Part shown: positions 1-37,638 of the stretch, one piece after another
Position numbering within the stretch: the stretch's first letter is position 1
How the letters are laid out: each line of letters opens with the position of its first letter
Assembly: GCA_007125985.1 (NCBI GenBank)
Contig: SLCE01000239.1
Span: 1-37,638, forward strand
From: Ectothiorhodospiraceae bacterium
GTDB lineage: Bacteria > Pseudomonadota > Gammaproteobacteria > Nitrococcales > Aquisalimonadaceae
Direction: 5' to 3'
Length of the DNA: 37,638 nt
The notes under the pieces: generated by a model
Told to the model about the DNA's origin: nothing
The model's input: only the letters and a program-made list of their open reading frames with translations
Database searches by the model: none
Program-made: the position numbers and the translations under genes

Positions 1-521
1 AACAGTGCCAGCAACAGCAGGGTTGCGCCCAAAAAGTTAAAAGCCAGATCGAGGAATCCGCCAGTCAGATCACCAACAATACCGCCGGCATGAAGCGGAA
101 CGGTCTGTGGGATGGCATCCACATGCAAGGCTGCCAGCCCGGCACCGGAGACCAGCGTCAGTACGAAGCCGGCGGCCCGGAACCCCACCACACCCCAGTG
201 GAAGCGGCCATCAAGCCGTTGCCAGCGCCAGGCCAACCAGCCGGAAAAAGCCACCATGATCGGAAACAGGTACGCCATGTAGCCGAACAGGTACAGCAAC
301 ACATCCGAAAGCCAGGCGCCGGCCACGCCGCCCAGGTTCTGCACCGGCTGACCGGTGCCGCTGTAGCTCCAGCCCGGATCATTCGGGTGGTAGCTGACCA
401 GGGCCGCCAGCAGATAGATGGCCACGGCCAGCAGCAGGAACAGCAGGCCCTCGCGCAGGCCGCGGCTCACATGGTGCCCCAGTAGCGATGGTAGCTTGTT
501 GTCGGATTCCGTTTTCGCCAC
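1..521 (-). CDS. ftsK: DNA translocase FtsK, N-terminal membrane part (partial; 3' end outside window)
   Basis: The reading frame stays open from a GTG at 521 to the window edge, giving about 173 residues. It has the layout of the FtsK membrane domain: a short charged N-terminus, then hydrophobic helices at about residues 25-45, 66-98, 111-133 and 155-173. The first periplasmic loop has the family pattern SYHPNDPGWS followed by NLGGVAGAWLSD, as in E. coli FtsK. FtsK anchors at the division septum and its cytoplasmic motor, not in this window, pumps chromosome ends to the dif site. No ATG lies in frame before an upstream stop. The GTG has AAGG 11 bases before it, so the start is plausible but not certain. 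An ftsK-aat-bpt-infA-clpA neighbourhood is also known from Pseudomonas, which supports the call. Confidence 0.9.
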   Translation of the reverse strand, partial: MAKTESDNKLPSLLGHHVSRGLREGLLFLLLAVAIYLLAALVSYHPNDPGWSYSGTGQPVQNLGGVAGAWLSDVLLYLFGYMAYLFPIMVAFSGWLAWRWQRLDGRFHWGVVGFRAAGFVLTLVSGAGLAALHVDAIPQTVPLHAGGIVGDLTGGFLDLAFNFLGATLLLLAL

Positions 522-749
522 GCCCGGCAGAACCTTCAGATAAAAGATGAAATCTAAGCGGCAAGTCGCTATTTTGCCGGAAAATTAAATTCGTTGCACG
601 TCGCCATAAGACGACAACAGGAACAAGGCACGCATGCCGACATGCATGCGCGCAATGTACCATGCCGACACGCTCCGGGCGCACTGCCGCGAACTTCCGA
701 TCCAGGCCGGCAGTCACTTGCTCTGGACGGATTGAGATAGGCTAACCGC

Positions 750-1907
750 ATGCGCATACGCACCATCGACCGGCTGGACACCTTCCTGGCGGAGCAATGG
801 GATAGCCTGGTGGGAACGGATAACCCGTTTCTCAGCCACGCCTTCCTGTCCGCACTGGAGCGCCATGAGGTGGTGATCCCCTCCCACGGCTGGCAGCCCA
901 TGCACCTGGTTCTGGAATCGGATGCCGGCGAATTGCTTGCCGCCATGCCCGCTTATCTCAAGGGACACTCCTGGGGGGAGTTCGTATTCGACTGGGCCTG
1001 GGCTGACGCCTATGCGCGCAATGGCCTGGACTACTACCCCAAGCTCATCATGGCGGTGCCCTTCAGCCCTGTGAACGGGCCGCGCCTGCTGTTCGCCCCG
1101 GGCCAGGACCCGGATCAACTCGCCCCGCTGTTTGCCCGCGCAACCGAGGAGCTCTGCGAACGTCGGGGATGGTCGTCGGGGCACTGCCTGTTTCCACCCG
1201 AAGAGGACGCACGCCGACTCGAGAACGCGGGCTGGCTGGTGCGGCAGGGAGTGCAGTTCCACTGGCACAACGCGGGCTACCGGGACTTTGACGCCTTTCT
1301 GGACGGTCTGACCTCGAAAAAACGGAAGAACATCCGCCGCGAGCGTCGCCAGGCCGCCGCCACGGGGCTGCACTTCCGGATGCAAAGCGGCCACCGCGTC
1401 TCCGCAGAGCACTGGGAGGCCTTCCATGCCTACTATGAGAAAACCTTTCTTGAGCATGGCAATCTGGCCCTGTTGCCGGTCGCCTTCTTTCAGGAAATCG
1501 CCGAGACGCTGGGCGATCGCGTCCAGATGGCGCAGGCACTGGATGGGGAGACACTCGTTGCTGCAGCACTCTTTCTGGGCAATGAGCAGGTGCTCTACGG
1601 CCGTTACTGGGGCTGCGCCCGCGAGCTGGAGGGTGTGCACTTCGAAACCTGCTACTACCAGGGCATTGAGCACTGCATTCGTACCGGCATCCGGCGTTTC
1701 GAGCCAGGCGCCCAGGGCACACACAAGATCCCCCGGGGCTTTGTACCGGAACGTACCTGGTCGGCGCACTGGATCGCCGATCCGCGGTTTCGTGCGGCGA
1801 TCGCCGATTTCCTGCAGCGGGAAACGCCGGCCGTGGAACGCTACCGTCTGGAAATGACGGCTCACAGCCCTTATAAACAGACCACTGCGGCTTCGTCAGA
1901 GACGTAA
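750..1907 (+). CDS. FemAB-like GNAT-fold acyltransferase (COG3146 / PF04339 type)
   Basis: The 385-residue protein matches the family annotated as peptidoglycan biosynthesis/recognition or GNAT N-acetyltransferase. Marks of the family are SPVNGPRLL in the N-terminal half, the basic stretch [11 protein letters not shown] near residue 195, and the C-terminal run from [11 protein letters not shown] through [15 protein letters not shown]. It has no signal peptide or membrane helix and is probably cytoplasmic. The fold suggests transfer of an acyl or aminoacyl group, but the substrate is unknown. The ATG at 750 is the only reasonable start; the Shine-Dalgarno sequence is weak. The aat start follows 4 bases after its stop, so the two are likely co-transcribed. 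Pseudomonas has trxB in the corresponding position, so this gene differs from that arrangement. Confidence 0.85.
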
Positions 1908-1911
1908 CACG

Positions 1912-2658
1912 ATGCGTCAGGAACGGCTTTTCTGGTTAAGCGAAGACGATCGGCTGCATTTCCCACCCGTGGAGGCTGCCCTCTCCCAGCCCAACGGGCT
2001 GGTGGCAGTGGGGGGCGACCTGTCGCCGGAGCGCCTGCTGAGTGCCTACCGGCAGGGAATCTTTCCATGGTTCGAGGAAGATCAGCCCATTCTCTGGTGG
2101 TCGCCGGACCCACGAGCCCTGCTGTACCCCGACCAACTCCGCGTGACCCGCAGCCTGGCCAAGCGGGTGCGTAATGCCGGCTTCACGGTCACTCTGGACA
2201 CGGCCTTCGGACTCGTGATGGAGGCCTGCGCCGCCCCCCGCAGTGGCGGCGCCGGCACCTGGATCACCCGGGGCATGCGGCACGCCTATGAGGACTTGCA
2301 CGCACAGGGCTATGCCCATTCGGTGGAGGTCTGGGAAAAACAGGAACTGATCGGTGGTTTGTACGGTGTCAGTGTTGGTTCCGCCTTCTTCGGCGAGTCC
2401 ATGTTCAGCCGCCGACCCGACGCCTCCAAGATCGCCCTGGTATGGCTGGTGCGGCAATTGCGGGCCTGGGGCTTCCGGTTCATCGACTGTCAGGTCAGTT
2501 CCGCGCATCTGGAGTCACTCGGGGCACGGGATGTCCCCCGGCCCCGCTTCATCCGTGAACTGGACGGGGCACTGGAGACCAAGGGATCCCGGCCGCTACA
2601 CTGGCAGTTCGATGCAGGTTTCCACCCTCTGACCATTGGCGGGGACAGCGCTGGATGA
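1912..2658 (+). CDS. aat: Leucyl/phenylalanyl-tRNA--protein transferase
   Basis: Aat moves Leu or Phe from charged tRNA to proteins with N-terminal Arg or Lys, creating an N-degron that ClpS/ClpAP recognises. The 248-residue protein is close to the E. coli length of 234. It shows the family blocks: an N-terminal [21 protein letters not shown], the [10 protein letters not shown] block, and the core [20 protein letters not shown] followed by FFGESMFSR. Its stop overlaps the start of bpt as ATGA, which points to translational coupling. It lies a little over 1 kb upstream of the convergent clpA-clpS genes, so the writer and reader of this degradation signal are neighbours. It acts in the cytoplasm. 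Confidence 0.97.
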
Positions 2659-3398
2659 ACGCGGATAACGGCCGTCCACGGGAGCGCAAGCTGCTGCTCT
2701 ATGCGACCGGCGAGCATTCCTGCTCCTATCTGGATCGTATGGCGCGAACGGCCTTTATCGATCCGGAATACCCGTTGAACAACGACATCTACTCCAGCCT
2801 GTTGCGTAAGGGCATGCGCCGCAGCGGCGATTTTGTCTATCAGCCGTCATGCACAGGCTGTAACGCCTGCCAATCCCTGCGCATTCCCGTGGCCCGGTTC
2901 CAGCCCAGCCGCAGCCAGCGTCGCTGCTGGAACCGTAACCAGGATGTCCGCGTGGTGACACGCCCGCCGTCCTTCGACGCGGAGCATTTCAGCCTCTATC
3001 ACCGTTATCTGGCCGCGCGACACCCTGGCAGCGGCATGGATGACCCCCAGCCCGAGCGGTATATGGAGTTTCTCACTGCGCACTGGGCACACACCGTGTT
3101 CTACGAATTCCGCCTGGGGCGGGAACTGTTGGGGGTGGCGGTGACTGATCTGGTCACCGATGGCCTGTCCGCGGTATACACCTTCTTCAGCCCCGATCAC
3201 CCACAGCGTGGGCTCGGAACATTTGGCATACTCTGGCAGATTCGGGAAGCGGAGCGATTGGGGTTACCGCATGTGTACCTTGGGTACTGGATTGCCGAAG
3301 CCGCGACCATGCGCTACAAGACCCGCTTTCGTCCCGCTGAGGTCTTTCGCAGCGACCGCTGGGAGCCTCTCCACGACACATCGACTCCGGACGGCTGA
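2655..3398 (+). CDS. bpt: Aspartate/glutamate leucyltransferase (Bpt; often annotated as arginyltransferase Ate)
   Basis: Bpt adds Leu to proteins with N-terminal Asp or Glu, giving a second route to N-degrons read by ClpS. The 247-residue protein has the N-terminal cysteine cluster [15 protein letters not shown] near residues 60-75, which the whole ATE1/Bpt family uses. The C-terminal half has the transferase pattern [16 protein letters not shown] and [20 protein letters not shown]. Bacterial members with this layout are leucyltransferases rather than true arginyltransferases; that assignment rests on family knowledge. Translation probably depends on aat through the 4-base overlap. A 142-base gap follows before infA, and it carries a promoter candidate for that gene. 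Confidence 0.95.
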
Positions 3399-3473
3399 TT
3401 CATCACACCACGTCTCCCCGGTCCTGCTGCGCCGTCACTTGCCGTGGCGGCTGAATCTGAATCTGGTAGACTC

Positions 3474-3502
3474 TTGATTTTTCGTTCTGCGGCCCCAATA
3501 TT
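3474..3502 (+). promoter_or_regulatory. Candidate sigma-70 promoter for infA
   Basis: TTGATT at 3474-3479 and AATATT at 3497-3502 are 17 bases apart, each matching 4 of 6 consensus bases, in the AT-rich part of the gap after bpt. Transcription would start near 3509 and give a leader of about 32 bases holding GAGGAG at 3524-3529. This is a pattern match only. Confidence 0.4.
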
Positions 3503-3540
3503 TTCGGCCCCGTCAAAGGCAATGAGGAGTTACGAACTGA

Positions 3541-3759
3541 ATGGCTCGTGAAGACCACATCAAAATGCAGGGCAAGGTAATCGATACACTGCCCAACACC
3601 ATGTTCAGGGTGGAACTGGAGAATGGCCACGTGGTGACGGCGCACATCTCCGGCAAGATGCGCAAGCATTATATCCGCATTCTCACCGGCGATACGGTGA
3701 CCGTCGAACTCACCCCCTACGACCTGACCAAGGGTCGCATCACCTACCGCGCCCGCTGA
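3541..3759 (+). CDS. infA: Translation initiation factor IF-1
   Basis: The 72-residue protein is the full length of bacterial IF-1 and is a single S1/OB-fold domain. It starts [19 protein letters not shown] and contains the typical [17 protein letters not shown] core. IF-1 sits in the A site of the 30S subunit and helps IF-2 and IF-3 select the initiator tRNA. A GAGGAG ribosome binding site lies 11 bases before the ATG. The gene appears to be transcribed on its own from a promoter in the upstream gap. It faces clpA, and the space between their ends carries a terminator hairpin. Confidence 0.99.
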
Positions 3760-3818
3760 TCACAATCCCCCGCTACGCTGCACCCGGCTGACTGCGCCAG
3801 CTCGCGCCGATGCCAGAC

Positions 3819-3856
3819 AAAAAAACACCCGCGCCGGCACACCGGAACGGGTGTTT
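3819..3856 (-). terminator. Rho-independent terminator of clpA
   Basis: On the minus strand AAACACCCG (3856-3848) pairs perfectly with CGGGTGTTT (3831-3823), with a further CCGG/CCGG pairing inside the loop. A run of seven T follows (3825-3819), its first three bases being the end of the right stem arm. It begins about 15 bases after the clpA stop. Read on the plus strand it has only three T after the stem, so it may also slow transcription coming from infA but is less convincing there. Confidence 0.88.
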
Positions 3857-3871
3857 CGCGGTGGACGGCGA

Positions 3872-6148
3872 TCAGGTCAGCGCCGCTTCCGTCTCGCGGC
3901 TGAACTCGAAACGCAGCCCATCGTCACCGGCGCGCACGACAACGTTACCGCCTCCGGCCAGTCGTCCGAACAACAGCTCTTCGGCCAGGGGTTTGCGAAT
4001 ACGCTCCTGAATCAGTCGCGCCATCGGGCGAGCACCCATCTTGGCATCATAACCATGTTCTGCCAGCCACTCCCGGGCGCCCTCGTCCACCTTGAGATCC
4101 ACCTGCTTCTCGGCCAGCTGCAGACTCAGCTCTTCGACAAATTTGTCCACCACACGCCGCACCGTCTCCGCATCCAAACCGTTGAACTGAATAATGGCAT
4201 CCAGCCGGTTGCGGAACTCGGGGCTGAAGCCCTTGCGGATCGCCTCCATGCCATCGGTGCTGTGATCCTGCCGCGTGAAGCCGATGGACGGCCGGCTCAT
4301 GTCCTCGGCACCGGCATTGGTGGTCATTACCAGAATCACATTGCGGAAATCGGCTTTGCGACCATTGTTGTCCGTCAACGTGCCATGGTCCATGACCTGT
4401 AGCAGCAGGTTGAACACGTCCGGGTGCGCCTTCTCGATTTCATCAAGCAGAAGCACGGAATACGGGTGTTTGATGACTTCTTCCGTGAGCAGCCCACCCT
4501 GATCGAAGCCCACATAGCCAGGAGGCGCACCGATCAGGCGCGACACCGTGTGCCGCTCCATGTATTCCGACATATCGAAACGGATCAGCTCCACTCCCAG
4601 CAGGCTCGCAAGCTGGCGGGTGACCTCGGTTTTGCCCACCCCCGTGGGACCGGCGAACAGGAAGCAGCCCGTGGGCTTCTGCGGCGAAGCCAGGCCGGCA
4701 CGGGACATCTTGATGGTGGAGGACAAGGCGCCAATGGCTTCGTCCTGACCATAGATCAGCGCCTTCAGGTCCCGGTCCAGCGTCTCCAGCACCTTCATGT
4801 CGGAACTGGACACCCGGCGCGGCGGAATGCGCGCCATGCTGGCCACCACGGATTCAATGTCACCCACGCTGATGGATTTCTTCTGTCGTGACGGCGGCAG
4901 CAGATTGAGACGGGCGCCGGCCTCGTCGATCACATCGATGGCCTTGTCCGGAAGACGGCGGTCCGTGATGTGCTTGCCCGCCAGTTCCGCCGCCGCACGC
5001 AACGCCGGATCCGTGTACTTGACGCGGTGATGTTCCTCGAAGCGGGATTTCAACCCCTTCAGGATGCGGTAGGTGTCCGCGACACTCGGCTCCGGCACGT
5101 CGATTTTCTGGAAGCGTCGCGCCAGCGCACGGTCTTTCTCGAAGATGCCGCGGTACTCCTGGTAAGTGGTGGAGCCGATGCACTTGAGTTCGCCACTGGC
5201 CAGCGCCGGCTTCAACAGATTGCTGGCATCCATCACACCGCCGGATGCCGCACCGGCACCGATGATGGTGTGGATCTCATCAATGAACAGCACCGCTCCG
5301 GGCACCTTCTCCAGCTGTTTCAGCAGACTCTTGAGGCGCTTTTCAAAGTCGCCGCGGTACTTGGTGCCGGCCACCAGCGCACCCATGTCCAGTGAATAGA
5401 TCACCGACTTGCGCAGCACCTCCGGCACCTCGCCCTCGATGATCAGCTTGGCCAGCCCCTCGGCAATGGCCGTTTTGCCCACGCCGGCTTCACCAACGAA
5501 CAACGGGTTGTTCTTCCGCCGGCGGCACAATACCTGGATTGTGCGCTCCACCTCGGCCTGACGGCCGATCAGCGGGTCGATAGCCCCCTTGCGCGCACGC
5601 TCATTCAGGTTGACCGCAAAACTTTCCAGCGGGGATTTGCTGGCACCGCCTTCGCCGGATTCATCGTCACTTTCCACCGGTCCAGGCTGGCTTTGCCCAC
5701 CGGCATCCTCGTCAGACACCTTGGAAATGCCGTGGGAGACGAAATTCACCACATCCAGGCGTGTCACGCTCTGTTTGTGGAGGAAATACACCGACTGGGA
5801 TTCCTGCTCGCTGAAAATCGCCACCAGCACGTTGGCGCCGGTAACCTCCTTGATGCCCGCCGACTGCACATGCAGGATGGCGCGCTGCAACACCCGCTGA
5901 AAGCCCAGCGTGGGCTGCGTTTCCCGGCTGTCATTGGGTGGCAGCAGCGGCGTGGTCTCTTCCAGAAACGCCTCAAGATCCTTCTTCAGCTGCGCGAGAT
6001 CCGTCCCGCAGGCCTTCAAGACATTGACTGCGGTGGGATTGTCAGTCAGCGCCAGCAACAGATGCTCGACGGTGAGAAACTCGTGCCGCTTCTCCCTCGC
6101 CTCCTTGAAGGCAAGATTCAGCGTGAACTCCAGCTCTTTGCTCAGCAT
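3872..6148 (-). CDS. clpA: ATP-dependent Clp protease ATP-binding subunit ClpA
   Basis: ClpA is the AAA+ unfoldase that threads substrates into the ClpP protease. The protein has 758 residues, the same as E. coli ClpA. It opens [20 protein letters not shown] with the Clp-N repeats that dock ClpS, followed by an acidic linker near residues 145-170. The first AAA+ module has Walker A GEAGVGKT and Walker B VLFIDEIH; the second has GPTGVGKT and [12 protein letters not shown]. The second Walker A lies in the [11 protein letters not shown] context typical of ClpA. The start has GGTGAG six bases upstream. clpS lies 117 bases upstream on the same strand, probably in the same transcript, and a strong terminator follows. 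clpP is not in the window. Confidence 0.98.
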
Positions 6149-6265
6149 GCGTTCTCACCCCATCGTGTGATTCTGCCGGTCAGCGCCCAAAACGCACCGG
6201 CTTCGTAAGCTTCGGACCCGCCGCAACCGCAACGGTTCCCCTGCAGGCCAATAAGATCCAGCCCC

Positions 6266-6586
6266 TCAGGCTTCCTCCATGGTACACAGCAGCGGGTGAT
6301 TATGCTGTTGGGAATAGGCGTTGACCTGATCGACCTTCGTTTCCGCCACATCCCGGGAGAATACGCCACAAACTCCATGCCCACGGGTATGCACATGCAG
6401 CATGATCTGCGTGGCGCGGGACCGGTCCATACCGAAAAAGGTCTGTAGCACTTCCACCACGAACTCCATCGGGGTGTAGTCGTCATTCAACAGTATGACC
6501 TTATACAGCGGCGGGCGCTTGAGCTTCGGCTTCGCTTCTTCCACCGCCAGGCCATCGTCACGCCGCGGGTTACGCTCGTCACTCAT
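6266..6586 (-). CDS. clpS: ATP-dependent Clp protease adaptor ClpS
   Basis: ClpS binds proteins with N-terminal Leu, Phe, Tyr or Trp and delivers them to ClpA. The 106-residue protein has an unstructured N-terminal tail of about 25 residues, then the conserved core [20 protein letters not shown], the helix with [13 protein letters not shown] and the ending [19 protein letters not shown]. The [10 protein letters not shown] segment and the HVHTRG segment form the N-degron pocket. It precedes clpA and follows a well-matched promoter. A cspD gene, which sits beside clpS in E. coli and Pseudomonas, is absent here. The divergent neighbour is ribA instead. Confidence 0.98.
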
Positions 6587-6641
6587 GAGAATTCCATCAT
6601 CAGTCAGTCCATGCCATATGCTGCCGGCACTCCGTCTATCA

Positions 6642-6656
6642 CAATTCTAGGAATTG
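6642..6656. repeat. Perfect 6-3-6 inverted repeat in the clpS/ribA intergenic region
   Basis: CAATTC and GAATTG are separated by TAG, giving a 15-base palindrome-like site. It covers the -10 element proposed for clpS, so it could be an operator. The protein that would bind is unknown. Confidence 0.5.
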
Positions 6657-6673
6657 CGATACCACAGTGACAA
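6644..6673 (-). promoter_or_regulatory. Candidate sigma-70 promoter for clpS-clpA
   Basis: On the minus strand TTGTCA (6673-6668) and TAGAAT (6649-6644) are 18 bases apart, and each matches 5 of 6 consensus bases. Transcription would start near 6637, leaving a leader of about 50 bases before the clpS ATG. It is among the best promoter matches in the window. Confidence 0.55.
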
Positions 6674-6746
6674 CACGGTAAGGGGCAGCATACCGGCGTT
6701 GCGATGAATTTGCGGATAGCCATCCCCATCTGCTTGCGGAGGCGGG

Positions 6747-6752
6747 TACAAT
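6747..6752 (+). promoter_or_regulatory. Candidate -10 element for ribA
   Basis: TACAAT matches the -10 consensus at 5 of 6 positions; no good -35 lies 16-18 bases upstream. Transcription would start near 6760, which argues for the ribA start at 6796 over the TTG at 6760 and the ATG at 6766. I saw no FMN riboswitch in this leader. Confidence 0.35.
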
Positions 6753-6795
6753 ACGCCTCTTGCACATGAATCGCAGCATGTTCACGGGGAACGCT

Positions 6796-7920
6796 ATGCA
6801 GCAGGCAGAACGTGGTCTCTTCGATTTGCGCCGGGGCCACATCATTTTTCTCGAGGAAGGCGACCAGTCCCTGCTCACGGTGGCGGTGGAGACCATGGCC
6901 GCCGGTCACCTGTCGGAGTTGCCGGAACTCGGTGGCGGCCGCGCCCGCCTGCTGATCACTGCGGAACGCGCCCATGCCCTGGATCTCGACAACCCGGACA
7001 ATGTCGCCCTGTCAATCCAGTTGCCCCGCCAGTTCACCGTCTCGGACCTGCTGTCATTCTGTGCGGCGCCGCTGTCGGTGCTGGACCTGAACTCCGTGCG
7101 CGAAGCCAGCCGCCCGGCGAACGAGTTGGAAGAGGCGGCGCTGGCGCTGGCCAAGGCCGGCCGTCTGCTGCCTGCCATGCTCAGCGTGGACTGCAGCGAG
7201 CGAGGCTCACGTCTACAGTCCCTACTGGATGACCAGACCCTACTGCGCGTCCCGGCCGACCAGGCCCGGGAACTGGCCCGTTCGCGCGAGCACCGCCTGC
7301 AGCGCGTCAGTGAAGCGCCGGTCCCCTTGGAGGACTCCGAACAGACCCGCTTCGTGTTGTTCCGCGAATCCAGCGGCCTGCTGGAACACGTGGCGGTGGT
7401 CATCGGCGACCCCAAGCACTGGCCCGACCCGGTGCCCGTGCGCGTGCACTCCGCCTGCCTCACCGGGGATCTGTTCGGTAGCCTGCGGTGCGACTGCGGC
7501 GAACAACTGCGCAACGGGGTGCGTGCAATCCGAGAACAAGGTGGCGGTGTGCTGCTGTATCTGAGCCAGGAAGGCCGCGGCATCGGCCTTGCCAACAAAC
7601 TGCGGGCATACACCATTCAGGACCACGGCGTGGACACGGTGGATGCCGATGGCATCCTCGGGTTCACGGGTGACGGCCGCCGCTATGAGGCGGCCCTGGA
7701 CATGCTGCGCCAGCTCGGGGTGAAGCGGGTCCTGTTATTCACCAACAACCCCAGCAAGGTCTCAGCCCTGTCCGGTGGCGGCGTGACGGTCGTGGAACGT
7801 CGACCGCTGCACGGCAGTATCACGGCCCATAACCGGCGCTATCTCGACACAAAGGCCCGGAAGGCCGGGCACATGCTCGACGAGTTGCTTCAGGACAGCG
7901 ATACCGCGGGCGGACATTGA
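6796..7920 (+). CDS. ribA: GTP cyclohydrolase II with a degenerate RibB-like N-terminal domain
   Basis: The C-terminal half (about residues 185-365 of 374) is a full GTP cyclohydrolase II, the enzyme that opens GTP in the first step of riboflavin synthesis. The zinc cysteines C221, C232 and C234 are present (CLTGDLFGSLRCDCG), as are the YLSQEGRGIGL block with Y255, D293 and R295 in GDGRRY, and FTNNPSK. The N-terminal 180 residues begin like DHBP synthase RibB (ALxxLRxGxxxxL), but where RibB has the metal-binding DRENEGD motif this protein reads EEGDQSLLT. That half should be inactive as RibB. The ATG at 6796 is chosen because GGGGA lies 5 bases before it; TTG 6760 and ATG 6766 also keep the frame. 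A LysR gene follows after 36 bases. Confidence 0.9.
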   Translation: MQQAERGLFDLRRGHIIFLEEGDQSLLTVAVETMAAGHLSELPELGGGRARLLITAERAHALDLDNPDNVALSIQLPRQFTVSDLLSFCAAPLSVLDLNSVREASRPANELEEAALALAKAGRLLPAMLSVDCSERGSRLQSLLDDQTLLRVPADQARELARSREHRLQRVSEAPVPLEDSEQTRFVLFRESSGLLEHVAVVIGDPKHWPDPVPVRVHSACLTGDLFGSLRCDCGEQLRNGVRAIREQGGGVLLYLSQEGRGIGLANKLRAYTIQDHGVDTVDADGILGFTGDGRRYEAALDMLRQLGVKRVLLFTNNPSKVSALSGGGVTVVERRPLHGSITAHNRRYLDTKARKAGHMLDELLQDSDTAGGH

Positions 7921-7956
7921 CTGCCCGCCGCACCGCTGTGGCGACACGGACCTGAC

Positions 7957-8991
7957 ATGGAAGACAAAGCCAAGCAGCGCCTCTATTACAAGAACAACCG
8001 CATCAAGCAGTTGCGCGCCTTCTGCTTTACGGCGCAGGCCGGAAGCATCTCCCGCGCCGCCGAACGCCTGGGGCTCAGCCAACCATCGGTTTCGCTTCAG
8101 ATTCAGGCGCTGGAGCGGGAGATGGAGATCACTGTCTTCGAGCGCCGCGGCCCGAAGATCACGCTGACCCCGGACGGCAAGACCCTGTACGAACTGGCCG
8201 TCCCTCTGGTGGAAGGCGTTGATGCACTTCCCGCGCGCTTCGCTGCCCGAAGCGAATCCATGGGCAGCGGCCGGCTGGATATCGCAGCCGGGGAATCCAG
8301 CACCCTGTATCTGATTCCCGATCTGCTCAAGCAATTCATGGAGCAGGACCCGCAAAGCCCGGTCAAACTGCACAACCTGGTCGGTGCGGACATGCTCCAG
8401 GCCTTGCGGAATGACGAAGTGGATTTCGCCGTCGGCTCCATGCTGGATCTGCCTGATGATGTGAATTACCGGCCTGTGTATTCCTTCGCCACCTCGTTGA
8501 TCACGCCGCTGGAACACCCCCTGGCACAGCGTGAAGAGATCACGCTGGAGGATCTGGCCTCGGATGCGCTCATTCTGCCGCCGCGCCATCTCACCACCTG
8601 GCGTCTGGTTCACCTGGTACTGCAACAGCACAACATCCCTTACCAGGTTCGGCTCGAGGTAGGCGGCTGGGAGATCATGAAGGCCTATGTGGAGCGTGGG
8701 TTCGGCATCGGCATTGCCAGCAATATCTGCCTGACCGGGCACGAGCGACTTGCAGTGCAGCCGCTTCCGGAAGTGTTCCCGCGCCGCACGTACGGGGTGA
8801 TGTGGCGGCGGGGTAAATTCCTCTCGCCGCAGGCGCGCCGCTTCATCGAACAGATGGACCCGGATTTCTTCACCGCTGGCCAAGAGCCGGTCCTTGAGGG
8901 CAATCAGGAGCCCCAAGGGAATCGGGTCTTCGTCGCCGCAGGGGCGCGCAGCCCGGACCAGGAACCCGCACGGCAACACAGCGATTCATGA
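7957..8991 (+). CDS. LysR-family transcriptional regulator (CysB-like)
   Basis: The N-terminal winged helix-turn-helix is at residues 15-75, with AGSISRAAERLGLSQPSVSLQIQ as recognition region and the usual LysR linker after it. Residues about 100-310 form a periplasmic-binding-protein-like effector domain, starting GSGRLDIAAGES. The ligand is unknown; sulfur or nitrogen metabolism would be typical for CysB relatives, but that is inference. At 344 residues it is 30-40 longer than usual. The excess is a low-complexity tail after MDPDFF, rich in Pro, Gln, Glu and Arg. It is 36 bases after ribA in the same direction, so it may be co-transcribed with that gene instead of being divergent from its target as most LysR genes are. 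Confidence 0.88.
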   Translation: MEDKAKQRLYYKNNRIKQLRAFCFTAQAGSISRAAERLGLSQPSVSLQIQALEREMEITVFERRGPKITLTPDGKTLYELAVPLVEGVDALPARFAARSESMGSGRLDIAAGESSTLYLIPDLLKQFMEQDPQSPVKLHNLVGADMLQALRNDEVDFAVGSMLDLPDDVNYRPVYSFATSLITPLEHPLAQREEITLEDLASDALILPPRHLTTWRLVHLVLQQHNIPYQVRLEVGGWEIMKAYVERGFGIGIASNICLTGHERLAVQPLPEVFPRRTYGVMWRRGKFLSPQARRFIEQMDPDFFTAGQEPVLEGNQEPQGNRVFVAAGARSPDQEPARQHSDS

Positions 8992-9073
8992 ATACGTCCC
9001 CAAGGCTGCTCCGCCGGCGGCAGACACGTTTCACGGTCGACAGATGCGCGGCGGCGGTTTAGGCTTTGCGCCC

Positions 9074-9523
9074 ATGGTCTGGAAACCGCATGTCACTGTC
9101 GCCTCCGTTATCGAGCAGGACGGTCGCTTTCTCATGGTGGAGGAGCGCGCCGACGGAAAGCTCGTGCTGAATCAACCTGCCGGCCATCTGGAACCGGGTG
9201 AATCGCTGGTGGACGCCGCTGTGCGTGAGACGCGCGAGGAAACCGCCTGGATGTTCCAGCCGGAATCGGTGATCGGCGTCTACCGCTGGTATCATGCCGC
9301 CAAGCGTGCCACCTTCCTGCGGGTGTGCTTTGCGGGGAGCGCCCTCAGCCATGACAGCAGCCAGCCTTTGGACGACGGCATCGAACGTGCGGTATGGATG
9401 AGCCTGAGCGAAGTCCGCGACGCCGCTGCCCGACTCCGCAGCCCCATGGTTTTGCGCAACATCGAGGATTATCTGGCCGGACACCGCTATCCGGTGGAGA
9501 TAGTCCAGGATGTGACCGAATAG
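9074..9523 (+). CDS. nudJ: Nudix hydrolase NudJ (phosphatase NudJ family)
   Basis: The 149-residue protein aligns with E. coli NudJ (153 residues) from the first residues, [21 protein letters not shown]. NudJ hydrolyses nucleoside di- and triphosphates and the thiamine precursor HMP-PP. The Nudix box spans residues 37-59, from GHLEPGE to [10 protein letters not shown]-like ending RETREETAW; its catalytic glutamates are present, but the usual Gly after EET is Ala. The frame is open upstream to 8894, inside the LysR gene, but similarity begins at the ATG at 9074, so the shorter form is chosen. The order nudJ-mnmA-hflD is the same as in E. coli. Confidence 0.9.
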
Positions 9524-9549
9524 CCCGCACCCCACGATCCATTCGAGCC

Positions 9550-10665
9550 ATGACGACCAATTCCGGCAGCAAAGTCATTGTTGGCATTTCCGGCGGCGTG
9601 GATTCCTCCGTGGCGGCGCTGCTCCTGCTGGAGCAGGGTTACCAGGTGGAAGGCCTGTTTATGCGCAATTGGGAGGACGATGACACCGACACGGCCTGCA
9701 CCGTGGAGGACGATCTGGCGGACGCCAAGCAGGTCTGCGCCGAACTCGGGATCCCCCTGCATCAGGTCAACTTCGCTGCCGAGTACCGTCAGCAGGTGTT
9801 CGAGCACTGCCTGCGCGAGTTCGAGGCCGGCCGCACCCCAAACCCGGATGTCCTCTGCAACCGGGAGATCAAATTCAAGGCCTTTCTGGAGCATGCACTA
9901 CGCCTGGGCGCAGATGCCGTGGCCACCGGTCACTACGCACGGACCGGCACCGACGACCAGGGCCGGGCCACGCTGATGCGCGGGCTGGATCGCAACAAGG
10001 ATCAGAGCTACTTCCTGTACATGGTGCCGCACCAGGCACTGGCCAGGACACTGTTCCCACTGGGAGAACTGCAAAAGCCGCAGGTCCGGCGCCTGGCGGA
10101 GGATGCAGGGTTCGACAACTTCGAGAAGAAGGACAGCACCGGAATCTGCTTTATTGGCGAACGGGATTTCCGCGAGTTCCTGGCGCGCTACATCCGCCGG
10201 GAACCGGGGCCGATTGTGACCACCGACGGGCAGACCATCGGCGAGCACCAGGGCCTGAGCTTCTACACACTCGGCCAGCGCCAGGGGCTCGGGATCGGCG
10301 GTGTGCCCGGCCGTTCCGGGCCCTGGTTTGTGGCGGAAAAGCACCTTGCAGACAATGTACTGATCGTGGCCGAAGGCGCGGACCACCCCAGCCTGCTCAG
10401 CATCGGCCTGGTGGCCGATCAGCCGCACTGGGTCGCAGGGGCGCCGCCGGCTAACAGCTTTCGCTGCACCGCGAAAACACGTTACCGCCAGCCGGATCAG
10501 GGCTGTCAGGTGCGGATGGACGCCGTGGGCAACTGTGATGTGCGTTTCGATGAGCCGCAGCGTGCGGTGACGCCCGGCCAGTCCATCGTGTTCTACCAGG
10601 GAGACCGCTGCCTGGGGGGCGCCATCATCCAAGAGCGAACCACTCAACAGGCCGCGGAGCCCTGA
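9550..10665 (+). CDS. mnmA: tRNA-specific 2-thiouridylase MnmA
   Basis: MnmA uses ATP and a persulfide relayed from IscS/TusE to put sulfur on U34 of tRNA for Lys, Glu and Gln. The 371-residue protein is close to E. coli's 368. The PP-loop [12 protein letters not shown] is at residues 12-23. The two catalytic cysteines are C103 in [10 protein letters not shown] and C200 in [13 protein letters not shown]. The C-terminal part is the beta-barrel domain ending [13 protein letters not shown]. The frame extends upstream to 9394 inside nudJ, but the ATG at 9550 matches the family start. The gap from nudJ is 26 bases, and hflD begins 4 bases after the stop. Confidence 0.97.
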
Positions 10666-10669
10666 TGCC

Positions 10670-11302
10670 ATGACCGAGCCCAAGTCCCTTCAATCGCAGG
10701 CGCTGGCGTTGGCCGCCGTGTTTCAGGCCCTGTTGGAGGTCAAGCGCATTGCCCGCACAGGCCGCAGCGAGCAGGATACCGTCATCACCTGCCTGACCGG
10801 GCTGTTACGTCCCTTCGATGGCGATGTGGCAGAAGCCTATGGGGGCGCAAGCGCCCTGCTGCCCGGCCTTCATCAGTTACACCGCCAGCTCACCCAGCCG
10901 GTGGACATGGAACTCACCCGCTACGCGGTCGTTGTGTTTCACCTGGAACGCAAGCTTCTCCGTCGCCAGGACATGCTGGACCGCATCGGCCAGGGGCTTG
11001 GCCAGGCACGCGCACAGGCCGAGTATTTTCACATCGGCCATGACAGCGTGCTGGGACGGCTGGGGGATCTCTACAGCGACACCGTCAGTACACTAAAACC
11101 CCGTATCATGGTGCAGGGTCAACGGGAATGGCTGGAAGATCCGCGCAACGCCAACATGATCCGGGCATTGCTCTTGGCCGCCGTGCGGGCCGCAACACTG
11201 TGGCGCAGCAGCGGCGGCAACCGGTTGCGCCTCCTGTTTCAGCGCAACCGCCTGTTGCAGGCAACCCACCGCCTTATCGATGAACTGGAGACCGCCGGCT
11301 GA
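10670..11302 (+). CDS. hflD: HflD protein homolog (high-frequency lysogenization)
   Basis: HflD (YcfC) is a mostly helical, membrane-associated protein that binds phage lambda CII in E. coli; its normal host role is not settled. The 210-residue protein has the family features: the start with SQALALAAVFQALLEVKRIARTG-like residues, the centre ELTRYAVVVFHLERKL, the DSVLGRLGDLYSDTVSTLKPRI-like block and the end with RAATLWRSSGGNRLRLLF. It is not a typical membrane protein and has no signal peptide. It overlaps nothing but starts 4 bases after mnmA, so translation is likely coupled. In E. coli purB follows hflD; here acnA does, after a 137-base gap. Confidence 0.95.
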   Translation: MTEPKSLQSQALALAAVFQALLEVKRIARTGRSEQDTVITCLTGLLRPFDGDVAEAYGGASALLPGLHQLHRQLTQPVDMELTRYAVVVFHLERKLLRRQDMLDRIGQGLGQARAQAEYFHIGHDSVLGRLGDLYSDTVSTLKPRIMVQGQREWLEDPRNANMIRALLLAAVRAATLWRSSGGNRLRLLFQRNRLLQATHRLIDELETAG

Positions 11303-11350
11303 GGTTCAGCTGCAGGCCGCATCGGTTCCGCAAATCGCCGGGATTTCGTG

Positions 11351-11377
11351 TATGATTGGGCGCGCCGTAGGGGCGCG
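11351..11377 (+). promoter_or_regulatory. Candidate -10 element and leader hairpin of acnA
   Basis: TATGAT at 11351-11356 fits the -10 consensus at 5 of 6 positions; no convincing -35 is seen. Immediately downstream CGCGCC (11361-11366) and GGCGCG (11372-11377) form a GC-rich stem, and a smaller GCAC/GTGC stem lies at 11388-11400. The leader up to the start codon would be about 77 bases. Confidence 0.3.
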
Positions 11378-11439
11378 TCCGCGCTGAGCACTGTTCGTGC
11401 GGCCCCGGGGAACACCAAGTTTGAAGACTGGGAGGAATG

Positions 11440-14181
<2,742 letters not shown>

Positions 14182-14208
14182 GCCGGCATGTGGCACTAGC
14201 ACCAACTC

Positions 14209-14237
14209 AGGCCGCCCCCCGGGGCGGCCTTTTTATT
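14209..14237 (+). terminator. Rho-independent terminator of acnA
   Basis: AGGCCGCCCC (14209-14218) pairs with GGGGCGGCCT (14221-14230), and T-rich sequence TTTTATTT follows. The stem is very GC-rich; sterically the innermost pairs would open to form the loop. It begins 27 bases after the acnA stop and isolates sthA. Confidence 0.92.
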
Positions 14238-14312
14238 TCCCACGGCAGGTTTTCGCTGTCCTACAGGATTACCGGACGTAAACGGACCAACTGATCAACC
14301 GCAGGAGCACAG

Positions 14313-15710
14313 ATGAAACAGCAGCATTTCGATACCGTTGTCATCGGCAGCGGCCCCGGTGGCGAGGGCGCTGCACTCAAGCTGGCCAAGGCCGGCCAGC
14401 GGGTGGTGGTCGTTGAAAGTCACAGCGAGGTGGGCGGCGGCTGCACCCATTGGGGCACCATCCCGTCAAAGGCGCTGCGCCATACCGTCCGCCGCATGAT
14501 GGAATACAACAACAGCCCCCTGTTCCGCGACGTGGGTGCTCCACGGCGCCTGTCGTTCCCGCGCATCCTGCGTGCCGCCGAGCGCGTGATCAGCCAGCAG
14601 GTCACGCTCCGCAGCGGCTTCTATTCCCGCAATGAAGTGCCCGTGATCGAAGGACGCGCCAGCTTCGTCGACGAACAGACCGTGGAGATACTCAACGCCG
14701 GCGGGAAAACCACCCGCATCACGGCGGACAATTTCCTGATCGCCACCGGGTCCCGGCCGTATCATCCGGAAGACGTGGATTTTTCACACTCCCGGATCGT
14801 GGACAGTGATACCGTGCTAGAACTGGACCACACCCCACGCAGCATCATCATCTACGGCGCCGGGGTGATCGGTTGCGAGTACGCCTCTATTTTCCGGGGA
14901 CTGGGGTTGAAGGTGGATCTCATCGATACCCGGGAGCGCCTGCTCACCTTCCTGGATGACGAGATCTCCGACGCCCTGAGCTATCACCTGCGCGAACTCG
15001 GCGTCCTGATCCGCCACCGGGAAACCTACAGTCGGGTCGAGGCTTCGGATGATGGCGTTGTCATGCACATGGAGTCGGGCAAACGCCTGCGCGCCGACAT
15101 GCTCCTCTGGGCCAATGGGCGCACCGGCAATACCCAGAAAATGGGTCTGGAGCCCCTGGGCATCGAACCCAATGGACGCGGTCAGATTGAGGTCAACAGC
15201 AATTACCAGACGGCCCAGCCGCACATCTATGCCATAGGCGACGTGATCGGCTACCCCAGCCTGGCCAGTGCCGCCTACGATCAGGGCCGGTTCGCCGCCA
15301 CACATCTGCTCAACGGCAGCAGCGACTACGAATTGGTACGGGATATTCCCACCGGGATCTATACCATCCCGGAAATCAGTTCGGTGGGTAAAACCGAACG
15401 GGAACTCACCGAGGCCAAGGTGCCCTATGAAGTCGGCCACTCCTTCTTCAAGGATCTGGCGCGGGCACAGATCGCGAACCAGGGGGTGGGCATGCTCAAG
15501 ATCCTGTTCCATACGGAAACCCTGGAAATCCTCGGTATCCACTGCTTTGGCGACCAGGCGGCCGAGATCGTGCATATCGGCCAAGCCATCATGTCCCAGC
15601 CGGGTGATGCCAACAGCCTGATGTACTTCATCAACACCACCTTCAACTACCCCACCATGGCAGAAGCCTACCGGGTGGCCGCACTGAACGGTTATAACCG
15701 CCTGAGCTGA
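14313..15710 (+). CDS. sthA: Soluble pyridine nucleotide transhydrogenase SthA
   Basis: SthA is an FAD enzyme that moves reducing equivalents between NADPH and NADH in the cytoplasm. The 465-residue length matches E. coli (466). It has the FAD-binding [17 protein letters not shown] at the N-terminus, the NAD(P)-binding [19 protein letters not shown] near residue 185, and the second FAD site with [14 protein letters not shown]. The position of the disulfide in related reductases reads [15 protein letters not shown]: the second redox cysteine is replaced by Thr, which separates SthA from lipoamide dehydrogenase and glutathione reductase. AGGAG lies 5 bases before the ATG. The next gene starts 1 base after its stop. 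Confidence 0.96.
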
Positions 15711-15711
15711 C

Positions 15712-16308
15712 ATGCTAGACAAGACACCAGGGATTCCGGTCTCCCTTTTCTTCGATTACAGCTGCCCGTACTGCTACATCGCCAGCCACCGGCTGCGGGG
15801 CCTGATGGAGCGCCATCATCTGGACGTACTCTGGCGCTTCATCGAAACCCGCCCGGAGGTTCCCGCCGCCGGCTTGACCGCCGGCGATCAGGTGGATGAG
15901 GCGCTGTTGGTGCAAGCACGGGCCGAGGGGCTGGCATTGGACTTGCCCGGGCTCGTTCCCAATACCCGGCGCGCCATACTGCTGGCCCAGGCCACCCTAC
16001 TGCAGCGCCCTGATGCTTTCCCGTTACTGCACCAGCGTCTGTTTCAGGCGGTATTCGTGGAAGGTAAGAATATCGGCGATGCCGATGAACTGCGGCATCT
16101 TGCCCGGGAGTTGGGGCTGGAAGCCCAGCTGCTCACGGCGTGGGAGACCTCCGCGGCCATCCAGGTAGTGCTAGCGCACGTGGAAGAGGCCCAGCGCCAT
16201 GGCCTGCAACAGGTCCCCACCATCGTGGTGGCCGAGCGCTCCTTCCCCGGCATGGTCTCCGTGGATCTGTTGGAACAGGCCTTGCACAAGCATGCCGAAC
16301 GCCCTTGA
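15712..16308 (+). CDS. DsbA-family thioredoxin-fold oxidoreductase (FrnE/HCCA-isomerase group)
   Basis: The 198-residue protein has a thioredoxin-like first strand VSLFFDYSCPYCYIAS with a CPYC active site at residues 18-21, a helical insertion, and the cis-proline segment LQQVPTIVVAER near residue 165. This is the DsbA-like group that includes FrnE and 2-hydroxychromene-2-carboxylate isomerase. With both cysteines it should be a thiol oxidoreductase or isomerase instead of a glutathione-dependent isomerase. There is no signal peptide, so it acts in the cytoplasm. It begins 1 base after the sthA stop, which suggests translational coupling and a link to NADPH/NADH or thiol balance. The substrate cannot be told from sequence. 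Confidence 0.87.
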   Translation: MLDKTPGIPVSLFFDYSCPYCYIASHRLRGLMERHHLDVLWRFIETRPEVPAAGLTAGDQVDEALLVQARAEGLALDLPGLVPNTRRAILLAQATLLQRPDAFPLLHQRLFQAVFVEGKNIGDADELRHLARELGLEAQLLTAWETSAAIQVVLAHVEEAQRHGLQQVPTIVVAERSFPGMVSVDLLEQALHKHAERP

Positions 16309-16362
16309 GGCTCTGATCCGTGCGTGGTTCACGAGCACACCCGCCTGCAGCCTGCGACCGTC

Positions 16363-16983
16363 TCAGCGGCTGTGCCGGGAACTCTCCGCAAGCCGCTCGC
16401 CGGAGGCCTCGAAGCCGGGGATAAGGACTTCCCGAATGTAGTCCATGTAGTCATGAAACTCAGGACCAGAGGGCACGAGCTCCGGCGCGTCACGGCGTAA
16501 CTGCAGCGTCCCCAAGTACACCGAATAGGATAGCACCGCGCGCTGACGCGCCTCCCGGGCTTCCAGACCGAGCGCCTGATAGTTCTCCACCATGAAGTCG
16601 ATGCGCCGCTGATTGACGCGGCGCACCACCGCGCCAACCAATGGCTCCTTGGCCACCGCGGCGAAGGCCAGGTACAACTGCCCTGCCCGTTTACTGCCAT
16701 CGGCCCCGCGGAACAGGCGATCGATGCGCGCGGCACCATCCGTCTCCATCGCCGCCCGGGCGATTACGTCATCGGTCTGCTGGCGCTCCCAGCGTTTCAG
16801 GGCCGCCTTCAGCAGCGCCTTGCGATTGCTGAAATGCCAGTAGAAGCTGCCCTTGGTGACGCCCAGACGCCGAGCCAGGCGTTCCACGGCCACCGCATCC
16901 AGACCGCCTTCGGCAATGGCATCCAGCGCCGCGTCGGCCCAATCATCTGCCGTCAGCGTCTTTCGGCTTGTATGCGCGTGCAT
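16363..16983 (-). CDS. TetR-family transcriptional regulator
   Basis: The 206-residue protein has a TetR DNA-binding domain at residues 10-57 (AALDAIAEGGLDAVAVERLA then RLGVTKGSFYWHFSNRKALL), including the near-invariant GSFYWHF. The remaining helices should form the ligand and dimer domain, whose effector is unknown. It lies 73 bases downstream of the 492-residue membrane protein gene on the same strand and faces the DsbA-like gene, 54 bases away. An inverted repeat 17-30 bases before the start codon could be its own operator. TetR proteins often control a neighbouring membrane protein gene, so the upstream gene is a natural candidate target. Confidence 0.93.
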   Translation of the reverse strand: MHAHTSRKTLTADDWADAALDAIAEGGLDAVAVERLARRLGVTKGSFYWHFSNRKALLKAALKRWERQQTDDVIARAAMETDGAARIDRLFRGADGSKRAGQLYLAFAAVAKEPLVGAVVRRVNQRRIDFMVENYQALGLEAREARQRAVLSYSVYLGTLQLRRDAPELVPSGPEFHDYMDYIREVLIPGFEASGERLAESSRHSR

Positions 16984-16999
16984 GATGTCGTTCTATTCA

Positions 17000-17013
17000 A
17001 TACGTGAGCGTAT
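17000..17013. promoter_or_regulatory. Inverted repeat, candidate TetR operator
   Basis: ATACG and CGTAT flank TGAG, giving a 14-base two-fold symmetric site 17 bases upstream of the tetR-type start codon, in the gap between the membrane protein gene and the regulator. Its size and position suit autoregulation by a TetR dimer. No experimental support can be seen. Confidence 0.4.
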
Positions 17014-17056
17014 GGTAACCCGCGCAGCCATCAGCGTCGCGTGCCAACCGTTGGAA

Positions 17057-18535
17057 TCAGGCGTTACGTTCGGGCCGACCCGACAGCTCGATTGCGGCAA
17101 GCGCAGGCACAGGTCGCGTCTCGGCCGGCGTCTGCGCGCCGGTCCGATCCGAATCAGCACGGAAGCGGGCCTGGATAAGCCGTTCGATCCACAAAGGAAT
17201 CGCTATGAACACATCGTACATCTGAATCAGCAGCCGCCCAGCCACCGTAGCAGACACCGAGAGCCCCCGCCCGAGCAAGGCGCCCGTGTGCAACAGCGCC
17301 CAGAGAATCATGGCCGTCACCGGTCGCACCGTGGTGCCCAACATACCAAGAGGAACCGCCGCGAAGGCCAGCAAAAACGGAAACAGAAGTAGCAAGCCGC
17401 TCAGCACCGTCTCTCCCAGGATACCAAGGAGTATCTGTTCACCGATTCCACCAACGGCCAGTGGCGCCACGGAAAGCGTCTGCATCGCCAACCAGTAGTA
17501 GGCACTCGCAACACCGGCGGCAATCAACAGCAGGGCGCAGAAGCTGAGCCAAAAGATACTCCGCCTCACGCCAGATGGCAGCCCGGTCAGCGGCGGGATC
17601 ACCCGGCTCACCCGCTGGGAGTCCAACAGCAGAATGCCCAGCAACAGCTGCAGACCGATCAGGAGCCCCAAGGTCATCTGCCAGGCCGCCACTCCCGGCA
17701 GCAGAACTTCATCGCCAATCACGCTGCGCATGGGCTCCGCCGCCAGTCCGCCGTAGGCCGCCACACCGGCAATCGCCAAGCCCAGAAGCAGTGCCGCCAC
17801 GAGGAATCGCCCCAATACACCGGCAGCCAAGACCACCAACTGGCGCCGCCCGGTCTGGCGCAGCCGCTGGTAGGCAACCAGACGGCGGCGCGTCATCCGC
17901 AACCCCTGCTCGAGGCGGCCCAGCCGCACGTCCAGCGCCTCCAGCACCCGTTGCACACGCCGCCAACGCGGCATCATGCGGTAGAGCAGCAGGTAACGGC
18001 GCTGATGCTGCTGCCGCTGCTGCTCCCGTGCATCGGCTCGTTGCTGGGCCAGCGTATCGCGAATATCCTCGAGCGTTCGCCCCACGGCACCGGTGTGCTC
18101 TGCACCCAAGCGGGACACCGCGTCCATAACGCGCGCCCAATTCGGCGGCTCGGCAGGGGTGTCCGCGCTGCGCTGAAAATCCTCCTCCAGCGCGGCCACA
18201 TGCCGGCCCAGCCGCTGTCGCAGCACAGGCAGCGTATCCAGCTCTTTTCTCGCCTGGCTTGCCAACTGTTCATGGGCGTCGCGCAGTTCAAAGGCTGTGG
18301 TGTCCCGCGCCTGCCGCAGCAACAGCCGCTCACACCAGCCACGGACGATAAACGCCGCCCGGCTGCAGTAGGCGGTGAGCAGACGCGCCGTGAGGCGGAT
18401 CGAGCGCATCACGGTCATCAGCAGGGCATGCACCGGACGGCGCGCGAAATACGCAAACACCATGGCCAGCGGCAACCACACCAGGAGCATCAGCCAGGGG
18501 CTCGAGGCAAGCAGCAGTTGCTCGGAGTTGGGCAT
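17057..18535 (-). CDS. Conserved-looking membrane protein with a central coiled coil, function unknown
   Basis: I do not recognise a named family for this 492-residue protein. An N-terminal hydrophobic helix at about residues 13-30 is followed by a second, weaker helix, then a long charged helical region at about 75-225 rich in Arg, Gln, Glu and Leu that could form a coiled coil. Further hydrophobic helices lie at about 233-262, 280-304, 327-350, 368-400 and 404-424, and the hydrophilic tail (about 455-492) is rich in Pro, Ala and Thr. It is probably an inner-membrane protein with a cytoplasmic or periplasmic helical arm. AAGGAG lies 6 bases before the ATG. It is divergent from ppk and upstream of a TetR gene, which suggests a link to phosphate or polyphosphate, or control by the TetR protein. 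Confidence 0.8.
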   Translation of the reverse strand: MPNSEQLLLASSPWLMLLVWLPLAMVFAYFARRPVHALLMTVMRSIRLTARLLTAYCSRAAFIVRGWCERLLLRQARDTTAFELRDAHEQLASQARKELDTLPVLRQRLGRHVAALEEDFQRSADTPAEPPNWARVMDAVSRLGAEHTGAVGRTLEDIRDTLAQQRADAREQQRQQHQRRYLLLYRMMPRWRRVQRVLEALDVRLGRLEQGLRMTRRRLVAYQRLRQTGRRQLVVLAAGVLGRFLVAALLLGLAIAGVAAYGGLAAEPMRSVIGDEVLLPGVAAWQMTLGLLIGLQLLLGILLLDSQRVSRVIPPLTGLPSGVRRSIFWLSFCALLLIAAGVASAYYWLAMQTLSVAPLAVGGIGEQILLGILGETVLSGLLLLFPFLLAFAAVPLGMLGTTVRPVTAMILWALLHTGALLGRGLSVSATVAGRLLIQMYDVFIAIPLWIERLIQARFRADSDRTGAQTPAETRPVPALAAIELSGRPERNA

Positions 18536-18612
18536 GGTGTTCTCCTTCAGCGGGGCGGCCGCCGCAGCCTGACAGCGTCAATCACGCCAGGACACGATTT
18601 CCTATTTCCGCC

Positions 18613-18642
18613 ATTATGCCCATCGGAGCGAACGGTAGGCAA
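18613..18642 (-). promoter_or_regulatory. Candidate promoter of the 492-residue membrane protein gene
   Basis: On the minus strand TTGCCT (18642-18637) and CATAAT (18618-18613) are 18 bases apart, matching 4 and 5 of 6 consensus bases. The leader would be about 70 bases and ends in AAGGAG before the start codon. Confidence 0.4.
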
Positions 18643-18720
18643 AATCACGCCAATGCCCACCCGTGTCAGGGGCGGTCCGTTACCCGGGGAAGAACCGTGC
18701 CGGGCTGTTTCATGAACCGC

Positions 18721-18738
18721 CGTTCATACGGCTGTCAC
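18721..18738 (+). promoter_or_regulatory. Pho-box-like site 1 upstream of ppk
   Basis: Two heptamers, CGTTCAT and CTGTCAC, lie 4 bases apart, the PhoB-site layout; they match CTGTCAT/CTGTCAC at 5 and 7 of 7 positions. A -10-like TACACT (18749-18754) starts 10 bases after the box, the spacing seen in PhoB-activated promoters of E. coli. The leader to ppk would be about 25 bases, with GGAG at 18777-18780. Confidence 0.6.
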
Positions 18739-18752
18739 GTTGACGCAGTACA

Positions 18753-18770
18753 CTGTCATCAGATTGACAC
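18753..18770 (+). promoter_or_regulatory. Pho-box-like site 2 upstream of ppk
   Basis: CTGTCAT (7 of 7) and TTGACAC (5 of 7) are separated by CAGA, again a 7-4-7 arrangement, 14 bases downstream of site 1. It overlaps the expected transcription start of the first site, so it may add PhoB binding or be used differently. No -10 is seen in the short space after it. Confidence 0.5.
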
Positions 18771-18785
18771 CGAAATGGAGCCCAG

Positions 18786-20858
18786 ATGAGCGATACGGAT
18801 TTTCGTCGCCCGGAGCTGTTTCTCAACCGGCAGTTGAGCCTGCTTGAATTCAACGCCCGTGTGCTGGAGCAGGCGCGGGACCCACGGGTTCCGTTGCTGG
18901 AGCGGTTGCGCTTTCTCTGTATATCGAGCACCAATCTGGACGAATTCTTTGAGATCCGGGTCTCCGGGCTCAAACAGGCGGCGGAACTTGGCTCCACCCA
19001 GGCCGGAGCGGATAACCGCACACCGCAGGAGGTGTTGCGCCAGGTCAGTCAGCGGGCGCACACGCTGGTGGAGGCGCAGTACCAGGTGCTGAACTCGGTG
19101 CTGATTCCGGATCTGGCACGGGAGGATATCCGCTTCATCCGTCGCGGGGAGTGGAATGCGGCGCAACGGGGCTGGGTGCGGAACTATTTCGAACATGCGC
19201 TGCTGCCAGTGCTGAGCCCCTTGGGGCTGGACCCGGCCCACCCCTTCCCCCGCATACTCAACAAGAGCCTGAACTTCATCGTTCAACTGGAGGGGAAAGA
19301 TGCCTTCGGCCGCAACAGCGGGCTGGCCGTAGTCCAGGCCCCTCGCGCCCTCCCCCGCTTGATCCGCGTGCCATCGGAGCATGGCAGCGGCCCCAATGAT
19401 TTCGTGTTCCTGTCGTCGATCATCCATGCGCATGTGGATGACCTGTTTCCCGGCATGTCCATCAAGGGCTGCTATCAGTTCCGTGTGACCCGCAACAGCG
19501 ATCTGTACGTGGACGAGGAGGAAGTGGACGATCTGCTGGTGGCCATGGAGGGGGAACTGCAGTCCCGACGCTATGGCGATGCGGTTCGTCTGGAAGCGGC
19601 GGCCAACTGCCCGGAACGGCTGACCCGATTCCTGTTGCAGGAATTCGGGCTGGACGAAGACGATCTTTACCAGGTGGACGGTCCGGTGAATCTTAACCGG
19701 CTCATGGCCGTGGTGGACGGCGTGGACCGGCCGGACCTCACCTATCCCGGCTTCACCTCCAGCGTGCCGCCGGAACTGCAGCGCAACGCCGATATCTTTA
19801 AGCTGCTGCGCCAACGGCCGGTGTTGTTGCACCACCCGTTTCAGTCCTTCGCCCCGGTCATCGACTTCATCCGCCAGGCGGCTGGCGACCCCCACGTTCT
19901 CGCCATCAAACAGACCCTGTACCGCACCGGGCCGGATTCCGCCATCGTCGACGCCCTGGTGGACGCCGCGCGGGCCGGCAAGGAGGTCACGGTGGTTATC
20001 GAACTACGGGCCCGGTTCGATGAGGAAGCCAACATCCAGCTGGCGAACCGACTGCAGGATGCCGGCGCCCACGTGGTCTATGGGGTGGTGGGCCATAAGA
20101 CCCACGCGAAAATGGTGTTGGTGGTCCGCCGCGAGGGGGAACAGCTGCGGAACTACGTACACCTGGGAACAGGCAACTACCATTCCCGCACCGCCCGCCT
20201 GTACACGGACTACGGCCTACTCACGGCGGATACGGCCATGGGCGAGGACGTCCACCGCATTTTCCTGCAACTCACCAGCCTGGGCCGTGTGGCCCGGCTC
20301 AACACGCTGGTGGAATCACCGTTTACGCTGCACGAACGCATGCTGGCGCTGATCGAGCGGGAACAACGGCACGCCGAGGCCGGCCATGAAGCACGCATCA
20401 TCGTCAAGCTGAACAGCCTCACCGAGCCTCGGATTATCCAGGCCCTGTATGCAGCCTCCTCGGCCGGCGTGCATATAGACCTGATTGTGCGCGGGATGTG
20501 CTGCCTGCGCCCTGGCGTGCAGGGGGTCTCGGAGCGCATCCAGGTACGCTCCATTATCGGGCGGTTCCTGGAACACACCCGGGTCATGTATTTCCACAAT
20601 CATGGCGAGCCCGAGGTCTACCTGAGCAGTGCGGACTGGATGGAACGCAATTTCTTCAGACGGGTGGAAGTGGCCTTCACGGTGGACAATCCTGAACTGC
20701 GGCAACGGGTGATCGATGACCTGGACACCTACCTTGCGGACGACGCCCAGGCCTGGTTGCTGGACGCTGAAGGCACCTATCACCCCGCGGCGCCCCATAA
20801 GGAAACACCCACCAGTTCTCAGGCCATTCTGCTGAAGCGCCTGGCAGAACACGCCTGA
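18786..20858 (+). CDS. ppk: Polyphosphate kinase 1
   Basis: PPK1 builds inorganic polyphosphate from ATP. The 690 residues match E. coli (688). The N-terminal domain begins ELFLNRQLSLLEFNARVLEQ, followed by the head domain ending at SSTNLDEFFEIRVSGL-type sequence, and two phospholipase-D-like domains form the active site. The autophosphorylated histidine is H440 in GHKTHAKM, and the second essential histidine is H459 in VHLGTGNYH; their spacing of 19 is that of E. coli H435 and H454. GGAG lies 5 bases before the ATG. Two Pho-box-like sites upstream suggest induction on phosphate starvation. It faces ppx, only 12 bases away, so synthesis and breakdown genes are paired but separately transcribed. 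Confidence 0.98.
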   Translation: MSDTDFRRPELFLNRQLSLLEFNARVLEQARDPRVPLLERLRFLCISSTNLDEFFEIRVSGLKQAAELGSTQAGADNRTPQEVLRQVSQRAHTLVEAQYQVLNSVLIPDLAREDIRFIRRGEWNAAQRGWVRNYFEHALLPVLSPLGLDPAHPFPRILNKSLNFIVQLEGKDAFGRNSGLAVVQAPRALPRLIRVPSEHGSGPNDFVFLSSIIHAHVDDLFPGMSIKGCYQFRVTRNSDLYVDEEEVDDLLVAMEGELQSRRYGDAVRLEAAANCPERLTRFLLQEFGLDEDDLYQVDGPVNLNRLMAVVDGVDRPDLTYPGFTSSVPPELQRNADIFKLLRQRPVLLHHPFQSFAPVIDFIRQAAGDPHVLAIKQTLYRTGPDSAIVDALVDAARAGKEVTVVIELRARFDEEANIQLANRLQDAGAHVVYGVVGHKTHAKMVLVVRREGEQLRNYVHLGTGNYHSRTARLYTDYGLLTADTAMGEDVHRIFLQLTSLGRVARLNTLVESPFTLHERMLALIEREQRHAEAGHEARIIVKLNSLTEPRIIQALYAASSAGVHIDLIVRGMCCLRPGVQGVSERIQVRSIIGRFLEHTRVMYFHNHGEPEVYLSSADWMERNFFRRVEVAFTVDNPELRQRVIDDLDTYLADDAQAWLLDAEGTYHPAAPHKETPTSSQAILLKRLAEHA

Positions 20859-20870
20859 TCAGCCTTCTTC

Positions 20871-22382
20871 CTACTCCAGACGGAGCGCCATATCCACCGA
20901 TTGCAACCAGCCGGCCTCCTCGTCCAGCTCGGCAACCGTCAAGGGATGCGATTCCAGCCACTCACGGGGCAGGCGCAGCCTTAGCTCACCACCCCGCCAG
21001 TGCAACTGGAGCGCCGGCAACGGCTCTGCATGGCGGCCACGATGCAGGATCACCGCCAGCCGCAACAAGGCCGCCAGCCGCAACAACTCCGTGCGCCGTC
21101 CGGACGGAAAATCACTGAAATGATTCAGGCGGATTTTCCGCCGATGGCAGCGGATCAACCCGGCGGTTGCCGCCTGGTCCTGCCGTGAAAAACCGGCCAT
21201 ATCAGCATGGCGCACCACGTAGGCGCCATGTTTCTGGTACTGGGCATGGGCGATATCCAGGCCGATCTCATGGAGCAGCGCAGCCCAGCGCAATGGCCGA
21301 ACCTGCCATGATTCCAGATTCCAATCGTCGCGCACCTGCTCGAACAGGTATTCCGCCGTGGCAGCCACACGCGCCGCCTGCTCCACATCCACGTGGTAAC
21401 GGGCCTGCAGGGCGGTCACGGTCAGATCCCGCACATCGTCATTGCGTATCCGGCCCAGCAGGTCGTACAGCAGGCCTTCCCGGAGCGCACCATCCGACAC
21501 CTGCATATGATCGATATCCAGGGCCTCGAAAATTCCGGCCAACACCAGCGCCCCGCCGGCAAATACCGGCCGCCGCTCAGCACTAAGTCCCCGCAATTGC
21601 ACATTGTCGGAATGCCCCGCCCGCAACAGCGCCGCCTGCAGACGTTGCAGTGAATCCCGGCTGATTCCCCGCTCACTCCAGCCCTCTGCTTCCACCACGG
21701 ACTGTACCGCCCGCACGGTGCCGGAGGCGCCGACTGCCTGTTCCCAGCCGGCATGACGGTACGCCTGTTGAATCGGTTCCAGTTCCCTCAGCACCGCTCC
21801 GCGAAGCCGTTGCAGTCGCGCCGGCTCCAGGCGGCCTTCGGGCAGAAAGCGTCGGGTCATGCTCACACAACCCATGTGCAGGCTTTCCATCATCACGGGC
21901 CGGATTGACTCGCCGACAATCAGTTCGGTGCTGCCACCACCGATATCAATGACCAGCCGTGACCGACCGTGTTCTGGCAGCGTCTGGGCCACGCCCTGAT
22001 AGATCAGACGCGCCTCTTCATAACCGGAGACAATTTCGATGGGGTGCCCGATGGCGGCTTCCGCATCGGCCAGGAAGGCGGCGCCATCGCTCAAGTGCCG
22101 CAGTGTATTGGTACCCACCGCCCGCACGCTCCCGGGTGGAAGATCACGCAAACGCTGGCCGAAACGCTCCAGGCAGGCCAGCGCCCGCTCCCGGGCCTCC
22201 GGTTCGAGTTGGCCGCGAGAGTTCAGCCCGCCGGCGAGCCGAACCATCTCCTTGATTCGGTCCACCACCTGGAGCGCACCGTGGCGGTTGCTCGCGATGA
22301 CCAGGTGGAAGCTGTTGGAGCCCAGATCCACCGCAGCGACCAACTCCGGCTCACCTACGTGGCTGTTGAGCGGCGGTTGCAT
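20871..22382 (-). CDS. ppx: Exopolyphosphatase (Ppx/GppA family)
   Basis: Ppx removes terminal phosphate from polyphosphate. The 503-residue protein has the ASKHA-type fold: the phosphate loop AAVDLGSNSFHLVIAS near residues 16-31, the second loop LVIDIGGGSTELIVGE near 143-158, and a C-terminal HD-like region from about 320 onward with LRWAALLHEIGLDIAH. Length and C-terminal extension fit full-size Ppx (513 in E. coli) or GppA (494); the position beside ppk favours Ppx, but guanosine pentaphosphate hydrolysis cannot be excluded. Its ATG shares one base with the sixA stop (TGATG), so it is probably translated by coupling. Confidence 0.94.
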   Translation of the reverse strand: MQPPLNSHVGEPELVAAVDLGSNSFHLVIASNRHGALQVVDRIKEMVRLAGGLNSRGQLEPEARERALACLERFGQRLRDLPPGSVRAVGTNTLRHLSDGAAFLADAEAAIGHPIEIVSGYEEARLIYQGVAQTLPEHGRSRLVIDIGGGSTELIVGESIRPVMMESLHMGCVSMTRRFLPEGRLEPARLQRLRGAVLRELEPIQQAYRHAGWEQAVGASGTVRAVQSVVEAEGWSERGISRDSLQRLQAALLRAGHSDNVQLRGLSAERRPVFAGGALVLAGIFEALDIDHMQVSDGALREGLLYDLLGRIRNDDVRDLTVTALQARYHVDVEQAARVAATAEYLFEQVRDDWNLESWQVRPLRWAALLHEIGLDIAHAQYQKHGAYVVRHADMAGFSRQDQAATAGLIRCHRRKIRLNHFSDFPSGRRTELLRLAALLRLAVILHRGRHAEPLPALQLHWRGGELRLRLPREWLESHPLTVAELDEEAGWLQSVDMALRLE

Positions 22383-22888
22383 CAGCCTGCGGAATCGATG
22401 GGGGGACGCCCGAGTTGTGATGGGGACAGCAGCCAGCGCAGCAGCCCCTGCCCGGCGGTCGCACGACCACCAAACTCCACCAGCGCGGCCCCGGTTTTCT
22501 TGAACGTCATCATACGTTGCGGCACCCCCGCCATGGCCAATCCGGCCAACAGCGGCAGATGGGGTTCATGACCGACCAGCATCACCAGTTCCGCATCCTG
22601 CTGCGCCACCCAGTCCAGCGCTTCCGCCGGGTCCCGCTCCGGTGTCAGGCAATCCAGTTCCACCCGGCGCGCGGCATGCAGGTGCTCATTGAGTATGTCC
22701 GCGGTCTGCAACGCACGGACGTAGGGGCTGGAAGCCAGCAGACCCACGGGGCCCAGCAAGGCCGCCAGGCCACGGGCGGCCTTCTCCGTCTTCTTGCGTC
22801 CTTTCTCGGTCAGCGCGCGCGCCGCGTCCGTGATGCCGTCGCCGGCTTCCTCGGCCAGCCCATGTCGCACCAGTACCACCCGTTGCAT
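22382..22888 (-). CDS. sixA: Phosphohistidine phosphatase SixA
   Basis: SixA belongs to the histidine phosphatase (RHG) family and removes phosphate from histidines of signalling or PTS proteins; E. coli SixA acts on ArcB and NPr. The 168-residue protein starts MQRVVLVRHGLAEEAGDG with H9 as nucleophile and carries the second histidine in LVGHEPHLPLLAG. The frame is open well upstream, over the start of typA, but the family begins at the ATG at 22888, which has GGGGAA 5 bases before it. Its stop overlaps ppx. A -10-like TATAGT lies 34-39 bases before the start, so sixA-ppx is likely one transcript. Confidence 0.93.
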   Translation of the reverse strand: MQRVVLVRHGLAEEAGDGITDAARALTEKGRKKTEKAARGLAALLGPVGLLASSPYVRALQTADILNEHLHAARRVELDCLTPERDPAEALDWVAQQDAELVMLVGHEPHLPLLAGLAMAGVPQRMMTFKKTGAALVEFGGRATAGQGLLRWLLSPSQLGRPPIDSAG

Positions 22889-22921
22889 GTCCGTTCCCCG
22901 GTTGTCGGATTGATCGCTGGC

Positions 22922-22927
22922 ACTATA
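22922..22927 (-). promoter_or_regulatory. Candidate -10 element for sixA-ppx
   Basis: TATAGT on the minus strand (22927-22922) matches 5 of 6 consensus positions and would give a leader of about 28 bases with a GGGGAA site. The -35 region is poor. On the plus strand the overlapping TATACC (22924-22929) with TTGTCG 16 bases upstream could serve typA, with a leader of about 150 bases. Confidence 0.35.
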
Positions 22928-23084
22928 CCGCGAAGCAGCAGGACGCGTAAGCGGCGGAATCCGCGTCAAATTCGCCGTTGTAATAGATGCCAACTGGCTG
23001 GATAATGCGCGCGACTCTCCCTTCCCGGGAAACATCCTGATCCATTCGCGCACCCGCGCCCGCTTCGCAACCTCGGATTCTGAC

Positions 23085-24908
<1,824 letters not shown>

Positions 24909-24916
24909 TCAGCTCT

Positions 24917-24958
24917 GCTGCTTCCCGCTGGAGTCCAACGATGCTTGCGGGAAGCAGC
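24917..24958. repeat. 12-base perfect inverted repeat between typA and ygjP
   Basis: GCTGCTTCCCGC (24917-24928) and GCGGGAAGCAGC (24947-24958) pair perfectly around an 18-base loop. Neither strand has a T run after the stem, so it is not a standard rho-independent terminator. Its place between two convergent stops suggests a role in ending or stabilising transcripts. Confidence 0.7.
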
Positions 24959-24976
24959 ACCCTTCCCGTCCTCTGT

Positions 24977-25696
24977 TCACGGTTCGATCCCCCAGCGGCG
25001 CTGGTGTGCCTCTAGTGCCTGCTCGCGACGGCGCCAATCCGGCTGCACACGATCCATCAGCGCGTGGAATGACGGACCGTGATGGAATTCCCGCAAATGG
25101 CACAATTCGTGAACCACGACGAAATCGATGCACTCCAGCGGGGCCCGAATCAGCCACAGATTGAGATTCACGCCCCCACGGCTGGAACAACTGCCCCAGC
25201 GGCTGCGCATGGCCCGCACCTTCAGGGCCGGGCGGCGCCCCTCGGCCAGCGGGATAGCCGGAAACCAGCGGTCAATGCGGTCCTCGAACACCGCACCCGC
25301 TTCACGGCGTAACCATCCACGATACGCCCGCTCTACCGCTTCGGGATTCCCCGGCGCACGCACCTGAAGCCGCAGCTTGTCACCGTGTATGCGCGACCCA
25401 CCCGGAACCCCAAGACTTGGTTCCAGACGGATCTCACGGCCCAGATGCGGGTGCACCGCGCCGGCGTGGAAACCCGCTCGCTCCGGTGCCGGCGGCGCCG
25501 TCGCCAGGGCTTGCCTCAGCCATCCCTGGCGCTCGCGGATGAACCCCTCCACCGTTGCCGGCGGGGTTCCATGGGGCGCGCGGGCCTCGATGCGTCCACC
25601 CGGGAACACGTACAGGGCCAGAGTGCGCCGCCGTGTGTATCGCAGCGTGTACGGGTAGACGCCATGCACTGTGCGGACGTGATACTGGTGTCCCAT
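24977..25696 (-). CDS. ygjP: YgjP-type metallohydrolase (COG1451, SprT/M48-like)
   Basis: The 239-residue protein has the YgjP signature: RAMRSRWGSCSSRGGVNLN near residues 161-179, then the zinc motif HELCHLREFHHGPSFH, with H196, E197, H200 and H206 as ligands and catalytic base. No signal peptide is present, so it is cytoplasmic. The family is annotated as M48-like metal-dependent hydrolase; E. coli YgjP has been linked to UTP pyrophosphatase activity, while a protease function is only presumed from the motif. Its ATG shares one base with the tamB stop (TGATG), placing it last in the CYTH-to-ygjP series. The tail after FHALMDRVQPDWRRRE is typical. Confidence 0.88.
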   Translation of the reverse strand: MGHQYHVRTVHGVYPYTLRYTRRRTLALYVFPGGRIEARAPHGTPPATVEGFIRERQGWLRQALATAPPAPERAGFHAGAVHPHLGREIRLEPSLGVPGGSRIHGDKLRLQVRAPGNPEAVERAYRGWLRREAGAVFEDRIDRWFPAIPLAEGRRPALKVRAMRSRWGSCSSRGGVNLNLWLIRAPLECIDFVVVHELCHLREFHHGPSFHALMDRVQPDWRRREQALEAHQRRWGIEP

Positions 25697-28600
25697 CAGA
25701 ATTCAAAGCTGTAAAGCAGATCCAGCGCGCTTTCCAGCCCGGCCACAGCCTGAAGGTACAGATTCCGGGCCAGACGGTAGCGCAGCGTGATCTCGTTGCC
25801 GGGCTGGAAGACGCCCACTCCGTAACTGATGAACAGATTGGAGCTGAGCTGACCACTGACAACGAACTGGGTGTCGTCCCCCTCACCCTCGGTGTCGATC
25901 TGGAAATCCTCGATGCCCAGGCCTTCGGCAACCGCAGTGGCATATCCGCCGCCGCCGGCAATTCCCAAGGCCAGCGCCGCCTGCGCCATCATGTTGCCGC
26001 CATCCGGGCCGGACTCGCCAATGGGCCGGCCGAGAATAATGTAGGACAGGACATCGTCATCCGACATGGCCGGTTCCGAAAACAGGCTCACGCGCGGGGA
26101 TTCAGGCCGCCCCTCGATACGCAGGCCGGCCACCACGGTGGTGGTCTGGGCCGAGCCCGGTGCGCTGCGCGTGACCTCCCGCACGGCCTCCACGTAGATT
26201 TCCGGTGAATCAATAGGCCCGGCGAACAGGAATTGCCCTTCCCGGATACGCAGGCGCTGGCCGTAGGCCCGATAGCCACCATCCAGGATGCGCACCTCAC
26301 CGTTGGCCTGAAGCACGCCGTCGTCCACCTGGCGGACCCGCAGCTGACCGGTTACCCGCCCCGTGAGTCCGAAACCGGAGAACTCGATCCGATTTCCCAG
26401 AATCACTTCGATGTCCGTGTTCACCGCCCAGCCGGGCGGTGCCTCAAGTTCCTCCGGCAACGGGATGTCAGCGGTGATTTCCTCGTCCACGAAGACCACG
26501 TCCGAGGAAACACCCACGGTACCCTCGGGCAGTCGCTGAATCACAATCTCGCCGCGCGGCACGGTCACGGAACCGGTGAGGTTGATTTGCCCGGGCTCCA
26601 CCCGCAGCAACAGATCTGGGCTCACCCGCAACGTCACCATATCCTCATAGGCTGCTTCCAGGCGGTCACCTTCCAGGCCAAGCTGTAGCCGCCAGGCGCC
26701 CCCTCTCCATTGCGCCTCACCGCTGAGCTGCGCCTCGCCGGCGCCACTCCGGAAGCTGCCAGCGATGTCGGCACGATCACCGGCCACATCCACCTGGAGC
26801 CCGATCTCGGAAATCGTCACCGGCAATGCCAGTGGCTCCACCAGCCCGGCCTCCAACTGCAACTGTCCCTGTACCACCGGATCATCCAGCGTACCGGCCA
26901 GATTCGCCTCCGCGTTCACTTTCCCCTCCAGGCGACGAAGGTCCGGGAAGAACGGCGCCGCGACGCCCACATTGAGGCCGGTCAGGCGCAGCCGGCCGTC
27001 CATTGCCCCAAGGCTTCCATCCCCGCCCACGGCCACGGTGGCTTCCACATCCGCCGTGCCGATTCCATCCGAGCGCAGGTCAAGCAGCAGTTCCAGCCGC
27101 TCGGCGTCCAGCGTCAGTTGCGCCTCCAACGTATCCAGTTCCAGTGCCGCCACAATTTCCGGGTCGTCCGGATCGGTCATTTCCGCGCGCCCATCCCGTA
27201 TACGTACTGACGCATCCACACGGGGCAACGGCGTTCCGCCCCAGCGGGCATCCGCAGCGGCCTCAATGCTGCCGCTCAGGCGCAGTTCCTCCGGCAGCCA
27301 GGGGTTGAGCCAGTCCAGTTCGTAACCGGCGAGCTCAAAGCCGGCAACACCGGCGGCCCCGACGGTCAGCGTGTCCTCGGCACACAGGCGGGCGGTACGA
27401 TAGCCCCAGCAATGTGCCCCCAGGGTCACATCCTTGGACTCCGGCCGGTAGGCCGCCGCCATCGGCGCCTCCAGCTCCCAGGCCATGCCTGCGCCGTCCA
27501 ACGCGGCGCTGCTGAGCTCCCCCGCCCAGGCCAAATCGTCCGACAGAGCACCTTGCACCAGCAGTTCCAGCTCGACCGGCGCACCCAGCAGGGACAGGGC
27601 GAGCCTGTGGGCCTGGCGTGTCCCGTCCAGTTCGAGGGTCAAGGCGTCCGCCGCGACGTCCGCCTCTGGGGCTTGCAGGCCCCGCAGATCCACCTGCAGC
27701 CGGCTTTCCGCCTCACCCAGCGACGCGATTCTGGCGGTCACCGCAAGCTCCGCAAGACGAGCAAGCTCTCCGTAGGCGAGTTCTCCGGCCTCCAGATCGA
27801 GGTCCACATCCGGCGCCGTCAGTGGCCCTTCCACCCGAAGGCGCCCGGTTGCCCGCCCTGAAGCCTGGGGCAGCACGGCAGCGAAGTCCGGTACGCTGAA
27901 CTCGGCCTCCAGCTGCACCTGTTCATGAACACGACCGGAAACAGCGAGATTGGCCAGCCCCGCATCCAGTGCCAGGCCGTCAATCAGCCAGCCCTCATCG
28001 GGACGATGCCGGACCACGCCGTCCAGCAGCAACTGCAGATCTTCCCGGGGAATACGCGCCTGCAGGCGCTCAATCTCCACATCCAGCTCCAGTCGTTCCC
28101 CGTCCAGCACTCCCCGGGTACGCAGTTCCCCGGCAATACCATCGGGGGCCTCGGGATGGAGGGGCACCGCGTTGATGCCTTCCATTCGCAACCAGGCATC
28201 CCAACGGATCGCCTCGTCCCAGCCCAGCTGTGCCGAGGCCTCCAGATATCCCTCCAGCGCATCAACCCGGAATAGTTCCAGCTCCGCACCGCGGAAATCC
28301 CCGTCGCCCCGGGCCGTGATCCGCCCATCCGGAATATCTTCGCCGCTCAGATCAACATTCAAATCGAGCCTGTAGCCATACAGGTCCCCCTCCAGCCACA
28401 GCCTGCCCTGCTCAGACCGGAACTCCGCCGGCTCCAGAATCGGCCAGCGCAGATCCGACCAGCTGATATCCAGGCCATGGGCCAGTTCCGGGTGCAAGGC
28501 TGCAAGGTGCCCCTCCACCCGGATCTCCCCGGGGCCGGAGGCATTCAGCCGCAGTTCCAGATCCGCGAGCGAATTCCAGGCCGCCAACTCGAGTCGGAGA

Positions 28601-29574
28601 TCACCGATACCAGGCAACTCCCTGGCGTCCAGCCGGAGTTCCACGTCCAGGGGATAGTCATCCTCCAGGCGCACCTGACCGTCGGCGTGCAGATGCAGCT
28701 GCGGATGTATCAACTCCATCTCGCGCAGCCGCAGCCGACGCTCCTGCAGGTTCGCGGAGAGAGTCAGGAGTTCAATGTGTTCCTCCCGATCATCCAGGTG
28801 CAATCGGGCGTCCTGCAGACGGAACGCCGTCAACTCCAGATCAATGGGTAGATCCACGGCGGGCAAGACAATGGGTTCGCGGTTCGCCGGATCCAGCAGG
28901 GCGGCGATATCCGGCAATTCCCCCGGGATTTCGGGCACAGGGGCCGGTGCCGAATCCGGTTCATCGTCGTCCAGCGTCACGCGGGCAACCAGCCCCTGCC
29001 AGTCCACCTGATTCAGTGTCAGCTCACGCCCGCGAAAGGATCCGCCCAGGGCCAGCCGCTGCCACGCGATCTGCTGCCCATCCACGTCCAGCGTCACGTT
29101 GTCCAGCCGCACAGCCGGGAAACCGATGGTGACCGGCAAATCGATGTCAGCGCGGCTGTCCGCGCCCGTCTCCTGCGGTGCGTCCTGATCGCCCGCGAGC
29201 GCCGCTGTGTCCACCTGCACCTGGACATCATCCGCATGAACCCGATCCACGCAGACGCGCAGATTCAGCAGACACACCAGATTCCAGCGCATGCCTGCCT
29301 GACCCACTTCCACGTCGATGCCTGTGTCCCGCCAGGACAGGGCCTGGATATCCAGGCCGTGCCACAGGCTGCCTCCCTGCACATCAAGCTGCAGACGCGG
29401 TTCCTCACTCATGGCACGCTCGGCCAGCCACTGTGCGCCGCTGGTGGTAAACACCAACCAGCCAAGCACAACAACCAGCGTCACCAGAAGGACGTAAACC
29501 AGCCGCAGGCCTTTGCCCGTAATCAACATCAGGCCGCGCGCCAGATACTTTGCCATGCGCCAGATCCGGTTCAT
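25696..29574 (-). CDS. tamB: Translocation and assembly module subunit TamB
   Basis: TamB spans the periplasm and works with TamA in outer-membrane protein insertion and, together with related AsmA-like proteins, in phospholipid transport. The 1292-residue protein has an N-terminal membrane anchor at about residues 24-43, then very long stretches of repeating beta strands, and the C-terminal TamB domain (DUF490), with RIEGRPESPRVSLFSEPAMS-type and VLSYIILGRPIGES-type sequences and a beta-rich ending LDLLYSFEF. E. coli TamB has 1259 residues. Its ATG overlaps the tamA stop by 4 bases, and its own stop overlaps ygjP. The arrangement indicates a single operon. Confidence 0.95.
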   Translation of the reverse strand: MNRIWRMAKYLARGLMLITGKGLRLVYVLLVTLVVVLGWLVFTTSGAQWLAERAMSEEPRLQLDVQGGSLWHGLDIQALSWRDTGIDVEVGQAGMRWNLVCLLNLRVCVDRVHADDVQVQVDTAALAGDQDAPQETGADSRADIDLPVTIGFPAVRLDNVTLDVDGQQIAWQRLALGGSFRGRELTLNQVDWQGLVARVTLDDDEPDSAPAPVPEIPGELPDIAALLDPANREPIVLPAVDLPIDLELTAFRLQDARLHLDDREEHIELLTLSANLQERRLRLREMELIHPQLHLHADGQVRLEDDYPLDVELRLDARELPGIGDLRLELAAWNSLADLELRLNASGPGEIRVEGHLAALHPELAHGLDISWSDLRWPILEPAEFRSEQGRLWLEGDLYGYRLDLNVDLSGEDIPDGRITARGDGDFRGAELELFRVDALEGYLEASAQLGWDEAIRWDAWLRMEGINAVPLHPEAPDGIAGELRTRGVLDGERLELDVEIERLQARIPREDLQLLLDGVVRHRPDEGWLIDGLALDAGLANLAVSGRVHEQVQLEAEFSVPDFAAVLPQASGRATGRLRVEGPLTAPDVDLDLEAGELAYGELARLAELAVTARIASLGEAESRLQVDLRGLQAPEADVAADALTLELDGTRQAHRLALSLLGAPVELELLVQGALSDDLAWAGELSSAALDGAGMAWELEAPMAAAYRPESKDVTLGAHCWGYRTARLCAEDTLTVGAAGVAGFELAGYELDWLNPWLPEELRLSGSIEAAADARWGGTPLPRVDASVRIRDGRAEMTDPDDPEIVAALELDTLEAQLTLDAERLELLLDLRSDGIGTADVEATVAVGGDGSLGAMDGRLRLTGLNVGVAAPFFPDLRRLEGKVNAEANLAGTLDDPVVQGQLQLEAGLVEPLALPVTISEIGLQVDVAGDRADIAGSFRSGAGEAQLSGEAQWRGGAWRLQLGLEGDRLEAAYEDMVTLRVSPDLLLRVEPGQINLTGSVTVPRGEIVIQRLPEGTVGVSSDVVFVDEEITADIPLPEELEAPPGWAVNTDIEVILGNRIEFSGFGLTGRVTGQLRVRQVDDGVLQANGEVRILDGGYRAYGQRLRIREGQFLFAGPIDSPEIYVEAVREVTRSAPGSAQTTTVVAGLRIEGRPESPRVSLFSEPAMSDDDVLSYIILGRPIGESGPDGGNMMAQAALALGIAGGGGYATAVAEGLGIEDFQIDTEGEGDDTQFVVSGQLSSNLFISYGVGVFQPGNEITLRYRLARNLYLQAVAGLESALDLLYSFEF

Positions 29575-31304
29575 ATTTCCGGCCCCATGGAGAAGTGAAG
29601 CCGGAACGGCGTGTCCCGTTCACTGATCCCCCAGGCGAAATCGAGGCGGATTGGCCCCACCGGGGAAATCCAGCGCACACCGAAGCCTGCCCCCTCCTTC
29701 AGCGAGTCACCCCAGTCGTCAAAGGCATTACCTACATCGTAGAAGGTGGCCAGACGCCAGTTATTGGCCACCTGATACCCGTATTCCGCGCTGGCCACCG
29801 CCAGGTAGCGCCCCCGGATCAGATCACCTCTATCGTCCCGGGGCCCCAGGGACTGATATGCGTACCCGCGCACACTCTGGTCACCCCCGGTGGCGAAACG
29901 CAGAGACACCGGCGTACGGTCAAAATCCTCAGTGAACAGGGCGCCGACTTCCGCGCGCACCAGCCCCCGGTGACGACCATAGGTGCGCAGCCACCGACTC
30001 TCCAGGCGGACGCGGGACAACTGCACGTCGGAGCCCAGTTCCGGGTGCGTGGCGGTAACCGTTGCCGTTTGCCGGTCGCCCCAGTGCGGATCCATGCCAC
30101 CCCGTGACCGGGTGCGACTGAGGGTGCTCCCTGGCAGGGTCAGCGTGGTCTCATCCCGCTGGCCACCCACTTCGAATTTTTCCCGCTCCCAGCGCAGGAA
30201 CAGTGTCTGCTGCCAACCACGGGTCAATTGTCGCTGGCGCTGAATAGCGGCGGTGAGCTTTTCACTGTCCGTGTCATCGAGTTTTTCCCGCTGCCAGCCG
30301 CCGACAAACTGCAGTTGATGTTCCAACGGCGGATCCAGCGGCATGCTGTACACGCCGCTCAGGCTTTGGCGAACCTCGGAGATCTCTGTCTCCGTACGCA
30401 GACTATGACCGTCCTCGGTGACGTAGGGTTTCCGCCAACCCAGGCGCAGCCGTGGACCCACGTCGGTGGCATAACCCAGACCCACATCCATGCGGTTCGG
30501 TCGCGCCTCGGTCAGTTCCGCGACCACGGGAATCACGTGGTCCACGGCCTCCTGCGGGCGTACCCGAACCTCTGAAAAATAACCACTGTTCAGCAGGTTG
30601 CGGTTTAGTCGTGCCACGCTTTCCGAATGATAGGGATCCCCTTCCGAAAAGGGTACCAGGCGCTGCATCAAGGACTGCGTGACCGGCATCTCGGGAAAGC
30701 GCACCGCCCCCAGCTTGTAGCGCGGCCCGCTGATGTAGTGCAGCGTGATATCGGCCTCGCGCCGCTCGCGACTAATGCTGATACGGCTGGTCTGAAAGCG
30801 GCCGTCGAAATAGCCACGGGTAAGCGCTGTACTCTCGATAGACCGTTTGGCCGACTCATAGCGCCCGTGATGCAGCACGTCACCTTCCCGCAAGGCGATT
30901 GCCTCAATGACCGCGACGAAGGCCCTATCGTCCTCGGCCTCGCCATCCAGGCGGATGTCCAGACGCCGGATACGGGTAGGCTCTCCCGGGTCCACATCCA
31001 CCTGTAGCACCCGGTTGCCGGGCTCGCCTTCCAGGCGGGTGGTCACCGTGGCGTGGTAATAGCCCAGTGCCTGCAGCCCGCGCTGGGCGTTCTCCTCGGC
31101 CCTGGCCGCGAAACGGCGCAATATCCGGGGATCATCCGACAACGGTGTACCGATATGACGGGCCACATTGTCCCGCAGCGCCCCCGTCACCCCGTCGACC
31201 CGCACAGTGAGTTCAGCCAGCAGCGTGACCGGCACCGCACACAGCAGTGCGGTGCCGAGAAGCATCGGGAGCACACGGGCGCGGATCAAGGAAGGCACCG
31301 TCAT
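29571..31304 (-). CDS. tamA: Translocation and assembly module subunit TamA (Omp85 family)
   Basis: TamA is an outer-membrane Omp85 protein. The 577-residue precursor (E. coli 577) has a signal peptide of about 30 residues ending near TLLAE, three POTRA domains to about residue 260, with GYYHATVTTRLEGEPGNRVL in the first and YFSEVRVRPQEA in the third, and a 16-strand beta barrel. The barrel contains the GYAYQSLGPRD loop, a variant of the Omp85 VRGY/RGF region (here SVRGYAYQSLG), and the ending RLHFSMGPEI. The start overlaps the srkA stop by 1 base (TGATG) and the stop overlaps tamB by 4, so the three genes are tightly coupled. Confidence 0.95.
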   Translation of the reverse strand: MTVPSLIRARVLPMLLGTALLCAVPVTLLAELTVRVDGVTGALRDNVARHIGTPLSDDPRILRRFAARAEENAQRGLQALGYYHATVTTRLEGEPGNRVLQVDVDPGEPTRIRRLDIRLDGEAEDDRAFVAVIEAIALREGDVLHHGRYESAKRSIESTALTRGYFDGRFQTSRISISRERREADITLHYISGPRYKLGAVRFPEMPVTQSLMQRLVPFSEGDPYHSESVARLNRNLLNSGYFSEVRVRPQEAVDHVIPVVAELTEARPNRMDVGLGYATDVGPRLRLGWRKPYVTEDGHSLRTETEISEVRQSLSGVYSMPLDPPLEHQLQFVGGWQREKLDDTDSEKLTAAIQRQRQLTRGWQQTLFLRWEREKFEVGGQRDETTLTLPGSTLSRTRSRGGMDPHWGDRQTATVTATHPELGSDVQLSRVRLESRWLRTYGRHRGLVRAEVGALFTEDFDRTPVSLRFATGGDQSVRGYAYQSLGPRDDRGDLIRGRYLAVASAEYGYQVANNWRLATFYDVGNAFDDWGDSLKEGAGFGVRWISPVGPIRLDFAWGISERDTPFRLHFSMGPEI

Positions 31305-32299
31305 CAGAGGATCAGCGGGGGCTCATCGAGCAAGGCGGCCTGTTCCCGCAGCGACAGCACATGATCCTCCCAGAAACGGGGTTCACCGAACCAGGGAAAG
31401 GCTTTGGGGAAAGCCGGGTCATCCCAGCGACGTGCCAACCAGGTGGCATGCCGTATGATGCGCAGAGTCCGCAACGCCTCCACCAGGTGCAACTGCACCG
31501 GGTCGAATTCGAAGAAATCCTCGTAACCCTCCAGAATATCGGATAATTGCAGGGTCATCTCCTGACGATCCCCGGACAGCAACATCCATAAATCCTGTAT
31601 CGGCGGGCCCGACAGGGCGTCGTCCAGATCCACGAAATGGGGCCCGGCATCCGTCCACAGGATATTGCCGGGATGGCAATCACCGTGCAGCCGGATCCAA
31701 GGCACCTGACTGCCCCGGTCCCAGACCCGTGCCAGCCGATCCATCAGGTCGTCGACCGTGCTCCGGTACGCCTCCATCAGGAAGCCCGGCACCAGATCAT
31801 TGGCCAGCACGTAGTCCACGGCCTCACGACCCTGAGCGAGTTCCAGACGCGGGCGATGCCGGAAAGGCGCCACGGCGCCCACGGCATGGAGTCGGCCCAG
31901 AAAACGGCCGAGCCAGACGCGGTGATCCGCTCGATCCAGCTCCGGCGCGCGCCCCCCGCGTCGAGGGTACACGGCCAGTCGGAAGCCACCGTGGTGATGC
32001 AATGAGCCCCCCTGGACGTCCAGAGGTGCGATCACCGGCACATCCCGGTCCGCCAGTTCCCGGGAGAAGCTGTGTTCCTCCTGGATTGCGGCGTCGCTCC
32101 ACCGCCCGGGTCGGTAGAACTTCACGACAACGGGCTCCGCGTCCTCCAGGCCGACCTGGTAGACCCGGTTCTCGTAGCTGTTCAGTTCCAGCAGACGGCC
32201 ATCACAGGGAAAGCCCAGTTGCTCCAGCGCATCCAGGACATCATCCGGCCCCAGGGCGTAATAGGGAGCCGGCGCATCGGCATCGGTTCCGGAATTCAT
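31304..32299 (-). CDS. srkA: Stress response kinase A (SrkA/YihE)
   Basis: SrkA is a eukaryote-like Ser/Thr kinase with the aminoglycoside phosphotransferase fold that protects E. coli from MazF-linked and Cpx-linked cell death under stress. The 331-residue protein aligns over its whole length with E. coli SrkA (328): LNSYENRVYQV, VVKFYRPGRWSDAAI, the catalytic IRLHGDCHPGNILW, the metal-binding FVDLDDALSGPPIQDLWMLL, and AWRRWADPAFPK-like WLARRWDDPAFPKAFPW. The frame also has an ATG at 32341, but the family starts at 32299. Neither has a clear Shine-Dalgarno sequence, and a CACGCG/CGCGTG stem lies just before 32299. It is 73 bases after nagZ. Confidence 0.94.
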   Translation of the reverse strand: MNSGTDADAPAPYYALGPDDVLDALEQLGFPCDGRLLELNSYENRVYQVGLEDAEPVVVKFYRPGRWSDAAIQEEHSFSRELADRDVPVIAPLDVQGGSLHHHGGFRLAVYPRRGGRAPELDRADHRVWLGRFLGRLHAVGAVAPFRHRPRLELAQGREAVDYVLANDLVPGFLMEAYRSTVDDLMDRLARVWDRGSQVPWIRLHGDCHPGNILWTDAGPHFVDLDDALSGPPIQDLWMLLSGDRQEMTLQLSDILEGYEDFFEFDPVQLHLVEALRTLRIIRHATWLARRWDDPAFPKAFPWFGEPRFWEDHVLSLREQAALLDEPPLIL

Positions 32300-32372
32300 C
32301 ACGCGGGCCCGGCAGCATTGACGCCGCGCGTGATGGGCCATCGCCCGGACTTCATGTTGCGGCAGATCAGCT

Positions 32373-33416
32373 TCACGCGGACCGCTCCTCCATCATGGCC
32401 ATCAGTCCCTGCGCCGCATCGCGGGCCAGCTTCCAACGCTGGTCCTGCTGCAGATCCCGCCACCCCTGGCCCGCCGGACCACGCAAATCTTCCAGTGGGT
32501 GCGGCGTCTCGGGTTCCGTATCGTCCAGCGCATCGAGGACAGCCGGAATCTCGTCCAGCTCATTGCAGACCAGGATCATGTCGGTCCCCGCATCCAGAGC
32601 CACGCGCGCGCGCTCCGGCAGGGCGCCGAGGCTGGCAGCGCCTTCCATGCCCAGATCATCACAGAACACCACGCCGGTGAAGCCGAGTTCCCGCCGCAGC
32701 AGGCCCTCGATCCAACGCTGCGAGAAGCTGGCCGGCTGGTTGTCCAGATCGGGGAAGGCCACATGCGCCATCATCACGCCTGCAAGGCGGCGGCGGCGGA
32801 TCAACTCCTCGAACGGCATCATGTCCTGCTCATGCAGCATCATCAGCGAGCGGGAGTCCACGGGCAGGTCGTGGTGGGAGTCTGCTTCCACCCCGCCGTG
32901 CCCCGGGAAATGCTTGCCGATGGCGCGCAGCCCCGCCTGCTCCATACCGTCAATATAGGCATCGGCCAGACGCAGCACAGTGGCTGGATCCGACGACAGG
33001 GCGCGGTCGCCGATCACGTGGCTGACACCGTGATCCAGATCCAACACCGGGGCAAAGCTGATATCCACACCCACAGCCCTGAGTTCAGCGGCCATGAGCC
33101 AGCCCATGTCACGGGCGAGCGCTACCGCACGATCCGGATCCTGTGCATGAACACGCCCCAAAGCCGCCATGGGTGGCAGTCGCGAGAAGCCGTGACGGAA
33201 ACGCTGCACCCGCCCGCCTTCCTGGTCCACGGCGATAAGCAGAGCCGGATCACGTAGCGCATGAATCTCCGCACAGAGCGCTTCCAACTGACCCGGGCGT
33301 TCGTAATTGCGCGAAAACAGGATCACGCCGCCAACCCGAGGGTGCTGCAGACGCTCCCGTTCCTCGGCGGTCAGCCGGGTTCCGGCGATGCCGACCATAA
33401 CCGGTCCAAGCCCCAT
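32373..33416 (-). CDS. nagZ: Beta-N-acetylhexosaminidase NagZ
   Basis: NagZ removes GlcNAc from 1,6-anhydroMurNAc-peptides in the cytoplasm during peptidoglycan recycling, and its products can induce AmpC beta-lactamase. The 347-residue protein has the GH3 marks: DQEGGRVQRFRHGFSRLPP near residues 64-82, the KHFPGHG motif at 168-174, the catalytic-pair histidine in ADSHHD, and the nucleophile region VVFCDDLGMEGAA (Asp253 or Asp254). A GTG at 33425 extends the frame, but it overlaps the GAGGAG that sits 8 bases before the ATG at 33416, so the ATG is chosen. No signal peptide, as expected. Its start is 15 bases after the YkuD gene's stop. Confidence 0.97.
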   Translation of the reverse strand: MGLGPVMVGIAGTRLTAEERERLQHPRVGGVILFSRNYERPGQLEALCAEIHALRDPALLIAVDQEGGRVQRFRHGFSRLPPMAALGRVHAQDPDRAVALARDMGWLMAAELRAVGVDISFAPVLDLDHGVSHVIGDRALSSDPATVLRLADAYIDGMEQAGLRAIGKHFPGHGGVEADSHHDLPVDSRSLMMLHEQDMMPFEELIRRRRLAGVMMAHVAFPDLDNQPASFSQRWIEGLLRRELGFTGVVFCDDLGMEGAASLGALPERARVALDAGTDMILVCNELDEIPAVLDALDDTEPETPHPLEDLRGPAGQGWRDLQQDQRWKLARDAAQGLMAMMEERSA

Positions 33417-33431
33417 CTGTTGCACTCCTCA

Positions 33432-33932
33432 TCAGTCGATTAGCACCCGGGTACCGACAGGCACCCGGTCAAACAGTTCGATGACATCCGCATTGCGCAT
33501 GCGCACGCATCCTTTGGAGAGCGGCCTCCCCAGCGGAACAGGGTCGGGACACCCGTGGATGTAGATATAACGACGCATACTGTCCACACGGCCCAGACGG
33601 TTAACCCCCGGTTCCAGTCCGCTGAGCCAGAGGATGCGGGACAGAATCCAATCCCGATCAGGCTGCGACCGATACAGCGCCTGGTCGCAGATCTCGCCGG
33701 TCCAGCGACGCCCCCGCATCACCGCGCCATGGGGCAGACTGGCACCGATCCGGGCACGAATCTGGTGCCAGCCCCGGGGCGTGCGGAATGAACCGTCCTG
33801 CTCGCCCAGCCCCGCAGCCGCCGTGGACACCGGGTAACACGCCAGGCAACGACCCCCTTCCATGACTGACAACGTCTGGTCGTCTGCATTCACGTGCAGC
33901 CACAGACCATTAGGGGATTTCCCCGCCATCAT
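33432..33932 (-). CDS. elsL: YkuD-fold protein without signal peptide, probable cytosolic L,D-carboxypeptidase (ElsL type)
   Basis: The 166-residue protein ends in an L,D-transpeptidase (YkuD) catalytic block, with H126-G127 and SKGCVRM at 139-145, C142 being the nucleophile. It has no signal peptide or membrane anchor; the domain begins a few residues from the start, so it should be cytoplasmic, where cross-linking of the wall is impossible. ElsL of Acinetobacter baumannii is a cytosolic YkuD-fold enzyme that removes the terminal D-Ala of recycled tetrapeptides, doing the work of LdcA. The gene's position 15 bases before nagZ fits that role. ATGs at 33932 and 33929 are both possible; both overlap the CYTH gene's stop. 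The symbol is inferred from these features. Confidence 0.75.
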   Translation of the reverse strand: MMAGKSPNGLWLHVNADDQTLSVMEGGRCLACYPVSTAAAGLGEQDGSFRTPRGWHQIRARIGASLPHGAVMRGRRWTGEICDQALYRSQPDRDWILSRILWLSGLEPGVNRLGRVDSMRRYIYIHGCPDPVPLGRPLSKGCVRMRNADVIELFDRVPVGTRVLID

Positions 33933-34405
33933 CCTACCGCCCAGGCCGAGTAAGGATGTTTGACCAGGCTGACGTTGTAGTAACGCGGATCGTGGGAGAC
34001 TTCCTCCCCGGCCCAGTCCGGCAGCTGGAAGGCTTCATCCTCACGGGACAGTTCCACTTCCGCGACAATCAGTCCGGCGTTGTCACCAGAGAATTCGTCC
34101 ACCTCCCAGAGGTGCTCGCCCACCCGGACTTCGTGACGCACCTTTTCGATCAGCGGGCGTTCGCAGAGGTGATCCAGCATCTCGCACGCCTCATCCAGCG
34201 GAATACTGTATTCGTATTCCCGCCGCCGGACCCCCAGGGTGGCGCCCTTGATATTCAGCCAGGCCTGCTCCCCGCTGATGCGCACCCGGACAGAAGCCTG
34301 TTTCGCACCGATGAGATAGCCCTGCCGCATGGGCAGGCTGCGCTCCACGCGCTGACGCCAGCCATCCGACACCACCAGAAACTTGCGCTCGATCTCCGAT
34401 GCCAC
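33929..34405 (-). CDS. CYTH-domain protein (short triphosphatase type)
   Basis: The 158-residue protein begins MASEIERKFLVVSD, with the ExExK signature of the CYTH (triphosphate tunnel) fold at residues 4-8. Alternating charged strands follow: RVRISGEQAWLNIKGA, RREYEYSIPLDEACEML, EVDEFSGDNAGLIVAEVELS. The fold binds triphosphates with metal in a beta tunnel; short members of this type are tripolyphosphatases, and adenylate cyclase or thiamine triphosphatase activity are other known uses. The GTG at 34405 is preferred over the ATG at 34435, because GGGAGG lies 5 bases before it and similarity begins there. It overlaps the YkuD gene. A triphosphate hydrolase about 12 kb from ppk/ppx is suggestive only. 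Confidence 0.9.
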   Translation of the reverse strand: MASEIERKFLVVSDGWRQRVERSLPMRQGYLIGAKQASVRVRISGEQAWLNIKGATLGVRRREYEYSIPLDEACEMLDHLCERPLIEKVRHEVRVGEHLWEVDEFSGDNAGLIVAEVELSREDEAFQLPDWAGEEVSHDPRYYNVSLVKHPYSAWAVG

Positions 34406-34565
34406 CTGTGCCTCCCGGTTCTGATCTAGCCCCATGGTAACCCAAACCCGCTGACTCGCGGACCGTGCCTGAACCGATTTTCATTCGCTGATAAACTACG
34501 CCGCCGGGACCCGGAACGGCACCTGATCGCGACCCGGAAACTTTGACTCGAGGATGACTGCAACC

Positions 34566-35261
34566 ATGAAAAAACTTGTCCTGCTGCGCCACGGGCAGAG
34601 CCAGTGGAATCTGGAGAACCGCTTCACCGGCTGGTACGACGTGGACCTGAGCGACAAGGGGCTGGAAGAGGCACATGCCGCAGGCCGGCTCATGCGTCAA
34701 CACGGCCTGGAATTTGACGCGGCCTTCACCTCGGTGCTCAAACGGGCGATCCGTACGCTGTGGATCGGGCTGGATGAGTTGGACCAGATGTGGATTCCCA
34801 TCACCAACAGCTGGCGTCTGAACGAGCGGCACTACGGGGCGCTCACCGGACTCAACAAGGCGGAGACGGCGGAGAAATACGGCGATGAACAGGTCCATAT
34901 CTGGCGTCGAAGCTATGCCACGCCGCCACCGGCCCTGGACGAGGAAGACGAGCGCCACCCGCGCTTCGATCCACGCTATCGTGGCCTTTCAGCCGGGCAG
35001 CTGCCCGCCGCGGAATCCCTGAAAACCACGCTGGAACGGGTCCTTCCCTTCTGGGACGACAGCATCGCCCCCGCCCTGCGCCAGGCGGACACCATCCTGA
35101 TCGCGGCCCACGGCAACAGTATCCGGGCCCTGGTGAAGCACCTGCGGCAGCTGGACGACGATGCCATCATGAAGGTGGAGATCCCCACCGGTGACCCGCT
35201 GGTGTTCGAACTGGACGACGAGCTGGCTGTATCCGAGCATTATTACCTGCGCGAGCGTTAA
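34566..35261 (+). CDS. gpmA: 2,3-bisphosphoglycerate-dependent phosphoglycerate mutase
   Basis: GpmA interconverts 3- and 2-phosphoglycerate in glycolysis and gluconeogenesis. The 231-residue protein has the active-site start [20 protein letters not shown] with H9 phosphorylated, the block [28 protein letters not shown], and the second histidine in [15 protein letters not shown]. An ATG at 34554 also keeps the frame, but CGAGG ends directly before it. The ATG at 34566, 12 bases beyond that sequence, matches the family start. It is the only plus-strand gene between the CYTH and COG3014 genes; it is convergent with COG3014, with 11 bases between the stops. Possible -10 sequences (GATAAA, 34490-34495) are weak. 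Confidence 0.97.
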
Positions 35262-35272
35262 GAAACGCCGGC

Positions 35273-36568
35273 TCAGCCTCCGGCTGCCAAGTGGCGGTTG
35301 ATGACCACAAGATCACCGGGAGCGAGCCGCAACTCCTCCCGGCGGCTTCCGGCGGTGCGTCCAGGGATGTCCACACCAAGCTCGTAGGTCCCGGGTTCGA
35401 GATACAACCGGGCGAGCCGAACCCTGTCCGGTAACGTGCGCCAGCTCCGCGTATCCGCATTGTCCGCCACCGCGCCGGCGATGTTCAGGAGAAAGGCGAT
35501 CAGCGGGCTTTCCCGCTCCACCTGCCGGGTCGCCTGGTAACGGGCCACGTTACGACTGGTGGCACGGGCAATCAGAATGGGCATCTGGCGCTGCAGCCAG
35601 TGACCCATAACGTCCGCGGGCCATTCCACCACCTCGGCGGATGCCTGGGTGCCGTTCGCCGAGAGGCGGGCACCGCTCAGACCAGATGGCCGCCGGTGCA
35701 GCGATGGAAGGGCGACACGGACCAGATGCCCGCTGTTGGGTGCAGCGACCAGCAGGCTTTCATCCTGCAGCCTGGGCGCCAGCCCGTCGTGGATGAGCAG
35801 TACCACCTGAGCATGGCGGCGCAGTTCGCGCTGCGGTGTCCAGGCCGTGATGCCGAAGGCGGCGGTATACTCATCCCGTTCATCGTGCAGATCAAGCGCG
35901 TCGGTCAGACGCACCAGGCTCTGCTGCAAATCCCTTGGCACAGCCTTGCTCTGCCGCTGGTAGGCACGGTAGGCATAACGGTAGGCGATCATGGCATCGC
36001 TCTCCTCACCCGCCGCCTCGAACACGATCCCGCTAAGGTACCGGGCCAACGCATCCCCACCGTCCGGCGCGGCACCGCTTCCCGGATCCACCCGGCGCAG
36101 CCCCAGATCAATCTGCAGGGCCTCCACGCGCGCGCCATCGAGATCGCCTCGCTCCAGAAAATTCAGCATCTGATAGACATGCAGCAGCAAGTGCTCGTGT
36201 ACCGGGGGGGTATAGCTTGTGGCGGTTTCCGTCACCGTCCAGCCGGCAACTGTCTCGCTGAGACTGATGGCCTGCAATTCGCCAATGGCGTCCTTGGCCT
36301 GCTCAAAGGCATCGATGCTTCCGTCCAGATCACCGGACACCCGCAGGATCATGCCGCGGTTCAGCAGATAGAGCGGTTGATTGAGCCGGGAGCCCCGCAG
36401 CGGCTCCAGCCGTTCCAGAGCGGATTCCGTGTCCCCCCGGGCCAGATCCCGTTCCACCTCCGCAAAATCGGTGCGCAGAGCCGCGCAGCCGGCAAGCAGC
36501 GGAAGCACAGTGGCCAGCAGAAAGGCCGCCGTCAGTGTCCGCCAGCGGGCGGCTGTCCTGCGCTGCAT
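35273..36568 (-). CDS. COG3014-family lipoprotein with TPR-like repeats
   Basis: The 431-residue precursor starts with a lipoprotein signal: a basic N-terminus, a hydrophobic stretch and the lipobox LLAGC with C28 as lipidated residue. The next 200 residues are helical repeats of TPR character (ALERLEPLRGSRLNQPLYLL, GDLDGSIDAFEQAKDAI, EESDAMIAYRYAYRAYQ). A C-terminal beta-rich part carries LYLEPGTYELGVDIPG. COG3014 proteins are commonly encoded next to LpoB, but their own function is not established; a role in peptidoglycan synthase control or outer-membrane lipoprotein assembly is inferred. It begins 8 bases after the lpoB stop. Confidence 0.85.
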   Translation of the reverse strand: MQRRTAARWRTLTAAFLLATVLPLLAGCAALRTDFAEVERDLARGDTESALERLEPLRGSRLNQPLYLLNRGMILRVSGDLDGSIDAFEQAKDAIGELQAISLSETVAGWTVTETATSYTPPVHEHLLLHVYQMLNFLERGDLDGARVEALQIDLGLRRVDPGSGAAPDGGDALARYLSGIVFEAAGEESDAMIAYRYAYRAYQRQSKAVPRDLQQSLVRLTDALDLHDERDEYTAAFGITAWTPQRELRRHAQVVLLIHDGLAPRLQDESLLVAAPNSGHLVRVALPSLHRRPSGLSGARLSANGTQASAEVVEWPADVMGHWLQRQMPILIARATSRNVARYQATRQVERESPLIAFLLNIAGAVADNADTRSWRTLPDRVRLARLYLEPGTYELGVDIPGRTAGSRREELRLAPGDLVVINRHLAAGG

Positions 36569-36576
36569 GAGAGACC

Positions 36577-37176
36577 TCAGGAGCGGAACAGACCGCGCCG
36601 GATCACCTTGCGGATCTGCTTCTGACCCACCCAGACCCGCGTGTTGTCACGCAGGCTGGTGAGCGCAAGATCCACCTGGTAATAGGCCACCTCGGTCCGT
36701 CCCTCGGTATCCATGATGGTGTTGATGGTACCGGTGAGCATGTAGTCCGCACCCAGTTCCTGCCCCGGAGGATTGGCAGTGTCGGGCCTCGCGTGGCGTG
36801 CCTGATCCTCGCGCTCATCCCGGATGGAATCCCGCTCTCCCGGGGCAGCCACAAAGACCACCTGGCCGGAATTGATCAATTCCCGTTCGATGTCACGAAT
36901 AAAAGTATTGGTATTGATATGTTCATGACTCAGGTTGCGGACCTGGCCGACGATCACCGCCGGACGATCGCCGTCACGGGCCTGATGACGCTCGATCCAG
37001 CCACGGGAAAGCAGATCGCTCACCATCTCCTCGGACACCAGACGCGAATCTGTATCGTTCCAGCGACCAGTGAGATCGATGGGCTCATCGGTATCCACCC
37101 GGTCCACCTGAGTGGCGCAGCCCGCAAGCACAAGCCCCAGGAACAACACCAAGATTCCCTGCATTGCACGCTTCAT
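36577..37176 (-). CDS. lpoB: Penicillin-binding protein activator LpoB
   Basis: LpoB is an outer-membrane lipoprotein that reaches through the periplasm to activate the peptidoglycan synthase PBP1B. The 199-residue precursor has lipobox VLAGC with C20, a short linker, then the LpoB core: DLTGRWNDTDSRLVSEEMV, RPAVIVGQVRNLSHEHINTN, FIRDIERELINSGQVVFV, and near the end YYQVDLALTSLRDNTRVWVG. E. coli LpoB is of similar size (213). AAGGA lies 7 bases before the ATG. lpoB is first in a two-gene operon with the COG3014 gene and is divergent from the sulfurtransferase gene across a 149-base gap, which shows no other feature I could support. Confidence 0.93.
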   Translation of the reverse strand: MKRAMQGILVLFLGLVLAGCATQVDRVDTDEPIDLTGRWNDTDSRLVSEEMVSDLLSRGWIERHQARDGDRPAVIVGQVRNLSHEHINTNTFIRDIERELINSGQVVFVAAPGERDSIRDEREDQARHARPDTANPPGQELGADYMLTGTINTIMDTEGRTEVAYYQVDLALTSLRDNTRVWVGQKQIRKVIRRGLFRS

Positions 37177-37325
37177 GACTGTATCCTTAGCTATTTACGG
37201 TTCCACCTGGCGCGAGGCGGGCTGCCCGGATAGACCGCCCTCCCCCTTCACGGTTCCGATTGTGCCCGTTCGCACCGCTTAGGGAAACGGCGCTGGCCCC
37301 AAACCCATGCCGAGGAGTTGCCACA

Positions 37326-37638
37326 ATGACACTGTCGCCGCTGATCAGTGCCGAGGCTTTGCTGTCACGCTACGCCGAACCCAGCCCCCCTCTGGTGATT
37401 GACTGCCGGCACAGGCTGGATGCACCGGAGGCCGGTGCGGCGGATTATCAGGCCGGCCACATCCCTGGCGCCGTGCATGCAAACCTGGAGCACCACCTGA
37501 GCGGCCCGAAATCGGCAACAAGCGGCCGGCATCCGCTGCCCGACCGGGCGGAGGCCGCGCACCAACTGGGCGGCCTGGGTATCGGCCCGGGTATCCAGGT
37601 GGTGGCGTATGACGATATGGGCGGGGCAATGGCGGCCC
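37326..37638 (+). CDS. sseA: Rhodanese/3-mercaptopyruvate sulfurtransferase, N-terminal part (partial; 3' end outside window)
   Basis: The frame is open from ATG 37326 to the edge (104 residues). It begins MTLSPLISAEALLSRYAEP and then carries the rhodanese N-terminal fold: LVIDCRHRL, AADYQAGHIPGAVHANLEHH, HPLPDRAEAAHQLGGLGI and QVVAYDDMGGAMAA. This is the pattern of tandem-domain thiosulfate or 3-mercaptopyruvate sulfurtransferases; the catalytic cysteine, in the second domain, is outside the window, so the substrate class cannot be decided. GAGGAG lies 8 bases before the ATG. Confidence 0.85.
   Translation, partial: MTLSPLISAEALLSRYAEPSPPLVIDCRHRLDAPEAGAADYQAGHIPGAVHANLEHHLSGPKSATSGRHPLPDRAEAAHQLGGLGIGPGIQVVAYDDMGGAMAA

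Follow-up and report, generated by a model that had tools for sequence, protein, structure and literature searches.

The window analysed here, i.e. the whole stretch of 37,638 nucleotides taken from contig SLCE01000239.1 of an Ectothiorhodospiraceae bacterium, contains the gene coding for polyphosphate kinase 1 (ppk), preceded by two sequences that resemble Pho boxes (Table 1). The source genome (G000) has a size of 3.24 Mb, distributed in 248 contigs. Upstream of ppk there is a divergent gene coding for a 492-aa protein. A tblastn search of 111 ppk loci detected this protein at the loci of 12 of the 13 family relatives, the remaining one being the truncated L094, and elsewhere only in L002, which apparently holds the same sequence as G001; judged by these matches, it is a family-specific neighbour. 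On the other side, ppx is convergent to ppk and does not share an operon with it, and a Pho control acting on ppk would therefore not necessarily reach polyphosphate breakdown.

Table 1. Features of the ppk region, with positions counted from the first nucleotide of the window.
Feature	Position	Strand	Remarks
Predicted Pho box 1, CGTTCAT-ACGG-CTGTCAC	18721..18738	+	Predicted site of PhoB activation, in place of a -35 element; 12.8 bits; conserved in the family
-10-like hexamer, TACACT	18749..18754	+	10 nt (18739-18748) past box 1
Predicted Pho box 2, CTGTCAT-CAGA-TTGACAC	18753..18770	+	7.9 bits; shares two bases with the -10-like hexamer and spans the inferred start region
ppk, polyphosphate kinase 1, 690 aa	18786..20858	+	TIGR03705, 973.5 bits (cut-off 465.85)
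Divergent sigma-70-like promoter of the neighbouring gene, TTGCCT-18-CATAAT	18613..18642	-	Outside the Pho element
Gene of 492-aa protein, divergent from ppk	17057-18535	-	Without matches in NCBIfam or Pfam (E 0.001)
ppx, exopolyphosphatase/GppA family	20871-22382	-	Convergent to ppk; outside any ppk operon

Each of the two boxes is composed of two direct heptamers of the TGTCA type placed 4 bp apart, and in the pattern search each shows two mismatches against CTGTCAY-N4-CTGTCAY; the perfect heptamer is the second one in box 1 (CTGTCAC) and the first one in box 2 (CTGTCAT). The first-pass annotation of this DNA had described two such 7-4-7 pairs within 50 bases before ppk, with one perfect heptamer each, and this description is exact to the base; the -10-like hexamer that it had placed exactly 10 bases past the first site was also confirmed. 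The transcription start of ppk is expected at about positions 18760-18762. Box 2 spans this expected start, and the ATG of ppk begins 16 bases past the end of the box. No sigma-70-type promoter was found on the plus strand between positions 18500 and 18900.

Other assignments of these elements were considered and discarded. Box 2 probably does not activate a promoter of its own in the way proposed for box 1, because no -10-like hexamer is found 10 nt downstream of it in any of the four genomes that carry it; besides, the ATG follows at the short distance already mentioned. The TTGACA contained in box 2 (18764-18769) was rejected as a sigma-70 -35 element, given that its -10 would fall in the coding sequence and that G007 has ATGACA in this place. 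It is also thought unlikely that the boxes serve the divergent gene: they are oriented to ppk, and that gene is preceded by a separate sigma-70-like promoter, of which the ATTATG (CATAAT on the minus strand) is visible in the ppk upstream regions of 8 of the 12 readable relatives.

The source genome encodes one PhoB above the cut-off of its family (359.9 bits against 296.2), directly followed by PhoR (429.7 bits, cut-off 334.2) and by the start of a PstS-like gene that is cut by the contig end and reaches 22.3 bits, under the 27-bit cut-off. Its own phoB promoter is formed by CTGTCACAAAACGGTAAC, 10 nt and TCTAAT, and its pstC promoter by CTGTAACACAACGGTCAT, 10 nt and TAGCAT. In the family, 10 of 11 phoB loci showed a box followed after 10 nt by a T....T hexamer (L160, in which the phoB start was not found, was left out of this set). 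Boxes with two or fewer mismatches, assigned to pstC by their position, are present in 9 of the 14 family genomes, and TAGCAT or TACCAT lies 10 nt past all nine of them. At the same mismatch limit, no pstC boxes were seen in G001, G005, G012 or the genus mates G006 and G007; L205 and L207 gave no match, and none was assigned to pstC in L195, L196, L200 and L203. At the level of the order, PhoB was detected in 46 of 54 genomes, in 45 of them above the cut-off. A close PhoB was not found in G002, G004 and G013, whose best matches are 36-40% identical; these three genomes keep boxes before ppk as well as before pstC, and the missing PhoB likely corresponds to gaps in fragmented assemblies.

For the search of further sites, 27 boxes of phoB, pstC and pstS in the family were combined, with ppk sites excluded, in a PhoB matrix of 18 positions; the training boxes were chosen by mismatch count, which biases the matrix to consensus-like sites. 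The first-pass annotation had proposed such a scan, and when it was run on the window, the only plus-strand positions with at least 6 bits were the starts of the two boxes already noted, at 18721 and 18753. Three positions reached this score on the minus strand (2944, 23631 and 24496; the three scores, in ascending order, are 8.4, 8.7 and 10.1 bits). Pattern matches with two or fewer mismatches amount to 56 in the whole genome, compared with 30 for the backward pattern, so a single site of this kind means little by mismatch count alone. On the other hand, the best site in the 150 bp before ppk had p = 0.0025 in 2000 shuffles, and none of 1000 column-permuted matrices reached the mean observed for the ppk upstream regions of the family. 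In these 13 regions, the opposite strand gave a maximum of 14.0 bits (G003/L096) followed by 4.3 bits, and the reversed matrix a maximum of 7.5 bits. Related to the pair of boxes, both strands of the window and of 80 named ppk loci (1,271,952 scored positions) were scanned for two boxes of at least 6 bits with starts 25-40 bp apart; only the pair before ppk in the window and one place in L048 were found. The latter (L048:4907-4944, plus strand) is a pair 37 bp apart located downstream of ppk, on a contig of a Halomonas MAG.

The conservation of box 1 was analysed in the family, which comprises 14 genomes, 13 of them with a readable ppk upstream region (G009/L094, with 24 nt upstream up to the contig end, was dropped). 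Within 150 bp before ppk, 11 of these 13 genomes have a matrix site of at least 8 bits and nine a site of at least 10 bits, counts that represent non-independent trials, as the family sequences are related. A box of at least 4.8 bits followed by 10-11 nt and T[AC]NNNT precedes ppk in 12 of the 13 (11 when at least 5 bits are required). In the thirteenth, G013, ATGTCACGACATTGTCAT, followed by 10 nt and TAGCCT, is located at -188 and is the best site within 200 bp, with 16.1 bits. For comparison, 10 bits were reached in 9 of 307 control upstream regions, and a box of at least 5 bits with 9-11 nt and T[AC]NNNT was present in seven of the 307; these controls come from a mechanical list of ORFs (at least 250 aa, ATG start) in the 80 named loci, which includes some non-genes and maybe Pho genes. 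Outside the family, 10 bits before ppk are reached in 9 of 34 genomes of the order (four of the 34 with distant PPKs, about 40% identical). Among the 80 named loci, 15 reach this score, and these do not all lie outside the order: L002 (Aquisalimonas lutea) shares the upstream region of G001, and L001 (Spiribacter) shares the best site of L211. Therefore, a Pho box before ppk recurs, but its distribution is patchy.

Pho-controlled ppk genes are known from Acinetobacter, Klebsiella and Vibrio. The available part of a review on the Pho system likewise describes ppk of other bacteria under a phosphate-starvation regulator, and this is the likeness to the case reported here (PMC4415409). In general, PhoB-activated promoters have 7-4-7 repeats (same source) and a strict spacing of the site to the core promoter, according to the portion available of PMC10294691. 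The ppk promoter agrees with PhoB-activated sigma-70 promoters, and with the phoB and pstC promoters of its own genome, in the 7-4-7 repeats, the -10 at 10 nt and the lack of a -35; it differs from them in its target, ppk, and in the extra box over the expected start. In Herbaspirillum, the excerpt available of PMC8222739 indicates that ppk2 alone of the polyphosphate genes is induced, and at high phosphate, against the general expectation. Regarding previous descriptions, "ppk" is absent from the main text of the E. coli PhoB ChIP paper (PMC10294691), and the part available of PMC3163519 holds nothing on a Pho box of ppk. A second box over the start of ppk is not described in the available part of the review (PMC4415409), and no ppk promoter with a PhoB site over the start was found among the titles and abstract openings listed in searches of open-licence papers, which does not prove its absence. 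PhoB control of ppk is a known kind of regulation, and it is box 2 over the expected start that is the unusual element.

The first-pass annotation had predicted that ppk is activated by PhoB during phosphate starvation. Comparison gives this prediction good support: PhoB and PhoR are present, similar boxes precede the phoB and pst genes of the family, the geometry of box and -10 is conserved before ppk and no sigma-70-type promoter was found on the plus strand at 18500-18900. From this geometry and the known properties of PhoB promoters, we infer binding and activation by PhoB at box 1, which seems likely whatever box 2 does.

The second site is shared by few relatives. The start of box 2 is located +32 bp from the start of box 1 in the three genus members examined (G000, G007 and G006), and in G012, which belongs to a further genus, it is at +37. 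Twelve family genomes were tested for a second match with two or fewer mismatches after box 1, and eight of them lack it (G013/L095 was left out, its box being at -188); G001 has a second match with three mismatches at +34. When the region after box 1 was shuffled 2000 times, the score of box 2 was reached in no more than 0.45% of the shuffles in each of the four genomes; for the 47 bases after box 1 of the window, box 2 had p = 0.0045 by score and 0.001 by mismatches. The identity of the box 2 heptamers is 12/14 between G000 and G007, 10/14 between G000 and G006, and 9/14 between G006 and G007, and the identity of the spacers in the same pairs is 9/18, 4/18 and 7/18. Only in the window does box 1 score higher than box 2; in the other two-box genomes box 2 prevails, with 8.9 against 6.3 bits in G007, 16.2 against 14.2 in G006 and 22.3 against 11.9 in G012, a matrix score being no affinity. 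No second match with two or fewer mismatches was found downstream in the family promoters examined, 10 of phoB and 18 of pst genes; one box per promoter was used for this search as well as for training, and several promoters have overlapping matches. Six pstS promoters (L195, L199, L200, L202, L203 and L206) present a weaker second box at +22, with 3-4 mismatches and 5.3-14.5 bits. Judged by their spacing, these boxes resemble a ladder with steps of 11 bp and thus differ from the +32 pair of ppk, and they indicate that ppk is not the only gene with a second box.

Taking into account these comparisons, box 2 is probably a real PhoB site, and a mechanism may be proposed in which ppk is activated by PhoB through box 1 and limited by a second PhoB site, box 2. 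When phosphate is scarce, PhoR would phosphorylate PhoB, and a PhoB dimer on box 1 would stand in for the -35 and recruit sigma-70 RNA polymerase to TACACT, with transcription starting near the expected position. A second PhoB dimer on box 2, placed over the -10 and the start, would hinder the polymerase, and when PhoB~P is plentiful the output of ppk would be capped or transient. We infer this hindrance by analogy, as the best reading of the predicted site, because box 2 is without its own -10 and covers the expected start. Both halves jointly constitute the favoured, though tentative, reading, to which we give slightly less than even confidence.

The analogy comes from the phoB promoter of E. 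coli. According to the part available of the study by Gao and Stock (2018, PMC6194859), this promoter is repressed at high PhoB levels through a weak PhoB site in the -10 region, and repression is relieved when the site is mutated. Both promoters combine an activator box with a PhoB site located at the -10, predicted in the case of ppk. However, the E. coli site is listed as antisense, with 5 bp between the TGTCA tracts, whereas box 2 of ppk has 6 bp and the sense orientation; moreover, the target in E. coli is the regulator gene and repression was tested, whereas here the target is ppk and repression is proposed by analogy. A repressing or fine-tuning role of the second site had been put forward in the first-pass annotation. 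The same +32 offset in three genus members and the E. coli precedent speak for such a role, but the scores of the relatives do not fit the order expected of a simple weak brake. As box 2 exceeds box 1 in G006, G007 and G012, the two boxes may not be occupied in the same order in all relatives, and if score tracks affinity, repression could precede activation in these three genomes. A more specific version for the genus, possible although rather doubtful, is that box 1 opens the promoter and box 2, about three helical turns downstream, closes it, so that ppk would be on at middling phosphate shortage but restrained when starvation is severe; in relatives, changes in the relative strengths of the boxes would then have adjusted this balance or even turned it round. 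Whether polyphosphate is built or withheld when phosphate becomes exhausted bears on phosphorus removal and on survival of starvation. Besides, the two-box ppk promoter and the relatives with box 1 only form a natural series, in which activation can be set against activation plus brake.

It is a serious possibility that box 1 alone works and that box 2, arisen by chance or in decay, has no effect on ppk. This would agree with the low score of box 2 in the window and its lack in 8 of 12 family genomes, as well as with the finding, in the portion available of PMC10294691, that most PhoB sites of E. coli are intragenic and show no detectable regulation; however, those inert sites are intragenic and unconserved, whereas box 2 is intergenic. 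An inert box 2 is also difficult to reconcile with the constant +32 offset in the genus, with heptamers more alike than spacers, with shuffle p values of 0.0045 or lower in each of the four genomes and with a pair spacing that is nearly unique in 1.27 million positions.

Net repression, in which PhoB would mainly shut ppk in starvation via box 2, sparing phosphate and ATP, seems unlikely. The higher score of box 2 in three of the four genomes carrying it and its overlap with the -10 point in this direction, but in the window box 1 scores higher, and in eight of the 12 family genomes tested box 1 is not accompanied by box 2. Moreover, most bacteria induce PpK for phosphate storage, as stated in the available part of the review (PMC4415409).

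It is very unlikely that a different OmpR/PhoB-type response regulator, reading similar direct repeats, is the one that uses these sites. The PhoB model has 33 matches in the source genome, of which nearly all are restricted to the receiver part, with one further full-length match; the TGACA half-site of box 2 departs from TGTCA, and the three family assemblies without a close PhoB have ppk boxes. Nevertheless, a matrix trained only on phoB and pst promoters of the same family finds ppk, and a TGACA half-site is also found in the ppk box of L017 (CTGTCACAGGAATGACAT), 10 nt before the -10 TAGACT. Finally, a chance pattern with ppk expressed regardless of phosphate is scarcely credible, for although the 56 genome matches against 30 in the control indicate that such sites are not rare, box and geometry are conserved family-wide.

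Other boxes were observed in the source genome. At G000:C184:4914-4931 (L108:1515-1532) there is a perfect 7-4-7 Pho box, with no ORF start (at least 100 aa) listed within 400 bases downstream. The region G000:C91:6462-6551 (L107:1463-1552) contains two Pho boxes, a perfect one on the plus strand and one with two mismatches on the minus strand; a Na+/Pi cotransporter gene (PF02690) has its first start 109 bases beyond the latter. At G000:C162:5324-5341 (L109:1525-1542), CCGTCATACGCCTGTCAT is followed by 10 nt and TACACT, 54 bases before an ORF with a Sel1 repeat; it is possibly a further Pho promoter, although the box also lies inside an overlapping reading frame of 292 aa.
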